Of a DNA stretch of 64,000 bases, positions 1-64,000 are shown piece by piece. Source of the DNA: Microbispora sp. NBC_01189 (lineage in GTDB: Bacteria; Actinomycetota; Actinomycetes; Streptosporangiales; Streptosporangiaceae); NCBI RefSeq assembly GCF_036010665.1, contig NZ_CP108581.1, positions 4,569,501 through 4,633,500 of the forward strand, in the 5' to 3' direction. Under the pieces are notes generated by a model. It saw only the letters and a list, made by a program, of their open reading frames with translations, was not told where the DNA came from and did not search any database. Both the position numbers and the translations under genes were made by a program. Position 1 is the stretch's first letter, and the number at the start of each line of letters is the position of its first letter.

Positions 1-102
1 GCCGCATCCCACCGCCGCGGCGGCCTCAGCCCCGCCTCCGCGTGGTCTCGGGCCGCTCTCGCGGGCCGCCCTCGCGGCGCGCGCGATGGCACGATCGAAC
101 GC

Positions 103-909
103 ATGGACCAGCGGATGATGCGCGCCTATCTCGACCGCATCGGCGCCCCGGCGCCGCGCGCGGCCGACCTCGACACGTTGCGTGAGCTGCACCAGCGGCA
201 CCTCTACCACGTGCCGTGGGAGAACATCCACACCCGTCTCGGCACGCCGGTCACCCTCGACGAGGACGTGTTCCTCGACAAGCTCGTACGGCTGCGCCGC
301 GGCGGCGGGTGCTACGAGCTCAACGGCGCCTTCGCCGCGCTGCTGCGCGAGATCGGGTACGACGTCACGCTGCTCGCGGCGGCGGTGTTCGAGGAGGACG
401 GCACGCCCGTCTTCCCGCTCGACCACCTCGTCCTGCGGGTCGAGCTGGACGGCCCCTGGCTGGTGGACGTCGGGTTCGGCCAGTTCAACGTGTTCCCGCT
501 GCGCATGGACACCGACGAGCCGCAGCGTGACCCCGGGGGCGAGTTCCGGGTGGTCGAGGCCGGCCACGGCGACCTCGACGTGTACTGCGACGGCAGCCCG
601 CGCTACCGGGTCGAGGCGCACCCCCGGCGACTGCGCGACTTCGTGCCGTCCTGGGACTGGCACCAGGTGTCGCCCGAGTCGTTCTGGAACGCGATGGACC
701 TCTGCTCGCTCAGCACCCCGGACGGCCGGGTGACGCTGCACGGCAACCGGCTGATCACGACGTCGGGCGGCCGTACGACGGAGGTGACGCTGGAGGACGA
801 GCAGGCGGTCGTGGCGGCCTACCGCGACATCTTCGGCATCGACCTGGACCGGTCGCCCGGAGCCTGCCACGCCGAGCGCTTCGCCACGACGGAATCCGTC
901 AGTGCCTGA
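103..909 (+). CDS. Arylamine N-acetyltransferase (NAT family)
   Basis: 268 residues, the normal NAT length. The Cys-His-Asp triad is visible: Cys70 in RRGGGCYELN, His108 in PLDHLVLRV and Asp122 in LVDVGFG, at the spacing known for bacterial NATs. The family moves acetyl from acetyl-CoA to arylamines; relatives such as RifF close macrolactams in ansamycin pathways. Translation starts at ATG 103, with a second ATG at 115 as an alternative. A strong hairpin follows the stop, so the gene is probably monocistronic. An arylamine detoxifier near a pathway that may make anthranilate-like compounds is suggestive, but membership in the cluster is inference. The family call is secure. Confidence 0.9.
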   Translation: MDQRMMRAYLDRIGAPAPRAADLDTLRELHQRHLYHVPWENIHTRLGTPVTLDEDVFLDKLVRLRRGGGCYELNGAFAALLREIGYDVTLLAAAVFEEDGTPVFPLDHLVLRVELDGPWLVDVGFGQFNVFPLRMDTDEPQRDPGGEFRVVEAGHGDLDVYCDGSPRYRVEAHPRRLRDFVPSWDWHQVSPESFWNAMDLCSLSTPDGRVTLHGNRLITTSGGRTTEVTLEDEQAVVAAYRDIFGIDLDRSPGACHAERFATTESVSA

Positions 910-917
910 GCCGCCCG

Positions 918-944
918 CCCCCAGCCCGGAGGCCGGGCTGGGGG
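918..944. terminator. Bidirectional hairpin terminator
   Basis: A perfect 12-bp stem (CCCCCAGCCCGG / CCGGGCTGGGGG) with a 3-nt loop lies between the convergent NAT and mutase genes. It has no U tract, as is common in actinomycetes. It would serve both strands. Confidence 0.75.
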
Positions 945-950
945 CCGGGT

Positions 951-1367
951 TCACTTGTCGAGCAGGGCGGCGACGTCGCCGACGATGACGTCGAGGCGGC
1001 TGCCGGTGCCGAAGATCCCGTCCACGCCGAGGGCCAGCAGCGTGGTCCGGTCCTCGGCCGGGATCGTGCCGCCGACGACGACCCGCACGTCTCCCAGCCC
1101 CTCGGCGCCCAGGGCGCCCATCAGGCGGCGGCACTCGTGCAGGTGGTTGCCCGACAGAGACGACAACCCGACCATGTCGGGCCGCTCCCGGCGTACGGCG
1201 GCCACGAGGTCGGCAGGGGTGGTGTGCCCGAGATAGACCACGTCCATCCCGGCCTCCCGCAGCCCGTTGCACACCACGATGGCGCCCCGCCAGTGGGCGT
1301 CCATCCCCAGCTTCGCCACGACGCCCTTGCGGCCGCTCAGCTCTCCTGCCACAACGGGAACTCCCAT
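951..1367 (-). CDS. B12-binding small subunit of an acyl-CoA mutase (IcmB-like)
   Basis: 138 residues with the cobalamin-binding signature DxHxxG (MDAHWRGA near residues 22-29), then the family GxSxL region (VGLSSLSG) and GGTIP loop. It is the separate B12 subunit of a heterodimeric mutase such as isobutyryl-CoA mutase, whose small subunit has about 136 residues. The chosen ATG at 1367 overlaps the 3' end of the large-subunit gene by 31 nt, which implies coupled translation. Its partner is the gene at 1337-3049. The exact acyl substrate cannot be read from this subunit. Confidence 0.85.
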   Translation of the reverse strand: MGVPVVAGELSGRKGVVAKLGMDAHWRGAIVVCNGLREAGMDVVYLGHTTPADLVAAVRRERPDMVGLSSLSGNHLHECRRLMGALGAEGLGDVRVVVGGTIPAEDRTTLLALGVDGIFGTGSRLDVIVGDVAALLDK

Positions 1368-3049
1368 CGTCCCAGCTCGTCGCGGAACACCCGGCCGAGC
1401 TCGCCCAACGTGACATCCGCGTCGACCGCGTCGAGAACCGCCGGCATGACGTTCTCGCCGTCCCGGCAGGCGCGGGCGACCCGCTTGAGGGCGACGCCGG
1501 CCGCCTCCCGGTCGCGGCGGGACCGCGTCCGCTCCAGCGCGGCCACCTGCCGGTCGAGACTGCCGTCGGGCAGTTCGAAGCGGTCGAGCTCCTCGGCGTC
1601 GCCGTCGAGTTGCGTGTTGACGCCGACGACCAGGCGCTCGCCGTTCTCGATCGCCTTCTGCTCGGCGAAGGCGGTCCGCGCGAGCTCCGCGTGTACCCAT
1701 CCCCGCTCGGTCGCGGCGACGATCCCGCCGAGCTCCCCGATGCGCTCCAGGACCCGCCGGGCCCGCTCCTCCAGCGCGTCGGTGAGGTACTCCACGAGGT
1801 AGCTGCCGCCGAGCGGGTCGGCGACCTTCGCCACCCCGGTCTCGTGCAGCAGCACGTACTGCGTGCGCAGCGCGGTCAGCGCGGCGTGCTCGCTCGGGAT
1901 GCACACCGCCTCGTCGTACCCGTTGACGTGCAGCGACTGGGTGCCGCCGCACACCGCCGCGAGGCCCTGCAGGGCGCTCCGCGCGATGTTGACGTGCGCG
2001 TGCCGGGCGCTGTTGGTCACCCCCGACGTCTGGACGTGGTAGCGCAGCAGCTGCGCCCGCGGGTCGCGGACGCCGAGCTCGTCGCGCACCCAGTGGGCCC
2101 ACATGCGGCGCAGCGCGCGATACTTCGCGACCTCCTCGAAGAAGTCGCTGTGCGCGCTGAGGAAGAAGGTGACCCGGGCGAGGACCGGCTCGGCGGCGAG
2201 GCCGCGGTCGAGCAGCGCCCGTACGACGGCCTGGCCGTGGGCCAGGCACAGGGCCATCTCCAGGACCGCGTCCGCGCCGGCCTCGCGGTAGTTGTAGCCG
2301 CTCACGCTGACCGGGTTCCAGCGCGGCATCGTCCGCAGCGCGAACTCGGCCAGGTCGCAGGCCAGCCGGAAGGACCCGGCGGGCGGCAGCGCCTCGGGCG
2401 CGATGGTGATCGCCGTCTCCATGAGGAAGTCGTTCTGGCTGGTGCCCGCGAGGCGGGCGGGCGCGAAGCCCCGCCGCTCGGCCGACCGCACGTACATCGC
2501 GAGGTGGGGCACCGCCCCGATCGGCTGGGAGGAGACCAGCGAGACGCTCACCTCGTCCAGCGGGATGCCGTCGAAGAGCGTGTCGAAGTCGCCGCGCAGG
2601 TCCACGGCGACGCCGCCGCGGCCGACGTCGGCCCCGGCCCTCGGGTCGTCGGAGTCGAAGGCCCGCAGGCTGGGATAGTCGAAGACGCCGTTGATCCCGG
2701 TGGCCCCGCCGTCGAGCAGCATCCGGTAGCGGGCGTTGGTCTCCTGGGCGGTGCCGAACCCGGCGAGCTGCCGGATGGTCCAGGGACGTTCTCGGTACAT
2801 CCCCGGACGGATGCCGCGGGTGTACGGGAACTCACCGGGCAGGCCCAGCCGGTCGTCCGGCCCCCCGGCCGGCTTGTCGCCCGGCCCGTCGCCCGGCCCG
2901 TCGGCGGGGTCCACGGGGTGCCGCTCCGCCGTGCCGGGCACCGTCACCTCCGGCACCGTCACCTCCGGCACCGCCACCTCCGGCAGCGGCACGCCGCTCG
3001 CCGAACGGATCGGCGCGTCCTCCGCCGGCTGCTTCCTGACGCCGTTCAT
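1337..3049 (-). CDS. Acyl-CoA mutase large subunit (methylmalonyl-CoA mutase family, IcmA-like)
   Basis: 570 residues starting at ATG 3049 (MNGVRKQ). The TIM-barrel mutase domain begins near residue 75 (TRGIRPGMYRERPWTIRQ) and runs to the end with no B12 domain, which is supplied by the downstream gene. The length matches IcmA (about 566) rather than full MutB. Such enzymes interconvert n-butyryl-CoA and isobutyryl-CoA or close analogues using adenosylcobalamin. The N-terminal 60 residues are low-complexity, with a VPEVT microrepeat. A branched starter acyl-CoA could feed the fatty acyl-AMP ligase at the far end of the window, but that is speculation. The substrate is unresolved. Confidence 0.82.
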   Translation of the reverse strand: MNGVRKQPAEDAPIRSASGVPLPEVAVPEVTVPEVTVPGTAERHPVDPADGPGDGPGDKPAGGPDDRLGLPGEFPYTRGIRPGMYRERPWTIRQLAGFGTAQETNARYRMLLDGGATGINGVFDYPSLRAFDSDDPRAGADVGRGGVAVDLRGDFDTLFDGIPLDEVSVSLVSSQPIGAVPHLAMYVRSAERRGFAPARLAGTSQNDFLMETAITIAPEALPPAGSFRLACDLAEFALRTMPRWNPVSVSGYNYREAGADAVLEMALCLAHGQAVVRALLDRGLAAEPVLARVTFFLSAHSDFFEEVAKYRALRRMWAHWVRDELGVRDPRAQLLRYHVQTSGVTNSARHAHVNIARSALQGLAAVCGGTQSLHVNGYDEAVCIPSEHAALTALRTQYVLLHETGVAKVADPLGGSYLVEYLTDALEERARRVLERIGELGGIVAATERGWVHAELARTAFAEQKAIENGERLVVGVNTQLDGDAEELDRFELPDGSLDRQVAALERTRSRRDREAAGVALKRVARACRDGENVMPAVLDAVDADVTLGELGRVFRDELGRWEFPLWQES

Positions 3050-3090
3050 GAGGCCGAGGCTGACAGGTGCGCGCGAGGGTGACCAATCGC

Positions 3091-3131
3091 CGAGACCACC
3101 CCGAGATCGGCCGGAGTCGCAGGTGAGAGGG
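3091..3131 (+). promoter_or_regulatory. Possible 11-bp-phased GAG repeat array upstream of the SDR gene
   Basis: Four octamers start at exactly 11-bp intervals: CGAGACCA (3091), CGAGATCG (3102), GGAGTCGC (3113) and TGAGAGGG (3124). The phasing is that of SARP boxes, but there is no TANNNT hexamer 8 bp downstream, and GAG is common in this DNA. Low confidence. Confidence 0.25.
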
Positions 3132-3215
3132 CATGCGGCGGGCGACCGAACCGGACCTGACAGACTAGGGGTCATTCCCCCGTGCCCCGGCCACCCTCGT
3201 CGTACGGTGTGCTCC

Positions 3216-4127
3216 ATGACGGGATCCTTGACGGGCAAGGTCGCGCTGGTCGCCGGAGCGACCCGGGGAGCGGGCAGGGGCATAGCGGTCGAGCTGGGCG
3301 CCGCGGGCGCGACCGTCTACTGCACCGGACGGTCGAGCGAGTCCGGGCGCTCGGAGATGGACCGGCCGGAGACCATCGAGGAGACCGCGGCCCTGGTGGA
3401 CGCGGCCGGCGGCCACGGCGTCCCCGTGCGCGTGGACCACCTCGTGCCCGAGGAGGTGCGGGCACTGGTCGCCCGCATCGAGAAGGAACAGGGCGCCCTG
3501 CACGTCCTGGTCAACGACATCTGGGGCGCGACCAGGATGGAGTGGGACAAGCCGGTCTGGGAGTCGGACCTGGAGTACGGCCTCCACCAGCTCCGCCTGG
3601 CCGTGGACACCCACGCGATCACCAGCCACTTCGCGCTGCCTCTGCTCATCAAGAACCCCGGCGGCCTGGTGGTGGAGGTGACCGACGGAACCGACGAGTA
3701 CAACGCCGCCAACTACCGGGTCTCCTTCTTCTACGACGTGGCCAAGGGCGCGGTCAGCCGCATCGCCTTCGCCCTGGCGCACGAACTGAAGTCGTTCGGC
3801 TGCACGGCCGTGCTGCTCACTCCCGGATGGCTGCGCTCGGAGTTCATGCTGGAGCAGTTCGGCGTCAGCGAGGAGAACTGGCGCGACGCCACGAAGTTCT
3901 CCCCGCACTTCGCGATCTCCGAGACCCCCGCGTACGTGGGACGCGCCGTCGCGGCCCTCGCCGGCGACCCCGAGGTGGCGCGCTGGAACGGTCAGTCCCT
4001 CTCCAGCGGGCAGCTCGCGCGGGTCTACGACTTCACCGACGTCGACGGCAGCCGGCCGGACGCGTGGCGCTATCTGGTCGAGGTGCAGGACCGCGGCCTG
4101 CCGGCCGACACGACGGGATATCGCTGA
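3216..4127 (+). CDS. Short-chain dehydrogenase/reductase
   Basis: 303 residues from ATG 3216. The N-terminal Rossmann motif is GATRGAGRGIA (about residues 12-22), and the active-site YxxxK appears as YDVAKGAV. The call is a classical SDR oxidoreductase of the DHRS1-like subgroup, using NAD(P)H on an unknown carbonyl or alcohol. It is divergent from the mutase operon across a 166-bp region that holds a possible phased repeat array. The long C-terminal extension (GQSLSSGQLARVYDF onward) is typical of the subgroup. The substrate is unknown. Confidence 0.85.
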   Translation: MTGSLTGKVALVAGATRGAGRGIAVELGAAGATVYCTGRSSESGRSEMDRPETIEETAALVDAAGGHGVPVRVDHLVPEEVRALVARIEKEQGALHVLVNDIWGATRMEWDKPVWESDLEYGLHQLRLAVDTHAITSHFALPLLIKNPGGLVVEVTDGTDEYNAANYRVSFFYDVAKGAVSRIAFALAHELKSFGCTAVLLTPGWLRSEFMLEQFGVSEENWRDATKFSPHFAISETPAYVGRAVAALAGDPEVARWNGQSLSSGQLARVYDFTDVDGSRPDAWRYLVEVQDRGLPADTTGYR

Positions 4128-4180
4128 GCCGGCCGTCCGGCCGCATGGAACGCATTGAACGGCGGCGGGATCGGCGGCGG

Positions 4181-4213
4181 GGAGACCGGGGTGAGAGCCC
4201 CTCTCGTTAGCGT
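4181..4213 (+). promoter_or_regulatory. SARP-type promoter for the GNAT-MFS-AspH-GNAT operon
   Basis: GGAGACCG (4181-4188) and TGAGAGCC (4192-4199) are 11 bp apart. Exactly 8 bp later comes TAGCGT (4208-4213), a TANNNT -10. SARP activators are known to bind 11-bp-phased repeats whose last copy sits 8 bp before the -10. The same design, with the same TAGCGT, occurs at 40374-40461 on the other strand. The start codon follows at 4286. Confidence 0.55.
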
Positions 4214-4285
4214 GTGGCGGCGCTCCGACTCGCGGGCGTCGCCGTGGAAGACCGAATACGGCGGGGCTGAGGAGGAAGAACCGGT

Positions 4286-5359
4286 ATGACGACGCTCACC
4301 GATGTCGCCTCCGGCTGGTCGCTGTCCGACCACGTGCCGGACCAGGTGATCGCGAGCTGCCTCTACGACTCACAGGGCTGGCTGCGCGAGTGGGAGAACA
4401 ATCCCATCGAGCACCGCGTGCGCCACGCCTACGTCCACACCCGGCCGGAGGGCAAGGACGGCTCGTCCGTGCTGCCGCTCTACCTCACCACCCGATCGCC
4501 CTTCTGGCACGGGTACGAGGTGCAGGTCGGCCTGGTGGGCAGGTTCGGCAACCCGATCGTCTTCGCCGGGTCGACCTACTCGATGTACGGCAAGCGCGGG
4601 CGGGTGCCCGCCGATCTCGTCCGCGGCGCGTACGACACCGCGATGGAGTGGATCGCGGACGGCGACGCGGAGACGCTGGTCGTACCCAACCTCACCAAGG
4701 AGGGCGTGGCCGACTGGGTCGCCACCGTGGGCCCGCCGACCGGCCGGGTGCTGCTGGAGCGCACCTACTCCTGCGAGATGTCGCGCGACTACGAGGCCCA
4801 CGTGCACGAGCGCCTGCCGAACAAGATCCGGCGGGACGTCGCGCGGCGGCTGCGCCGGGCGCACGAGCGCGGGCTGCGCGTCGAGATGGTCGAGGGCGAC
4901 GCGGCGCACGACCTGGTCCCGGCGGCCTTCCCGCTGACGGTCGACACGAGCGACAAGAACGACTGGCCGGCGCTGTTCGACCAGGAGGCGCTGCACTCCA
5001 TGCTGCGCGTGCCCGGGGCGATGATGCTCACCGCGAAGCTCGGCGACCGGCTCGTCGGCGCGTTCTTCGCGTTCCGCCGCGGCGACGAGGTCACGTACAT
5101 GTGCGGCGGCGTCGACTACGCGACGCTGAACGACTACAGCACCTACATCGCGCTGATGTACGGCGGCACCCGGTGGGCCTACGAGAACGGCATGCGCCGC
5201 ATCGAGTGGGGCCGGGACAACTACCGCTTCAAGGAGCGGCACGGCCTGACCGGGACCAACCTGTACGCCCTGGTCTACACGCCGCGGCCGCAACCCGACC
5301 TCAGCGTGGACATCGCGCACATGCACTGGGTGCTGTTCGACTACATCGAGGCGCATTGA
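4286..5359 (+). CDS. FemX/BioF2-like GNAT-fold acyl- or aminoacyltransferase
   Basis: 357 residues; ATG 4286 follows a clear GGAGGA ribosome site. The sequence has the layout of the GNAT_6/FemAB-like superfamily: a degenerate N-terminal half, then NKIRRDVARRLRRAHERG, and a C-terminal GNAT half with KLGDRLVGAFFAF and NDYSTYIALMYGG. Members include FemX-type transferases that use aminoacyl-tRNA and other N-acyltransferases. It is the first gene of a four-gene operon with a second GNAT protein, an exporter and a hydroxylase, and its stop overlaps the next start. It could attach an amino acid to a pathway intermediate. The donor and acceptor are unknown. Confidence 0.7.
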   Translation: MTTLTDVASGWSLSDHVPDQVIASCLYDSQGWLREWENNPIEHRVRHAYVHTRPEGKDGSSVLPLYLTTRSPFWHGYEVQVGLVGRFGNPIVFAGSTYSMYGKRGRVPADLVRGAYDTAMEWIADGDAETLVVPNLTKEGVADWVATVGPPTGRVLLERTYSCEMSRDYEAHVHERLPNKIRRDVARRLRRAHERGLRVEMVEGDAAHDLVPAAFPLTVDTSDKNDWPALFDQEALHSMLRVPGAMMLTAKLGDRLVGAFFAFRRGDEVTYMCGGVDYATLNDYSTYIALMYGGTRWAYENGMRRIEWGRDNYRFKERHGLTGTNLYALVYTPRPQPDLSVDIAHMHWVLFDYIEAH

Positions 5360-6651
5360 TGTCGCCTGCCCGGAGGCGTGCCGCGCTGCTGTTGATCGCG
5401 GTCATGAGCGTCAACGCCTCCTATACCGTGCTCATCCCGCTCGTGCCCGAGCTCCAGCACCGCGCGGGAGCCGACCGGACGGTGATCGCGCTGATGTTCG
5501 CCCTGTTCGCCGCGGCCAAGACGCTGTCCCAGCCGCTCGGCGGGCTGTGGGTGGACCGCTGGCGGCCGGGGCACGTCGCGTTCGTCGCCCAGCTCGTCGC
5601 CGCCGCCGGAATCGTGATCACGGCGGTGGCCCGCGACCCGCTGACGCTGCTGGCGGGCCGCGTCTGCTGGGGGCTGGGGGAGGGGCTGGTGACGCCCGCC
5701 CTCTATGCGGGCATGGGCCTGCTGTGCCGCCGGTACGGCCTGTCGACCAGCAGGTTGATCGGAACCTTCGGCACCGCCGCGATGGCGGGCTTCCTCGTCG
5801 GCCCGCTGGTCACCGGGGTGGCCGCGCCGCTGGGGCTGGAGACATTGTTCTTCGCGGGCGCGGCGGTCACGGCGGTCACCGCCTTCGGGTTGTTCCAGGC
5901 GATTCCCCGGTCCGGCGAGGAAGGGCCCGGGGAGGCCGAGGCGGACGCCGCCCCGGCCGCCGGCGACGCGCGCGCGGGCTCGGCCGGCCCCTGGTGGATG
6001 TGGGTGCTCGCGCTGGGCGCGCTGGACCTGTTCGCCAACGTGATCTACTCGGCCTTCGAGCCGATGCTGCCGCTCTACCTGAGCGCCGGTAGGGACGGCT
6101 TGGCACGCGGCACGATCTCGGTGGTCTTCGCCGTCGGCCTGGCCACCTTCGCCCTGTTCACCTGGGCGCTCGGCCGCTACACCGAGCGGCTGCGGCTGAT
6201 GACCCTGATCCGCGCCGGCATGGCGGCCATGGCCCTCGGCCTGGCGGGCCTGACCCTGAGCGCGGAGGTGGCGCCGGTCGCGGCGTCGTTCGTCCTGTGC
6301 ATGGCCGGTTGCGCGGTGCTCTACCTGACCGCGCGGCGGGGCCTCATCGAGCTGCGCTCGGCGATGAGCCGTCAGGGGAAGGCGTTCGGGCTGTTCGGCT
6401 TCATCGGCGACTCCGGCAACATCATCGGCCCGATCTTGGGGGTCGCCCTGTTCGGCTGGACCGGCGCCACCTCCTTCCTGCTGCTCGGCGTGCTCTGCGT
6501 GGTCGCGCTGGTGGGGCTGGCCGTGGCGTCCGGGCGGTTCCGCGGCACGCGGGCGACCGAGGCCGGCGAACCCACCAAAACCACCGAACCCACCGAACCC
6601 ACCGAGGCGCAGGTGGTGGCGGCGCAGGAGACCTCGCCAAGACCGTCCTGA
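5359..6651 (+). CDS. MFS transporter, probable product exporter
   Basis: 430 residues with about 12 hydrophobic helices in two sets of six, split by an acidic Ala-rich loop near residues 190-215. Its ATG overlaps the upstream stop (TGATG), so translation is coupled. The N-terminal half carries the MFS loop GGLWVDRWRPG. The C-terminal tail has a Thr-Glu-Pro microrepeat (TKTTEPTEPTE). It is probably a plasma-membrane proton-driven exporter for the product or an intermediate; the substrate is not readable. Confidence 0.85.
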   Translation: MSPARRRAALLLIAVMSVNASYTVLIPLVPELQHRAGADRTVIALMFALFAAAKTLSQPLGGLWVDRWRPGHVAFVAQLVAAAGIVITAVARDPLTLLAGRVCWGLGEGLVTPALYAGMGLLCRRYGLSTSRLIGTFGTAAMAGFLVGPLVTGVAAPLGLETLFFAGAAVTAVTAFGLFQAIPRSGEEGPGEAEADAAPAAGDARAGSAGPWWMWVLALGALDLFANVIYSAFEPMLPLYLSAGRDGLARGTISVVFAVGLATFALFTWALGRYTERLRLMTLIRAGMAAMALGLAGLTLSAEVAPVAASFVLCMAGCAVLYLTARRGLIELRSAMSRQGKAFGLFGFIGDSGNIIGPILGVALFGWTGATSFLLLGVLCVVALVGLAVASGRFRGTRATEAGEPTKTTEPTEPTEAQVVAAQETSPRPS

Positions 6652-6712
6652 TATCGGCTCGGGTGACAGTGATCGTCAGACTTGTCGAGCAGAATGCGGA
6701 GAGATCGAACTC

Positions 6713-7729
6713 ATGAGCGTCACGCACCAGCAGGTCATGGAGCCCATCGTCTGCGGTCATCCCGCGGCGGCCCGGTTGCTGCCCTCCTTCGACGTCGCGC
6801 GGCTTCTCGAGGATCTGGACCGCCTGGACGACCACCAGTGGGCGTTGCAGCAGACCTTCACCTCCGCCGGGCTGGCCGAGCGGGCGCCCTATGACTGGCG
6901 CGCGCTGCCGCTCCGCAGCCCGACGGGCCGTCCCGAGCGCACCGACCCCGGCGGCGCCGGCCTGGACGAGTTCGCCGACACGCCCTGGCTCGCCCAGGCC
7001 CCCTACTTCGCCGAGATCCTGGCCTCGATCCCGGCCCCCCTGCGCTGCGTGCGACTGCTCGCGCTCGGGCCGGGCGCGATCGGCGAGGTCCACTTCGACA
7101 CCAAGGTCGGCTTCCCCTGGGGAAACCTGCGGCTGCACGTGCCGATCACGACCAACCCCGGCGCCGCCCTGATCATCGACGGGGCGGAGCACCGGTGGCA
7201 GCCCGGCACGTTCTGGTTCGGCGACTTCGGCCGGTGGCACCAGGTGCTCAACACCGGCCAGGACAAGCGCATCCACATGATCGTCGACACACTGATCACG
7301 CCGGACACGCTGAGCCTGTTCCCCCCGGACTTCCTCGGCACGCTGTCCGCCGACGAGGTGCTCTACGCCCGTCCCGCCGTGCCGCTGGAGGACCCCGAGC
7401 GCTACCACTGCGCGTTCGAGATCCCCGCGTCGTTCGCCGACTGGGAGGAGGCGGAGGGCCAGTTCCTGCTACCCCAGCCGAAGCTCGCGGCGACCGTCGA
7501 GAGCGATGACGACGGGAGCCGCCTGGTCCTGACGCTGGACGGCGAGCCGGCGTTCGCTCTCGTCCACGTCGGCGAGGGCGAGTTCCGCTTCACCGGATGG
7601 ACGGAGGAGCGCACCATCCAGGTCGTGCCCGGCGGTGCGGCGCCGGCCGTCGTCCTGCGGACCCGCCGGGGCACGGCCGAGCGCCGGCTGGAGATCCCCG
7701 CCACCCGGCGGATCCCGTCCGCGGCGTGA
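6713..7729 (+). CDS. Aspartyl/asparaginyl beta-hydroxylase-family Fe/2OG dioxygenase
   Basis: 338 residues. The Asp/Asn beta-hydroxylase core lies at about residues 100-205: GEVHFDTKVGFPWGNLRLHVPI gives the first His and the strand motif, WFGDFGRWHQVLN gives the distal His, and KRIHMIVD the 2-oxoglutarate region. The core is cytoplasmic and would hydroxylate an amino-acid side chain, free or carrier-bound. About 110 extra C-terminal residues have no assigned domain. It is the third gene of the left SARP-boxed operon, between the exporter and the second GNAT gene. The peptide or amino-acid target is unknown. Confidence 0.78.
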   Translation: MSVTHQQVMEPIVCGHPAAARLLPSFDVARLLEDLDRLDDHQWALQQTFTSAGLAERAPYDWRALPLRSPTGRPERTDPGGAGLDEFADTPWLAQAPYFAEILASIPAPLRCVRLLALGPGAIGEVHFDTKVGFPWGNLRLHVPITTNPGAALIIDGAEHRWQPGTFWFGDFGRWHQVLNTGQDKRIHMIVDTLITPDTLSLFPPDFLGTLSADEVLYARPAVPLEDPERYHCAFEIPASFADWEEAEGQFLLPQPKLAATVESDDDGSRLVLTLDGEPAFALVHVGEGEFRFTGWTEERTIQVVPGGAAPAVVLRTRRGTAERRLEIPATRRIPSAA

Positions 7730-7796
7730 ACCGTCGTCCCGTCCCGCCGGACGGCGCGGCCCGGCGGGACGGTCACGACCGGCCGAGGAGGAGACA

Positions 7797-8798
7797 GTGA
7801 GGATCGAGACGGTGAAGATCGAGACGGTGAACGGCCTGACCATCGGGCTGGTCGACGCCGACGAGGCCGAGCGCGGCGACTGGGAGCGCCACCGGGCCGA
7901 GCTGGACCTGGTCCGGGTCGTGGGCCCGCCCCCGGAGTCGTGGCCGCGGCTGCGGGCCGCGGGCTTCGCCGTCCACCCCGCGTGGATCACCTGGATGGCC
8001 TCGGTCGCCGCGTCGGAGGAGGAGTTCCTGAGCCGGCTGTCGGTGCAGGAACGGCGCAACGTGCGCCTCGGGCTGCGCTACGCGGCCGGCCGCGACGTCC
8101 GGATGGACGTGGCCGACCCGGTGGACGACCTCGTCTTCGACGACTTCCTCAAGTTGTACGAGCCGCACATCGGCGGCATGCGGCACGGCGTGCCGTACGC
8201 GAGCATGGAGCGCGAGGAGATCCTCGGGATGCGCGAGGACTACTTCGCCGTGCAGGCGTTCGAGGACGGCGCGCTCGTAGGCTGCTGCATGTGCCGCAAG
8301 CGCGCCGACGCCTCGACCGTGGTGATCCGGTTCGTGACGACGACCCAGGACAGCCGGCAACACCGCATTGTCCGCGCCATGTACATGCGGGTGTTCGCCA
8401 AGGCCCGCGAGATGGGGTACCGGAGCGTCTCTCTGGGCACCGACCCCGCGCTCTACGGCCACATCGCCAAGCCGGGGCTGTTCCGCTTCAAGAGCCGGCT
8501 GGGCTTCACCCCGATCCCGGCGCGGTTGTTCGGCACCATGGACGACCCCGACGAGGCCACCCGGGTGCTCCGCCTCGACACGCTCACCGAGCCGTCGTTG
8601 CTGATCTCGTACGCCCCGGTCCTGGAAGCACTGGCCCCGGACGCGGGAAGCGAGGGGATCACCTTCGACACCCCGCTGCGCCTGGACGTGCTGACCGGGG
8701 AGGACACCGGCGACCCGGAGGGGGACCTCGGGCCGTACCGGGCGCCGTTCCTCACCGGCCTCGGCGTGGTGCGGATCGGGTCAGCTTCTCAGCCGTGA
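7797..8798 (+). CDS. Second FemX/GNAT-like transferase
   Basis: 333 residues from GTG 7797, which follows GAGGAGGAGA; an upstream extension in frame lacks a ribosome site. The C-terminal GNAT fold is visible: FLSRLSVQERRNVRLGLR, FEDGALVGCCMCR and YMRVFAKAREMGYRSVSLGTD. It is a distant relative of the gene at 4286, so the operon carries two such proteins. A repeat of RIETVKIETV marks the N-terminus. Function is inferred only as N-acyl or aminoacyl transfer. It is the last gene before a zone of insertion-sequence debris. Confidence 0.65.
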   Translation: MRIETVKIETVNGLTIGLVDADEAERGDWERHRAELDLVRVVGPPPESWPRLRAAGFAVHPAWITWMASVAASEEEFLSRLSVQERRNVRLGLRYAAGRDVRMDVADPVDDLVFDDFLKLYEPHIGGMRHGVPYASMEREEILGMREDYFAVQAFEDGALVGCCMCRKRADASTVVIRFVTTTQDSRQHRIVRAMYMRVFAKAREMGYRSVSLGTDPALYGHIAKPGLFRFKSRLGFTPIPARLFGTMDDPDEATRVLRLDTLTEPSLLISYAPVLEALAPDAGSEGITFDTPLRLDVLTGEDTGDPEGDLGPYRAPFLTGLGVVRIGSASQP

Positions 8799-8841
8799 AC
8801 GACCGAGCTTGCAGCTCCTCGCCGTCGATGGATTCGACGGT

Positions 8842-9207
8842 TCAGGCCGCGTCGTCGGCAGCGTGACTCACTGCCCAGCCCGCGACACCGCGCGCGGCGA
8901 TGTTGCGGGCAGCGTTGACGTCGGCGTGCTCAGCGAAGCCGCACGACGTGCAGGCGAAGGTGGCCTGGTCGGGCCGGTTCCTTTTGTCCACGTGCCCGCA
9001 TGAGGAGCAGGTCTGGGAGGTGTAGGCCGGATCCACATGGATCACGGCGACTCCGGCGCGGGCCGCCTTGTCGGCGATGAAGCTTCCCAGCTGGTGGAAG
9101 CTCCACGAATGCAGCGTGACCCGCTGGGGCTTGCGGATGCTTCCAGCGCCGCCGCCTGCTCGGGCGTCGGCAGGAGTTTCACCTGCACCACCAGCCTCAC
9201 ATCGCAC
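8842..9207 (-). pseudogene. tnpB: TnpB (IS200/IS605 OrfB) C-terminal fragment
   Basis: The reading frame holds only the C-terminal third of a TnpB: HSWSFHQLGSFIADKAARAG, the zinc finger CSSCGHVDKRNRPDQATFAC-TSCG and the last RuvC acidic residue in HADVNAARNI. The N-terminal and first two RuvC motifs are missing, so it is a decayed relic. With the ISL3 tail next to it, it marks an insertion hot spot at the left edge of the kynurenine block. Confidence 0.85.
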
Positions 9208-9283
9208 ACACTACCGGTTGGCCCATGTCACCTCGATGGGAACCGAACCTGACGTCCGGACAGAAAACCCACGTCAGGGAAGC

Positions 9284-9316
9284 GATTCCTCTCGGGCGTG
9301 AACGCCCGGGGTTCCT
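9284..9316 (+). repeat. TnpB-element right-end-like hairpin (scar A)
   Basis: The element starts CGATTCCTCTC, followed by a short stem (CGGGCGT / ACGCCCG) and GGGTTCC. The CGATTCCTC start is shared with two hairpins at 10676 and 14884, and the layout is that of IS605-type right ends. No intact tnpB precedes it on this strand. The other 75 or so bases between 9208 and 9283 hold nothing I recognise. Confidence 0.5.
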
Positions 9317-9348
9317 CGCTGGTTGTCGACGACACGTGAAAAAAAACT

Positions 9349-9453
9349 GGTTCTGGCACTGATTTCGTGCGTTGACCCGTCTCAGTCGGCGAGGAGGATG
9401 CGTTTGCGCAGGAGGTCGGGGTTGGCTCGGCCGTACATCTGCCGCTTGAGCCG
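9349..9453 (-). mobile_element. ISL3-family right-end remnant with transposase C-terminus
   Basis: On the minus strand 9453-9382 encodes the last 23 residues of an ISL3 transposase (RLKRQMYGRANPDLLRKRIL and LAD, then stop), a tail typical of that family. Just beyond the stop, GGTTCTGGCACTGATTTCGTGC at 9349-9370, read inward as two parts, looks like the terminal inverted repeat. The rest of the transposase is gone. The formamidase gene begins only about 20 bases away. Confidence 0.65.
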
Positions 9454-9473
9454 GCCCCCTCGCGGGGGTGCCG

Positions 9474-10250
9474 TCAGGCCGGTCCCGGATGCTCCACCAG
9501 GGCGAGCGCCCTGGTGGGGCTGCCCGAGCCGCCCACGATGGGCAGCGGCCCCACCATCAGCACGGCGCCGGTGGGCGGCAGCAGGGAGAGGTTGCGCAGC
9601 TGCGTCAGACCGTACTTCCCCGCGCCGTGGAAGTACCAGTGACACGGGTAGGGACGGTCGGCGAACTCGCCCGCGAGGCCGGCGTCGGTGCCGACGGTCT
9701 CCACGCCGATGCCGATCACCGGGGTCCGCTCGGCCAGCCAGCGCGCGCACTCCGGCGCTACGCCGGGCGTGTGCCCCTCGTTCAGGAACCGTGCCGGGTC
9801 CTCACGGCGGGTGTCCCAGCCGGTGCGGTAGAGCAGCCAGCCGCCCTCCGGAAGCTCGCCGTGGCTCTCCTGCCAGCGCTCGACGTGCTCGCGGCGCAGC
9901 AGGAAGTCGGGGTCGTCCGCCGCCTCCGCGGTGAAGTCGAGCACGACTGCCGGGCCCACGAGACGCCCGGGCGGCACCTCCGACACGTCGTGGGTGCCCT
10001 TGCCCGACAGCCAGTGCACGGGCGCGTCGAAGTGCGTGCCCGTGTGCTCCGACAGGCGGATGTTGTTCCAGTAGACGGTGGGCCCGGCGGCGTCGTAGTC
10101 GCTGATGACCTCACGGGAGAACGGCCACGGCTGGCCCCGCTCCGGCGGAAGCTGGATGATCGGCGTCCGCTCGGAGAGCGGAGCGGTGAGGTCGACGACC
10201 TCGACGACGCCGCGGCGCATCGCGTGGACGAGTTCGGTGAGCAGGCCCAT
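9474..10250 (-). CDS. Cyclase-family metal hydrolase, probable kynurenine formamidase
   Basis: 258 residues with the family metal motif HTGTHFDAPVHWL (about residues 69-81) and the second metal and active-site segments around HVERWQESHG and the ARWLAE region. Bacterial KynB-type formamidases of this family hydrolyse N-formylkynurenine to kynurenine plus formate. It ends the leftward operon with the kynureninase-like, TDO-like, FAD hydroxylase and Rieske genes, one base after the Rieske stop, which supports the kynurenine role. Other cyclase-family members act on different esters and amides, so the substrate rests on context. Confidence 0.75.
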   Translation of the reverse strand: MGLLTELVHAMRRGVVEVVDLTAPLSERTPIIQLPPERGQPWPFSREVISDYDAAGPTVYWNNIRLSEHTGTHFDAPVHWLSGKGTHDVSEVPPGRLVGPAVVLDFTAEAADDPDFLLRREHVERWQESHGELPEGGWLLYRTGWDTRREDPARFLNEGHTPGVAPECARWLAERTPVIGIGVETVGTDAGLAGEFADRPYPCHWYFHGAGKYGLTQLRNLSLLPPTGAVLMVGPLPIVGGSGSPTRALALVEHPGPA

Positions 10251-10251
10251 G

Positions 10252-10662
10252 TCAGGCCACCATGATCTCGTCGCCGGACACCTTCAGCTTGAAGGCGGGC
10301 AGCGGCTGGTCCGCCGGGCCGAAGGTGACCGAGCCGTCGGCGATCGCGAACCTGCTGATGTGGCAGGGGCAGACGATCTCGCCGTCCGACACCTCGTCCA
10401 CCCGGCAGCCCCGGTGGGTGCACAGGGCGGAGAACGCCTTGAAGGTGCCGGCCTCCGGCTGCGTCACCACGACGTCGAGGTCGGAGAGCACGTGGCCGCC
10501 GCCGACGGGGACGTCTGCGGTCCGGCCGAGGGAGGTGCCGCTCGGCGGCGCGTCCGCCGTACGGGCGACCTCGCACCCGGAGAGCGCGGCGGTCGCGGCG
10601 GCGGCCGCGGCCGCCGCGCCCGTTCCCGCGAGCACGGCGCGTCGGCTGTAGGTGGGACTCAT
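10252..10662 (-). CDS. Exported Rieske [2Fe-2S] lipoprotein
   Basis: 136 residues. The N-terminus has a twin-arginine signal (YSRRAVLAGTG) and a lipobox (AALSGC), so the mature protein should be lipid-anchored outside the membrane. The Rieske motifs CTHRGC and CPCHIS are both intact. It is a small soluble-type Rieske domain without a catalytic iron domain. Its place inside a tryptophan-catabolism operon is odd, because its partners are cytosolic. The RBS GGAGG before ATG 10662 comes from a hairpin element that also precedes the kynureninase-like gene. Confidence 0.88.
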   Translation of the reverse strand: MSPTYSRRAVLAGTGAAAAAAAATAALSGCEVARTADAPPSGTSLGRTADVPVGGGHVLSDLDVVVTQPEAGTFKAFSALCTHRGCRVDEVSDGEIVCPCHISRFAIADGSVTFGPADQPLPAFKLKVSGDEIMVA

Positions 10663-10675
10663 CGGTTACCTCCGG

Positions 10676-10706
10676 AGAAGACTCCCGCCTCCGGCGGGGA
10701 GGAATC
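10676..10706 (-). repeat. Hairpin element B upstream of the Rieske gene
   Basis: Read on the minus strand it starts CGATTCCTC, forms a stem CCCGCC/GGCGGG with a 3-nt loop, then runs through GTCTTCTCCGGAGG, whose last bases are the Rieske ribosome-binding site. It matches element C at 14884-14920 almost base for base. It is either a TnpB right-end scar or a shared 5'-UTR regulator. Confidence 0.55.
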
Positions 10707-10740
10707 GGACCTGGGTGGGAGGGGTGGGAGGAGGCGGCGG

Positions 10741-12348
10741 TCAGCCCTTCGCGAGCGAGAGCTCCCCGGCGGACGCCGAGGCGCGCAGGGCGGACGCGAA
10801 CCGCTCGCCGGAGCCGCCGGTGGCGGACAGGTGGCCGTCGGGCCGGGCCAGCCACCACACCGGCTGGTCCAGCCCGCCGTACGTGCCCGGCAGCGCCTGC
10901 CCGGCGGCCCGGGCGAGGGTGGTCCCGGCGGGCGCCGCGGCGGCGGGGGCGTCCGGGGGGACCACGATCACGAGGCGGGCGGGAAGAACCCACGGGCGCG
11001 CCCGCGCGGCCTCGACCACCGGCAGCGCCTCGGCCACGCCGGGCGCGAAGACCAGACCGGTGAAGCCCTGGCCGAGGAGCCGGCGCAGCCGGGTCGGCAC
11101 GCCGTCCACCGTGACCTCGCCGTCGGGCGCGAACGCTCCCAGCAGCGGATGTCCCCGCTCGACGATGGGGGAGTCGGTGTAGGTGTGGGGCTCGGCCATC
11201 CTGCCGCTGTTGACGTGGCGGCGGGCGAGGCCGAGGATGCGCGACAGGCGCAGCAGCGCCGCGCGGGCCCACCGCCTGACCAGGTTGGGCGGCACCATGA
11301 AGCGGATGGTCGCCTCGGTCACCCGCAGGTTCTCCAGCGCGGCGGCGTACCGCTCGGTGTGGTAGCTGTCCAGCAGTTCCTCGCCGCCGCGGCCCGAAAG
11401 CACGAGCGCGAGCTTCCAGGCGAGGTTGTCGGCGTCCTGGATGCCGCTGTTCATGCCGCGCGAGCCGTACGGCGGCAGCGCGTGCGCCGCGTCGCCGGCG
11501 AACAGCACCCGGCCCACCCGGAGCCGCTCGACCACCCGCTGGTGGAAGCGGTAGGTGCTGACCCAGTCCACCTCGTACGGGATGTCGCCGATGACCGCCC
11601 TGACCCGCTGGTCGAACCGGCCGTCGGCGCGCTCGGCGTCGATGTCGGCGTCCGGAGGCAACTGCCAGTCGATGCGCCAGATGTCGTGCGGCTGCGGGTG
11701 CATGACGAGCTGCCGGCCGGGGTTGAAGTGCGGGTCGTAGTGGAAGTGCCGCTCCCGCGCCAGCGGCAGCTTCGCCTTGATGTCCGTGATGAGGAACCGG
11801 TCGCGGTGGGTGTAGCCGGTCCACCGGACGCCCATCAGCTCCCGGAGCCTGCTGCGCACGCCGTCGCAGGCGACCAGGTAGGAGAAGGCGAGCTCCCGCT
11901 CGCCCGTGCCGGTGCGCACGCGGACGGCCACGCCGTCCCCGTCCTGGCGCACGTCGGTCACCTCGTGGTCCCACCGCAGGTCGCAGAGGGGTTCGGCCTC
12001 CGCCGCCCGCACCAGGATCTGCTCGATGCGGTGCTGGGAGATGTTGACGAACGGCCCGAAGCCGGGGCCGCGGGGATACTCGGCCGCCCTGATCTCCCGG
12101 TTGCGCACGTAGGTCCGGGCGACGTCCCAGGTCACGCCCTCCTCGGCGATCGGGTCCGCGCAGCCGAACTTGTCCAGCACCTCCAGCACGTCGCCCTGGA
12201 TCAGGCACGCCTTGGACCCCTGCTTGACCAGGTGCGGGCTCGCCTCCAGCAGCACGCACGGCACGCCCTGACCGGCGAGCCGCAGCGCCGCGACCAGTCC
12301 CACCGGCCCGGCGCCGACGATGCCGACCGGTGCCTCGACTCCGCTCAC
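10741..12348 (-). CDS. FAD-dependent aromatic hydroxylase (class A, MhpA/phenol-hydroxylase type)
   Basis: 535 residues; the GTG start at 12348 overlaps the upstream stop (GTGA). The Rossmann FAD motif is GIVGAGPVGLVAALRLAGQG at about residues 8-27, the DG motif is LVACDGVRSRL, and the second FAD motif is VLFAGDAAHALPPYGSRGMN. A thioredoxin-like C-terminal domain follows, as in the phenol-hydroxylase group. In this operon the natural inference is ring hydroxylation of kynurenine or an anthranilate to a 3-hydroxy product, but classic kynurenine 3-monooxygenase is a different subgroup. A flavin reductase is encoded at 22706, although class A enzymes do not need one. Confidence 0.82.
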   Translation of the reverse strand: MSGVEAPVGIVGAGPVGLVAALRLAGQGVPCVLLEASPHLVKQGSKACLIQGDVLEVLDKFGCADPIAEEGVTWDVARTYVRNREIRAAEYPRGPGFGPFVNISQHRIEQILVRAAEAEPLCDLRWDHEVTDVRQDGDGVAVRVRTGTGERELAFSYLVACDGVRSRLRELMGVRWTGYTHRDRFLITDIKAKLPLARERHFHYDPHFNPGRQLVMHPQPHDIWRIDWQLPPDADIDAERADGRFDQRVRAVIGDIPYEVDWVSTYRFHQRVVERLRVGRVLFAGDAAHALPPYGSRGMNSGIQDADNLAWKLALVLSGRGGEELLDSYHTERYAAALENLRVTEATIRFMVPPNLVRRWARAALLRLSRILGLARRHVNSGRMAEPHTYTDSPIVERGHPLLGAFAPDGEVTVDGVPTRLRRLLGQGFTGLVFAPGVAEALPVVEAARARPWVLPARLVIVVPPDAPAAAAPAGTTLARAAGQALPGTYGGLDQPVWWLARPDGHLSATGGSGERFASALRASASAGELSLAKG

Positions 12349-13712
12349 GGCGCCCTCCTCGTCTCCTTGTCGGCCTCCAGGACGGCCTCGCCGTCCGCGT
12401 GCAGGCCGTTGCCGTTGCCGTTGGTGCTCACGCCGTTGCTGTTCATGCCGTTGCTGTTCATGCCGGTGCCGGGCACGCCGTTCTGCAGGGTGCGGAACAC
12501 CGGCAGGTCGCGGACGGCCGCCAGGTACGGCGTGCCCTGCGTGTATCCGGTGCCGGAGGCCTCGCCCAGCATGCGCACGGCCAGCCGGTAGTGGGTCTGG
12601 CGCCAGCGGGCGAGGGTCCGCGCGAAGGACTCCATCGCCGCCCCGAGCCGTACGCGGTCCGGCTCGGGCACGCCGGAGCCGAGCAGCGCGGCGCAGGCCT
12701 CGTCCAGGGTCTCCTGACCGGCCAGCACCCGCATGCGCACGTCCGGCACCGAGAAGTACGCCTGCGAGTCGATCCGGCCCGGGTCGGGCATGCTGCACAG
12801 CGACTCGACCAGCTTGTAGTTGCGCGACTGGATCGCGCTGGCGCCCTCGGTGAACTGGCGGAAGGTGCGGAACGCCTCGACCTGCATGGTGGCGAGCATC
12901 GAGAAGAGCGGTCCCGACTCCTCCAGTGCGGCCCGGGAGCCGTCGAGGAAGTACACCGCCCGGTCCACCTCGCCCTGCCGCAGCGCCGCGATCGCGCCGC
13001 GCAGGTGCGTGGACAGCAGCGCGAAGGTGGTCTCGAACGCCTGGAGCACGCGCAGGAAGAGATACTCGTCGTGGATGGTGTCGACGGGCAGGATGCTCAG
13101 CTTCATGGCCCGCCGCTCGGCGAAGGACATGTCGCCGCGGACCGCCGCGCACGCCTGGCGGGCCTGGTCGGCGGGGCCCACCTCGGTCAGCCCCGCGTCG
13201 AGCGCCATCCGGCCCAGCACCGGCCGCAGCACCCGCAGCCCGTGCCGGTAGCGCTTGCCGACCAGGGCCGCGTCCGGCCGCATGCGGGGCAGCAGCGTCG
13301 TACGGCCGTCCCGGGCGGCCAGCTCGAAGGCCAGCGCGTCGGCCACGAGCTGGGCGATCAGCCGGTCGCACCGAGGCCGCGCGAAGAGGGCCTGCTCCAG
13401 GGGATCGTCCGGCCCGGGAAGCTGGAGCAGCGACAGCGCCAGATACGTCGGGTAGTCGTAGCGCTGGTCGGGTTTGTCCAGGGCGGTGTCGAGGAAACTG
13501 GCGAGCGTGTGGACGTGCGGCCACGGTCCGTGCAGCGACGGCAGCAGCGTCCGCGCCTCCGCCAGCATCCGGAGCAGTTCCGGGGGCACGAAGTGTTTGC
13601 CGACGTGGTGATATTCGCGCACCACCGCGGCGTAGGGGAACTTCATGAGGTCGGGCTTGCGCAGCCAGGAGCTCAGCTCAGCTGTGGACACGGACACCAC
13701 CGCACGATCCAT
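12345..13712 (-). CDS. Divergent tryptophan 2,3-dioxygenase-superfamily heme enzyme
   Basis: 455 residues, well above the usual 280-300. TDO hallmarks remain: DEYLFLRVLQAFETTF, MQVEAFRTFRQFTEGASAIQ, and RWRQTHYRLAVRML with GTGYTQGTPYL, which contains the presumed proximal heme His near residue 370. In canonical TDO the first motif reads VHQ with a distal His; here it is VLQ, so the distal His is Leu. The C-terminal 40 residues are an Asn-Gly-rich repeat tail. It is second in the kynurenine operon. With a canonical TDO at 16279 it may act on a modified tryptophan or run different chemistry (MarE is a known divergent relative). Confidence 0.7.
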   Translation of the reverse strand: MDRAVVSVSTAELSSWLRKPDLMKFPYAAVVREYHHVGKHFVPPELLRMLAEARTLLPSLHGPWPHVHTLASFLDTALDKPDQRYDYPTYLALSLLQLPGPDDPLEQALFARPRCDRLIAQLVADALAFELAARDGRTTLLPRMRPDAALVGKRYRHGLRVLRPVLGRMALDAGLTEVGPADQARQACAAVRGDMSFAERRAMKLSILPVDTIHDEYLFLRVLQAFETTFALLSTHLRGAIAALRQGEVDRAVYFLDGSRAALEESGPLFSMLATMQVEAFRTFRQFTEGASAIQSRNYKLVESLCSMPDPGRIDSQAYFSVPDVRMRVLAGQETLDEACAALLGSGVPEPDRVRLGAAMESFARTLARWRQTHYRLAVRMLGEASGTGYTQGTPYLAAVRDLPVFRTLQNGVPGTGMNSNGMNSNGVSTNGNGNGLHADGEAVLEADKETRRAP

Positions 13713-14877
13713 GCTTGCTTCGGTACGCCGAGACGGCCGCGCACAGGGCCGCGACGTCGCCGGCGTCGTTGTAGAAATGACACGAGATCCGGACGTACCG
13801 GCCTCGTGGGCTCACGCTGACGCCGTGCTCGGCGAGGAACCGGGCCAGCGACTCGGGGTCGGGGTCGAGGAGACAGAGGTGCGCGCCGCGGGCCCGCCGG
13901 GGCGGCAGGACGACCTGCTCGCCCCGCTCGCGCAGGCTTCCGGCGGCCAGGTCGGTCAGGGCCAGCACGTGGTCCCGCACCTCGGCGAGGTCGAGCGGCT
14001 CGACGAGGTCGAACCCCGCGTTGGCCGCGTAGGCCGCCGGCACCGCGGGCGTCCCGGTCTCGAACCGGGTGGCAGCGGCGGGGAAGTCCAGCAGGCACGG
14101 GTCGAAGGCGAAGGGATCGACGCGCCCGAACCACCCGGTCAGCACGGGATCGAGACCGAGGGACCCGGGCGCGCGTACGTAGAGGAAGGCCAGGCCGGGC
14201 AGGCCGAGCAGATACTTCATCGTGCCGGCCACCAGGAAGTCGCAGCCGAGTTCGTCCACCCGTACGGGCCGGACCCCCACGGCCTGGTAGGCGTCCACGA
14301 ACACCGGAGCCCCGGCGGCGTGCGCGACCGCCGCGATCTCGGCGACCGGCATGACGCGGCCCTCGGCGTAGGTCACCAGCGGCACCGACACCAGCCGGGT
14401 GCGATCGTCGATCAGCGCGGCGTAGTCGCCGGCAGGATTGTCCGTACTGTCGGCGGTATCGTCCACGGGTTCCCCGGCAGGGGGGGCGTGGACGACCTCC
14501 GTGCCGTCGCGTCCCTGCGCGAGCCACACGTGGGAGATCGACGGGAACTCCGCCGCGCTGCTCACGATCCGGTGCCGTCCGCGCCGGCCCAGGGTGGAGG
14601 CCACCTGGTAGGCCCCGACGGAGGCGTTGGGCACCACGGCCACGCGCTCGGCGTCGGCGCCGACGAGCCGGGCGAACCGGGCGCGCGCCCGGTCGACCTG
14701 CCGCGAGAACCGCTCCCAGGCACCGGCTCCCAGGGTCATGTCCGCCGCCATCCGCCCAAGCGCGTGGTCGAGGTCGGTGGAGCGGGCGCCCAGGCCGCAA
14801 CTCGACAGGTGCACCGTGCGTTCCAGCATCGGGAAGCGCCGCCGGAACGCCGCCGCGGCGCTGCTCGTGCCGCTCAT
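13678..14877 (-). CDS. Class V PLP enzyme, probable kynureninase
   Basis: 399 residues from ATG 14877 (ribosome site GGAGG, 6-nt spacing). Fold-type I class V features: VDAYQAVGVRPVRVDELGCDFL, the PLP Lys in VAGTMKYLLGLPG, then GWFGRVDPFAFDP and RFETGTPAVPA, an arrangement shared with kynureninases and cysteine-desulfurase-like enzymes. The operon context (TDO, formamidase, hydroxylase) favours cleavage of kynurenine or 3-hydroxykynurenine to (3-hydroxy)anthranilate plus Ala. The 3' end overlaps the TDO-like gene by 35 nt. An aminotransferase or lyase of another substrate is the alternative. TnpB has inserted just upstream and may have replaced its native promoter. Confidence 0.65.
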   Translation of the reverse strand: MSGTSSAAAAFRRRFPMLERTVHLSSCGLGARSTDLDHALGRMAADMTLGAGAWERFSRQVDRARARFARLVGADAERVAVVPNASVGAYQVASTLGRRGRHRIVSSAAEFPSISHVWLAQGRDGTEVVHAPPAGEPVDDTADSTDNPAGDYAALIDDRTRLVSVPLVTYAEGRVMPVAEIAAVAHAAGAPVFVDAYQAVGVRPVRVDELGCDFLVAGTMKYLLGLPGLAFLYVRAPGSLGLDPVLTGWFGRVDPFAFDPCLLDFPAAATRFETGTPAVPAAYAANAGFDLVEPLDLAEVRDHVLALTDLAAGSLRERGEQVVLPPRRARGAHLCLLDPDPESLARFLAEHGVSVSPRGRYVRISCHFYNDAGDVAALCAAVSAYRSKHGSCGGVRVHS

Positions 14878-14883
14878 CAAGAT

Positions 14884-14920
14884 CCTCCGGGGAGACCCCC
14901 GCCTTCGGGCGGGAGAGGAA
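14884..14920 (-). repeat. Hairpin element C upstream of the kynureninase-like gene
   Basis: On the minus strand: CGATTCCTCTCC, stem CCCGCC/GGCGGG, then GTCTCCCCGGAGG, which supplies the ribosome site of the 14877 start. It is nearly identical to element B. It lies on the opposite strand to the intact TnpB and just outside it. Confidence 0.55.
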
Positions 14921-15026
14921 TCGGGCTCCCTGCGGAGCGGGGCATGGGTCGGGGGTTCACCGTTAGTTGGAGTTCCATGCGAACAAACATGCGATTCTTG
15001 GCTGATCGGCTGGCATGCTTTGCGGC

Positions 15027-16157
15027 ATGGCACAGATCGTGAAGCGGGGCTATCGGTACCGCTTCTACCCGACCCCGAAGCAGGCCGCCGAGCTTGCCCG
15101 GACGTTCGGGTGCGTGCGCCTGGTGTACAACAAGGCGCTGGAGGAACGGACCCGCGCCTACACCTTGGAAGGCCGCCGGGTCTCCTATGGAGAGTCGTCG
15201 GCCTTGCTGACGGCGTGGAAGCGTACAGAGGAGCTGGCGTTCCTGGCTGAGGTGTCCTGTGTGCCGTTGCAGCAGGCGTTGCGGCACCTGCAGGCTGCGT
15301 TCGCGAATTTCTTTGCCAAGCGGGCCAAATATCCGGTGTTCAAGTCGCGTAAGAAGTCGCGGGCGTCGGCCGAGTACACCCGCTCGGCGTTCCGCTGGCG
15401 CGATGGTCGGCTCACGCTGGCGAAGATGGACGCCCCGCTGGACATCGTGTGGTCGCGTCCGCTTCCGGAGGGCGCGGAGCCGTCCACGGTGACCGTGAGC
15501 ATGGACGCGGCCGGGCGGTGGTTCGTGTCCCTCCTGGTGGAAGAGACGATCCGCCCCCTCACCCCCGGCGGGGACGTGGTTGGGGTGGACGTGGGGATCA
15601 GCAGCCTGGTGGCCCTGTCCCGCCCGATCCCCGGGGTGACCGACCAGGACGGAAAGGTCGCCAACCCCGGGCATGAGCGGGCCGATCGCAAGCGCCTGGC
15701 TAAGGCCCAGCGCTCGCTGGCGCGCAAAGCGGCGGGCAGCGCGAACCGGGCCAGGGCCAGGGTGAAGGTCGCCCGCGTGTACGCGCGGATCGCCGACCGG
15801 CGCTGGGACTTCCTGCACAAGCTGTCGACTCGGCTCGTCCGCGATAACCAAGTGGTCGTGATCGAGGACCTGACCGTCCGCGCCATGGTCAAGAACCACT
15901 CGCTGGCCCGCGCCATCTCCGACGCTTCCTGGCGGGAGCTGCGGTCGATGCTGGAGTACAAGACGGCCTGGTACGGGCGGGAACTGGTCGTGATCGACCG
16001 GTGGTTTCCCTCTTCCAAACGGTGCTCGGCCTGCGGGGCACTGCAGAAGTCGATGCCGCTGCACGTCCGGACCTGGGAGTGCGCCTGCGGCGCGGTCCAT
16101 GACCGGGACGTCAACGCCGCCAAGAACATCCTCGCCGCCGGGCTGGCGGAGAGGTGA
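15027..16157 (+). CDS. tnpB: TnpB RNA-guided nuclease (IS200/IS605 family), intact
   Basis: 376 residues from ATG 15027 (an ATG at 15015 is also in frame). The N-terminal RuvC-associated domain begins KRGYRYRFYPTPKQ. The three catalytic acids are present: Asp in VGVDVGISSL (about 187), Glu in VVIEDLTV (about 277) and Asp in HDRDVNAAKN (about 357). The zinc finger is CSACG with CACG. Length and motifs fit an active TnpB, which cuts DNA using an omega-RNA made from the element's right end. No TnpA is present, so the element is non-autonomous. It splits the TDO gene (16279) from the rest of the kynurenine operon on the other strand. Its left boundary, somewhere in 14930-15010, cannot be fixed. 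Confidence 0.93.
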   Translation: MAQIVKRGYRYRFYPTPKQAAELARTFGCVRLVYNKALEERTRAYTLEGRRVSYGESSALLTAWKRTEELAFLAEVSCVPLQQALRHLQAAFANFFAKRAKYPVFKSRKKSRASAEYTRSAFRWRDGRLTLAKMDAPLDIVWSRPLPEGAEPSTVTVSMDAAGRWFVSLLVEETIRPLTPGGDVVGVDVGISSLVALSRPIPGVTDQDGKVANPGHERADRKRLAKAQRSLARKAAGSANRARARVKVARVYARIADRRWDFLHKLSTRLVRDNQVVVIEDLTVRAMVKNHSLARAISDASWRELRSMLEYKTAWYGRELVVIDRWFPSSKRCSACGALQKSMPLHVRTWECACGAVHDRDVNAAKNILAAGLAER

Positions 16158-16280
16158 AACGCCTGGGGAGCTGGTGTAAGACCTCAACGAGAGTCCTCTC
16201 GGACGGGGCGACCGGCGGTGAATCAGGAAGCCCGACCGGCGACGGTTGGAATCCCCTCCCTTCAGGGAGGGGAGGATGTC
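16158..16280 (+). ncRNA. Putative omega-RNA / right end of the TnpB element
   Basis: Downstream of tnpB lie GTAAGACC, TGAATCAGGAAGCC and a terminal hairpin CCCCTCCC-TTCA-GGGAGGGG (16253-16272), ending GGATGTCAA. These are standard pieces of IS605 right ends, from which omega-RNA scaffolds derive. The guide would start just past this end, near 16281, which is inside the 3' end of the TDO gene in antisense. No expression can be seen from sequence. Confidence 0.65.
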
Positions 16281-16986
16281 AAAGCGCGGTCTCTGCCATG
16301 GGGCCGGTGCGGGTGAGCTCGTCGCGCAGCTCCCACAGCTCGGGGAAGAACCTGTAGTTGATCAGGCTGGCCAGGACGTCCACGGGGGTCCCCTGGGTGC
16401 CCACGACCTGATGCCCGATGATCCGCGTCGCCATCTTGTAGTGCCGTACGCGCCACAGGGAGATGCGCTCGTCCCACTCGATGAGCGCCTCGGCCAGCCG
16501 GTGTTTGGGGCTGTGCAGCCCGCTCCGGTACAGCTCGGCGAGGTCGAGCCCGGTCCGACGGACCATGGCGGCGAACGCCGCTTCGAGCCGGCGCCCGCAC
16601 CGCCGGATGGCCCGCCAGCCGGGTGAGTCGGCGCCCGAGCCGTGCCCCAGCACCGTGCGGATCAGCTGGAAGTCCCAGGGCGACAGGTGCCGCATCATCT
16701 CCAGCTGGCCGGTCACCAGCTCGATGCCCAGAGACGCCCGGCCGAGCAGGCCCGTGGCGCTCTCCAGCTCCTCCGCGCCGATGCGCTCGGCGGCCTCGTC
16801 AAGGTCGGCGCAGGTGAGCTTCAGCCACAGTTCGGTGGTCTGGTGCACGACCTGGAAGAGCAACTCGTCCCGGTGGACGACCTCGTCCGGGCCGCGTTGC
16901 AAGGACAGCAAGGTATCGGTCCGCATATACCTCGCGTAATCGGTGTCACCCTCGCCGGTGAGCACCTGCTTGGAGTAGTCCTTCAT
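16279..16986 (-). CDS. Tryptophan 2,3-dioxygenase, canonical type
   Basis: 235 residues with all TDO landmarks: YMRTDTLLSLQR, HRDELLFQVVHQTTELWLKL (distal His in VHQ), LSPWDFQLIRTVLGHGSG, and LWRVRHYKMATRIIGHQ with VGTQGTPVDVL (proximal heme His near residue 182). It oxidises L-Trp to N-formylkynurenine in the cytosol and is the likely entry step of the kynurenine block. Its stop codon overlaps the TnpB right end (GTCAA), so the element inserted exactly at the 3' end. The C-terminus still ends close to the usual RFFPELW region, so function is probably kept. A dyad lies just upstream of the start. Confidence 0.92.
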   Translation of the reverse strand: MKDYSKQVLTGEGDTDYARYMRTDTLLSLQRGPDEVVHRDELLFQVVHQTTELWLKLTCADLDEAAERIGAEELESATGLLGRASLGIELVTGQLEMMRHLSPWDFQLIRTVLGHGSGADSPGWRAIRRCGRRLEAAFAAMVRRTGLDLAELYRSGLHSPKHRLAEALIEWDERISLWRVRHYKMATRIIGHQVVGTQGTPVDVLASLINYRFFPELWELRDELTRTGPMAETAL

Positions 16987-16994
16987 GTAGCGAA

Positions 16995-17026
16995 CCCCAA
17001 TGTCTCACTCGTCGACATTCATGGGG
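16995..17026. promoter_or_regulatory. Interrupted dyad upstream of the TDO gene
   Basis: CCCCAATGTC is answered by GACATT-CAT-GGGG, an inverted repeat with a 3-nt interruption, 9-40 bases before the TDO start and in the divergent region with the hydrolase gene. It could be an operator. The other bases to 17167 show no clear -10/-35. Confidence 0.4.
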
Positions 17027-17167
17027 CGACGGTACGAGAGCGTCCTATCATCCGGGTCTCAGTGAATTGCCGGTTATGCGCGGACGTACGGAGAATCGGA
17101 GACCCGGCACAGCCGGGCCGTCAATTCTTCCGCAGGGCGAATCGACAAACAATGGACGGGAGAATCC

Positions 17168-18628
17168 ATGTTTGCTGCCCGGAAACTACTGGGCCTTGTC
17201 GGCGTATTGCTGATGACGGCCGCACTCACGCTCGCGCCGGGAGCGGCCGGAGCGGCCGGAGCGGCCGGAGCCGAGGAGGTGACGTTCACCAGCGACGGAA
17301 CGCGATTGAACGGCACCGTTTTCGCTCCTACCGGGACGGGCCATCGGCGTCCCGGCCTGGTGCTCGTCTCGGTGTCCGGCTGGATGCCGCGCGAGGAACT
17401 GCACAAGATGGTCGCGCCCTTCGTCGAGGCGGGCGTCGTGACGTTCGTCTACGAAAAGCGGACGGCCGGATATTCGGCGACGCAGCGGTCCTATTCCCGG
17501 CTCGCCGACGACGCGATGGCGGCGGTGCGGCTGCTGCGCGCCCGCCCGGACGTCGACCCGGATCGGGTGGGGCTGTGGGGCGTCAGCGAGGGAGGCTGGG
17601 TGGCGCCGCTGGTGGCCGCGCGCTCGCCGGAGGTCGGCTTCGTGGTGCTGCTGGCGGCGAGCGGCGTGCGGCCGGCCCGGCAGACGGCCTGGCACCTGGA
17701 CAACCTGCTGCGGCACGACGGCGTGTCCGGCCCGCTCGCGCTCAACGGCGTCCGGCTGGCCGAGGGCCTCGGGCAGTTCCCCGAGGCCGCCTTCGACCCC
17801 GAGTCCGCGCTGACCCGGGTGCGTCAGCCGGTGTTCGCCGTGTGGGGGGCGGACGACCACACCGTCCCGCCCGCCGAGTCGATGGCGGTCGTCCGGAACG
17901 CTCTGGAGCGAGGGGGCAACCACGACTACACGATGCGGGTCGTCTCGTCGGCCACCCATCCGCTCGCCCGCGGCACGACCTGGATCGTCCCCGAGTTCTA
18001 CGACCTGGTGGTGGCGTGGCTGAAGAGCCCGGAGGCGGCCGGGCGGTCCGACGCGCCGCCCTCGCAGGAGCGGACCAGCCTGCCCGTCGAGCCGCGCACC
18101 TGGTACGAGTCGGCCTGGGCGCAGGGCGGGGCGCTGGTGCTGATGGCGGTGCTGTTCTCCGCCTATCTGGGCGCCGGGCTCGCCGGGCGGAGACGGCGGC
18201 GCCGGGCCGAGGCGGCGCGAGGGCCGGAGCAGGGATCACAGCAGGGGCCGGAGCAACAGCCACAGCGGGGCTCACAGCGGGGGTCGCAGCGGGGCTCACA
18301 GCAGCATTCACGGCAGGATCCGGGGGTGCGCCGGACCGCTCGGCTCCTGGCGGTCTGCGGGCTGCTCGCCCCCCTCGGCCTCGTCTGCTACGTCGTCGCC
18401 CTCCTGCTCACCCAGCGTACGGGTGCCGTCGGCGGGGTGGTGGTGCCGTACCTGGCACTCCGGGGGATCGTCCTGCTCGCCGTCGCCGCGATGGCCTTCG
18501 TCGTCGCCGGATGGTGGCGCGCCCGGCGCCACATCACCCGGGCGGAGCGCGTACGACTCGGCCTGCTCCTCGGTGGCGGCGCGGTGCTGCTGCCCTGGGC
18601 GGCCTACTGGGGCCTGCTGTTCGGTTGA
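17168..18628 (+). CDS. Exported/membrane alpha/beta-hydrolase with C-terminal membrane domain
   Basis: 486 residues. There is an N-terminal signal sequence (residues 1-33) ending in a GAAGAAGAAGA microrepeat. An alpha/beta-hydrolase domain follows: nucleophile Ser in GLWGVSEGGWVAP (about 141) and acid in VWGADDHTVPP; the His is probably in SSATHPLARG. After residue 310 there are a helix, a cytosolic Gln-Ser-Arg repeat linker (GSQRGSQRGSQ) and three more helices. The catalytic domain should face outside. It is the first of three rightward genes with the hydrolase-ABC fusion and its permease. It may deacylate or cleave exported peptides; the substrate is unknown. Confidence 0.75.
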   Translation: MFAARKLLGLVGVLLMTAALTLAPGAAGAAGAAGAEEVTFTSDGTRLNGTVFAPTGTGHRRPGLVLVSVSGWMPREELHKMVAPFVEAGVVTFVYEKRTAGYSATQRSYSRLADDAMAAVRLLRARPDVDPDRVGLWGVSEGGWVAPLVAARSPEVGFVVLLAASGVRPARQTAWHLDNLLRHDGVSGPLALNGVRLAEGLGQFPEAAFDPESALTRVRQPVFAVWGADDHTVPPAESMAVVRNALERGGNHDYTMRVVSSATHPLARGTTWIVPEFYDLVVAWLKSPEAAGRSDAPPSQERTSLPVEPRTWYESAWAQGGALVLMAVLFSAYLGAGLAGRRRRRRAEAARGPEQGSQQGPEQQPQRGSQRGSQRGSQQHSRQDPGVRRTARLLAVCGLLAPLGLVCYVVALLLTQRTGAVGGVVVPYLALRGIVLLAVAAMAFVVAGWWRARRHITRAERVRLGLLLGGGAVLLPWAAYWGLLFG

Positions 18629-18720
18629 CCCTGTTGGGACGAGCCTGTTCGGACGACTCACGGCGGCGACCATGGAGCGTCCGGCACATGTCGTCTGTCC
18701 GAGCGGCCCGTCGCGCGGCC

Positions 18721-18748
18721 GGGAACGGCCCTTCGGGAACGGCCCTTC
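18721..18748 (+). repeat. 14-bp tandem repeat
   Basis: GGGAACGGCCCTTC occurs twice head to tail in the 152-bp gap before the fusion gene. No function is apparent; it matches the tendency of this locus to carry short tandem duplications. Confidence 0.7.
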
Positions 18749-18780
18749 GGGCACGAGCGGAGACCGAGGTGATAACCCGG

Positions 18781-21534
18781 ATGTCTAGCGTCGCAGCCGT
18801 GGCACTTCTCGGGTGGCTGAAACCGCAGCGGGCGCGATTCCGGGTCACCGCGCTGGTCGTCGCCGCGCTCGGCGTGACCGCCCTGACCCTGCACACCCAG
18901 CGGCCCGCCGAGGTGCGCGTGGAGAGCGCCTTCGTCGATGTTCCCGCCGGGCCCGGCGCGTCCGGGCGGGTGAGCCTGGACACCAGCCTCTACCTGCCGA
19001 CAAGAACCCCCGCACCCGCGGTCCTGCTGGCCCACGGGTTCGGCGGCGACAAGCACAGCGTGGACGCCGAGGCGTACGAACTGGCGGAGGCCGGGTTCGT
19101 CGTGCAGACCTACACGGCGCGCGGGTTCGGCCGCAGCGGCGGGCGGATCGGCCTGAACGACCCCGACCTGGAGGTCGCCGACGCGCGGCGCCTGCTCGAC
19201 CGGCTGGCCCGCCGGGCCGACGTGCTCAAGGACGGCCCGGGCGACCCCAGGGTGGCGGTCTCCGGAGCGTCGTACGGCGGAGCGCTGGCGCTGCTGCTGG
19301 CCGGGCTCGACCGGCGGATCGACGCGCTCGTCCCCGTGATCACCTACAACGACCTGATGCGGGCGCTGCTGCCGAACTCGGCCGGCGGCCCGGCGGCGGT
19401 CACGCCGTCCGCGACGGCCTTCGCCACCGGCGGCGTCTTCAAGAGCTCGTGGGCCGGCTGGCTCTACTCGATGGGGTTCGGCAGCGATCCGGAGGGTGGG
19501 GGCGGGCAGTTCGGCGGCTCGCCCCAGTGCGGCCGGTTCACGCCGGAGATCTGCCGCGCCTACACGGAACTGGCCACCACGGGCGCGCCGACCCCGGCGT
19601 TGGAGCGGCTGCTGCACCGGCTCTCGCCCACGTCGGTGACGGGCCGCATCACCGCGCCGACCCTGCTGGTGCAGGGCGAGCAGGACACGCTTTTCGGGCT
19701 CGACCACGCCGACGTCACCGCGCGCCAGATCGCCCGCGCGGGCGCCTCCGTGCAGATGGTGTGGTATGCGGGCGGCCACGACGGCGACCGTCCCGACGCC
19801 GCGCTCCGGGCGCGCATCGCGGACTGGCTGCGGCTGCGGCTGCTCGGCGGGGGGACCGACCCGTTCGGCCCCTTCGAATACCAGGTGCAGGGCTCGATCC
19901 GGCCGGACGGCTCGGCGGCGGTGCGCACCGTGCGGGCCCGCGCCTACCCCGGGCTGCTGTCCGGCGAGACCGGAAGCTGGTCCGCCCCGCTCATCGGCGG
20001 GGAGCAGACGATCGTCAATCCGCCGGGAGGCCAGCCGGCCGCCGTGAGCGGCATCCCCGGCCTGAACGGCTACCTGTCGCGCACGCCCTGGCTCGCCTCG
20101 CTGGTCGGCATGGATCTGCCCGGGCAGTCGGCGAAGTTCTCCACCGCCGCGCTGAAGGCGCCGCTGCTGGTGGCCGGCGTGCCCACCGTACGGCTGCGGG
20201 TCTCGGCGGTCGGCGCGCCGGGGGACGGCGCGCTGTTCCTCAAGCTGTACGACAAGGGCCCCGACGGCACCAGGACGCTGCCCGGCAACGGGGTCGCGGC
20301 CGTCCGGCTGCCGTCGCTGCCCGCCGACGGGTCCCCGGTCGAGGTGACGGTGAGCCTGCCCGGCATCGTCCACTCCGCGGTGAGCGGGCACGAGCTCGAG
20401 CTGACCGTGGCGACGACAGACCAGACCTACCGCCCGTCGTCCGCCCCGGCGGTCTATCGCGTGGCGGTGATCGGCGGGCTGCGGGCGCCCGTCGTGCCGG
20501 GCACGTCGCTGGAGACGGCCTGGCCGGTCAGCAAGCTCCTCGGCATCGCCGCCGTCCTCGGTGCGGGACTGCTGCTCAGCGTGATCGCGGGGATGCGGCG
20601 CCGGCAGCCCGACTTCGATCCCGCGCTGGCCGGCACCCCGCTGGTGGTCGAGGGGCTGACAAAGAGCTATCCCGGCGGAGTGAAGGCGGTGGACGGGCTG
20701 TCCTTCCGCGTCGGGCGCGGGCAGGTCCTCGGCCTGCTCGGGCCGAACGGCGCGGGCAAGACGACGACCCTGCGCATGCTGCTCGGGCTGGTGACGCCGA
20801 CGGCGGGCACCGTGCGGGTCTTCGGCCATCGGGTCACGCCGGGCGCCCCGGTGCTGTCGCGGATCGGGGCCTTCGTGGAGGGCGCCGGTTTCCTCCCGCA
20901 CCTGTCGGGGGCCGAGAACCTGCGCCTCTACTGGGCGGCCACGGGCCGGCCGGCCGCCGAGGCCCGGCTGGACGACGCACTGGAGATCGCCGGCCTGGGC
21001 GACGCCGTGGAGCGCAGGGTGCGCACCTACAGCCAGGGCATGCGCCAGCGGCTGGCCATCGCGCAGGCCATGCTGGGGCTGCCGGACCTGCTGGTGCTCG
21101 ACGAGCCCACCAACGGTCTCGACCCTCCGCAGATCCACCACCTGCGCGGGGTGCTCCGGCGGTACGCCGCGACCGGCCGCACGGTGCTCGTCTCCTCGCA
21201 TCTGCTGGCGGAGGTGGAGCAGACCGCGAACCGGGTGGTCGTGATCCACCGGGGCCGCGTGATCGCCGACGACGCGGTGGGCGCCATCACGGCCGGGTCG
21301 GGGGAGACCGGCTTCGCCGTGGACCGTCCGGACGTCGCCGCCGGTCTGCTCCGCGCGGTGCCCGGCGTCTCCGGCGTACGCGTCGAGGAGGGCACCGTGT
21401 ACGCCAACCTCGACGGCGTCGCCCGTGGGGAGACCGTGCAGCGGCTGGTTCTCGCGGGCGTGGCCGTCGACCGGGTGGCGCCGCGGCTACGGCTGGAGGA
21501 AGCCTTCCTGCGGCTCGTCCAGGAGGAATCGTGA
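18781..21534 (+). CDS. Fusion: extracellular CocE/NonD-type peptidase-like hydrolase + ABC ATPase
   Basis: 917 residues. Domain order: TM helix (about 21-38); alpha/beta hydrolase with VAVSGASYGG nucleophile (Ser164), QGEQDTLFGLDH acid and WYAGGHDGD histidine; X-Pro-dipeptidyl-peptidase C-terminal jelly-roll (about 350-570); second TM helix (about 585-603); then a full ABC ATPase with Walker A GPNGAGKT (about 655), signature YSQGMRQRL and Walker B LLVLDEPTNGLD. Two TM helices put the hydrolase outside and the ATPase inside. ATG 18781 is chosen after GAGGTG. The permease at 21548 is its partner. Prodrug-activating peptidases fused to transporters (ZmaM type) are known with a different hydrolase fold, so product maturation during export is a reasonable inference. 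Confidence 0.85.
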   Translation: MSSVAAVALLGWLKPQRARFRVTALVVAALGVTALTLHTQRPAEVRVESAFVDVPAGPGASGRVSLDTSLYLPTRTPAPAVLLAHGFGGDKHSVDAEAYELAEAGFVVQTYTARGFGRSGGRIGLNDPDLEVADARRLLDRLARRADVLKDGPGDPRVAVSGASYGGALALLLAGLDRRIDALVPVITYNDLMRALLPNSAGGPAAVTPSATAFATGGVFKSSWAGWLYSMGFGSDPEGGGGQFGGSPQCGRFTPEICRAYTELATTGAPTPALERLLHRLSPTSVTGRITAPTLLVQGEQDTLFGLDHADVTARQIARAGASVQMVWYAGGHDGDRPDAALRARIADWLRLRLLGGGTDPFGPFEYQVQGSIRPDGSAAVRTVRARAYPGLLSGETGSWSAPLIGGEQTIVNPPGGQPAAVSGIPGLNGYLSRTPWLASLVGMDLPGQSAKFSTAALKAPLLVAGVPTVRLRVSAVGAPGDGALFLKLYDKGPDGTRTLPGNGVAAVRLPSLPADGSPVEVTVSLPGIVHSAVSGHELELTVATTDQTYRPSSAPAVYRVAVIGGLRAPVVPGTSLETAWPVSKLLGIAAVLGAGLLLSVIAGMRRRQPDFDPALAGTPLVVEGLTKSYPGGVKAVDGLSFRVGRGQVLGLLGPNGAGKTTTLRMLLGLVTPTAGTVRVFGHRVTPGAPVLSRIGAFVEGAGFLPHLSGAENLRLYWAATGRPAAEARLDDALEIAGLGDAVERRVRTYSQGMRQRLAIAQAMLGLPDLLVLDEPTNGLDPPQIHHLRGVLRRYAATGRTVLVSSHLLAEVEQTANRVVVIHRGRVIADDAVGAITAGSGETGFAVDRPDVAAGLLRAVPGVSGVRVEEGTVYANLDGVARGETVQRLVLAGVAVDRVAPRLRLEEAFLRLVQEES

Positions 21535-21547
21535 GGAGTGTGACCCG

Positions 21548-22603
21548 GTGACCGCTCCGGAACGCGAGGCGACGACCACCCCCGAGCACGACTTCGGCAT
21601 CCCCCGCGGCCAGGACGTGACCGGCCAGGGCTCCGACCGCGACACAGGCCAGAACAACGGCAGGAACACGAACGCCGGCCGGGGCCGAGCAGCCGCCTCC
21701 GGCGCTTCGTCCGGTGCGAACATCGGGGACGATGCGGACATCGGGGACGGTGCGGACGGCAGGACCGGCGCGGCGGCGGGATACCGGCCGCGGGGGACCC
21801 TGCGCGTCCTGGTCGAGCTGCGCAGGCAGTGGCGCCGCAGGCGCACCCAGCTGGTCTTCGCCCTGATCGCGCTGCTGCCGATCGTGCTGGTCGCGGCCTT
21901 CGAGATCGGCGGGCAGGACCCGGCGCGCAGCGCGGTGACCTACGCCGACCTCGCGGTCACGAGCGGCCCGAACTTCGTCGTCTTCACCCTCTATCTGGCC
22001 GGTTCGCTCCTCCTGCCGGTCGTGGTCGCGTTGTTCTTCGGCGACGCGGTCGCGAGCGAGGCGTCGTGGTCGAGCCTGAAATACCTGCTGGCGATCCCCG
22101 TGCCCCGGCTCCGGCTGCTGCGCCAGAAGGCCGTGACGGCCGCGCTGCTCTCCCTCCTCGCGCTCGGCCTGCTGCCCGCGGTGGCGCTGCTCGCCGGGGT
22201 GCTCTGGTACGGCGCGGGCGACGCGACCAGCCCGGCCGGCGACGCGGTCCCCTTCGGCCGCAGCGTGATCATGCTTGCGGTCGCGGTGGGCTACACCGTG
22301 GTGCAGCTCGCCTGGGTGGGCGCCCTCGCGCTGTGGCTGTCGGTGACCGTCGACGCCCCGCTCGGCGCGGTGGGCGGCGCCGCGCTGGCGTCGGTGCTCT
22401 CCCAGATCCTGGACCAGATCACCGCGCTGGGGTCCTTCCGCGACCTGCTGCCCACCCATCACGCCTGGGCGTGGATCGACCTGTTCGCCACCGACGCCGA
22501 CGTGACCGGCATGGCCGACGGCCTGCTGGTCTCACTGGTGTACGCGCTGGTCTTCGGCGTGCTCGCCGCCTACCGGTTCAGCCGCAAGGACATCACGACC
22601 TGA
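21548..22603 (+). CDS. ABC-2 type permease
   Basis: 351 residues from GTG 21548, 13 nt after the fusion-protein stop. About 85 polar, low-complexity residues (repeats of GDDADIGDGAD type) precede six membrane helices with the ABC-2 layout (LVFALIALLPIVLVAAFEI first, then WSSLKYLLAIPVPRLRLLRQK). It should form the membrane pore for the ATPase domain of the upstream fusion. The pair is probably exporter and self-protection for a peptide product. The gap 22604-22705 carries only a GGACGCCTGGA tandem repeat. Confidence 0.82.
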   Translation: MTAPEREATTTPEHDFGIPRGQDVTGQGSDRDTGQNNGRNTNAGRGRAAASGASSGANIGDDADIGDGADGRTGAAAGYRPRGTLRVLVELRRQWRRRRTQLVFALIALLPIVLVAAFEIGGQDPARSAVTYADLAVTSGPNFVVFTLYLAGSLLLPVVVALFFGDAVASEASWSSLKYLLAIPVPRLRLLRQKAVTAALLSLLALGLLPAVALLAGVLWYGAGDATSPAGDAVPFGRSVIMLAVAVGYTVVQLAWVGALALWLSVTVDAPLGAVGGAALASVLSQILDQITALGSFRDLLPTHHAWAWIDLFATDADVTGMADGLLVSLVYALVFGVLAAYRFSRKDITT

Positions 22604-22705
22604 TCCCCAGGTGGGGCAGCGCCAGAGGCGCCTTCGGAAACGGGCGAGAGGTGCGGGCGTCAGGAGGACGCCTGGAGGACGCCTGGAGGAACGGCCGGCG
22701 GAACG

Positions 22706-23341
22706 TCAGGCGGTGGCGCTGAGCCCCTCGCTCAGCCCGTTGCCGAGGTCGTTGCCCAGCCCTGCGCCGATGCTGTCGCCGAACTTCTCGCCGATGTTCT
22801 CGTTGACGGGGCGCATCGGGGAGACGCGGGCGGCGCCGCGGTGGTGCCAGACGAGCCCGCCGCCGTCGCGCCTGTCCGGGCCGACCACGCGGACGACCCG
22901 GCCCAGCAGGATCGTGTGGTCGCCGCCGTCCAGTGCGCCGGCCGGCTCACAGCTCACGCGCAGCCGTACGTCGGTCAGCTCCGGCGCCGCGCCGGGGTGG
23001 ACGTCCAGGCCGCGGAACCTGTCGACGGGCGAGGCGAACCGCAGGGCCAGATCCTGCTGGCCGGGTTCGAGCACGTGCAGGCACAGCTCCCGCGCACCGA
23101 CGACCGCGTCATGGCTCAGATTGGCCCGGCTCAGGCAGACGAGCAGCATGGGCGGGGACAGGGAGACCGAGCACACGGCGTTCACGGTCAGGCCGCACAT
23201 CCGGCCGTCCGGCGCGTAGCACGTGAGCACCGTCAGCGGTGCCGCCATCTGCGCCATCGCCTCGCGGAAGGTGTCGGCGCCGACCGACGGAGCGATGTGC
23301 GGCAGGGGTGTCGTCCTCGGGTCATCCCGTCGAATGATCAC
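22706..23341 (-). CDS. Flavin reductase-like (FMN-binding split-barrel) protein
   Basis: 211 residues from GTG 23341. The flavin-reductase domain runs from FREAMAQMAAPLTVLT to GRVVRVVG, with the GLTVNAVCSVSLSPPMLLVCL core and LCLHVLEPGQQDLALRF. Such proteins supply FMNH2 or FADH2 to two-component monooxygenases; no partner of that class is visible in the window, so the client is open. The C-terminus ends in a Gly-Leu-Asn repeat (GLGNDLGNGLSEGL). It is divergent from the GDPD gene. Confidence 0.8.
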   Translation of the reverse strand: MIIRRDDPRTTPLPHIAPSVGADTFREAMAQMAAPLTVLTCYAPDGRMCGLTVNAVCSVSLSPPMLLVCLSRANLSHDAVVGARELCLHVLEPGQQDLALRFASPVDRFRGLDVHPGAAPELTDVRLRVSCEPAGALDGGDHTILLGRVVRVVGPDRRDGGGLVWHHRGAARVSPMRPVNENIGEKFGDSIGAGLGNDLGNGLSEGLSATA

Positions 23342-23535
23342 CCATCGACCGTAACGCCGCGGCCTATCATCCAGCTCTCGCCATCCGGAGGAAGACGCCC
23401 TGCACACACGTGGCGGGGCGAGATCGTCACGAGAGCATGCCGAGCGCGGGCGCTGGTGCAATTGCATCGCCGCTCCGCTCGCCGCCCGCGGGCCGGACGT
23501 GCCATCTGGAAGCGTCCAGTCGAGGAGATCGCATC

Positions 23536-24732
23536 ATGACATCGAGCCCGCGGAGGCTTCCCGCGCCACCCGCCGCCCCGGTACCCGCCGCCCCGGTACC
23601 CGGCCGTTCGCCGTCGCGGCGGGGGAGGGCGGCGCGCGCCGGCGCGGCCGTGGCGATGAGCGTGCTGGCGACGGTCGCCGTACTGCCCGCCGCGGACGCC
23701 ACCGCGCAGCGGACCGGCGCCCTGGGCGGCCAGACGTCGGGGCCGGTGATCATCGCGCATCGGGGCGCCTCGGCGTACCGGCCCGAACACACCCTCGCGG
23801 GATACGAACTGGCGGTGCGCATGGGGGCCGACTACATCGAGCCGGATCTCGTGCTGACCAAGGACGGCGTCCTGGTGGCCTCGCACTCGCCCGAGATCGG
23901 CTCGACGACGGACGTCGCGAACCATCCCGAGTTCGCCGGGCGCCAGAAGACCAAGAACCTCGACGGCTGGGAGATGACCGGCTGGTTCGCCGAGGACTTC
24001 ACGCTGGCCGAGCTGAAGACCCTGCGCTGCCGGGAGGACGAGCCGTCGATCCGCCAGCACACCACCATCTACGACGGCCGCTACCAGATCCCGACGTTCC
24101 AGGAGATCATCGACCTGACCCGGCGGCTGTCCCGGGAGCTCGGCCGGGACGTGGGCATGTATCCGGAGACGAAGAACCCCACCTACTACCGCAAGCTCGG
24201 CATGCCCATCGAACCCAAGCTCATCCGCGCGCTGGAGGACAACGGGCTGAACACGCCGCGAGCCAAGGTGATCGTGCAGTCCTTCGAGGTGGGAAACCTC
24301 AAGGAGCTCCACAAGCGGCTGCGGGTGCCGCTGATCCAGTTGCTCTACAAGGACGGCGCGCCGCCCGACTTCGCCGAGTCCGGCGACCCGCGCACCTACG
24401 CCGACCTGGTCACTCCTGCCGGGCTGCGGGAGATCGCCACCTACGCCGCCGGCATCGGCCCGGACAAGGACATGGTCATCGGACGGAATCCGGACGGCAC
24501 GCTGAGCCGGGTCACGAACCTGGTCCGGGACGCCCACCGCGCGGGCCTCGTGGTGCACGCGTACACGTTCCGCGCCGAGAACGACACCCTGCCCAAGGAC
24601 TTCCGGTCGTCTGACCGGGACGGCGACTACGGCGACCTGTTCGGGGAGCTGAAGAAGTTCTTCGCCGCGGGTGTCGACGGGGTCTTCACCGACAACACCG
24701 ACATCGGCGTCGCGGCCCGCGCCGAACGCTGA
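23536..24732 (+). CDS. Secreted glycerophosphodiester phosphodiesterase
   Basis: 398 residues from ATG 23536. A signal sequence lies within residues 30-60 (GAAVAMSVLATVAVLPAADA), preceded by a PAAPVPAAPVPG repeat. The GDPD core follows: IAHRGASAYRPEHT with catalytic His, ADYIEPDLVLTKDGVLVASH, and GVDGVFTDNTD near the end. It hydrolyses glycerophosphodiesters to glycerol-3-phosphate outside the cell. It is a housekeeping-type gene with no clear tie to the pathways around it. Confidence 0.9.
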   Translation: MTSSPRRLPAPPAAPVPAAPVPGRSPSRRGRAARAGAAVAMSVLATVAVLPAADATAQRTGALGGQTSGPVIIAHRGASAYRPEHTLAGYELAVRMGADYIEPDLVLTKDGVLVASHSPEIGSTTDVANHPEFAGRQKTKNLDGWEMTGWFAEDFTLAELKTLRCREDEPSIRQHTTIYDGRYQIPTFQEIIDLTRRLSRELGRDVGMYPETKNPTYYRKLGMPIEPKLIRALEDNGLNTPRAKVIVQSFEVGNLKELHKRLRVPLIQLLYKDGAPPDFAESGDPRTYADLVTPAGLREIATYAAGIGPDKDMVIGRNPDGTLSRVTNLVRDAHRAGLVVHAYTFRAENDTLPKDFRSSDRDGDYGDLFGELKKFFAAGVDGVFTDNTDIGVAARAER

Positions 24733-24879
24733 CCGCCGCCCGTCCCACCCCCTCCCACCCCCCACCCCCTCCCACCCGTCCTCCCGCCGCCCGTTGCCGC
24801 CGTACGGCGCCGCGCGAACAGCGCCGTACGGATCGGGCGACGCGCGGGCGGGAAGTCGGGAAACGGATGCCGCGCACGC

Positions 24880-24909
24880 GGCGCTTCTCGTATCGGGGAG
24901 AGAAGCGCC
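24880..24909. terminator. Bidirectional hairpin terminator
   Basis: A perfect 10-bp stem GGCGCTTCTC/GAGAAGCGCC with a 10-nt loop sits between the convergent GDPD and methyltransferase genes. The rest of the 410-bp gap (24733-25142) contains a C-rich CCCACCCCCT tract just after the GDPD stop and nothing else I recognise. Confidence 0.65.
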
Positions 24910-25142
24910 GGGTTCGGGGAAAAGGCGTGGCGTTCCGCATGGCTGCGAAGAACCGGGGGACGCGTCAGGGTGGTTAACCGCGCCCGCACGCGGATCGATG
25001 TGCCGAACACGCGGAATGCCGCGTGGGCCGGGGACGTCTGTGCGGTGCCCTGCTCAGATTCGCGAACGAGTCGCGTGGCATGGGATGAACCGCGAAGGCG
25101 GAGGGTGATGTCTCCGATGAATTCTGAACCGGCTTCAGCCGA

Positions 25143-25907
25143 TCACGCGTGCGCGGCGGCGTCCGATCCGGCGAAGGCGAGATCCCGCCGCCGGGGCGCG
25201 CTCACCGTCACTTCGAGCAGCATGTGTTCTATGTCGAGTTCTCCTTCCCGCACGGTCCGGTCGGCCAGCAGGCGCAGGGTCCGGTCGCCGTCCCCGGCGC
25301 CCCGCAGGAGGGCCACCAGATCGCCGCGGGTGCTGAAATGAATGAGCGCGACGCCGTCCGGGGTGAGCCAGTTCGGCGCTTCCTCGAGAAATCGGCGGTG
25401 CGTGTGGTAACCCGCGTCGACGTACGCCCGGTCGTGCATGTTCTCGTATTCGAATCCGGGCGGCGCCAGCACGTAGTTCGAACTCCAGAAAACGAGGTCG
25501 AAGCGCTCGCCTTCGGCGAGTCCCGCGAACAGGTCACTGCACCGGGCGTCCACCCGGTCGGCCACGCCGTGGCGCGCTGCGTTCATCGCCGTGTTGCGGG
25601 CCGCCTCCGGGTTGATGTCGAGCGCCACCACGCGCGCGCACCCGGCCAGCGCGGCCGACACGGAGATCAGCCCGGAACCCGATCCCATTTCGAGAAGAGA
25701 GCTCCAGCGAGGAGCGTCCGATCCTTCCATGAGTCCCAGGAATCCCATCGCGATCTGGGTGGAAGGAGAATAGATGGGGGCGAAAACCTCGGGCAGGAGG
25801 TCCCATTCCCGGTCGTACATGCTGAACACGCTCGGGCGGTCCGTCCGTGTTCGCGAGCGTTGACTTCGTTCAAGCGAGCGTAGGTAACTCTTGGCCTCCA
25901 GGGTCAC
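25143..25907 (-). CDS. Class I SAM-dependent methyltransferase (PrmC/HemK-like fold)
   Basis: 254 residues from GTG 25907; GGAGGG lies upstream, while the longer ATG reading would place that site inside the gene. Motif I is LLEMGSGSGLISVSAAL (about residues 71-87), motif II VVALDINPEAA and motif IV FDLVFWSSNYVLAPP. The PrmC NPPY is replaced by SSNYVLAPP, so a protein-glutamine target is unlikely and a small-molecule or amino-acid target is possible. The gene is alone between a terminator and the PucR-type regulator gene. It might N-, O- or C-methylate an aromatic unit; this cannot be decided here. Confidence 0.75.
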   Translation of the reverse strand: MTLEAKSYLRSLERSQRSRTRTDRPSVFSMYDREWDLLPEVFAPIYSPSTQIAMGFLGLMEGSDAPRWSSLLEMGSGSGLISVSAALAGCARVVALDINPEAARNTAMNAARHGVADRVDARCSDLFAGLAEGERFDLVFWSSNYVLAPPGFEYENMHDRAYVDAGYHTHRRFLEEAPNWLTPDGVALIHFSTRGDLVALLRGAGDGDRTLRLLADRTVREGELDIEHMLLEVTVSAPRRRDLAFAGSDAAAHA

Positions 25908-26206
25908 GTCGTTTGTCTCCCTCCTTGTCGGCAATAGGGCTTACGCTCACTTTCACCCGGCGGGGAACGCCGGGAAAGGTTGCGGCACAACACACTTTCC
26001 GGTCTCGGATGGTGACGCAGCCACCGGGAGGCCCGATGGCGGGAACCCGGAGGGGCGGGCGGGACGGTGGCGGGTGAACAGGAGGCGGTCAGGGGTGTCA
26101 GCCGGGGTCGCGAGGCGGCCGGCGGCGCTTATGATCACATCAGCCGGACGTGTCGCGGTGATGGAAGCGGTGCCCGCCGGTCGATTCGACAGGCGGTGGA
26201 GGTCTG

Positions 26207-26230
26207 TGTCAACTTGTCGTCTAGTTGACA
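26207..26230. promoter_or_regulatory. Perfect palindrome with embedded TTGACA, upstream of the PucR-type regulator
   Basis: TGTCAACT (26207-26214) and AGTTGACA (26223-26230) form an 8-bp perfect inverted repeat with an 8-bp spacer; the right arm holds a consensus -35, TTGACA. Further down, TATACT at 26341-26346 is a good -10 for a second start about 90 nt before the ATG. The rest of the 534-bp gap 25908-26441 shows no gene. Confidence 0.5.
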
Positions 26231-26441
26231 TGTAGACGGTAAGGACAGACATTTCGCCTATCAAGTGACGAGCCTGCACCTCGTGAACGGCCTCCATCAC
26301 CCCCAGGAAAGGGCCCTGCTGTGCCGACGAGTCAACGGGTTATACTCGCCGTTTCGTCCCCGTGCGCGCCGCACGGGTTCCTCCGTCACCCCCGCACGGA
26401 CGGTCGCGAGCCCCGCCAGTCTCCCGATTGCGAGGCGTTGT

Positions 26442-28355
26442 ATGGCTGACACCCTGTCCTTTCTCGAACTCCTGGCGAGGGAGGGATCGCCGGACGAGTT
26501 CGAGATGGTCGTGGCGGTGGCACGGAGGAACGGGGTGACCGGGGAAGGACTCGAGGAGCTGGAGCGGGCCAAGCGCCTGAGCCTCGCGGTGCACGCCCAG
26601 CTCGAACGGCACCAGCAGCGTGAGGGGACCTTCGCGACGCTCGTCGACACGGCCAGGGAGCTCGCCAAGCCGCCGGATCTCGACGTCCTGCTCAACGTGA
26701 CGACCAGGCGGGCACGGCTGTTGCTGCGGGTGGACATGGCCTACATCGGCATGCCGGACGACGACCTGAAGGAGGTGTGCATCCGGGCGGCGGACGGGCA
26801 CACCTCGATGCTCAGCGTGGGACTGCGGCTGCCGAACACCGGGGGCGTGGGGCGCAAGGTGCTCACCGACAGCCTGCCGTTCTGGACCCCCGACTACCTG
26901 GTGGACCAGCGGTTCGCCCACAGCGATCGGACCGACGAGGTCGTGCGGGCGGAGGGGCTGCACGCGATCATGGCCGCACCGCTCGTCTACGAGAAGGCGC
27001 CGTTCGGCATCCTGTACGTCGGCGACCGGAACGTCCGCCACTTCAAGGTGGACGAGATCTCGCTGCTGAGCTCGCTGGCGAGCCTCGCCAGCGCCATGAT
27101 CGAGAAAGCCCGGTGGCTGGAGGCGGCCACCAGCCGGGCGGAGGCGCTGCGCATCCGGGTGGAGGAGGCGGAGACCCAGCTCGGCAGCCTGGCGGACCTC
27201 ACCGAGGTGCACCAGGGGCTCATGGACATGGCGCTCTCCGGCGGGAACTTCCAGACGCTGACCGTGGAGGCCGCGCACCGCCTGCGGGCCTCGGTCCAGC
27301 TGCGGGGCGCGGACGGCACGGTCCTGGCCACGGCGGGACGGCTGCCGGAACGCGAGGACCTCGTCCTGCTGGCCCGGATGAACGCGCACGCCGCGCGGGA
27401 GCCGTTCTACCTGGAGGGCATGTGGGCGGCGCCGGTCCTCGCCGGCGACGGGCATCTCGGCACCCTGCTGGTGTTCCCCGCGGAGCCGCTGGACGAGTGG
27501 GCGCGGCGGCTGCTCGGCATCGTCGCGCAGGTCGCCGCGGTGCTCGTGCTGCTGGACCGCAAACCGGGCATGCTCGAAGCGGGCGACCGGGGCGAGCTGC
27601 TCGACGACCTTCTCGCGAACCCGCCGCGTCCGGCCCAGCGGCTGCGCAAGCGGGCCCGGTGGCTCGGCATCGACCTCGACACCGACCACGTCATCGTGCT
27701 GAGCCGTACGGACGGCGCCGCCCGAGGGAAGGCCGCGGTGTGGGCCGCGTCGTACGCCCACAGCATGGGCGGCCTGCACACGGTCAAGAACGGGTGCAAC
27801 GTGCTGCTGCTCATGGGGTCCGACCCGGCGGCGGCCGCGCGGGCCGTCTCCGCCAAGCTGTCCCCCCTGCTGGACACGCCGGTGACGGTCGCGGCGGCCG
27901 GGCCGATCTCCGACCCCGCGTCGGTCCGGTCCGGATTCGCCGAGGCGCTGCGCTGCCTGGAGGCCATGACGACCCTCGGGGCCGGCGGCTCCGCGGCCTC
28001 GGTCGGCGATCTCGGCTTCCTGGGCGTCCTGCTGGCCGACAGCCCGGACATCGACGGATTCATCTCCGCGGCGATCGGGCCCGTGCTGGAGTACGACCGG
28101 CAGCGGTCCACCGAACTCGTCCAGACTCTCGGGGCGTACTTCGAGTCGGGGAGCAGTCCCACGTACGCCGCCGAGAAGCTGCACGTCCACCCCAACACCG
28201 TGTCCCGTCGGCTGGAACGCATCGGCGAGCTGCTCGGCCCGGGCTGGCAGGACACCGAGCGGTCCCTGGACATCCAGCTGGCGCTCCGGCTCGTGCGCCT
28301 ACGCCACCTGCTCGGAGGTTCCGTCACACCCGGCACCGGGAGGGAAGGCGCGTGA
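26442..28355 (+). CDS. GAF-domain PucR/CdaR-family transcriptional regulator
   Basis: 637 residues from ATG 26442. A GAF sensor domain lies at about residues 65-225 (ELAKPPDLDVLLNVTTRRAR through LLSSLASLASAMIEKA), a short coiled coil follows (RAEALRIRVEEAETQLGSL), and a PucR-type helix-turn-helix closes the protein (YFESGSSPTYAAEKLHVHPN and TVSRRLERIGELLG, about 560-600). Such proteins sense a small ligand and regulate nearby catabolic or secondary-metabolite genes. Its 3' end overlaps the convergent IS701-like gene by 57 nt. The ligand is unknown. Confidence 0.85.
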   Translation: MADTLSFLELLAREGSPDEFEMVVAVARRNGVTGEGLEELERAKRLSLAVHAQLERHQQREGTFATLVDTARELAKPPDLDVLLNVTTRRARLLLRVDMAYIGMPDDDLKEVCIRAADGHTSMLSVGLRLPNTGGVGRKVLTDSLPFWTPDYLVDQRFAHSDRTDEVVRAEGLHAIMAAPLVYEKAPFGILYVGDRNVRHFKVDEISLLSSLASLASAMIEKARWLEAATSRAEALRIRVEEAETQLGSLADLTEVHQGLMDMALSGGNFQTLTVEAAHRLRASVQLRGADGTVLATAGRLPEREDLVLLARMNAHAAREPFYLEGMWAAPVLAGDGHLGTLLVFPAEPLDEWARRLLGIVAQVAAVLVLLDRKPGMLEAGDRGELLDDLLANPPRPAQRLRKRARWLGIDLDTDHVIVLSRTDGAARGKAAVWAASYAHSMGGLHTVKNGCNVLLLMGSDPAAAARAVSAKLSPLLDTPVTVAAAGPISDPASVRSGFAEALRCLEAMTTLGAGGSAASVGDLGFLGVLLADSPDIDGFISAAIGPVLEYDRQRSTELVQTLGAYFESGSSPTYAAEKLHVHPNTVSRRLERIGELLGPGWQDTERSLDIQLALRLVRLRHLLGGSVTPGTGREGA

Positions 28356-29723
28356 GCCGCGCGCCGCGGTCCTGTCCCGCTCGGTGAGGATCGAGACGGC
28401 GCAGGCGGCCGAGGCCAGCGTGGTGTGGCGGTGCCACCCGGAGAACGACCGGCCGGTGAAGTCCCGCATTCCCACGTCGTCGGAGACGTCGGCGAAGTCC
28501 TCGTCGACGAGCCGCGGCAACCGGGTCAGCCTGACCAGCGTGGTGAGATCCGGCGTGCTCAGGTTGGTGAGCCACAGCTCCCCCGGCCGCGCCTCGCCGA
28601 TTCCGGAGATCCCGAGGAGGAGCAGCTCCCGGTCGGAGCCGCCCGCCTCGGGGGTTCCGGCCGCCCTGCTCACCGGAACACCTCCCGGCCGCGCGGAACG
28701 GGGCCGTACGACCCCCGACGGTACGGCCCCGGACCGCGCGGCCCCCGGATGCGGGGTCTCCGTATGCGGGCCCCGCATATGCGGACCCCCCATATGCAGG
28801 GCCCCCGAGTGCGGAAAACGGGGGGCGGCGCCTCCGTCGTGGCGGTGCGGCGCCACGACGGAGGCCGTGGCCACCAGGCGGGTGTGCCGCCCGGAGTCGG
28901 TGTCCGGCACCTCGACGCGGCGCCGGGTGTGCCGCGCCGCCGACATGATCTGCCGGGCGGAGAGGGCCCGCGCCCGGCCGGGAAGACAGAGCTGCTGTTC
29001 GCCGTCGATCCTGGCGAGCAGCGGGACGCCGGCGTCGCCGAGCCCTCGCGCGAGAACATGGACGTCGAGCTCCCGCGCGTCGAGCACGACCGGCCGCACG
29101 GGCAGGTCCCACGCGGACAGGTCCAGAAAGGCGTTCACCGCGCAGCCGGACGGCGTGTCGGCGGCGGCGCCCTCGGGAATGGCGGCCCGGCTGCGCCGCC
29201 GGCTGTCGTCCAGCCACGCGTCCGGCAGGTGCAGCCTCCAGTTCACCGGGCTGCACAGCCGCTCGGACGCCAGCCACACGCCCATGGCCAGCTGGGCCGT
29301 GCCCACCTGGCCGAGACCGGGGAAGAAGCGCCGGTCCACGCCCACCGAGTGCTCGCCCGCCTTGGGGATGAGCACCGGCCGCACGACCCAGGCCTGTGGC
29401 GGGGCGACACCGCTCACGTACTCGGCCAGCGCCTGCCGCACCGGCATCCAGTCCCAGGTCGAGTCGCAGACGAAGTGGTGCAGGCTCTGCTCGGTGGCCG
29501 GGCCGCCGATCACGCCGGCGATGTTCCTGATCGACTTGCGTCCGGTCGCGGTCAGCAGTCCGTACAGGTAGTCCATTCCCCTGCGGCGCTGGTCGCGGCG
29601 GGGGAGGGGCGCGAAGAGCGCCGCGCAGAGCTCGGCGGGCAGGATCTCGGCGGGCTGGAGCTCGGCGGGCTGGATCTCGTCGGGCAGCATGCGGTCGGGA
29701 TCGGCGCTGCGCGTGTCGCGCAT
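28299..29723 (-). CDS. IS701-like transposase homologue, probably inactive/domesticated
   Basis: 474 residues. IS701 family features remain: MDYLYGLLTATGRKSIRNIA, LHHFVCDSTWDWMPVRQ and GRSFSGWHRHTTLASAA. In active relatives the segment before PKxGxHSVGV carries the first catalytic Asp (DDTGFPK-like); here it reads VVRPVLIPKAGEHSVGV. The third acid, expected in a YEGRS-like motif, reads DFTGRS. A Gly-Pro-His repeat block interrupts the middle. No terminal inverted repeats were found beside it. Such degenerate copies recur in actinomycete biosynthetic clusters and may have become DNA-binding regulators, which is inference. A ribosome site before ATG 29723 is not obvious. Confidence 0.65.
   Translation of the reverse strand: MRDTRSADPDRMLPDEIQPAELQPAEILPAELCAALFAPLPRRDQRRRGMDYLYGLLTATGRKSIRNIAGVIGGPATEQSLHHFVCDSTWDWMPVRQALAEYVSGVAPPQAWVVRPVLIPKAGEHSVGVDRRFFPGLGQVGTAQLAMGVWLASERLCSPVNWRLHLPDAWLDDSRRRSRAAIPEGAAADTPSGCAVNAFLDLSAWDLPVRPVVLDARELDVHVLARGLGDAGVPLLARIDGEQQLCLPGRARALSARQIMSAARHTRRRVEVPDTDSGRHTRLVATASVVAPHRHDGGAAPRFPHSGALHMGGPHMRGPHTETPHPGAARSGAVPSGVVRPRSARPGGVPVSRAAGTPEAGGSDRELLLLGISGIGEARPGELWLTNLSTPDLTTLVRLTRLPRLVDEDFADVSDDVGMRDFTGRSFSGWHRHTTLASAACAVSILTERDRTAARGSRAFPPGAGCDGTSEQVA
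28690..28830. repeat. Short tandem repeats inside the IS701-like gene
   Basis: Degenerate 15-bp units around GCATATGCGGACCCCC and GTACGGCCCCGGAC lie head to tail and encode a PHMRG-type pentapeptide repeat that family members lack. They look like slippage expansions in a gene under relaxed constraint. Confidence 0.6.
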
Positions 29724-30059
29724 GGTGGGTCACCCCGGGCGGATGGCGGGCGGACGTGTCGCCTCCACCATCGGCCGCGGGCACGGCGCGCGCCTAGATG
29801 CGCTCGCCCCCATGTGCCGGGCCGCGGTGGTGACGGCGCCACCCCATGCCCGGTTCGCGCCTCCCGATCCGGGATCTTCCCGCGCCGGTCACTCGGCCGA
29901 AGGGTGGCCGGGCCACCATGGGCGGATGCCCATCAGGTGCGGACGTGTGGCACGGTCACCGCGCGGCGGTCCGTACGACCCCTGGTCACTGTGTGCGGTG
30001 GGCCCCGAAGCTGGCCGAAATGGCGATAATCTTGAGAAATCTGCCTTACCACGGACCTG

Positions 30060-30085
30060 ACGGATTTTGAGAATATCCGTTGACG
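30060..30085 (+). promoter_or_regulatory. Palindrome overlapping a TTGACG -35 before the chorismate mutase-SARP operon
   Basis: ACGGAT (30060-30065) and ATCCGT (30075-30080) form an inverted repeat with a 9-nt spacer; TTGACG starts on the last base of the right arm. TTGAGAAATCT (30032) and TTGAGAATATC (30067) form a direct repeat 35 bp apart. No good -10 was found at 17-18 bp. The rest of the 535-bp gap 29724-30258 has no recognisable gene. Confidence 0.4.
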
Positions 30086-30258
30086 GCCTCCCAGGGCTCC
30101 CGGACGATCCTGCACATACCGGGAAGTTGCCGCCCTATCAGGAGTAAGGGGGGAACGCGATGATACCGCCCTAAGAGATCCGACATCTAACTTTGCCGAG
30201 TGCGCGCCTCATTCTGTTGCGCCGCCGGCGCATCCGTTGGTTCGAAGGGACGTTTCCC

Positions 30259-30606
30259 GTGGCGAAACTCAACGCACTAAGAGCGCAAATAGACAGCCTC
30301 GACCAGAAATTGGCGGAAATCATCGCCGAACGTCTCGGGCTGTGCGCTCAGGTGGCTCACGTGAAGTTGGCCGAGGGGATTTCCATGATGCAGCCGGACC
30401 GCGTCACCGCAGTTCGCGACGCCTACGCCGGACGGGCACGAGAGCTGGGCGTGTCACCGGACCTCCTGGTCCGGGTGGCCGCTCTCCTCATCGACGAGGC
30501 CTGCCGGCTGGAAGCGGGAATCATGGGAACGTCGATCGGACCCCACACCTCTGAACATACCCGGGCAGGCGGAGCTGGAGGCGTAGCCGATGGGACCAGA
30601 GTGTAA
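30259..30606 (+). CDS. Chorismate mutase, AroQ type (PapB/PchB-like)
   Basis: 115 residues from GTG 30259 (GAAGGGA upstream). The all-helical AroQ pattern is clear: LNALRAQIDSLDQKLAEIIA, ERLGLCAQVAHVKLAEG, MQPDRVTAVRDAYAGRAREL. It converts chorismate to prephenate; PapB homologues act on 4-amino-4-deoxychorismate instead. Its stop lies inside the SARP gene (17-nt overlap), so enzyme and regulator are co-translated. With the TyrA-like gene at 47900 it could supply an arylpyruvate to the pathway. No PapA-type aminodeoxychorismate synthase is in the window, which favours the hydroxy rather than the amino series. Confidence 0.85.
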   Translation: MAKLNALRAQIDSLDQKLAEIIAERLGLCAQVAHVKLAEGISMMQPDRVTAVRDAYAGRARELGVSPDLLVRVAALLIDEACRLEAGIMGTSIGPHTSEHTRAGGAGGVADGTRV

Positions 30607-32653
30607 TACCGAGACAGATGAGGGCGACGTATTCTTTCGAATTCTCGGCCCCTTTCAGGTGAATGTGGGAAATACGGTCGTCAAGCTCGCCAAGAACAGG
30701 CAGCTGACCGTTCTCGCGCTTCTGGCGACCGAAGCGAACAAGATCGTGTCGGTGGGAAGAATCATCGACGCCGTCTGGGGGGACGCCTCGCCGATCACGG
30801 CGGACAAGCAGATCCAGACCTGTGTGTGGCGGCTGCGTTCGGTCTTCGAGGCGGCCGGCGCGCCCGCGAACATCATCGAGACCACGCAGGGGGGATACCG
30901 GCTGCGCCTGGGCGAGTCGGGCCTGGACGCGTGGCTGTTCGAGCGGGCAGTGGCCCGCGGGCGGAGCAGGGTGGAGGACGGTGATCTCGGCGGTGCGGCG
31001 GAGGAGTACCGGGCGGGTCTGTCGCTGTTCCGCGGGCAGCCGCTCGCGGAGCTCGACAGCGCGGTGATCGAGGCGGTCGCCACCTACTGGGCCGAGCGCA
31101 GGCTGTCGGTGCTGGAGGAGTGCCTCGACCTCGAACTCGCCATGGGCCGGCACCGCGAGCTCGTGGGCGAGCTGCGGCTGCTCGTGGAGGAGCACCCGCT
31201 GCGCGAGCACCTGCGCGCCAAGCTCATGACGGCGCTCTACCTGTCCGACCGGCGCGCGGACGCGCTGGCGGTGTACCGCGCGGGCCGTACGGCGCTGGTC
31301 AACAACCTCGGCCTCGATCCCTGTGCGCGCCTGCAGGACCTGCACCGCCGGATCATCGCCGGGCACCCCGTCCCCTCACCGTTCCCGCAGCGCGCCCGGC
31401 ACGCGGCGAAGATCCCCGCGCAGCTGCCCGCAGGCGTCGGCGACTTCACCGGCAGGCTCGACCAGGTCGACTGGCTGTGCCGGGAGCTCAACCACGACCG
31501 GACCGACCGGCCGCGGGTCATCGCCCTGGTGGGCCGTGGCGGCGTGGGCAAGACGGCACTGGCCGTCCACGCGGCGCACAAGGTGCGCGACCACTACCCG
31601 GACGGGCAGATCCACGCCAACCTGCGCGGCAGCACCGAACCGCGGCAGGCGGCCGACGTGCTCGCGGAGTTCCTGCACGCGCTGGGGGTGCCGCAGCGGA
31701 GCGTCCCGCCGGACCTGTCCGGCCGCGCGACGCTGTTCCGCAGCGTGAGCGCCGGCCGCCGCCTGCTCGTCCTGCTGGACGACGTGGCCGACTACGAGCA
31801 GATCGAGCCGCTGCTGCCCGGCGACCGGGGCAGCGTGGTGCTGTGCACGAGCCAGCCCAGCATGATCCAGGCGCCCGGCGTCGCCATGCGCCGCGTCGAG
31901 GGGCTCACCGCCGCCGAGGGCGTGCAGCTGCTCGCCCAGCTCGTGGGAGCGGAGCGCGTCGCGCAGGAGCCGGAGAGCGCCCGGCTGGTCGTCGAACGCT
32001 GCGGGCACCTGCCGCTGGCGATCCGCGCCGCCGCCGCCCGCCTCAACGCCCGCCCGGCCTACCGGCTCGACCGGTTCGTCGACCGCCTGTCGGACGAGGA
32101 CCGCAGGATCACCGAGCTGACCTACGGTTCCCTGGACACCGGCGCCCGGCTCGTCGCCTCGGCGGAGCGGCTGCCCGACGTGGCCCGCACGCTGTGGCTG
32201 CTGCTGAGCGTCATGAACCTGACGCACGTCTCGGCCTGGGCGGCGGCCGCGGTCGCCGACCTGTCGGAGGACGAGGCGCAGCGGTTGCTCGACCTCCTGG
32301 TCGACCACCAGGTGCTCGACGTGGTCAGCGAGGACGGCCTGGGCGGCTCCCGCTACGAGTTCCACTCGCTGGTGCGGATCCGGGCCCGTGCGCTCGCGGC
32401 CGCGGAGCTGGACGCGACGACCCGCGCCAAGGCCCGCGACCGGCTGCTCGACGTGTTCTCATGGCTGGAGGAGCACGCGCGGGTGGCCCTCCGATCGCCC
32501 CGCAACGGCCTGGCGCGCCCCGCGCCGGCCTCCGTGCTGCGCATCGGCCGGACCATCATCCGCGACATCACCCAGTACGCCGACGTGTGGCTCGCCCAGG
32601 AGCGGCCCAACCTCGCGGAGCTCCGCGAGCCGCTCGTCGCCACGAGCGTGTGA
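30590..32653 (+). CDS. SARP-family activator with NB-ARC domain
   Basis: 687 residues. An OmpR-like winged helix spans about residues 15-95 (FRILGPFQVNVGNTVVKLAK, GRIIDAVWGD), a bacterial transcriptional activation domain about 100-250 (LDAWLFERAVARGR, LREHLRAKLMTALYLSDRRA), then an NB-ARC ATPase with P-loop ALVGRGGVGKTALAV (about 315-328) and LLVLLDD. The full-length AfsR-like tail of TPR repeats is absent. SARPs activate antibiotic clusters from 11-bp-phased repeats placed 8 bp before a -10; three such promoters are found in this window. It is the likely pathway-specific activator. Confidence 0.92.
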   Translation: MGPECNTETDEGDVFFRILGPFQVNVGNTVVKLAKNRQLTVLALLATEANKIVSVGRIIDAVWGDASPITADKQIQTCVWRLRSVFEAAGAPANIIETTQGGYRLRLGESGLDAWLFERAVARGRSRVEDGDLGGAAEEYRAGLSLFRGQPLAELDSAVIEAVATYWAERRLSVLEECLDLELAMGRHRELVGELRLLVEEHPLREHLRAKLMTALYLSDRRADALAVYRAGRTALVNNLGLDPCARLQDLHRRIIAGHPVPSPFPQRARHAAKIPAQLPAGVGDFTGRLDQVDWLCRELNHDRTDRPRVIALVGRGGVGKTALAVHAAHKVRDHYPDGQIHANLRGSTEPRQAADVLAEFLHALGVPQRSVPPDLSGRATLFRSVSAGRRLLVLLDDVADYEQIEPLLPGDRGSVVLCTSQPSMIQAPGVAMRRVEGLTAAEGVQLLAQLVGAERVAQEPESARLVVERCGHLPLAIRAAAARLNARPAYRLDRFVDRLSDEDRRITELTYGSLDTGARLVASAERLPDVARTLWLLLSVMNLTHVSAWAAAAVADLSEDEAQRLLDLLVDHQVLDVVSEDGLGGSRYEFHSLVRIRARALAAAELDATTRAKARDRLLDVFSWLEEHARVALRSPRNGLARPAPASVLRIGRTIIRDITQYADVWLAQERPNLAELREPLVATSV

Positions 32654-32663
32654 CGATGTCATG

Positions 32664-32709
32664 GCCTTCGGCGATGCCCCGGTCTTCGGTGATTCCCCGG
32701 CCTTCGGGG
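32664..32709. repeat. 18-bp tandem repeat with weak terminator hairpin
   Basis: Three 18-bp units start GCCTTCGG or GTCTTCGG at 32664, 32682 and 32700, between the convergent SARP and YjbR genes. CCCCG-GCCTT-CGGGG at 32695-32709 can fold into a short stem and may end transcription. Confidence 0.5.
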
Positions 32710-32713
32710 AGGT

Positions 32714-33130
32714 TCAGCGGCCGGGCGGCGGGTCCAGCCGTCCGGCCAGCCTCCTGGGCGCCAGGTGGCGGTAGCTCTCGGCGAGCAGCTCCGTCACCTC
32801 GGACCAGTCCACGTCCGCCTCGACGACCATGCCGACGATGTCGGGGAACCAGGGCGGCCGGAAGAACGGATGGCCGAGGCCGCCCAGGGCGGCCAGCTCC
32901 TCCCCGGACGACCGGAACGTCAGCACGACCACCGGCCCGGGCGTGCCGGCCGCCCGCGCGTACGCGGGCGGCCGGCCGCCTTCGACCACGAGCACGTGGG
33001 CGAAGGTCTTCCTGCCCACCCGCCACCGCGTGCCTGCCCACGCCTGCTCCTCGTACGCCTCGGGCAGGCGCAGGCAGGTCTCCCGGAGGCGGGCCACGAT
33101 CTCGCCGGGAACCTCCGCCGTCAACGCCAC
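32714..33130 (-). CDS. MmcQ/YjbR-family protein
   Basis: 138 residues from GTG 33130, overlapping the LysK-like stop by 10 nt. MmcQ/YjbR landmarks: LRLPEAYEEQAWAGTRWRVG and KTFAHV near the start and FRPPWFPDIVGMVVEADVDW with ELLAESYRHLAPRRLAG at the end. The family has a CyaY-like DNA-binding fold, with no enzyme role established. It is the last gene of the LysW operon; a role in the pathway is unproven. Confidence 0.8.
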   Translation of the reverse strand: MALTAEVPGEIVARLRETCLRLPEAYEEQAWAGTRWRVGRKTFAHVLVVEGGRPPAYARAAGTPGPVVVLTFRSSGEELAALGGLGHPFFRPPWFPDIVGMVVEADVDWSEVTELLAESYRHLAPRRLAGRLDPPPGR

Positions 33131-34197
33131 TCCGCCTGGGCGAGGATCCCGAGCGCCGCACGCAGGACCTCCACGGCCCTGCCGTACTCGACCAGGTCGA
33201 TGTGCTCGCGATCGGTGTGGTCGAGGCTGGAGTCACCGGGACCGTAGACCGCCATGGGCACCTGCCAGCGGGGCTCCACGATGTTCAGGTCGGCGGTCCC
33301 GGTCTTCAGCTTGAGCTTCGGCCGCTCCCCCCGGCGCCGGATGCCGGCGCACAGCGCGCGTACGGCGGGCCCCGCGGGGTCCACCCGCACCGGCGGGGTC
33401 CGGTCGTCGACGTAGAGCGTCCCGTCGCGCGCGGCGTCCGTGACGAAGCGCTCGAAGGCCGCCAGGTCGAACCCCGGCGGGGTGCGTACGGACACGGTCA
33501 TCAGCGCCCGCTCGATCGTGCCGGTGATGTCGTTCAGCGTGGGGACGGGACGGTCGAAGGCCCGGTCGCCCGCCGCCACCACCTCGCAGTAGGAGTCGCA
33601 GTAGGACCGGACCCGGTCCCAGAAGAGGGCCGCGGCCTCGGTGGCCTTCTCCTCCGGACTGGCGGTGTGCACCGCCGGCCGGCTGACGTCGTAGCGCATC
33701 ATGACGCGGCCCTTGTAGCCGATGCCGACGCCGGCCCAGCCGTTGGGCTCGCCCACGACGGCCACGTCCGGCCGGAAGGTCTCGGCGAGGTGCTGCGCGC
33801 CCTTCCCGAAGGTCTCCTCCTCGACGACCCCCGCCACCACCACCTGCATGCCGCGCAGGTCGGCCGCGGCGGCGGCCGCGATCATCGTGGCGAGCGGCCC
33901 CTTGGCGTCGACGGTGCCCCGCCCGTACAGAAGGGAGCCCTCCTGCCGGACCGGGATGTCGCCGGGCACGGTGTCCATGTGGCCCATCAGCATGATCATA
34001 GGCGCGCCGGGGTCGCCGCGCCTGCCGATCACGTTGCCCACCTCGTCGATGTGGCTGCGAAAGCCCCACTCGGGCAGTTCGCGGGCGAGCAGGGAGGCCA
34101 GTTCGGCCTCCTCACCCGTCGTCGAGGGCACCTCCACCATGCGGCGGAGCAGGGACTCGGCCCTGCTCGTGGTACCGCTGGTCATGCTGCTGGTCAT
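33121..34197 (-). CDS. lysK: LysK-like M20 carboxypeptidase releasing the amino acid from the carrier protein
   Basis: 358 residues; ATG 34197 overlaps the kinase stop (ATGA). M20 metallopeptidase motifs: GHMDTVPGDIP (first metal His-Asp), YGRGTVDAKGPLA (bridging Asp), VVEEETFGKGA (catalytic Glu pair) and VVGEPNGW. In LysW pathways LysK cleaves the isopeptide bond between the carrier's C-terminal Glu and the finished amino acid. Membership of a complete LysW-X-Y-Z operon makes this role more likely than ArgE or DapE activity. It would free DADH or a related diamino acid in the cytosol. Confidence 0.85.
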   Translation of the reverse strand: MTSSMTSGTTSRAESLLRRMVEVPSTTGEEAELASLLARELPEWGFRSHIDEVGNVIGRRGDPGAPMIMLMGHMDTVPGDIPVRQEGSLLYGRGTVDAKGPLATMIAAAAAADLRGMQVVVAGVVEEETFGKGAQHLAETFRPDVAVVGEPNGWAGVGIGYKGRVMMRYDVSRPAVHTASPEEKATEAAALFWDRVRSYCDSYCEVVAAGDRAFDRPVPTLNDITGTIERALMTVSVRTPPGFDLAAFERFVTDAARDGTLYVDDRTPPVRVDPAGPAVRALCAGIRRRGERPKLKLKTGTADLNIVEPRWQVPMAVYGPGDSSLDHTDREHIDLVEYGRAVEVLRAALGILAQAEWR

Positions 34198-35021
34198 CGC
34201 ACTCCTTTGACGAGGGTGGTTCCCGCTCCCGCCCGCGCGGTGAGCACCGGCGAGGGGCCGCGCCCGTCGCCGAGGACGACGTGCGGCACGCCCGCCAGGC
34301 ACGCCTCGCCCGCGGTCCGCAGTTTGACCTTCATGCGCCCGCCGGCCAGGTCGAGGTATCCGGCGAGGTCCTCGCACGGGATCTCGGTCACCAGGCTGGC
34401 GGGGTCGCCGGGGTCCCGCAGGAGCCCCGGCACGTTGGACAGGATGACGAGCCAGTCGGCCTCCAGCGCGACCGCGAGACGCGCGGCGAACCGGTCGGCG
34501 TCCACGTTGAGCAGCCCGGCGCCGGACTCCGGGCCCGCCTCCGGGTCGTACGCGGGCGGCGAGATCACCGGCACGTATCCCGCCGCGAGCAGGGTCCGCG
34601 GCAGGTGGGCGTCCACCGCCGAGATCCGCCCGGACAGGTCGTCGCGGACCACCCGCCGGACGCCGTCCACGACGACGTTCGCCGGGGGCGTCCGGCGGGC
34701 GGTGACCATCCCGCCGTCGGCTCCCGACAGGCCCACCGCCCGGACGCCGAGCCGGAGCAGCTCGGTCACCAGCGGGGGTTTCAGGCGGCCGAGCATGCCG
34801 AGGACGAGCACGTCGAGCGCCGCCGCGTCGGTGTACCGGCTGCGGCGCCCGCCGGGCGCGGTCAGGTACCGCGTCGGGCGGCCGAGCTCGTCCGCGAGCC
34901 GGTCGGCCTCGGCGCCGCCGCCGTGGACCACGACGACGCTGTCGCCGCGGTCCACCAGCGCGCGGATGTCGGCGCACGCCCGGGACATGTCCGCGCCGAG
35001 CGATCCGCCGACCTTGATCAC
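34194..35021 (-). CDS. lysZ: LysZ-like kinase of carrier-bound glutamate
   Basis: 275 residues if begun at GTG 35021, giving MIKVGGSLG, the N-terminus expected for LysZ; a longer frame to 35129 would overlap LysY by nearly 90 nt and adds unmatched residues. The acetylglutamate-kinase fold is clear: VVVVHGGGAEADRLA, GLSGADGGM, LNVDADRFAARLA and GGRMKVKLRTA. It phosphorylates the gamma-carboxylate of LysW-bound Glu. It lies between LysY and LysK with a 19-nt gap and a 4-nt overlap. Confidence 0.85.
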   Translation of the reverse strand: MIKVGGSLGADMSRACADIRALVDRGDSVVVVHGGGAEADRLADELGRPTRYLTAPGGRRSRYTDAAALDVLVLGMLGRLKPPLVTELLRLGVRAVGLSGADGGMVTARRTPPANVVVDGVRRVVRDDLSGRISAVDAHLPRTLLAAGYVPVISPPAYDPEAGPESGAGLLNVDADRFAARLAVALEADWLVILSNVPGLLRDPGDPASLVTEIPCEDLAGYLDLAGGRMKVKLRTAGEACLAGVPHVVLGDGRGPSPVLTARAGAGTTLVKGVR

Positions 35022-35040
35022 GTACCGTTCCGATCGGGTG

Positions 35041-36063
35041 TCAGACGGGGTGGAGCCCGGCGAATCCGAGTCCCGCGGTCTCCTCCCAGTCAGCGGCGAT
35101 GTTGAGGCACTGGACGGCATTTCCGGCACCTCCCTTCACCAGGTTGTCCAGTGCGGCCACCACCACCAGGTGGTCGCCGCCGGGGGCGAGGGCCAGCCCG
35201 ATGTCGCAGAAGTTGCTGCCGGAGAGGATCTTCGGTTCCGGCATGCGGTGCAGCGCCGAGCGTTCCCTGATCACGCGGACGAACGGCTCCTCGCCGTACG
35301 CCTTGCGGTAGACGGCCCACAGTTCGCGTTCGGTGACCGTGCGGGAGGGGGTGACGTGACAGGCGACCTGCACCCCGCGCACCGCCTCCACGGCGGTCAC
35401 CGACATGTGCGCCGTGATCCCGCACGCCTGCTCGATCTCCGCGGTGTGGCGGTGCCCGTGGGGTTTGGCCATCCGCATCGCGCCGCTGCGCTCGGGATGA
35501 TGGCTGCCCTCGTCGGGCGTCCGCCCGCCGCCGCTGGAGCCCGTACGGGCGTCGACGACGACCGCGCCGCCGATCAGTCCCTCGGCCGCCAGCGGGTGCA
35601 GCGCGAGGATCGCCGCGTTGGCCATGCAGCCGGCCACCGCGATGTGGGTGGCGCCGCGCAGCCCGTCCCGGTTGAGCTCCGGGATGCCGGGCTGGAAGCG
35701 GGCCAGCCACGCGGGGTCGGGCGGCGGCCCGGGATAGAAGCGCGCCCGCCTCGCCGGGTCGTGGATCCGGAAGTCCGCGCTGAGGTCCACGACCGTCGGC
35801 GCGAGCCCCGACCAGCGTTCGACGGAGCGCGTCGACGTGCCGTGCGGGGTCGCGAGGAAGACGACGTCGCAGGGCGACAGGTCCTCCTCACGGGTGAAGC
35901 ACAGGTCGGTCTGGCCGCGCAGGTTCGGGTGGGAGACCCGCAGGGGGCGCCCGGCCTGCCGTTCCGAGGTGACCTGTGCCAGTTCGATGTGCGGATGACG
36001 CAGCAGCAGCCGGACGATCTCACCGCCGATGTAGCCGCTGCCGCCGACGACGGCGGCCCTCAT
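35041..36063 (-). CDS. lysY: LysY-like N-acyl-glutamyl-phosphate reductase
   Basis: 340 residues; ATG 36063 overlaps the ligase stop (ATGA). It is an ArgC-fold enzyme with the NADP-binding VVGGSGYIGGEIVRLLLRHP, catalytic Cys in VAGCMANAAILALHPL and catalytic His in RMAKPHGHRHTAEIEQ. It reduces carrier-bound glutamyl phosphate to the semialdehyde, the proposed acceptor for the transketolase. The CMANAA sequence differs from the usual CNATA of ArgC/LysY, a small departure next to the active Cys. Confidence 0.87.
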   Translation of the reverse strand: MRAAVVGGSGYIGGEIVRLLLRHPHIELAQVTSERQAGRPLRVSHPNLRGQTDLCFTREEDLSPCDVVFLATPHGTSTRSVERWSGLAPTVVDLSADFRIHDPARRARFYPGPPPDPAWLARFQPGIPELNRDGLRGATHIAVAGCMANAAILALHPLAAEGLIGGAVVVDARTGSSGGGRTPDEGSHHPERSGAMRMAKPHGHRHTAEIEQACGITAHMSVTAVEAVRGVQVACHVTPSRTVTERELWAVYRKAYGEEPFVRVIRERSALHRMPEPKILSGSNFCDIGLALAPGGDHLVVVAALDNLVKGGAGNAVQCLNIAADWEETAGLGFAGLHPV

Positions 36064-36929
36064 CGCGCCAGCGCCCCGAGGACGTGGCCGACGACGAGGC
36101 CGGCCAGGTCCACCTCGGCCGCCTGGATGAGCCCGTGGAACTCCATGGTGTGGTTCACCTCGGTGACGAGCAGTTCCCCGGTGGAGCGCTCGATCAGGTC
36201 CACCGCGAGCATGCCGCCGCCGACCGCCTGGGCCGCCCGCAGCGAGAGCTTCACCAGGTCGTCGGTGAGAGCGCACCGCTCCGTGGACGCGCCCCGGGCG
36301 GTGTTGGTGATCCAGTGGCCGGAGCGCCGGTAGACCGCGGCCACCACCTCGTCGCCGAGCACGATCACCCTGAGGTCGCGGCCCGGCTTGTCGACGTACT
36401 CCTGCACGTAGAAGACCGAGTGCACCGGCGAGCGCAGCGACTGCTTGTGCTCGATCAGCGCCTCGGCCGCGTCGCGGTCGTTGACCTTGGCCAGCAGCCG
36501 GCCCCACGACCCGACGGCCGGTTTGACCACGGCCGGGTAGCCGATACGTTCGATGGCCTCCAGGGCGGCGTCGGGAGTGAGCGCGACGACCGTCTCCGGT
36601 GCCGGTATCCCGGCGCCGGCCAGCGCCAGCGAGGTGAGGATCTTGTCGCCGCAGGTCTCGATCACGGCGCTGGAGTTGAAGACCGGGAGGTTCCCGGCCT
36701 CGAACAGGCGCGCCGCGTACAGACCGCGCGTGTGGGACATGCTCCGGTTGAGCACGCCCCGGTAGCGGCCCGCCACGGGCGCGCCGAGGTCGCCGATCAC
36801 CCGGCGTTCGTCGACCTGCTCGTACGGCACGCCGCGCCGTTCGAGGGCCTCGAAGATCAAGCGTTCCTCAAGGCGCGTGCGGGTGGTCAGGACGGCGAGC
36901 GGGCCGTCCTGACCAGCGCTGATCGTCAC
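36060..36929 (-). CDS. lysX: LysX-like ATP-grasp ligase charging the carrier protein
   Basis: 289 residues from GTG 36929, with GGGGAG 8 nt upstream. RimK/LysX-type ATP-grasp: AVVKPAVGSWGRLLAKV (ATP loop, about residues 133-149), VFYVQEYVDKPGRDLRVIV and the metal-binding VTEVNHTMEFHG near residue 262. It forms an isopeptide bond between the amino group of Glu and the C-terminal Glu side chain of the LysW-like protein. It sits 3 nt after the carrier gene. A Glu substrate, not aminoadipate, is inferred from the transketolase/aminotransferase neighbours. Confidence 0.88.
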   Translation of the reverse strand: MTISAGQDGPLAVLTTRTRLEERLIFEALERRGVPYEQVDERRVIGDLGAPVAGRYRGVLNRSMSHTRGLYAARLFEAGNLPVFNSSAVIETCGDKILTSLALAGAGIPAPETVVALTPDAALEAIERIGYPAVVKPAVGSWGRLLAKVNDRDAAEALIEHKQSLRSPVHSVFYVQEYVDKPGRDLRVIVLGDEVVAAVYRRSGHWITNTARGASTERCALTDDLVKLSLRAAQAVGGGMLAVDLIERSTGELLVTEVNHTMEFHGLIQAAEVDLAGLVVGHVLGALAR

Positions 36930-36932
36930 GTT

Positions 36933-37109
36933 CTACTCCCCGAAGTCTTCCTCGATCTCCGGCGCGAGCGCGAACTCGGCGGGGTCGAGGCCGATGACCT
37001 CGAGCTCCGCCTGGCAGGCCGGGCATACGACGATGGACGTCACCCGCAGGTCCGAGGACGTGGGCACGGCCTCGGTGCAGTCGGGACAGGTGCTCACTGC
37101 GACGGTCAT
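36933..37109 (-). CDS. lysW: LysW-like amino-group carrier protein
   Basis: 58 residues. Two CxxC knuckles (CPDC and CPAC) form the zinc site, and the acidic tail ends IEEDFGE, the variant of the LysW EDWGE attachment motif. The last Glu carries the growing amino acid by its amino group. Start ATG 37109 overlaps the transketolase stop (ATGA). The carrier protects the amine and presents the substrate to LysX, Z, Y, the transketolase, the aminotransferase and LysK, all in this operon. Trp is replaced by Phe in the terminal motif. Confidence 0.93.
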   Translation of the reverse strand: MTVAVSTCPDCTEAVPTSSDLRVTSIVVCPACQAELEVIGLDPAEFALAPEIEEDFGE

Positions 37110-38119
37110 GGAGACTCTCCTTGTTCGGTGCTGGTGCGGACATCCGGACGACCGCGCAGGACGGACTCGGCCGCGCGGACCACGTGGTCCCGCGACACGC
37201 CGCACTGCGCGAGCTGTTCCTCGTGACTGCCGGGCCGGGAGCAGAACGCGTCGCCGACGCCCACGCGCACCACCCGCGCCGGGCGGTGCTCGGCCAGGGT
37301 CTCGGCGACCGCGCCGCCGAGCCCGCCGAGCACGGAGTGGTCCTCGACGGTCACGACGCCCACGGTCGTCTCCGCCGCCTCCACCAGGGCGGCGACGTCG
37401 AGCGGCTTGATCGTGTGCATGTTGAGCACGCACGCCTCGATCCCCGCCGCGGCGAGCCGGCGCGCCGCGTCGAGCGCGAACCGTACGGGGAGGGCGCCCG
37501 CGGCCACGATCGTCACGTCGCCGCCCGCGCGGAGCCGTACCGCCCGGCCCACGGTGAAGCCGTCGTCGCCCGAGTGGACCGGAGGGGTCGGGTTGCGGCC
37601 GAGCCTGATGTAGACCGGCCCCGGCAGGTAGGCGGCGGCGCGGACCATGCGGACGGTCTCCGCGGGGTCCGCGGGCGTCATCACGGTCATGTTCGGCAGG
37701 CTCCGCATGACAGCGAGGTCCTGCTGGGCGTGGTGCGTGGGGCCGAGGTGGGCGGCGGACAACCCGGAGTGGGTGCCGACGATCCGCACCGGAAGCGCGT
37801 GGTAGGCGACGTCGATCTTGACCTGTTCCAGGGCCCGCGCCGAGGCGAAGGCCGCCATCGTGTTGACGAACGGCAGGACGCCGGTGCTCGCCACCGCCGC
37901 CGCGACGGTGATCAGGTTGGCCTCGGCGATGCCCAGGTCGACGTACTGGCCCGGCAGTTCGGCCTCGAACTGCCGTTCCAGCCCGCCCATGTCGGAGTCG
38001 AGGCACCAGACGCGGCCGTCCGCCCGGGCCAGCTCCAGCAGCGTGGCCCGGTAGGCGGCGCGGTCGGAGTCGGGCGCCGGCGCCCGGGCCGGGGCGCCGC
38101 GCTCGCGCGTGGTGGTCAT
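37106..38119 (-). CDS. Transketolase C-terminal subunit
   Basis: 337 residues: pyrimidine-binding half with Glu for ThDP activation in YVDLGIAEANLITVAAA, then the SAAHLGPTHHAQQDLAVMR loop and the C-terminal domain (VGVVTVEDHSVLGGLGGAVAE). ATG 38119 overlaps the N-subunit stop (ATGA). Split transketolases of this kind in LysW-type clusters add a two-carbon ketol unit to carrier-bound glutamate semialdehyde, giving the 5,7-dihydroxy-6-oxo skeleton of the DADH pathway (established for vazabitide A). The same role here is inference from gene content. Confidence 0.87.
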   Translation of the reverse strand: MTTTRERGAPARAPAPDSDRAAYRATLLELARADGRVWCLDSDMGGLERQFEAELPGQYVDLGIAEANLITVAAAVASTGVLPFVNTMAAFASARALEQVKIDVAYHALPVRIVGTHSGLSAAHLGPTHHAQQDLAVMRSLPNMTVMTPADPAETVRMVRAAAYLPGPVYIRLGRNPTPPVHSGDDGFTVGRAVRLRAGGDVTIVAAGALPVRFALDAARRLAAAGIEACVLNMHTIKPLDVAALVEAAETTVGVVTVEDHSVLGGLGGAVAETLAEHRPARVVRVGVGDAFCSRPGSHEEQLAQCGVSRDHVVRAAESVLRGRPDVRTSTEQGESP

Positions 38120-38967
38120 GCCGCGGCCCGCAGCGCGGCCAGGGCCCGCTCGTACGCCTCGGGGCCGAGCTTGGCGAAGTGACTCTGCTTGCGGTGCTCC
38201 AGATGACGCACCCCCCGGCCCTTCACGGTGTCCGCGATCAGCACGGCCGGGCCTCCCGGCACGGGCGGGGTGCGCAGGGCCGGCACCAGCTCGGCGAAGT
38301 CGTGCCCGTCGGCGTGCGACACCTGCCAGCCGAACGCGCGCCACCGGTCGGCCAGTGGCTCCAGCCGCATCCGGTCCTCCGTCGAGCCGTTGATCTGCAG
38401 GCGGTTGCGGTCGACCACCGCGGTGAGGTTGTCCAGCCGGTAGTGCGCGGCCGACATCGCGGCCTCCCACACCGTGCCCTCCTGCAGTTCGCCATCGCCG
38501 AGCAGGACGAACACGCGGTTGGCACGCCCGGCCCGCTTGGCCGCGAGTGCCAGGCCGACGGCGAGGGACAGGCCGTGGCCGAGCGACCCGGTGGCGAACT
38601 CCACCCCCGGGACCGCGGGGGTGGGGTGGGCCATGAGCCTGCCGTCGGGGTGGCCGTAGCTCGCCAGCTCCGACGGCGGGAAGAAGCCGCGCTCGGCGAG
38701 CGTGGAGTAGAGCGCGGCGCTCGCGTGTCCCTTGCTCAGCACGAAGTTGTCGCGCCCGGACCAGCCGGGCTCCTGCGGGCGCACCCGCATGACCTCGAAG
38801 TACAGCGCGACGAGGATGTCCGCCGCCGACAGCGACCCCCCTATGTGGGTGCCGACGGCCCCGGCGCCGATGGCCAGCACGTGCTCCCGCACCGCCAGGG
38901 CGGTGCGGGACAACGCGGCCGGGTCGGCGGCGCCCTCGGGGCTCCGCGCGACGGTCTCGACGGTCAT
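38116..38967 (-). CDS. Transketolase N-terminal subunit
   Basis: 283 residues: diphosphate-binding half with the ThDP motif GDGELQEGTVWEAAMSAAHY running to VVDRNRLQ, plus FVLSKGHASAALY and GSLGHGLSLAVG. It needs the C-subunit for an active site at the interface. ATG 38967 overlaps the aminotransferase stop (ATGA). Acting on a protein-bound aldehyde instead of a sugar phosphate would fit the split, open architecture. Confidence 0.88.
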   Translation of the reverse strand: MTVETVARSPEGAADPAALSRTALAVREHVLAIGAGAVGTHIGGSLSAADILVALYFEVMRVRPQEPGWSGRDNFVLSKGHASAALYSTLAERGFFPPSELASYGHPDGRLMAHPTPAVPGVEFATGSLGHGLSLAVGLALAAKRAGRANRVFVLLGDGELQEGTVWEAAMSAAHYRLDNLTAVVDRNRLQINGSTEDRMRLEPLADRWRAFGWQVSHADGHDFAELVPALRTPPVPGGPAVLIADTVKGRGVRHLEHRKQSHFAKLGPEAYERALAALRAAA

Positions 38968-40322
38968 GCGGCCGCTCCGGCGTGCGCGTGGCCGACGCCC
39001 TTCACCGCCGCCCACGGCGGGGCGTACGGCGCGGACCGGGCGAAGCGGCCGATCACGTCGAGGTTCTCCCAGACCCGCTGGAAGGCGTCGGCGTACTCCT
39101 CCAGCGCCGGCCCGGCGTCCGGGTTGAGGTGCATGCGCCGCAGGCACAGGGAGTCCTCGATCACGGCGCAGGTCACCGGGTAGTCGGCCAGGTCGTAACG
39201 CTGCGGGTTGACCCCCGGCAGCGACCAGGGGTATCCCCGGCCGTACGCGTCCTGCTCCTGGAACACCGGCTGGCCCGGCAGCGGGATGATCTGGTAGTGC
39301 GTCAGAGGCACGCCCTCGGCCAGCAGCGCGCGGCGCAGCGCCTGCCGGAACCGGCCGGGCGTGACGCCGTCCAGCCCCGCGGCCTCCGGGTCGAAGCGGA
39401 AGCGCAGCATGTGCCACATGTGGGTGCGGTCGTCGGGCACGGAGGGAAGGACGATGCCGGGCAGTTCGGCGAGCCGGTCGAGGAACACCGGGATGTTCTG
39501 CTCGCGCCGCACCTGATAGTCCCAGAACCGGTCGAGCTGGGCCCGGGTGAAGGCGGCGAGGACCGCGCTGAGCTTGAGGTTCGACCCCCGTGTGGCGGAG
39601 ACGTAGAGACGCTCCTCCGTGCTCAGGTCCTCGCCCAGGATGCGCAGGCTGCGGCAGCGATCGGCGACCCGCTCGTCGTCGGTGACGATCAGCCCGCCCT
39701 CGCCGCAGGTCGGGATGCTCTTCTCCACGTTGAGGCTGAAGCAGCCGACCTCGCCGATCGAGCCCGCCGTACGGCCGCGGTACTTGCCTCCCTGGGCCTG
39801 GACCGCGTCCTCGATGACGTAGAGGTCGTACTTGCGCGCCAGCGCCAGGATCTCGTCCATGTCGGCCGGCAGGCCGCCGAGATGCACCGGGATGATCGCA
39901 CGTGTGCGATTGGTGATCTTCGCCTCGATCTGCGTGACGTCGATGTTGAACGACACGGGATCGATGTCCACGAACACGGGGACGGCGAGTTGGTAGAGGG
40001 GAGCCATCGCGGTCGCGACGTAGCTCAGGGCCGGCACGATCACCTCGTCGCCGGGACCGATGCCGAGCGCGGTCAGCGCCAGCTCCAGCGCAACCGTGCC
40101 GCTGTTGACCGACACCGCGTGGCGGGTGTCGCAGAACTCGGCCCATTCGCTTTCCAGCCCGCTGATCTCGGGCTCTTCCTTCGCGCCCACGGTGAATTTC
40201 CCGTGGTCCAGCACGCGTAGCACGGCGTCCCGATCGGCCTGCGTCACCACCGGCCATTCCAGTCTGCGGTATTCCGGCCGGACCGCGGGCTTGCCGCCGA
40301 ACATCGCCAGATCGGCCTTCAT
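38964..40322 (-). CDS. DegT/DnrJ/EryC1 PLP aminotransferase
   Basis: 452 residues from ATG 40322 (AAGGAGAG upstream). The PLP Lys is in FSLNVEKSIPTCGEGGL (about residue 195); DEVIVPALSYVATAMAP and VIEDAVQAQGG are also typical. Members aminate keto sugars and related ketones; in the DADH route this step puts the 6-amino group on the carrier-bound ketone. First gene of the nine-gene LysW operon, with a SARP-type promoter directly upstream. AHBA-synthase-like enzymes share the fold, but no other aminoshikimate genes are here. Confidence 0.87.
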   Translation of the reverse strand: MKADLAMFGGKPAVRPEYRRLEWPVVTQADRDAVLRVLDHGKFTVGAKEEPEISGLESEWAEFCDTRHAVSVNSGTVALELALTALGIGPGDEVIVPALSYVATAMAPLYQLAVPVFVDIDPVSFNIDVTQIEAKITNRTRAIIPVHLGGLPADMDEILALARKYDLYVIEDAVQAQGGKYRGRTAGSIGEVGCFSLNVEKSIPTCGEGGLIVTDDERVADRCRSLRILGEDLSTEERLYVSATRGSNLKLSAVLAAFTRAQLDRFWDYQVRREQNIPVFLDRLAELPGIVLPSVPDDRTHMWHMLRFRFDPEAAGLDGVTPGRFRQALRRALLAEGVPLTHYQIIPLPGQPVFQEQDAYGRGYPWSLPGVNPQRYDLADYPVTCAVIEDSLCLRRMHLNPDAGPALEEYADAFQRVWENLDVIGRFARSAPYAPPWAAVKGVGHAHAGAAA

Positions 40323-40373
40323 TTCTCTCCTTCTGCCGCACCATTTCCCTTATTCGGGCGTCAGGCGGAGACC

Positions 40374-40461
40374 ACGCTAATCATCCGTTCTCTCGCGGCG
40401 GTATTGAAATGGCACGCCTTTTCTCTCGCCGTGGTATTGATTCGAGCTGATATTTCTCTCG
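40374..40461 (-). promoter_or_regulatory. SARP-type promoter with three 33-bp-spaced repeats
   Basis: TTCTCTCG occurs on the plus strand at 40388, 40421 and 40454, exactly 33 bp (three helical turns) apart; the first two copies extend to a 20-bp match with two differences (40388-40407 and 40421-40440). Read on the gene strand the box is CGAGAGAA, and 8 bp after the last copy comes TAGCGT (40379-40374) as the -10. The rest of the 163-bp gap has only the DegT ribosome site. Confidence 0.65.
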
Positions 40462-40485
40462 GCCGCGGAAACGGCGATTCCGGAG

Positions 40486-41568
40486 TCAGCTCCGGGCCCA
40501 GGCGAGGGCCTTCTCGACGGGTGAGATGCCGTACTCCGCCTCGACCGCGGCCGCGACCAGGTGGCAGAACAGGTACCGCTGCAGCGGCACGAGCCCGAGC
40601 CTGCCCAGGTGGGAGTAGAGCATGTTGACGGCCAGTCGGTGCCCGAGGAACCAGTCGGAGCCGAGCACCTCGGTTCTGTACCGCCCGGTGGCCAGCAGGA
40701 TCTCGTGGAAGTCGACGGTGTGCAGTTGCGGCATCCCGGGCTCGCGCGGGCCGGCGTCGAGGTCGATCCTCCTGTCGCGGATGAGGGGCGCGGCGAGGGC
40801 CTTCCCGCGCTCGACGTGGTCGAGCCACTCGCGCACGTGCGGCGGCGTCCGGCCCTCGTCCACCTCGGCCACCCGGCGGCGGACCAGGGCCCGCAACCGC
40901 CGCTCGTGCTGCCGGTACTTCGCCTCGAAGCCCGCCCGTACCCCGTCGCGGTCCACGCAGTAGGAGGCGAAGGCGTCGGCGTGGGAGCGGAAGGACATGT
41001 ATCCGCGCGAGATCGGCGGCACGCTGGTGTGCGCGAAGGCGATCATCAGGTCGAGGCTGAGCTGGAAGAGCGACAGGTCGCCCCGGCGGAAGGCGGCCAG
41101 CGTCCCGAACGCCATCCGGGTGCTCTCGGCGTAGAGGGAGTCGAGCAGGTCCACCAGAGCCTGACCGCCGAGCACGTGCCGGCGATCCTCGTACGGCTCG
41201 GTCTGGATGGTGTTGTCCGGGTACCACGGCCGGAGCGGGCCGAGCTCGCTCTCCCGCAGGGCCAGCGCCCGGTGGGCCTCCTCCAGGGCGGCCTCGTCCA
41301 GGACCGCGCGGGAGGGATGCTCGCCGAGGTAGCGGCCGAGGCGTTCGGTGGCCAGCGGCAGGATCTCGTCCTGCCAGACGTCGTCGGCGGCGCGGAGGTT
41401 CAGGCGGAGGTGCGGCCCGCGCCGCCAGTGGCGCACGAAGTACGGCTGCCGCGCCCGGTCGCCGAGTTCGGCCAGCAGCGGCCGGACGGCGTCGAGGATG
41501 AGCCCGTCCTTCTCCGTCGCGTAGTAACGCACCTGGATGCTGTGCCAGGGGGTCGTGGGGTCGTTCAC
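40486..41568 (-). CDS. Thiopeptide-type SpaB_C-domain protein, probable [4+2] pyridine synthase (TbtD-like)
   Basis: 360 residues; the GTG start 41568 overlaps the upstream stop (GTGA). The N-terminus has the family pattern: WHSIQVRYYATEKDGLI, then YFVRHWRRGPHLRLNLRA. TbtD-type enzymes of about this length join two dehydroalanines into a six-membered nitrogen ring and expel the leader peptide. It is the last gene of the RiPP operon after a TbtB-like and a second SpaB_C protein. Assigning D rather than C to this copy rests on length and order, and the two could be swapped. Confidence 0.7.
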   Translation of the reverse strand: MNDPTTPWHSIQVRYYATEKDGLILDAVRPLLAELGDRARQPYFVRHWRRGPHLRLNLRAADDVWQDEILPLATERLGRYLGEHPSRAVLDEAALEEAHRALALRESELGPLRPWYPDNTIQTEPYEDRRHVLGGQALVDLLDSLYAESTRMAFGTLAAFRRGDLSLFQLSLDLMIAFAHTSVPPISRGYMSFRSHADAFASYCVDRDGVRAGFEAKYRQHERRLRALVRRRVAEVDEGRTPPHVREWLDHVERGKALAAPLIRDRRIDLDAGPREPGMPQLHTVDFHEILLATGRYRTEVLGSDWFLGHRLAVNMLYSHLGRLGLVPLQRYLFCHLVAAAVEAEYGISPVEKALAWARS

Positions 41569-42533
41569 CGGTGCTCCAGTTCGCGGTAGGTGGTGCCGAC
41601 GAGGTGACGCAGGTGCGTCTCCTGCGCGCCCGGCAGCCCGAGCCGGTTGCACAGCAGGTGGACGCAGCGGAGGAGAAGGATCAGGACGTCGCCGCGCGCC
41701 CGGGTGACGCCGGGCGGCTGGAAGGAGGAGACGGCGGTTTCGGGGTGGAAGCGCCCGGCCGCCTGGAGGTCCAGGGCGCGCAGGCGCAGGGTGTCGATGG
41801 AGCGCCACCACGCGCCGAGGGGGTCGCGGGCGCCGGGGACCTCCGCGCCGGCGGCGATGCGGTGGCAGCGCAGAAGCTGCGCCGTGAGCGCGGCCCGTTC
41901 CCGGTCGTTCGAAGGCCGGTCATGCGGGTCCCAGCGTTCGCGGCTCGCTTCGAGCGCGCGGGCGAGGCGGGCGGGGTCCGGTTCCCAGGCCGCCAGGGCG
42001 AGCATCAGCGCGGCCGCGGCGAAACCCCGCCTGCGTCCGGGCTCGATCCCGCCGTCGAGCAGGGCGAGCGCGATGCGGCTGGAGTCGCAGAAGTGCCCTT
42101 CCACGGCGTCGATCGCCTCCGGCCCGCCGTACGTCGCGTACTCAGGGCGGTAGGCGACGGCCTCCACCGCGTCGCGGGTGCGCACCCGCCGGTCGTAGTG
42201 GGTGAGGTGCTCGGCCCCGGCGAACCGCTCGGCCGCGGCGGCGTACCCTGCGGCGTACTTCCCGGAGTCCCACGTGGCCTGATGCGGTGAGGGGTAGGCG
42301 GCCAGGTGCCGTTCCAGCGCGGCCCTCGCGCGTGCCTCCACCTCGCCGGTGCGGGCGGCCGGCCGGAGCCGCAGCCGCAGGTGCGGCCCGCCCTCCCAGT
42401 AACGCAGGAAGAAGTGGCGGACGAGCAGGCCGTCGGCGGTGAGCGAGCGCACCAGGCCGCCGACCGCCTGGGTGATCAGCCGGTCGGTGCCGCCCCGATG
42501 GAACGCGTGCAGCGAGATCCACGGCTCAGTCAT
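41565..42533 (-). CDS. Thiopeptide-type SpaB_C-domain protein, probable glutamate-elimination enzyme (TbtC-like)
   Basis: 322 residues. Starts WISLHAFHRGGTDRLI, then FFLRYWEGGPHLRLRLR, the signature of the lantibiotic-dehydratase C-terminal (elimination) domain found as a separate protein in thiopeptide clusters. It removes glutamate from glutamylated Ser/Thr to give dehydro amino acids. Its start overlaps the TbtB-like stop by 8 nt. Two separate SpaB_C proteins plus one LanB N-domain protein is the thiopeptide/pyritide arrangement, not that of a lanthipeptide. Confidence 0.72.
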   Translation of the reverse strand: MTEPWISLHAFHRGGTDRLITQAVGGLVRSLTADGLLVRHFFLRYWEGGPHLRLRLRPAARTGEVEARARAALERHLAAYPSPHQATWDSGKYAAGYAAAAERFAGAEHLTHYDRRVRTRDAVEAVAYRPEYATYGGPEAIDAVEGHFCDSSRIALALLDGGIEPGRRRGFAAAALMLALAAWEPDPARLARALEASRERWDPHDRPSNDRERAALTAQLLRCHRIAAGAEVPGARDPLGAWWRSIDTLRLRALDLQAAGRFHPETAVSSFQPPGVTRARGDVLILLLRCVHLLCNRLGLPGAQETHLRHLVGTTYRELEHR

Positions 42534-45027
42534 CGCCCACCTCCACGACGTACTCCATGACGTGGCCGCCGCCCAGCTCGGGCAGCACCTCCTGGAAGGC
42601 CGTGCAGGCGCCGTTGCCGCCGAGTTGCCGGTCGAAGCAGGCGACGAGGGAGGGATCGGCCAGATCCAGGAACGTCGGTTTGGCCAGCTGCGTCGTACGC
42701 ATCCGGTCCTGTCCCCAGGAGCCCGGGTCCAGGGAGAACACGAAGCAGCGGGACGGGATGCCGTGCGCGGCGAACCAGCGGGCCAGCGCCAGCAGGTGCC
42801 CGGCCTCGGAGGTTCCCGGACGGCGGCGCGGGACGTCCGCCGTGGCCGCGTACCAGGTGGCTCGGGCCACGACCACCCGGCCCAGCGTCACCCGCGGCCT
42901 GGCGGCGACCTCCTCCGGCGTCCGCCGCGGCGGCTCGGCGAACAACGCCCAGAGCGGCACGCCGATACCGGGCTGGTCGCCGAACAGGTGCAGCAGCAGC
43001 CGGGCCGTACGCGGCAGGAAGGGGGTGGCGAGCAGGCCCGCGTGGCGCATCAGCACGCGGCGGCCGTCCGCGGCGCGCACGAGTTCCAGTGCTCCGGCGG
43101 CGGGGTCGTGGCGGACGTCGAGGTCGCCCAGCGCGAGGCGCGCGGCGGGCGGACGGCCGGAGACCGCGCCCGGATAGCCCAGCTCGTGGGTGGTCGTGGG
43201 GGAGCGCAGGCTGATGTTGTGGCCGAACAGTCCGGTGATCTCGGCCTCGATCGGCAGACCGTCGCCGGGGCTGGGCTCGGCGGGACCGGGCTCGTGCGCC
43301 AGTCCCGCGATCGTCAGGAGGCGGTGGACGCGGCTGCGCGCGGTGCTGTGGCCGGCGGCCACGGCGTTGAGCACCAGCCGCACCGGCCCTGCTCCGTCGT
43401 CCGGCCCGGGCAGCACCTGCACGTAGCAGGCCAGCGAGCGCACCGGGCGCGCGCTTTCCGGCCGTCCCCGCAACCAGTCGGCCAGCGCCTCCGGCTCCTC
43501 GCGGAGCAGGTTCAGGGTCTGGTCGCGGTAACGCCGCAGGGCGGCCACCTCGGCGGGCACGGTGCCGGACATCGGGCCCGTCGGCTCCGCGGCCCCGCCG
43601 CGATAGAGCAGGGCGTGCAGCGCGTCGCCCTCGGGGGTGGCCAGTTGCCCGGCCAGCGTCCGATGAAACCGGGCGAACGGGACCCGCGCCCCCGTGCCGT
43701 ACGCCTGGACGAAGAGGCCGGCGGCGAGCAACCGGATCTCGTTGTCGCGCTGGAAGACCCCGGCCAGCGCGCGGATTAGGCGCAGGTCGTCGAGGGCCGC
43801 CCGCCATTCCGGTTCCCCCAGACGTACGGCGGGCGAGGCGAAGACGGCGTTGTCGTGAAAGAGGTTCTTGTCCGGAAGGCGTCCGTCGGGTGGCGACAGA
43901 CGGCGCAACGCGGTGCGCACCTCCTGCTGTAGGGCGAGCCCCTCGACCGGTCCCCGTACGCGGGGGTGGCGGGCCAGCGCCTGGCCGAACGCGGTGAGCG
44001 CGCCGGCGGCCGGGTGCGGCGCCAGCTGTTCCGCCAGATCGCCCAGATGGGAGAAGGACTGGTCGGCGACCGGCGGAAGCGTCTCCAGCACTCCGATGTC
44101 GACCAGGCGCGCGAGCGCATCGGGCGGCACGAGCCGCCGGGCCTCGCCGAGCGTGGTCCCGCCGGTCAGGGCGCGCAGGAGCGCGCGCAGCGGCTCAGTG
44201 GCGCGGACGCTCCGGTAGGCGTCCTCGGCCCGGGTCAGGTACCACAGGCGGCCGTCCTCCTCGGTCAGGCCGGCGTTCGGCCTGACCAGGAAGCGGGCCG
44301 CGAGGTCGCCGTCGGCTGCGGCCAGGTCGCCGAGCAGGCTGCGGACCAGCCACAGATCGGGCTCGGCGACGCTGCGCCAGTCCCATCCGCCCTCGACGGC
44401 GACCGGCTCGGGGCCCGGACCCCAGTGGCCGAGGCCCATCATGGTGAACGTGGAGTGCGGGCTGGTCTTGGCCACCACCCGCGACAGGTAGCGGCTCAGC
44501 CGCAGGTCCAGCCGGCGGGACGGCGCGGCCCCGGGGGAGCCCAGCCAGCGGGCCAGCGCCCCGGCCAGCGACGGGCTCGCCTGGACCAGGCCATGCGTGA
44601 AGACGTCGGCCGACGCCCACGTGCGGAGGCTGTGGTGCCGGTCCCGGCGCTCCTTCTCCAGGATCAGGGGCAGCCCGGCCTCCAGGCGTTCGCACGCGCG
44701 AAACCGCTCCGACCACCGCCGGACGCGCCGGTCCAGCTCGGCCGGCGTCTCGGCCGAGCTGGGGGGTACGGCGGGTGTCCGCCCGTTGTACAACGCCCGG
44801 CGGAGCGCGACCAGGCGGGACCTCGCCTGCCCGGAGGGGACGTCCGCGATGACCGGCTCAAGGGCGAGCGCGAGCGCGCGTCCCTCCGCGGCCAGGGCGT
44901 CCCGTTCCGTCAGGATCTCCTGTACGGCCTGCCAGGTCCGGTCACACCTCAGGTCGTCGAGGGCCGCCCCGGGGAGGGCGGCGACCCTGACCACCACGGT
45001 CTCCGGGCGCTGTGGGCGGATCGCCAT
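42526..45027 (-). CDS. LanB N-terminal-domain protein, tRNA-dependent Ser/Thr glutamylating enzyme (TbtB-like)
   Basis: 833 residues. Lantibiotic-dehydratase N-domain motifs include YLSRVVAKTSPHSTFTMMG (the usual KTSPxST region, about residues 185-205) and, toward the end, YPGAVSGRPPAARLALGDLDV. It lacks an elimination domain, supplied by the next gene. Family role: transfer Glu from glutamyl-tRNA onto Ser/Thr of the precursor. It starts 13 nt after the precursor stop. No lanthionine cyclase, no YcaO and no Fe-S methylase gene is seen. A PEARL (peptide aminoacyl-tRNA ligase) is the main alternative, but those are not expected with a C/D pair. Confidence 0.8.
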   Translation of the reverse strand: MAIRPQRPETVVVRVAALPGAALDDLRCDRTWQAVQEILTERDALAAEGRALALALEPVIADVPSGQARSRLVALRRALYNGRTPAVPPSSAETPAELDRRVRRWSERFRACERLEAGLPLILEKERRDRHHSLRTWASADVFTHGLVQASPSLAGALARWLGSPGAAPSRRLDLRLSRYLSRVVAKTSPHSTFTMMGLGHWGPGPEPVAVEGGWDWRSVAEPDLWLVRSLLGDLAAADGDLAARFLVRPNAGLTEEDGRLWYLTRAEDAYRSVRATEPLRALLRALTGGTTLGEARRLVPPDALARLVDIGVLETLPPVADQSFSHLGDLAEQLAPHPAAGALTAFGQALARHPRVRGPVEGLALQQEVRTALRRLSPPDGRLPDKNLFHDNAVFASPAVRLGEPEWRAALDDLRLIRALAGVFQRDNEIRLLAAGLFVQAYGTGARVPFARFHRTLAGQLATPEGDALHALLYRGGAAEPTGPMSGTVPAEVAALRRYRDQTLNLLREEPEALADWLRGRPESARPVRSLACYVQVLPGPDDGAGPVRLVLNAVAAGHSTARSRVHRLLTIAGLAHEPGPAEPSPGDGLPIEAEITGLFGHNISLRSPTTTHELGYPGAVSGRPPAARLALGDLDVRHDPAAGALELVRAADGRRVLMRHAGLLATPFLPRTARLLLHLFGDQPGIGVPLWALFAEPPRRTPEEVAARPRVTLGRVVVARATWYAATADVPRRRPGTSEAGHLLALARWFAAHGIPSRCFVFSLDPGSWGQDRMRTTQLAKPTFLDLADPSLVACFDRQLGGNGACTAFQEVLPELGGGHVMEYVVEVGDD

Positions 45028-45040
45028 GCGGGGCGGCGCG

Positions 45041-45232
45041 CTAGACGAGCCAGCTCTTCCCGGAGGTCCACGTTCCCGAGGCGCCGACCTCGGTGTTGCC
45101 CAGTCCCATGGTCACCGCCTCGACGAGCACCTCGGAGCCGGGAAGCTCCACGGTGGCGACGTCCAGCGAGTCCAGGTCCAGCGATTCCAGGTCCAGCGCG
45201 TCCAGGTTGAGGGCTTCTTCGTGCGGGGCCAT
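45041..45232 (-). CDS. RiPP precursor peptide, pyritide/thiopeptide-like
   Basis: 63 residues from ATG 45232, ribosome site GGGAGG 4 nt away. The leader has acidic Leu-Asp repeats (LDALDLESLDLDSLDV) and ends NTEVGA, the same TEVGA ending as the thiomuracin precursor TbtA, where cleavage gives a core starting with Ser. The predicted core is SGTWTSGKSWLV: Ser at positions 1, 6 and 9, Thr at 3 and 5, and no Cys. A pyridine from Ser1 plus Ser6 or Ser9 would leave a small macrocycle with a short Trp-bearing tail. It is followed by the modifying enzymes on the same strand. Confidence 0.85.
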   Translation of the reverse strand: MAPHEEALNLDALDLESLDLDSLDVATVELPGSEVLVEAVTMGLGNTEVGASGTWTSGKSWLV

Positions 45233-45659
45233 GCTGCCTCCCGTTTCCGGTGGGGTACGGCGCGTGCCGCGATACTCTGCCAACGAAGCACGGAAGGGTC
45301 CATTAGTCCATAATTCTCCATAAATAGGGCAATGCGGACATTCAATCGAACTGGATGGACCCAGCCGATTTCGTCGCGAAATGCCGACGCGGCCCCCGCC
45401 AGTGGGGACCTGACGGTAAGCCGCCGGCATCGGGGTCGGCACCCGCGACGGCGCGGAGGCGGCGCGCGCATGCCGCGATCGTGGTTGGCCCCGAGCGGCC
45501 CGACGTGCCCCGACCGCCGGAGCGACCACCGAGACGTCTTCCCCTAGCGGACTCTCTCGCGTAGCGCGGCAGGAAAGCGGATTCGCCATCAAGGAGAATC
45601 GGCGTCCGGTAGCGTAATCGCGTCAGGTACCGCCGGACGGGCGGGAACGGAACCTTCGG
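45233..45659. other. Gene-free region upstream of the RiPP precursor
   Basis: No supported gene. On the plus strand TCCAT repeats at 45299, 45307 and 45317 lie in an AT-rich patch (CATAATTCTCCATAAATAGG) that stands out from the GC-rich surroundings and probably contains the promoter of the precursor operon. No GAGA-type SARP boxes are seen. Confidence 0.5.
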
Positions 45660-45765
45660 GTTCGAAAGCCTGTGGAGACCCGGTAAGACCACTTCGGTGG
45701 CGCAGGTCGCTGAAGCAGGAAGCCACAGAAGTGCCGCACGCGCGGCACAGGCTGGATCTCCGGTA
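45660..45765 (+). ncRNA. Orphan TnpB right end / omega-RNA-like scar
   Basis: Contains GGAGACCCGGTAAGACC, then GGTCGCTGAAGCAGGAAGCC, then a hairpin GTGCCGC-ACGC-GCGGCAC and GGATCTCCGG. GTAAGACC and TGAAxCAGGAAGCC are shared with the right end after the intact tnpB at 16158-16280. No tnpB precedes it, so it is a deletion scar or a stand-alone guide-type RNA gene. Confidence 0.5.
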
Positions 45766-45786
45766 TTCATTTCATGCCGGAGAGCG

Positions 45787-46055
45787 CGTCAAAGCGGTCA
45801 CCTGCTCGCCGAGCACCTGGGGATAAGCCTCCGCCGCATCCTCGTCGGCTCTGCGCTCGGCGTGGCGGCGGGGCTCGTCCTAGGCACCGCGCCGTGGATC
45901 CGTCTCGTGGCCGAGCCGGTGGTGAGCTTCGTACGGGCGCTGCCTCCGCTGGCCTACTGCAGCCTGCTGATCATCTGGTTCGGCATCGACGAGATACCCA
46001 AGCTGTGGCTGCTTGCCATCGCCGCGCTTCCGCCGGTCGCCGAGCCCACCAGACG
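45787..46055 (+). pseudogene. Fragment of an ABC permease (TauC/SsuC type)
   Basis: About 90 residues match the N-terminal half of sulfonate/nitrate-type permeases: HLGISLRRILVGSALGVAAG, VSFVRALPPLAYCSLLIIWF, GIDEIPKLWLLAIAALPPV. The start, the EAA loop and the rest are missing, and the frame ends in a Leu-Ser-Ser-Gly repeat. It is a remnant directly behind the TnpB-type scar. Confidence 0.7.
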
Positions 46056-46119
46056 CCCACCGGGTGATGCACCGGATCACCCTGCGCGGCGACCGTCCCT
46101 TCGGCCCCGGACGACGTCC

Positions 46120-46164
46120 CTGAGCTCAGGCCTGAGTTCGGGCCTGAGTTCGGGCTGAGCTCAG
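46120..46164. terminator. Paired CTGAGCTCAG palindromes
   Basis: CTGAGCTCAG occurs at 46120-46129 and 46155-46164 with CCTGAGTTCGGG repeats between. The two can pair into a 10-bp stem at the end of the NRPS operon; the right copy contains the last stop codon of that operon. Plausible terminator. Confidence 0.45.
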
Positions 46165-47879
46165 TACATGCGCGGCGGCGCGGGGTCCGTGCGCACGTGC
46201 AGCAGATGCGGCCGGTCGTCGGCGAGCGCGGCTGCGAGCGCGCTCTTCAGCGCGGCGGGCTCGGCGACGTACCGTGCCGCGCAGCCCATTCCCTGGGCCA
46301 GCGCGACGAAGTCGAGCCCGCCGAGGTCCACACCGGGGATGCCCGTGCCGCCTGCCGCCTCGCCGAGCAGCCGCACCGCGGCGTACCGCGTGTTGTCCAG
46401 GATCACGAAGGTCACCGGCGTCCGCTCGCGCGCCGCGGTCCACAGGGCCTGGATGCCGAACATGGCCGACCCGTCGCCGAGCACCGCGACGACCCTGCGG
46501 CCCGGCCTGGCCAGCGCGGCGCCGACCGCGGCCGGGAGCCCGTAGCCGAGCGCGCCGCTCGCGGTGGTGAGAAACCCCGTGTCGGTCGCGGTGATCGGCA
46601 GGTGGTCGTGCAGCACGCTGCGGTGGCTGGGCGTCTCCTCCACCACGATCGCGTCGGCGGGCAGCAGCTCGGCGAGCGTGGCGTAGACCTCCGCCGCGCT
46701 GATCATCCCGTCCGCCGGTCCCGCCGGCCGGGCGAGGACGGGCGGGGCCGCCCTGCCGACCCCCTTGCCGACCCCCCTGCCGACCGCCCTGCCGGGCACG
46801 CGCAGCGGACGGCCCGGCAGTCCGTTCGGGCCCCCGTTCACCGCTTCGTTCGCCGCTCCGTTCGCGGCACTGTTCGCGGAACGGTCGAGGGCTTCGTCCA
46901 GGGCCTGCAGGGCGAGCCGCGGCGTCGCCCTGATGCCGGGGCCCGTGTCCGCCCTGGCGAGCACCTGCTCGTCGTCGCTGACCACGAACAGCGGGGGCAG
47001 CGGGACCTCGGGCTCGCCCCGGTAGACGTGGTAGGTGAAGGCCGGGGCGCCGATCACCACGACCAGGTCGTGCCGGGCCAGCGCCGCGGCGGTGGCGCGT
47101 TTCTCCGCGTCCAGGAAGCCCAGGAAGAGTGGATGGTCCTCGGGGAAGGAGCACCGGGGCGAGACCGGCGCGGCCCAGACGCCCGCCCCGACGCGTTCGG
47201 CGAGGGCGACGAGGTCGTCGACCGCGCCGTCCGCGTCCACGCCGGGTCCGGCCACGATGCCCGGCCGCGCGCTGCCGTGCAGGGCCTCGGCCAGCGCCGC
47301 GAGGGCGGCGGGGTCGGGGGCGAAGCCGGGGATCGCCGGACGTGCCGCGACCGGCGATCCCGCCTCCGCGTCCCAGTCGTCCGCCGGGACGGAGACGAAG
47401 ACCGGGCCTCGCGGAGCCTGGGACGCCACGTGGTAGGCGCGGGCGATCGCCGCGGGCACGTCCTGCGCCCGGGCGGGCTCGCAACTCCACTTGACGTACG
47501 GCCGGGGGAAGGCCGTGGCGTCGGTGGCGCCGAGGAAGGGGTCGTCGCGCAGCAGCGTCCTGCTCTGCTGGCCGGCCATCACGATCAGCGGGGCGTGGCC
47601 GCGCGCGGCGTTGAACACCTGCCCGAGGCCGTGGCCGAGGCCGCCCGCGCTGTGCAGGTTCACCAGCACCGGCCGCCTGGTGGCCTGGGCGTAGCCGTCG
47701 GCCATGGCGACGACCACCGATTCGTGCAGCCCGAGCACATAGCGGAAATCGTCCGGCCAGTCGGTGAGAAATGCGATCTCGGTGGTTCCGGGATTTCCGA
47801 AAACGGTGGTGAGGCCGAGTTGCCGGAGCAGCCGGCGGGTGGCGTCCCGGACCGTCCTGTCGCTCGCGATCGAATGCAC
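46161..47879 (-). CDS. ThDP-dependent decarboxylase, benzoylformate-decarboxylase-like
   Basis: 572 residues from GTG 47879 (GGAGG 8 nt upstream). Glu for ThDP activation is in GLHESVVVAMADGYAQ (about 50); NLHSAGGLGHGLGQ carries a His at the place of the benzoylformate decarboxylase active-site His70; the ThDP motif GDGSAMFGIQALWTAA runs to VILDN (about 468-495). A low-complexity linker (SANSAANGAANEAVNGG and a GVGKGVGR run) splits the middle. Likely decarboxylates an aryl-2-oxo acid or performs carboligation. Last gene of the NRPS operon, after a TyrA-like gene that would make an arylpyruvate. Acetolactate synthase is less likely. Confidence 0.78.
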   Translation of the reverse strand: MHSIASDRTVRDATRRLLRQLGLTTVFGNPGTTEIAFLTDWPDDFRYVLGLHESVVVAMADGYAQATRRPVLVNLHSAGGLGHGLGQVFNAARGHAPLIVMAGQQSRTLLRDDPFLGATDATAFPRPYVKWSCEPARAQDVPAAIARAYHVASQAPRGPVFVSVPADDWDAEAGSPVAARPAIPGFAPDPAALAALAEALHGSARPGIVAGPGVDADGAVDDLVALAERVGAGVWAAPVSPRCSFPEDHPLFLGFLDAEKRATAAALARHDLVVVIGAPAFTYHVYRGEPEVPLPPLFVVSDDEQVLARADTGPGIRATPRLALQALDEALDRSANSAANGAANEAVNGGPNGLPGRPLRVPGRAVGRGVGKGVGRAAPPVLARPAGPADGMISAAEVYATLAELLPADAIVVEETPSHRSVLHDHLPITATDTGFLTTASGALGYGLPAAVGAALARPGRRVVAVLGDGSAMFGIQALWTAARERTPVTFVILDNTRYAAVRLLGEAAGGTGIPGVDLGGLDFVALAQGMGCAARYVAEPAALKSALAAALADDRPHLLHVRTDPAPPRMY

Positions 47880-47899
47880 GGGAAACGCCTCCAGAATTC

Positions 47900-48781
47900 T
47901 CAGGAACGGGCGGAGAGCCGCATGGTGAAAAGCCGGGCGCACAATCCCCGGAGCAGCGGCGCCCGGTCGCCGAGATGTTTCTCGACACCGTGCAGCAGCG
48001 CGTCGAATCCGGCACGGTCGCCCGTGGAGGCGAGCGTGTCGATCCTGGCGACGGCCTCGCGCAGCGCCGCCCTCGCCGCGGCGGCGTGCGGGTTGGCCAC
48101 CTGGATGTCCCAGTAGACCTCGGGGTTGCCGCCGGTGATCCGGGCGAGGACGGCGAGCATGGTCAGATGCGGGGGCGGAGCCAGGGCGAGCAGCGCCTCG
48201 GCGTCCGCGCCGCCCGCGACGACCGCCTGCCCGAAGGCCAGCGCCGCGGCGTGCGTGGCCGCCTGGAGGACCGCCGTGACGCGGTCGTGCTCCCCGGCGG
48301 TCAGTTCGACGACCCGGGCTCCGGCGGCGGTGATTGAGCCGAGCAGCGCGGCGGTGCGCGGGCCGTCGGCCACCCGTACGGCCGCCACGGCGTTGTCCTG
48401 CCAGCCCAGCGCGGGCGCGAACATCGGGTTGAGCCCGCACGCCTCCGCACCCCGGGAGGCCGCCGCCCCGGCCAGTGCGGGGGTGACCGCCTCCTTGACC
48501 GACAGGGTCTCGACCAGCAGCGCCCCCGGCCGTACGGCGGGCGCGCAGGCGGCGACGGCCGGGACGGCGACGTGCTCGGGCAGCGCGAAGACCACCGTGC
48601 CGGCCTGCCGCAGCACGCCGAGCAGGTCCGCCGACGGGCGGCAGGCGTCCGCGACGATCGCCACGGTGCCCGGGATCTCCGCCGCCCGCACATCCGCGCA
48701 CACCACCGGGCCGTCCGGGAGCAGCAGGCGGGCGAGCAGCCGGCCCACCTCGCCCGCGCCGCCGACCACGACCGTCGTCAA
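47900..48781 (-). CDS. Prephenate dehydrogenase (TyrA/PapC-like)
   Basis: 293 residues from TTG 48781, which overlaps the upstream stop as TTGA and follows GGTGGAG. Rossmann GGAGEVGRLLARLL at the N-terminus, GLNPMFAPALGW, then GEHDRVTAVLQAATHAAALA and GNPEVYWDIQVANP typical of TyrA and the amino-variant PapC. It oxidatively decarboxylates prephenate to 4-hydroxyphenylpyruvate (or the 4-amino analogue). With the chorismate mutase at 30259 it gives a dedicated arylpyruvate supply inside the locus. Confidence 0.85.
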   Translation of the reverse strand: MTTVVVGGAGEVGRLLARLLLPDGPVVCADVRAAEIPGTVAIVADACRPSADLLGVLRQAGTVVFALPEHVAVPAVAACAPAVRPGALLVETLSVKEAVTPALAGAAASRGAEACGLNPMFAPALGWQDNAVAAVRVADGPRTAALLGSITAAGARVVELTAGEHDRVTAVLQAATHAAALAFGQAVVAGGADAEALLALAPPPHLTMLAVLARITGGNPEVYWDIQVANPHAAAARAALREAVARIDTLASTGDRAGFDALLHGVEKHLGDRAPLLRGLCARLFTMRLSARS

Positions 48782-51174
48782 CGGGACTCCACCGGCTCAG
48801 CGGCGCGCAGCGCGGCCACGTCGATCTTCCCGTTCCGGTTGCGCGGCAGTTCGGCGAGGACGACGTACCGGTCGGGCCGCATGTACGCGGGGAGCGTGGC
48901 CGCCGCGACCGCGCGAAGCTCGTCCTCGGTGGGCGGGGCGCCGCTCGCGGCGACGAATGCGATTACCTGCTCCGCAACGCCCGGCGGCGTCCGCAGGGTG
49001 ACGAAGCAGCCGGTGACGGACGGATGCCCCGCCACGGCCGCCTCGATCTCCCCGAGTTCCACCCGGAAGCCCCTGATCTTCACCTGGCTGTCGGTGCGGC
49101 CGGCGATGTGCAGCTCGCCGCCGGGTGACCAGAACCCGCGGTCGCCGGTGCGGTAGATCCGCCCGCCGCCCTCGCCACCTGCTCCGCCTCGGGGGTCGGG
49201 CAGGAACCGCGCCGCGGTGAGGCCGGGACGCCGGTGATAACCCCGGGCCAGGGCCGGGCCCGCGACGCAGATCTCGCCGATCACCCCCGGGGGCGCCGGC
49301 CGGAGCCCGGCGTCGAGGACCTCGACCCGGTAGTTGGGCAGCGGCCCGCCGATCGGGATCCGCCCGTCCGCCGCGTCGGCGATGCCGCAGGGGTGGGCGG
49401 TGGCCCACACCGCACACTCGGTCGGCCCGTAGTCGTTGAGCAGCACGGCGTCCGGGCAGGTGAGCAGGTGGCGCGCGACCAGCCGGGGCGGCATCGGCTC
49501 GCCGCCCACCGAGACCAGCCGCAGCCGGCCCAGGCACTCCTCTCCGGCCGCCTCCAGGACGAGCCCGTAGTGCGACGGGACGGAGTGGATGTGGGTGATC
49601 GGCACCCGCCGCAGCAGGGCGCGCAGGGCCAGCGGGTCACGCGCCTCGCTCTCGGTGGGCAGCACCGCCGTGCCGCCGCCGGTGAGCGTCCAATAGAGGC
49701 CGCCCGCCGCGCCGTCGAAGCACAGCGGCATGGTGACCAGGTCGCACTCGGGCGGCGGGCCGCCCACCCCGCGCGCGTGCGTGGACACCACGATCGCCCG
49801 GTGGCTGACCGCGACGCCCTTCGGCACGCCGGTGGACCCGGACGTGTAGATGACGTAGGCCAGGTCGGCCGTGCGCACCGGCACACCCAGGTCGTCGTCC
49901 TGATCGGGGTCGTGACCGGCTTCCGCGCCGGGGTCGTCCGGGTCGAGCACGCGTACGCCCGGGAACCCGGCCGCGCCGCCGACCGCGAGCCGTACGCCGG
50001 AGTCGGCGAGGATGCGGCGGACGCGGTCGGCGGGCTGGGACGGCTCGACCGGCACGTAGGCCGCGCCGGTCTTGAGCACGGCGAGCATCGCGACGACCGA
50101 CTCGGCGGCGCGGCCGGCGAACACCGCGACGAGGTCGCCGGGGCCGGCGCCGGCCGCGCGCAGGCGCCGCCCGAGCCGGTTGGCCCGGGCGTTCAGCTCG
50201 CCGTAGCCCAGCGTGACGTCGCCACAGACGAGCGCCGTACGCGCGGGCTCGGCCGCGGCCCGGCGCTCGATCAGGGCGTGCAGGCAGAGGTCCTCCACCG
50301 GCTGCGGATCGCCGCTGGACCAGGTGGCGATCGCCGCGCGCTCGGCGGTGGTGAGCGCGGCGACGTCGCGTACCGGGCGGTCCTCGGCGATTTCCCCGAG
50401 GACCGCGAGCAGCCGGTCGGCCAGGGCGGCGACCACCTCGGGGTCGAACAGGCCGGTGTCGTGGTCGAGGCACACCCCGCCGTCCACCCACCGCACGACC
50501 AGTTCGTGCGGGATAGGCGCGACAGCGGCGAGCTCCGTCGCTTCCCGGCGCCCTCCCGCTCCCGGATCCTCTCCAGATGCTGCGCCGGTGCTGCCTTCGC
50601 CGACCCGGCCGCGCGAGGAGGCGCCCGTGCCCCCTCTCACGGTCCCCGGACCGGCCGGGCCCGCGACGGCGACGCGGGCGACCACGCCGGCCGGGAGGGG
50701 AGAGGCGGTGCGCAGCTCCTCCGCCACCCGGCGGACCAGGTCGGCGGCCCGTTCGCGCTCGTCGACCAGAACGGTCAGCGCGACCGGGCGGGGAGTGCCG
50801 ACGGCCAGGCGCACCTCGGGCTCGCCCGTGTGGCGGGCGAGGAGGATCGCCACGGCCGCCGCCAGGACGGCCTGCGACGGCCCGCCCTCCGGCCACGTGC
50901 TCGTCGGCACCGCGCCTTCCGGCACCGCGCCTTCCGGCACCGCGCCTGCTGGGTCCGTGCTGCCCGGCCGTGCGCTTTCCGGTGTCGCGACTTCCGGCTG
51001 TGGGTGTTCCGGGGCCGAGCCGCCGGAGGCGGGCCACGGACGGAACACCGTGTCCGACGTGCCGGACGGCACGCTGCCGCAGCGGAGCCACGCCGGCAGT
51101 TCGCCGCCGTGGCGGACGCCGCCGTCGAGGTGCGGATCTCCGGGGTAGGCCGTACGGCCGGGCAGCCGGTTCAC
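48778..51174 (-). CDS. Stand-alone NRPS adenylation domain with degenerate N-terminal region
   Basis: 798 residues from GTG 51174 (GTGA overlap). The first 260 or so residues look like a decayed condensation-domain C-lobe ([20 protein letters not shown]) with long low-complexity inserts ([11 protein letters not shown]). The A domain is complete: [14 protein letters not shown] (about 441), [58 protein letters not shown] and NRNGKID. No thiolation domain follows. By alignment to GrsA the pocket reads roughly D-G-G-S-V-V-D-V-W-K (by eye). It could charge, in trans, the T domain of the NRPS at 57087 whose own A domain is dead. Confidence 0.85.
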
Positions 51175-52286
51175 AGCAGTACGCGTTCGTGCGGTGCGGA
51201 CCGGTGCGCCCGCGACTTGCGCAGGTCGCGGGTGACCAGCACCTTCTTCAGCCACCGGTCGGTGCCGTCGTACCGGGCGCGGAACGCGCTCCTGCCGTGC
51301 ACGGCCCGGTAGTTGTCGACGATGAGCAGGTCGCCGGGGCCGAGCGCGACCCCGCGCAGGTTGGCTTCCAGCGACGCGACCAGGGTGGCCAGCGCCTCCT
51401 CGGCCTCCCCGTCGCCCGGCAGCGCCGACATGAACACCGGGTCGATGCGCAGGTACGGCGTGTCGGGGTGGCCGAACAGGACCGCGCTCGGCTCGGGCTC
51501 GTCCTGCATGCGCTGGATGCTGTGCGTTGCCATGCCCATGCCCATGGCCGTGCCCGTCGCCGTCGCCGTCGCGCTCTCGGCCCGCGCCCGCAGCCGGTTG
51601 AGGTGCTCGTTGTCGGGGCGGATGAGGAAGCGCGGCTGGGCGAGCACCGCGCGGTGGGCGGGGTCGATCCGCACCTCGTCGACGCCGGCCACAGTGGTCG
51701 GCACCGCGTCGTGGTTGCGCATCCCGAGCAGGAGCAGGTAGTCGCAGCGCAGGGGATGGAAGCCGTCCTCCGTGTGCCACTCCAGCAGCACGGTGCCGTG
51801 CCCGCTCTGCTCGCGCTCCTCGGTCGGCATCGGCACAACGTCGTGCACGAGCTTGCCGTTCTGCAGGGACGACCAGCCGAAGACGTCGCCGAGCAGGCTC
51901 GCGACCAGCACCAGATACACCTCGTGCGCGGTCCGCGCGGGTACGGTCGCGGGCCTCGCCTGCTCCCGCCAGTCGAGCGGGGTGGGGCCGATCTCGTCGT
52001 CGGAGACCGGCAGTCCACGGACGACCAGCGCCGGGCTCCGCTCGAACAGCCGGAGGGAGAGCAGTTCGCCGACCAGGCGCTCCGGCAGGCGATGGGCGTA
52101 CGTCGCGGCGCCGTCGAGCAGCGCCGGGGCGGTGCTCGACCCGTGGCGCGCGGCGAGGGTGCGGGTGTAGGTGTCGATCTGGGCAGCTTCGGCCGGATCG
52201 AGGTCGACGTAACGGACGCTTCCCGTCCCGGTGCTTCCCGTCGTAGCCTCGCCGTCCGGCCGCGGCATCGTTGAGACGTCCTCCAT
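51171..52286 (-). CDS. Fe(II)/2-oxoglutarate amino-acid hydroxylase (clavaminate synthase/VioC/AsnO type)
   Basis: 371 residues from ATG 52286. The iron site motif is [20 protein letters not shown] (about 168-187, HxE type) with the distal His in [20 protein letters not shown] (about 328) and the 2OG-binding Arg after it. This subgroup beta-hydroxylates free amino acids such as Arg, Asn or enduracididine. A Thr-Ala/Met-Gly microrepeat ([14 protein letters not shown]) interrupts a loop. Located between the reductase-ending NRPS and the stand-alone A gene, so a free amino-acid substrate of that A domain is a fair guess. Confidence 0.85.
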
Positions 52287-52312
52287 GATGGTCCTTTCTC
52301 GCCTCACGCCCG

Positions 52313-55300
52313 CTACGCCGCGACCCGCGCGGCCACCTCGTCGGGGGCCGGGAGATAGCCGTTCTCCACGAGGAAGCGGAAGCAGGAGTGGGCCCACTCC
52401 TCGTTGACCGGCGGGCATTCGATGCCGGACCCGTCCAGGGCCGCGGTCAGCACCCGGCACTCGTCCAGCGGGTTGACCCGCTCCTGCAGGTCGGGGTCGA
52501 GGGCGGCGTGCCGCATGGACGCCACGCGCAGGATCGGGGTCAGCGGGTAGAGGATGTGGTCCTCGTCGACCGCGAGGGCCTGCCGCCTGGCCTCCTCCTC
52601 CTCGACGACGTTGAGGGCGTAGCCGAACGACCGCAGCCACTCGTAGCACTGCTGCATCGTGGTCGGCTCCCGGTTGGTGATGTTGAAGTTCCGGCCGAGG
52701 TTCTCCTCCTGCAGGGAGGTGTAGACGATCGCCTTGGCCGTGTAGTCGACGGGCACCGCGTTGATGACGTCGTTGTAGAGCGGCAGCACGCCGAGGTCCA
52801 GGAAGCCCTTGAGGTAGACGTACAGGTAGTCGGTCTCGTGGGAGGCGCCGGTCTGGGTGTGACCGGTGATCATCCACGGCCGCTGCACGGTGACCGGCAC
52901 GCCGCGGTCGCGGGCGAGGGTGACGATCCGCTCGGAGACCCACTTCGTCCGGGGGTAGCCCGTGGGGATCTTTTTGGGCCGGTCGGTGAGGTCCTGCTCG
53001 GTGAAGGGGCGCTCCGCGCCCGTGCCCATGAAGACGTCCACGCTGGAGATCAGGTGGAACGCCTTGAGCCGGGTGGTCGTCGCCAGCCGTAGCAGCTCCT
53101 CCGTGCCGAGGACGTTCGCGGCCTTCATCGCCTCGTAGGGGTAGGTGAAGTTGACGATCGCGCCGCTGTGATAGATCGCGTCCAGCGACCCGGCCAGCTC
53201 GTCGTACGCCTCCTTCGACAGGCCGAGGGCCGGCTTGGCGAGGTCGCCGGTCACCACCCGCAGCCTCGACCGGTACGACTCGTCCCACGCCCGGTACTTG
53301 CGCAGCACCTCCTCCAGGCGGTCCCACGCCTCGTCCCGGCTCTGGCCGCGCACCAGGCAGTGCACGACCGCGTCGGTGCGCTCGATCAGCTCGACCGCGA
53401 CGAAGGCGCCGAGGTAGCCGGTGGCACCGGTGACCAGCACGTGCTCCGGCTCGAACCACCGGGCGCGCGGCAGGCCGTCGGGCCGTACGGCGGGGTCGAG
53501 CGTGACGTCGGCCTGCAGGTCGGCGAGCTGCTGAAGATAGAGGGCGGCGTTGTCCTGGGCGCTGCGCTCGCGCTGCTGGAGCTCGACGACCCGGGCGATG
53601 CCCTCGACGGTCGGCACGCGGAAGATGTCGTCGATCGGCAGCTCGATCGTGTGCTGGCGCGACAGCTGCGCGGCGAGCCGGGCCACCAGCAGCGAGTTGC
53701 CGCCGAGGGAGAAGAAGTCGGCCGTGACGCTGAGCCGGGGCAGGCCGAGCACCGAGGCGAAGGTCTCGGCGATCTCCGCCTCCAGCGTGGTGCGCGGCTC
53801 GACGAAGTCGCCCGCGGCCACCTCCTGCGGCGTGGGCAGCGCGGCGAGGTCGATCTTGCCGTGCCGGGTCAGCGGCATCCGCTCCAGCGTGACGAAGGCG
53901 CTCGGCACCATGTAGTCGGGCACCTGCCCGAGCACGTGGTTGACCAGCGCCTCCTGGGTCAGAATGCGGCCGCTCACCGGCACCACGTACGCGACCAGGC
54001 GCGGCATGCCGGGCTGGTCCTCGCGTACGGTGACCACGGCCTCGGAGACGAGGGGGTGGCGCAGCACCACGTTCTCGACCTCGGCCGGCTCGACCCGGAA
54101 CCCGCGGATCTTGACCTGGGTGTCGGCCCGGCCGAGGAACTCGATGGTGCCGTCGGGCCGGTAGCGGGCCAGGTCGCCGGTCCGGTAGAGCCGGCCCCCC
54201 GGCGTGAACGGGTCGGGCAGGAAGCGCTCCGCGGTCATCGCGGGGCGGTTGACGTAGCCGCGGGCCGTGCCCTCGCCGCCGATGTACAGCTCGCCCGGCA
54301 CCCCCGGGGGCACCGGGTGGAGCCGCCGGTCCAGCAGGTGGATCCGCGCGTCCGGGATCGGGCGGCCGATCGGCACGCGGGGCGCGTCGGCGTCCGCCGG
54401 CGACACCGGATGCACCGAGGCCCACACCGTGGCCTCCGTCGGGCCGTACTCGTTGAACAGCGCGGCGTCCGGCGAGTGGCGGAAGTGCTCGGCGACCAGG
54501 CTCGGCGGGAGCGCCTCGCCCGCGACGACGGTCGCGCGGACCGACGGGCGGGGCTCCGGGTCGGTCTCCAGCAGCAGGGCGTACTGCGAGGGCACGCCGT
54601 CGACGTGGGTGACCTCGCGGTTCCGGATGAGCCGGCCCAGCAGGCGGGGGTCGAGCACCTCCGTCTCGGTCGGCAGCACGACCGTGCCGCCGCGGGTGAG
54701 CGTCCAGTAGAGGCCGCCGCCGGCCGCGTCGAAGGTCAGCGGCGCGAGCACCAGGTAGCGCTCGGGCAGGCCCGGCCCCTCGCAGGCCGTACGGGCCTCG
54801 GTGGCGTGCGCGATCTGCCGGTGCTCGACCGCGACGCCCTTGGGCCGGCCGGTCGACCCGGAGGTGTAGATGACGTAGGCCAGGTTGGCGGGACCCGCCG
54901 CGACGACCGCACGGCCCGCGGGCTGATCGGGGTCGGTGACGGGAACGCTGACCCGGGCCCGCCCGGCCAGCGTGACGGGCAGGGCGGCCAGGGCCTCCGC
55001 GCGTCCGACGAGCAGGCCGATCCCGGCGTCGTCGGCGATGAACGTCAGCCGGTCGGCCGGGTAGGAGGGGTCGAGCGGCACGTACGCCGCCCCGGCCTTG
55101 AGCACGCCGAGCAGGGCCACCACACTGTGCGGCGACCGGTCGACCACGACGCCCACCCGTGACTCGGGGCCGGCGCCCCGCGCGACCAGCTCGGCCGCGA
55201 GCGCGTCCGCGCGGCCGTCGAGGGAGGCGTAGCTGATCTCGACGCCGCCGCCGGTGATCGCCGTACGCTCCGGGTGCGCCTGGGCCGCCCGCTCGACGAG

Positions 55301-56815
55301 CGCGTGCAGGGTGAGCGACCGGTCGCGGCCGGTCCGCGTGTCGTTCCATCCGGCCACGATCCGCTCGTGCTCCTCCGGGGTGAGCAGCGGGATGTCGGCG
55401 AGCGGGTGGTCGGGGCGGGCCAGCCCCTCGGTGAGCACCACCAGGACGTGGCCGAGGAACCGCTCGACCGTGCCCCGGTCGAACAGGTCGGTGTTGTACT
55501 GCGCGCGCAGGTGCAGGCCGTCGCCGCGCCGCACCGCGAACAGGTCGATGTCGTGCGGGGTCCAGGTCACCGGCAGGTCGAGGGGCCGCGCCACCGCGCC
55601 GGGCAGGGCGCGGTCCTCGGTGTCCTCCTCGAAGGCGAAGGTGGTCTGGAACAGCGGCGTGCGGCTCAGGTCGCGCTGGGGCTGCGCCGCGTCCACGATC
55701 CGGTCGAACGGGAGCCGCGCGTGCGCCAGGGCCTGCGCGCGGGCGTCGGCGACGCGCCCGGTCAGCGCGCCGAGGCCGTCGCCGGCCCGCAGTTCGACGC
55801 GCAGCGGCACGATGTTCTCCAGCGGCCCGACCGTGCTGTCCCGCGTGCCGTCCAGTGCGGTGCCCTCGGTGGCGGTGCTGCCGGGGGCGGTCCACGATCC
55901 CGTCGCCGGGACGCCGATCGCGAGGTCGTTCTGCTGGGAGTAACGCGAGAGCACGGCGGCGTACGCGGCCAGCAGCGTCGGCCCGGGGTCCTCGCGCCCG
56001 GCGGTCAGCGCGTCGGCCAGGGAGGCGGGCACCGGGACCGTGACCGCGTCGCCGTGGATGGTCTTCAGCGGCGGGCGCGGCCGGTCGGTCGGCAGCTCCA
56101 GCGGGCTGAGGGCGGCCAGCCGGGCACGCCAGTAGTCGACGGCCTCACCCGCGTCGTCGCTCTCGCTCCAGCCGCGCTGGGCGTCCACGAGCGAACGGAA
56201 GTCGGCGGGCGTGCCGGCGGGCGTGCCGGCGGGCGTCTCGGTGGGCAGGGCCTCGGCGCCGCCGGACAGCGCCGTGTAGCGCGACAGCACCTCGTCGACG
56301 ATCAGCCGGACCGAGCGCCGGTCGGCGACCATCTGGTGCGCGGTGAGCAGGAAGACGTGGTCGTCCGGGGCGGCGCGCAGCAGCGACGCGCGGACCAGCG
56401 GCCCCCTGCCGAGGTCGAAGCGGGTCGCGGTCTCGGCCGCCGCGACCCGCGCGAGCTCGCCGTCGAGGTCGCCGGGGTCGATGTCGTGGACGGGCAGCCG
56501 CAGCGTCACCGCCGCCGCGGTGGTGGCGATGGCCTGGCCGTTGACCTCGCGGAAGGTCGCCCGCAGCACCTCGTGCCGCTGCACCACGGCGACGAGCGCC
56601 TGCTGCATCGCCGCCGGGTCGATCGGGCCGGACAGCCGCACCGCGGCGCTGACCTGCCAGGGTTTGGCGTTGTCCAGCTGGTGCAGCAGCCACAGGCGGC
56701 GCTGCTCCAGGAGAAGGGTGCTCGGTGTCGTCTCGACCGATCCGTCCAGGAGCTTGGCGAGCAGCGCACGCTTCTCCTCCGGGGTCATCGACTCCAATTC
56801 CGGCCGCTGGCTCAT
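52313..56815 (-). CDS. NRPS: C(mutated)-A-T-thioester reductase
   Basis: 1500 residues from ATG 56815. Condensation domain (about 30-450) whose HHxxxDG core reads HQMVADR at residues 160-166: the catalytic second His is Gln and the Gly is Arg. Adenylation domain (about 480-1000) with [28 protein letters not shown] and [15 protein letters not shown], pocket by eye D-A-G-G-V-A-E-V-W-K. T domain [11 protein letters not shown] (Ser near 1040). NAD(P)-binding reductase from [18 protein letters not shown] (about 1125) to the end, which would release an aldehyde or alcohol. [12 protein letters not shown] repeat sits in the C domain. Probably the terminal module, with chain transfer possibly needing another C domain. 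Confidence 0.9.
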
Positions 56816-56850
56816 GTGTCGTACTCCTGTCGGTGGATGCGAATCGGGGT

Positions 56851-57051
56851 TCAGGCGGCGTGCTCGCGCAGCGACCGGGGGCGCATGTCGATCCAGACCT
56901 TCTCGATGTGGTCCAGGCACTCCTGCTTGCGGCCCGTGACGCCGACGCCGGCCCAGCCGGGCGGCACGGGCCGGTCGGCGAACCAGATGGAGTACTGCTC
57001 CTCGTCGTTCACGACGACCTGGAAGACGGTCTCGGGGTCATCGATGCCCAT
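56851..57051 (-). CDS. MbtH-like protein
   Basis: 66 residues with the full family pattern: [41 protein letters not shown]. Binds and stabilises A domains of NRPSs. ATG 57051 has AGGAGA upstream. It lies between the two NRPS genes of the operon. Confidence 0.96.
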
Positions 57052-57086
57052 GGGGATCTCCTAAAGGGGGGATGGGAAGGCCCGGC

Positions 57087-60000
57087 TCAGCCGAGCCGGC
57101 GGAGCAACTGGTCGATGTCGGCGTCCGACAGTCCGGCGAGCTCGCCCAACGCGGCGGACGAGGCGTCGGCGGAGGCGCGGGCACGCTCCTCCTCCAGCGC
57201 CGCGACGGCCTCGGCGAGGCCGGCCACGGTCGCCCTGCGGAAGAAGTCGCGCACCGGGACGAGCACGCCGAGCTGGTCCCGCACCCGGCCGATGACCTTG
57301 GCGGCGAGCACGGAGTGCCCGCCCAGGGCGAAGAAGTCGGCGTGGACGCCGAACTCCGGCACCGGCAGCACGTCCCGGAAGACGGAGATGATCGTGCGCT
57401 CCAGGCGGTTGCGCGGCGGGGTCTCGTCGATGCCCTCCCGCAGCGCGTCGGCGCACATCGCGGTGAGCGCCGCCCGGTCGATCCCGCCGTCCGGCAGCCG
57501 GGGCAGCTCGCGCAGGACGCCGAACGCGGCGGGTGTCCCGGGCTCCTCCGATCCCGTACGGACCCGGCCGCGCGCGTTCGCCAGGGCCTCCCGCACGGTG
57601 GCCACCAGGGCCTCGCGCGTCCGGGGCGTGGTGGCCGCCTGCGCGTCCACGGGCACCAGCCAGCCGACGAGCCGCGGCCCGGCCCCGGTCTCGCCGGGTA
57701 CGACCGCGGCCTCGCGCACCCCCTCGACCTCGGCCAGCCGCTTCTCGATCCGGTCCGGCCGTACGACGTGGTCGCCCAGGACCAGGCGGCCGTCGGCGTA
57801 GCCCGCGAAGCGCAGCTCACCGGAGGGGGTGCACCGGTAGCGCTCACCGGTCGCCACGTGCGCCGCGCTGTCCACCACGGCGGGACCGGACAGCCACAGC
57901 TCGCCGACGACGCCCGGGGGCACCGGCTCGCCCGTCTCGTCCAGCAGTCGCCGGACGGTCCCGGCGAGCGGCGGGCCGGACACCTCCCCCAGGGGAGACA
58001 GGCTCACCGGAGCCGCCGACAGCGGCGTCCGCCTACCGAGGAAGACTGGGTTCCCGGTGCGGCCGAGCGCCTCGGCCAGGTCGTCGGAGACGAATGGACC
58101 CACGCAGACCAGCCGGGCGTCCGGCGGCGGCACATAGCCCTCGGTCAGCAGCCGGCGCCAGCCCTGCGGCGCGGCGACCACCACGGTGCCGTTCGCGGTC
58201 CCGCCTGCCGGTGCGTCCGTGAGGACCAGGCGGGAGCCGGCGGTCAGCGGCGCGAGCAGGTCGGCCAGGTCCACCGGCCCGCCGTCGGAGACGAGGACGA
58301 CCTCGTCGTCCGGGCCGAGCCCCAGCCGCGCGGCCACCGCCGTCGCCGCGGCGGCCAGCGCGCGGTGGGAGAACACGACCGGGTGTCCGTCGCGATCGTC
58401 ACCGTTCACCTGCCAGGCGGGCGATCCGGCCCGCGCCGAGCCGGAGGGCACCTGGTCGAAGCGGGGGCCGGTGGTGACCAGCCAGTCGTCCGCCGTGAAC
58501 GTGACGAACGCACCATCACGCGGGTGGCGCGAGCCGTACGTGAGGACCGCGCCCGTCTCGAAGACCGCCAGCGCCGCGACGACGAGCGCCGCCGACGGCA
58601 GCGGCGGCGTCGCGACGACGACGCCCGGCCCGACGCCCTCGGCCCGCAGCCGCGCCGCGAGGCTGGCAGCGGCCGTACGCAGGTCGGCGTGGCTCATCTC
58701 GGCGTCGGCGGCGCGGACCGTGCGGGACCGGCCGGAAGATCGGTCGGCGAGCAGGTCGAGGAGAGTGCCGTCCGGCAGCACGGGAGTCTCCTCGCGCGAC
58801 CGGCGCTCTGCGAGCGCGCGCTCCCCGGCGTCCGCGCGTGGGAGCGCGCCCCAGCGTACGCCGGGGTCGCGGCGGACCTCGGCCAGCACCGCGCGGTAGA
58901 CGTCCAGCAGCAGCCGCGCCGTGTCCGGGTCGTACAGGTCGCGGTCGTAGTCGAGCCGCAGCCGCAGGCCGTCGGCGTCCGGCAGGACCGTCAGCCACAG
59001 GTCGAACTTCGCCGACGTGACGGCGAGGTCGACCGGGACCATGGTCAGCTCGGGCAGCCGCGCGAGGACGCCGGGCGTGTTCTGCATGGAGAACATCACG
59101 TCGAACACCGGGTTGCGGTCGACGACCCGCGGCAGGCGCAGCTCCTCCACCAGCCGGTCGAACGGCATCTCCTGGTGGGAGAAGGCCTCCACGCAGGTGT
59201 CGCGTACGGCGCGCACGGCGTCGCCGAACCCGGCGCCCTCCGGCAGGCGGGTGCGCAGCACGAGCGGGTTGGCGAAGAACCCGATGACGTCCTCGGCGTC
59301 GGGGTGGTGCCGCCCGGCCACCGGGGTGCCGACCGCGACGTCCGGCTGCCCCGTGACACGGGCGAGGGTCACCGCGAACGCGGCGAGCAGGACCATGAAC
59401 GGGGTCGCCTCACAGCCCCTGCCGAGGGCGTCGAGGGCCGCCGCCTCGCCGGCGGGCAGCGTCTCCTCCAGCCGGCCCGCGGCCATGCGCCGCTGGGCCT
59501 GGCGGGGGTGGTCGACGGGCAGGGGGAGCGGCCGGACCCCCGCCAGCGTTCCGCACCAGTGCGCGACCAGGTCGCGCAGCGGCTCGCCGGCGAGGGAGTC
59601 CTCCCGCCAGGCGATGTAGTCGGCGTACTGGATGGGCAGCTCGGGAAGCGGGCCCTCGCCGTCGAGCAGGCGGCGGTAGCTTTCGGCGAGGTCGCGGTAG
59701 AAGACCTCGATCGACCAGCCGTCGCAGCAGATGTGGTGGATGACCACGATCAGGGTGTGCCGGTCGGCGGCCTCCCGCACCAGCAGCACCCGCAGCAGCG
59801 GCGGCTCGTCCAGCACGAACGGCAGGCTCGCCTGCTCCTCTGCCGCGCGCTGCACGTACTGCTCGGCGGCCTCGGGATCGAGGTGCGAGCAGTCGACCGT
59901 GGGCAGCGCCACCAGCGTCTCCACCGCGACGACCTGACGGGGGTCGCCGTCGACCACCCCGACCCCCGCGCGGAGGCTCTCGTGCCGGGCGACCACCTGG

Positions 60001-60206
60001 TTCAGCGCCCGCTGGAGCAGCACCGGGTCGAGCCAGCCGGTGAGCCGCACCGCGCTGGTGACGTTGTACGCGGCGTTGGCGGCGGGGTCCCACTGACACA
60101 GGAACCACAGCTGCCGCTGGGACGGCGCGGCGGGCAGGATCATCATGGCGCCGTAGTCGCGTTCGGGGCCGCTGCCGACCGCGCCGACGTAGGACGAGCT
60201 CGTCAT
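57087..60206 (-). CDS. NRPS: C-A*-T with a non-functional adenylation domain
   Basis: 1039 residues; ATG 60206 overlaps the thioesterase stop (ATGA). The C domain has an intact HHICCDG (about 156-162). The following A-like region (about 470-900) has lost its motifs: the TSGSTGxPKG loop is replaced by AWQVNGDDRDGHPVVFSHRA, no YGPTE is found, the YRTGD position reads YRCTPSG, and the final Lys motif reads LPDGGIDRAAL. The T domain is good (FFALGGHSVLAAKV, Ser near 960). The carrier must therefore be loaded in trans, most simply by the stand-alone A domain at 48778. A loaded T domain would feed the terminal module. Confidence 0.88.
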   Translation of the reverse strand: MTSSSYVGAVGSGPERDYGAMMILPAAPSQRQLWFLCQWDPAANAAYNVTSAVRLTGWLDPVLLQRALNQVVARHESLRAGVGVVDGDPRQVVAVETLVALPTVDCSHLDPEAAEQYVQRAAEEQASLPFVLDEPPLLRVLLVREAADRHTLIVVIHHICCDGWSIEVFYRDLAESYRRLLDGEGPLPELPIQYADYIAWREDSLAGEPLRDLVAHWCGTLAGVRPLPLPVDHPRQAQRRMAAGRLEETLPAGEAAALDALGRGCEATPFMVLLAAFAVTLARVTGQPDVAVGTPVAGRHHPDAEDVIGFFANPLVLRTRLPEGAGFGDAVRAVRDTCVEAFSHQEMPFDRLVEELRLPRVVDRNPVFDVMFSMQNTPGVLARLPELTMVPVDLAVTSAKFDLWLTVLPDADGLRLRLDYDRDLYDPDTARLLLDVYRAVLAEVRRDPGVRWGALPRADAGERALAERRSREETPVLPDGTLLDLLADRSSGRSRTVRAADAEMSHADLRTAAASLAARLRAEGVGPGVVVATPPLPSAALVVAALAVFETGAVLTYGSRHPRDGAFVTFTADDWLVTTGPRFDQVPSGSARAGSPAWQVNGDDRDGHPVVFSHRALAAAATAVAARLGLGPDDEVVLVSDGGPVDLADLLAPLTAGSRLVLTDAPAGGTANGTVVVAAPQGWRRLLTEGYVPPPDARLVCVGPFVSDDLAEALGRTGNPVFLGRRTPLSAAPVSLSPLGEVSGPPLAGTVRRLLDETGEPVPPGVVGELWLSGPAVVDSAAHVATGERYRCTPSGELRFAGYADGRLVLGDHVVRPDRIEKRLAEVEGVREAAVVPGETGAGPRLVGWLVPVDAQAATTPRTREALVATVREALANARGRVRTGSEEPGTPAAFGVLRELPRLPDGGIDRAALTAMCADALREGIDETPPRNRLERTIISVFRDVLPVPEFGVHADFFALGGHSVLAAKVIGRVRDQLGVLVPVRDFFRRATVAGLAEAVAALEEERARASADASSAALGELAGLSDADIDQLLRRLG

Positions 60207-60985
60207 CGTTCGATTCCCCCGATGTCCCCGGTTTCCCTGGCAGGCGTCGTCGTGGTCAGGGCGTCCTCGATGAGGCGGACGATCCGGCCCTCGTGCTCCC
60301 GGACGAAGAAGTGGCCGCCGTCGAACGTCGTCACGCGGCACTCCCCGGACGTCAGTTCCGCCCACGCGCCGCCGGCGGCGACATCCACCTCGTCGTCGCG
60401 GCCGTGCAGGACGTGGACCGGCACCGGCAGCGGCGCGAGCGGCCGGAAGCGGTAGTTCTCTGCCACCGCCAGGTCGGCGCGGATCGTCGGCAGCATCAGG
60501 TCGATCAGTTCCGGATAGGCCAGCACCTCGGCGTCGAGGCCCTGGCCCTGGTGGAGCCACGCCACGAGCTCGTCGCGCGGCAGGTCGTGCGCGGGGTCGA
60601 ACCGCACCAGGTGGGGCGCCTCCAGGCCCGCGACGAACAGCCCGGCGGGCAGCGGCAGGCCGGCGTCGCGGATCCGCCGGGTCAGCTCGAAGGCCACCAG
60701 CGCGCCCATGCTGTGGCCGAAGAACGCGTAACGCCGCCCGGTGAGCGGGGTGACGGCGGTGAGCAGGGCGGCGGTCAGCCGGTCGAGGTCCGGGATCGCC
60801 GGCTCGCTGAGGCGCACCTCCCGGCCCGGCAGGCACGCGGCGGTGACGCGCAGGCTCCGGGTGTGGCGCTGCCACCCCCGGAACACCGACCCGCTGCCTC
60901 CGGCGTGCGGAAAGCACACGAGTTCGCACGCCGGATCCGGCACATCGGCGAACGAGGCCAACCAGCATGATCTCATGCGGGCCAT
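60203..60985 (-). CDS. Type II (external) thioesterase
   Basis: 260 residues from ATG 60985, which has GGAGG at 5-nt spacing; a GTG two codons upstream overlaps that site. RifR/GrsT-like: VCFPHAGGSGSVFRGW at the N-terminus, nucleophile Ser in FFGHSMGALVAFEL (about 91), Asp in VLHGRDDEV and His in FDGGHFFV. It edits mis-primed carrier domains. First gene of the leftward NRPS operon, overlapping the next start. Confidence 0.92.
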   Translation of the reverse strand: MARMRSCWLASFADVPDPACELVCFPHAGGSGSVFRGWQRHTRSLRVTAACLPGREVRLSEPAIPDLDRLTAALLTAVTPLTGRRYAFFGHSMGALVAFELTRRIRDAGLPLPAGLFVAGLEAPHLVRFDPAHDLPRDELVAWLHQGQGLDAEVLAYPELIDLMLPTIRADLAVAENYRFRPLAPLPVPVHVLHGRDDEVDVAAGGAWAELTSGECRVTTFDGGHFFVREHEGRIVRLIEDALTTTTPARETGDIGGIER

Positions 60986-61005
60986 GCACACCTCCGTGGA
61001 AATAT

Positions 61006-61061
61006 CGGATCCCGCCGCGGGTAATTCGTGAATTCATGGCACAGCTTTACCGCGGGATCCG
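61006..61061. promoter_or_regulatory. Long-spacer inverted repeat between divergent NRPS operons
   Basis: CGGATCCCGC (61006-61015) and GCGGGATCCG (61052-61061) are a perfect 10-bp inverted repeat around a 36-bp spacer that contains TAATTCGTGAATTC. It lies upstream of the thioesterase gene, whose strand also has TTGACG in this region. Possible operator for the leftward operon. Confidence 0.45.
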
Positions 61062-61081
61062 TCAAGAATTCGTTCGGAAAC

Positions 61082-61136
61082 TGAGAGAACGCCGGTAGAC
61101 GCCTGAGAACCGGGCGAGAGCGGGTCTTCTTACATT
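61082..61136 (+). promoter_or_regulatory. SARP-type promoter of the FAAL/NRPS operon
   Basis: TGAGAGAA (61082), TGAGAACC (61104) and CGAGAGCG (61115) are spaced 22 and 11 bp; 8 bp after the last comes TACATT (61131-61136), a TANNNT -10. Same layout and same GAGA core as the promoters at 40374-40461 and 4181-4213. The start codon is 73 bp downstream. Confidence 0.65.
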
Positions 61137-61209
61137 CTGATCGCCGCCTCGTCGGTAATGCCGCGCCGGGCTCCGCCCGCCGCAGTCACCACGCGAAGGA
61201 GCCCCAGCG

Positions 61210-63102
61210 ATGCCCCCTCCGGCCGATCGCACGCTCGCCCACGTCCTGGCCGACCACGCCGCGGCACGCCCCGGCCAGGTGGCGTACGAGTACCTGCACG
61301 ACGACGGCCGCGTCGACGCGATGACCTACGGTGAGCTGTGGCGGCGGGCCTGCGGCCTCGCCGGGCGGCTGCCCAAGGAGGGGCCGGCGCTGCTGCTGTA
61401 TCCGCCCGGCCTCGACCTCGTGGCCGCCGTCTGGGCCTGTTTCCTGGCCGGGGTGCCCGCGGTGCCGACGTATCCGCCGCTGATGGGCGCGGCCGACCGG
61501 ATCGCGCAGCGCTTCGCCCGGATCCTCGCCGACTCCGGCGCGACGTCGCTGCTGGCCGACCCGGCGATCCTGGCGCTCATCCCCGTGGGCGACGTGCCGC
61601 TGCCACCGGTGATCTCGGAGGCGGGCGAGCCGGTGGAGCCGGAGGTCCTGCCGCGGCCGCACGACGTGGCGCTGGTGCAGTACACCTCCGGCAGCACCGG
61701 GCAGCCGAAGGGCGTCGTCCTTGACCACGCCAATCTCGTCGCGAATATCCGGGCGATCAGCGACGTGTTTCGCGTCGATCGGGACATCCGGGTTATCTCA
61801 TGGCTTCCGCCGTACCACGACATGGGTCTGATCGGTTGCATTCTGACGCCCGGGTACGGCGGATTTCCGGTCCGGCTGATGTCGCCCGTGCATTTTCTCC
61901 GGCAACCGCTCGACTGGTTGCGGCAGATCTCGGAAATGGGGGTCACGCACACCGGCGGGCCGAATTTCGCCTACGACCTGTGTGTGCGCCGCGCCCGCGG
62001 CGCCGACCTGTCCGGGCTGGACCTGAGCCGGTGGCGGCTGGCGTTCAACGGCGCGGAGCCGATCCGCCCGGCCACGCTGCGGGCCTTCGCCGAGCGTTTC
62101 GCCGGCAACGGGTTCCGGCCGGAGGCGTTCCTGCCCTGCTACGGACTGGCGGAGGCCACCCTGATCGTCACCGGGCGGCACTTCTCGCCCGGGGACGGCG
62201 TCGGCGAGGACGGACGGGTGGACTGCGGCCCGGCCGTCGACGGGCACTCCGTGGTGGTCGTGGACGACGGCGCCCCGGCGGCGGACGGGGAGAACGGCGA
62301 GATCTGGGTCCGGGGGCCGAGCGTCTGCCGCGGCTACTGGAACGACTCCGACGACCGGTCGTTCGGCGAACTCGGCGGCGAGCGCTACCTGCGCACCGGC
62401 GATCTGGGCTACCTGCGAGACGGGCACCTGTTCGTCACCGGCCGGTCCAAGGACGTGCTCATCCAGAGCGGCGTGAACTTCCACGCCCACGACCTGGAGT
62501 CGGCCGCGGTCGACGGGCACCCCGCGTTGCGGCCGACGGCGGCGGCGTTCATGGTGGAGCGCGCGGAGGGCGAACAGATCGTGCTGGCCGTCGAACTCGC
62601 CCGGGCCGGGGTGGACGTCGACCGGGCCACGATCGCCGCCGACCTCAGGACCAGGGTGCTGGCCGCCACCGGCGCCCGGGTGGACATCGTCGTGGTCTGC
62701 CCGCCCGGCGCCATTCCCCGTACGACGAGCGGCAAGGTCCAGCGCTCGCTGGCCCGCACCCGGTATGCGGCCGGCGAGCTCAGGGGAGAGGTCATCGGTG
62801 ACCGCGCGGCGCCCGTGGAGCGGTTCCTCGCCGGTGTGTTCGCGGCGGTGTGCGACGTGGGCGAGTGCGCGCCGACGCAGAACCTGAGCAGCATCGGCGG
62901 TGACTCCGTCCGGGTCGCCGAGATCGCGGCGATCCTGGAGGACGCGCTCGCGCTGCCCGTGCCGATCGAGGTCGTGCTGTCGGCCCAGTCGCCCCGCGAG
63001 GTCACGGCCCGGCTCATGGCCGGCTGGCGCGAACAGGGTGTTTCCGGCGCCCAGGTCGCGGCCCGGATCGCGGCACTGACCGAGGCCGGTGGGTCGCGGT
63101 GA
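61210..63102 (+). CDS. Fatty acyl-AMP ligase fused to an acyl carrier domain
   Basis: 630 residues, ATG 61210 after AAGGAG. FAAL fold: VQYTSGSTGQPKGVVLDHAN (about 157), SWLPPYHDMGLIGCILTPGY, THTGGPNFAYDLCVRRA, CYGLAEATLIVTG, YLRTGDLGYL. The absence of CoA-ligase features and the FAAL-typical HDMGLIG segment point to acyl-AMP transfer onto a carrier. A C-terminal ACP has LSSIGGDSVRVAEI with the phosphopantetheine Ser near 566. It should load a fatty or other carboxylic acid and pass it to the C domain encoded next, with which it overlaps (GTGA). Confidence 0.9.
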   Translation: MPPPADRTLAHVLADHAAARPGQVAYEYLHDDGRVDAMTYGELWRRACGLAGRLPKEGPALLLYPPGLDLVAAVWACFLAGVPAVPTYPPLMGAADRIAQRFARILADSGATSLLADPAILALIPVGDVPLPPVISEAGEPVEPEVLPRPHDVALVQYTSGSTGQPKGVVLDHANLVANIRAISDVFRVDRDIRVISWLPPYHDMGLIGCILTPGYGGFPVRLMSPVHFLRQPLDWLRQISEMGVTHTGGPNFAYDLCVRRARGADLSGLDLSRWRLAFNGAEPIRPATLRAFAERFAGNGFRPEAFLPCYGLAEATLIVTGRHFSPGDGVGEDGRVDCGPAVDGHSVVVVDDGAPAADGENGEIWVRGPSVCRGYWNDSDDRSFGELGGERYLRTGDLGYLRDGHLFVTGRSKDVLIQSGVNFHAHDLESAAVDGHPALRPTAAAFMVERAEGEQIVLAVELARAGVDVDRATIAADLRTRVLAATGARVDIVVVCPPGAIPRTTSGKVQRSLARTRYAAGELRGEVIGDRAAPVERFLAGVFAAVCDVGECAPTQNLSSIGGDSVRVAEIAAILEDALALPVPIEVVLSAQSPREVTARLMAGWREQGVSGAQVAARIAALTEAGGSR

Positions 63103-64000
63103 GCGAGCACGCCGTAGGACGCGACCTGGTCCGGCGCTGGCGCGACCGGGCGGCCGTGCCCGACACCATGTCCGCCACCGTGCCCGCCACCATGTCCGCC
63201 ATGTCCGCCGCCGGCACCGACGCCGGTGAGAGGGCGGTCAGCCCCGCGCAGACGGGACTGCTGCTCTTCGAGCAGCTTCACCCGGGCACCGCGGTGAACA
63301 TCCTGTCGTTCGTGGCGTCCGTGGCCGGGCCGGTGGACCGCGGCCGCCTGCGGTCGGCGCTCGCCCGGATGACCGTGCGCCACCCGCTGCTGCGCGCCCG
63401 GTTCCCCCGCGAGGAGCCGCCGAGATGCGTCGTCGATCCCGCCGTCCGTCCCGCTGTCGATCCCGCTGTCGATCCCACAGCCGATCCCGCTGCCGATCCT
63501 GACGTCGATCCCGGCGTCGATCCCGCGGTCGATTCCGTCACCGGGCCGTACGCGGGGCCCTACGCGGGGCCGGAGCCCGAGTTCGCCGACCTCGCACACC
63601 TGCCGGAAGGCGAACGGCGGGAGGCGGCACTGGCCCGGGCCGGGGAGTTCGCCGCCAGGCCCATGGACCCGGCCACCGGCCCGCTGTGGCGGGTCGCCGT
63701 GTGGTCGCTCGGTCCCGATGAAACGCTCCTGCAGGTCGTGGCCCATCACCTCATCTGCGACGGCTGGTCGCTGGGCGTGTTCCTCGCCGAGCTGACCACC
63801 CTCTATTCCGGGGGAACCCTGCCCGGCGCGGCCACCCCGCCCACCGGGGGCACGCCCGTCACCGAGGCGGACCTCGCCTACTGGCGCGAGCGGTTGTGCG
63901 ACGCGCCTCCGCTCGACCTCCCGGCCGACCTGCCACGCCCCGTCCGGCCGCGCTTCCGCTCGGCCGCCGTCCCGGTGTCGCTCGAGGCGGCCACCGTACG
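63099..64000 (+). CDS. NRPS condensation domain, 5' part (cut by window end)
   Basis: Starts at GTG 63099, overlapping the FAAL-ACP stop. About 300 residues are visible: SPAQTGLLLFEQLHPGTAVN, then the active HHLICDG at about 216 and the VTEADLAYWRERL region. A 12-bp DNA repeat encodes a DPAVDPAVDP run in the N-lobe. It would acylate the first amino acid with the FAAL-loaded chain (lipoinitiation). The rest of the NRPS lies outside the window. Confidence 0.9.
   Translation, partial: MSEHAVGRDLVRRWRDRAAVPDTMSATVPATMSAMSAAGTDAGERAVSPAQTGLLLFEQLHPGTAVNILSFVASVAGPVDRGRLRSALARMTVRHPLLRARFPREEPPRCVVDPAVRPAVDPAVDPTADPAADPDVDPGVDPAVDSVTGPYAGPYAGPEPEFADLAHLPEGERREAALARAGEFAARPMDPATGPLWRVAVWSLGPDETLLQVVAHHLICDGWSLGVFLAELTTLYSGGTLPGAATPPTGGTPVTEADLAYWRERLCDAPPLDLPADLPRPVRPRFRSAAVPVSLEAATV

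Follow-up and report, generated by a model that had tools for sequence, protein, structure and literature searches.

A gene cassette of a soil actinomycete for a very probable new pyritide, a small peptide ring closed by a pyridine

The thiomuracin (Tbt) and GE2270 (Pbt) systems have a split LanB pair together with a pyridine synthase, D, and their core peptides are Cys-rich and azole-bearing. To our knowledge, the characterized natural pyritides number two, A1 and A2, and both come from one strain. The MroB, MroC and MroD enzymes of Micromonospora rosaria have been reconstituted and operate without azoles, as described in PMC9247985, where azole-bearing, Cys-rich cores are given for thiopeptides in general. 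Table 1 of that paper gives the precursor MroA1 as a leader ending in GLGNTEVGA, followed by the core SGWLGSWVI. According to the same excerpts, the B and D enzymes of the mro system bind the leader and the C-terminal tripeptide of the precursor, and recognition of the tripeptide tolerates changes of Trp to Tyr or Phe and of Ile to Leu or Val. The ring sizes obtained ran from 14 to 68 atoms, and in a set of 56 ring variants cyclization was seen for every one in which Arg or Lys preceded the second Ser (PMC9247985). The term pyritide is used more broadly, with thiopeptides included, in the excerpt of the review PMC10880069.

We compared these systems to a four-gene set in Microbispora sp. NBC_01189, whose genome is complete (7.37 Mb) and from which a stretch of 64,000 nucleotides, here called the window, was analyzed (Table 1). 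The original prediction had described a 63-residue precursor with a leader ending in TEVGA and a core with Ser at positions 1, 6 and 9 and no Cys, followed on the same strand by one LanB N-domain protein and two SpaB_C proteins. Its coordinates proved exact, our translation agrees for both leader and core, and Pfam agrees for the three enzymes, all of which score over the respective cut-offs (B, Lant_dehydr_N, 91.2 bits; C and D, Lant_dehydr_C, 129.9 and 100.1 bits). The Lant_dehydr_C domains of C and D are the only two in the genome. The A and B genes are separated by 13 bp, B and C overlap by 8 bp and C and D by 4 bp. No tRNA gene was found within the window, and no Rfam family reached the gathering threshold in 44900-46200.

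Table 1. Features of the cassette and its edges in the window
Feature	Position	Strand	Remarks
Precursor gene A	45232-45041	minus	63 aa; leader ending MGLGNTEVGA, core SGTWTSGKSWLV; translation; motif and core type recur in 9 other genomes
B, LanB N-terminal (predicted glutamylation) protein	45027-42526	minus	833 aa; Pfam Lant_dehydr_N; match to PDB 6ec7 at 5.1e-70
C, predicted split glutamate-elimination-type protein	42533-41565	minus	322 aa; Lant_dehydr_C; NF045556 53.9 bits against a cut-off of 325; His where D has Tyr
D, predicted pyridine synthase ([4+2] macrocyclase)	41568-40486	minus	360 aa, GTG start; NF045556 402.6 bits; PbtD/TbtD structures; branch with MroD
Upstream stretch, possible promoter region	45233-45341	minus	Common to M. 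oryzae; blastn block 40485-45341 and alignment of four upstream regions
Whole cassette	40485-45341		Single block (90.9%) in common with M. oryzae (58 kb compared)
Permease scrap	45778-46050		273 bases, 88% to the ABC permease gene at the same place in genome G078
TnpB remnant	45665-45792		75.9% to the 3' end of TnpB (IS605 OrfB), a gene standing intact at this edge in M. amethystogenes (L035:4999-6195)

By sequence comparison, the closest characterized relative is the M. rosaria mro system (MroA1, MroA2, MroB, MroC, MroD). Both loci have genes A to D, and the last nine leader residues of the window precursor are identical to those of MroA1 as printed in Table 1 of PMC9247985. Both cores start with Ser1-Gly2 and end in Ser-Trp and two hydrophobic residues, there is no YcaO hit near either locus, and the two D proteins lie on the same branch. 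In SGTWTSGKSWLV the end is Ser-Trp-Leu-Val, so that it carries a C-terminal Trp-X-X element of the kind recognized by the MroBCD enzymes, and the combination of no Cys, Ser1 and a Ser before the C-terminal Trp tripeptide follows the rule that can be drawn from the excerpts of PMC9247985. The window differs from mro in having one precursor instead of two, a 12-residue core with an internal Thr-Ser, a third Ser and two Thr that are absent from the mro cores, and a predicted 23-membered ring against the 14- and 17-membered rings of mro. Identity to the M. rosaria proteins is 54% for D, but only about 39-41% for B and about 49-52% for C, and site choice may therefore differ.

D scores well over the cut-off of NCBIfam NF045556, the equivalog for TbtD/PbtD pyridine synthases, and aligns nearly full length with the PbtD and TbtD structures; C remains below the same cut-off. 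Tyr318 of D aligns with a PbtD residue for which entry 5w98 has Tyr, 8ejz has Phe and 8ejy has Ala, and in all ten loci aligned (10 of 10) this site is Tyr in D and His in C. According to the excerpt of the review PMC10880069, aromatization in enzymes of this type is aided by a Tyr. A tree was computed from 62 rows, namely 59 of 60 loci found by profile, the window, and the loci in genomes G137 and G219. In it the ten D proteins that accompany pyritide-type cores, MroD included, form one side of a single branch with support 100/99, which is present in 100% of 200 bootstrap trees; long branches are flagged in this tree, with M. rosaria D among them. The original prediction had proposed HMM searches of the three enzymes against the Tbt and Mro families and a structure-based test of which SpaB_C copy is D, and it had named the grouping of both copies with full-length lanthipeptide dehydratases as evidence that would speak against it. 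The downstream copy is clearly no ordinary dehydratase part: it passes NF045556 and keeps the Tyr at the site mutated in PbtD. Together with the MroA1-like leader and core and the branch shared with MroD, this supports the pyritide-type operon that had been proposed.

The best solved relative of B is 6ec7 (240 bits over residues 10-818), whose entry name is lantibiotic dehydratase domain protein and which we take to be TbtB. C is, as far as its sequence tells, eliminase-like, as expected of TbtC/MroC. The Pfam hits place the predicted glutamylation and elimination activities on separate proteins, as in a split LanB.

No YcaO had been visible to the original prediction, which named azole genes just outside the window as evidence that would speak against it. 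The genome has a single YcaO (PF02624), and it lies 1.77 Mb from D. With a home-made iterated profile run on the DNA, the window, seven named pyritide loci and those of G137 and G219 gave no YcaO match, and no azole-forming family was found among 24 selected window ORFs scanned with Pfam. The YcaO machinery by which a thiopeptide cluster would supply azoles is missing from the window, and the core has no Cys. In 53 other D loci the home-made profile, which drifted over three rounds and matched overlapping frames and so over-calls, gave 40 matches at E 1e-100 or better, two weak ones (L109, L138) and none in 11, some of which are on short contigs; a pyritide is therefore not defined by lack of a YcaO within 10 kb alone. 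The precursor scores 24.8 bits against NF033399 (thiomuracin/GE37468 type), under the cut-off of 29, and in this it differs from the Tbt/Pbt systems, whose D structures align with the window D over nearly its length. The likeness of the leader to PbtA in 8t19 is weak and not significant (E 0.29).

A search with the D-type protein (query P0002) matched 107 of 341 family genomes at E 0.001, and in nine of the 341, window included, identity is at least 55% over most of the length. The same nine contain the leader pattern GLGNTE[V/I]GA, once each, among 338 family genomes, in which the reversed pattern, used as a control, does not occur (0/338). A profile search of genome contigs with the alignment of the nine D proteins found 60 relatives, seven of them with pyritide-kind precursors; the M. 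rosaria cluster was recovered (L086) with two precursors, one of which has the MroA1 core. G137 and G219 are two additional pyritide-type loci. Only the window's own genome passed E 1e-60 among 396 genomes sampled from the phylum, and plasmids gave distant D relatives only (3 of 72,556 records). Besides G137 and G219, the same genes and leader motif are found in Microbispora amethystogenes, M. oryzae, Nonomuraea spiralis, Sphaerisporangium melleum, Herbidospora mongoliensis and H. yilanensis; their cores are 10-12 residues long and differ from the window core in ring sequence, and the N. spiralis core has a Cys. In all, the set of A, B, C and D recurs in nine further genomes, which answers the search for TEVGA-Ser precursors that the original prediction had suggested. 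None of the literature matches listed describes a Microbispora pyritide, and Table S7 of PMC9247985, on natural variants, may already include the locus.

Simple counts of dN/dS over four genomes (six pairs for each gene) gave 0.41-0.56 for B, 0.40-0.54 for C and 0.28-0.36 for D, and 0.36-0.69 for the short precursor, for which the N. spiralis start was set crudely. Between the window and M. amethystogenes, the values are 0.09 for DegT, 0.15 for LysX and 0.43 for TPP, the last with an over-long frame. The cassette thus looks to be under selection that is looser than that on DegT and LysX. The recurrence in nine further genomes, the leader pattern as compared with its reversed control and the dN/dS values confirm that the four-gene set is genuine and not a product of chance.

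We assign the genes to the pyritide class with high confidence, based on the gene content, D family membership, the D branch with MroD, the co-occurrence of leader motif and D, and the lack of a nearby YcaO, all computed here; the molecule itself we infer. By analogy with mro, B would glutamylate Ser1 and Ser9 of the precursor using Glu-tRNA, and C would remove the glutamate by elimination to leave two dehydroalanines. D would then couple both dehydroalanines by a formal [4+2] cycloaddition with loss of water and would expel the leader as a carboxamide. The product expected from SGTWTSGKSWLV would have a Ser1-Ser9 pyridine, a 23-membered macrocycle and an exocyclic Trp-Leu-Val tail. We consider it highly probable that B, C and D convert the precursor into such a 23-membered pyridine macrocycle, with the chemical steps, the choice of Ser9 and the mass modeled on the mro system. 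The locus genuinely belongs to a very small known class, and its predicted ring is larger than in its characterized relatives. The computed [M+H]+ is 1237.60 (1237.600), corresponding to the core less three waters and one ammonia, and would be 1219.59 should Ser6 be dehydrated too. Applied to pyritide A1, the same mass formula gives 933.462, which agrees with the formula of dichlorinated pyritide A1 printed in the excerpt of PMC12518702.

Eleven cores are known in this series, for which a rule of 3n-4, fitted to the 14- and 17-membered mro rings, gives the following ring sizes: SGTWTSGKSWLV (window, 23), SGAWTSRTSWLV (23), SGTWTSSKSWLV (23), SGCTSGKSWLI (20), SGIARTSWLI (17), SGITGRTSWLI (20), SGLTGRTSWLI (20), SGIGRTSWLI (17), SGYMRTSWVV (17), SGFFGRSWLI (17) and SGWLGSWVI (14). 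The last Ser stands directly before Trp in all 11. It is encoded by AGC followed by TGG in the nine cores compared by codon (G137 and G219 were left out), and the internal Ser that follows Thr is TCN in the four cores having one; Ser9 therefore looks homologous to the ring-closing Ser and is most likely the residue that closes the ring. In the window core it is preceded by Lys8, which is no guarantee of cyclization, since Arg before the second Ser rescued just 6 of 11 poor substrates of the Mro enzymes (PMC9247985, excerpts). The locus and its relatives provide a natural series of predicted rings of 14, 17, 20 and 23 members in which the recognition ends are kept and the ring sequence varies, a natural counterpart of MroBCD engineering. 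For macrocycle libraries the window locus offers a further set of enzymes, with which the choice among three serines could be tested. In N. spiralis (L082:6428 region), the Cys of SGCTSGKSWLI occurs with no YcaO hit nearby and might conceivably form a thioether to a dehydro residue.

The cassette is embedded in an amino-group-carrier (AmCP)/NRPS cluster that spans 32568-63102 of the window and that we take to be vazabitide-like. AmCP genes flank it on both sides and on the same strand, encoding a LysW-like protein ending in EDFGE, LysX, an amino-acid kinase, transketolase parts and a DegT aminotransferase; further flanking genes encode a TPP enzyme, an AMP-binding protein and NRPSs, one with a terminal reductase-type domain. 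LysX at 96% or more is found in 3 of 15 same-genus genomes, namely the window, M. amethystogenes and G078. M. amethystogenes retains the entire AmCP/NRPS arrangement plus the cassette. The sister genome G078 has the same order, but alignment with the window ends at 40462, restarts at 45778 and breaks again at 46050/46052. The two breaks are occupied by about 2.9 and 3.1 kb of DNA particular to G078, coding for an M48-type peptidase, an ABC permease, a substrate-binding protein, an ABC ATPase and a TauD-family dioxygenase. In the simplest history, the 4.86-kb cassette would have replaced this transporter segment, and the permease scrap at the edge suggests the direction, cassette in and transporter out. 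M. oryzae shares only the cassette with the window (blocks of at least 80 bases) and has other surroundings. What is new here is that the genes form a 4.86-kb cassette in varied surroundings, which in the window sits inside an AmCP/NRPS cluster at the transporter site of a sister genome. This setting, the mro system as the closest characterized relative and Ser9 as the likeliest ring closer were beyond the reach of the original prediction.

Because the same-strand genes on either side of the cassette are kept together in two species, the window and M. amethystogenes, one may ask whether the peptide pathway and the AmCP/NRPS cluster build one hybrid molecule. We consider this extremely unlikely: G078 has the AmCP/NRPS cluster without D or the leader motif, and conversely, for the 26-40 kb that surround the cassette in M. 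oryzae, N. spiralis, G137, G219, G217, G044 and G041, the matches listed at an identity of at least 35% include none of the AmCP/NRPS genes of the window, apart from a SARP-type match in G041. A hybrid product was thus not preferred, as cassette and cluster each occur without the other. It is even harder to sustain that the product is a true thiopeptide whose azoles depend on the distant YcaO. Such a gene does exist in the genome, and the leader is akin to the thiomuracin/GE37468 type, but the core has no Cys, YcaO matches occur in 0 of 10 loci in the DNA examined, and mro functions azole-free (PMC9247985, excerpts). Azoles made in trans were dismissed, given the Cys-free core and the remoteness of the YcaO. 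There is likewise next to no chance that B acts as a peptide-aminoacyl-tRNA ligase instead of a dehydratase, since it matches 6ec7 over most of its length and is accompanied by C and D in ten loci.

The transposon remnant at the cassette edge, the decayed remnant in G241 described below and the looser dN/dS in comparison with DegT and LysX would all be compatible with an insertion that is inactive or in decay. Against this, none of the four frames is disrupted, and dN/dS stays below 0.6 for B, for C and for D in every one of the six pairs compared, so that we consider such an insertion very improbable. For the ring itself, Ser1 could be joined to Ser6, giving a 14-membered ring as in pyritide A1 with a Gly-Lys-Ser-Trp-Leu-Val tail. 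Thr-Ser at positions 5-6 is shared by all members of the Microbispora/Nonomuraea subgroup (4 of 4) despite differing synonymous Ser codons, while positions 3, 7 and 8 vary; this hints at a role for the conserved pair, although the four members are close kin. In the Mro enzymes, on the other hand, the second dehydration is steered by the C-terminal tripeptide (PMC9247985, excerpts), and the Trp directly after the last Ser is common to every core, so that a Ser1-Ser6 ring seems very improbable next to the Ser1-Ser9 pyridine. A more elaborate and unlikely proposal combines these observations: the Microbispora/Nonomuraea pyritides would form a subgroup of their own, with modification extending to the invariant internal Thr-Ser and leaving a third, reactive dehydro residue in a 20-23-membered ring. 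The N. spiralis Cys could then close a second, thioether ring, and electrophilic or bicyclic pyritides would have been spread between clusters as a 4.9-kb cassette.

We searched the ten loci for a shared accessory gene, comparing frames of at least 90 codons with high third-position GC over 18-40 kb per locus. Apart from B, C, D and the frames antisense to these genes, nothing recurs in at least 6 of 10; the largest other group comprises regulators at scattered places (5 of 10), and the remaining groups occur in 3 or 4 loci. No exporter or immunity gene common to the ten loci was found in these 18-40 kb. As only the cassette was found in common, the question of what pyritides are for, and how they leave the cell, becomes sharper.

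In G241 (L050:18427-19182), residues 17-93 of C and then 273-359 of D are matched within one frame, and this C-D remnant is probably a deleted pyritide cassette. D relatives in which neither a pyritide core nor a YcaO hit was found are L090, L094, L099, L101, L103, L104, L113, L121, L123, L135 and L139; several are on short contigs, the L101 core has a Cys, and L139 is a short match. Leader length differs between relatives, and in the window a 15-base tandem repeat (3.1 copies, 45161-45207) encodes the LDxLD part of the leader. No sigma-70 consensus site was found upstream of the precursor, and a scan for promoter and terminator consensus sequences was likewise negative. An upstream block at about 45233-45330, containing TTGGCAGAGT, is common to four relatives.
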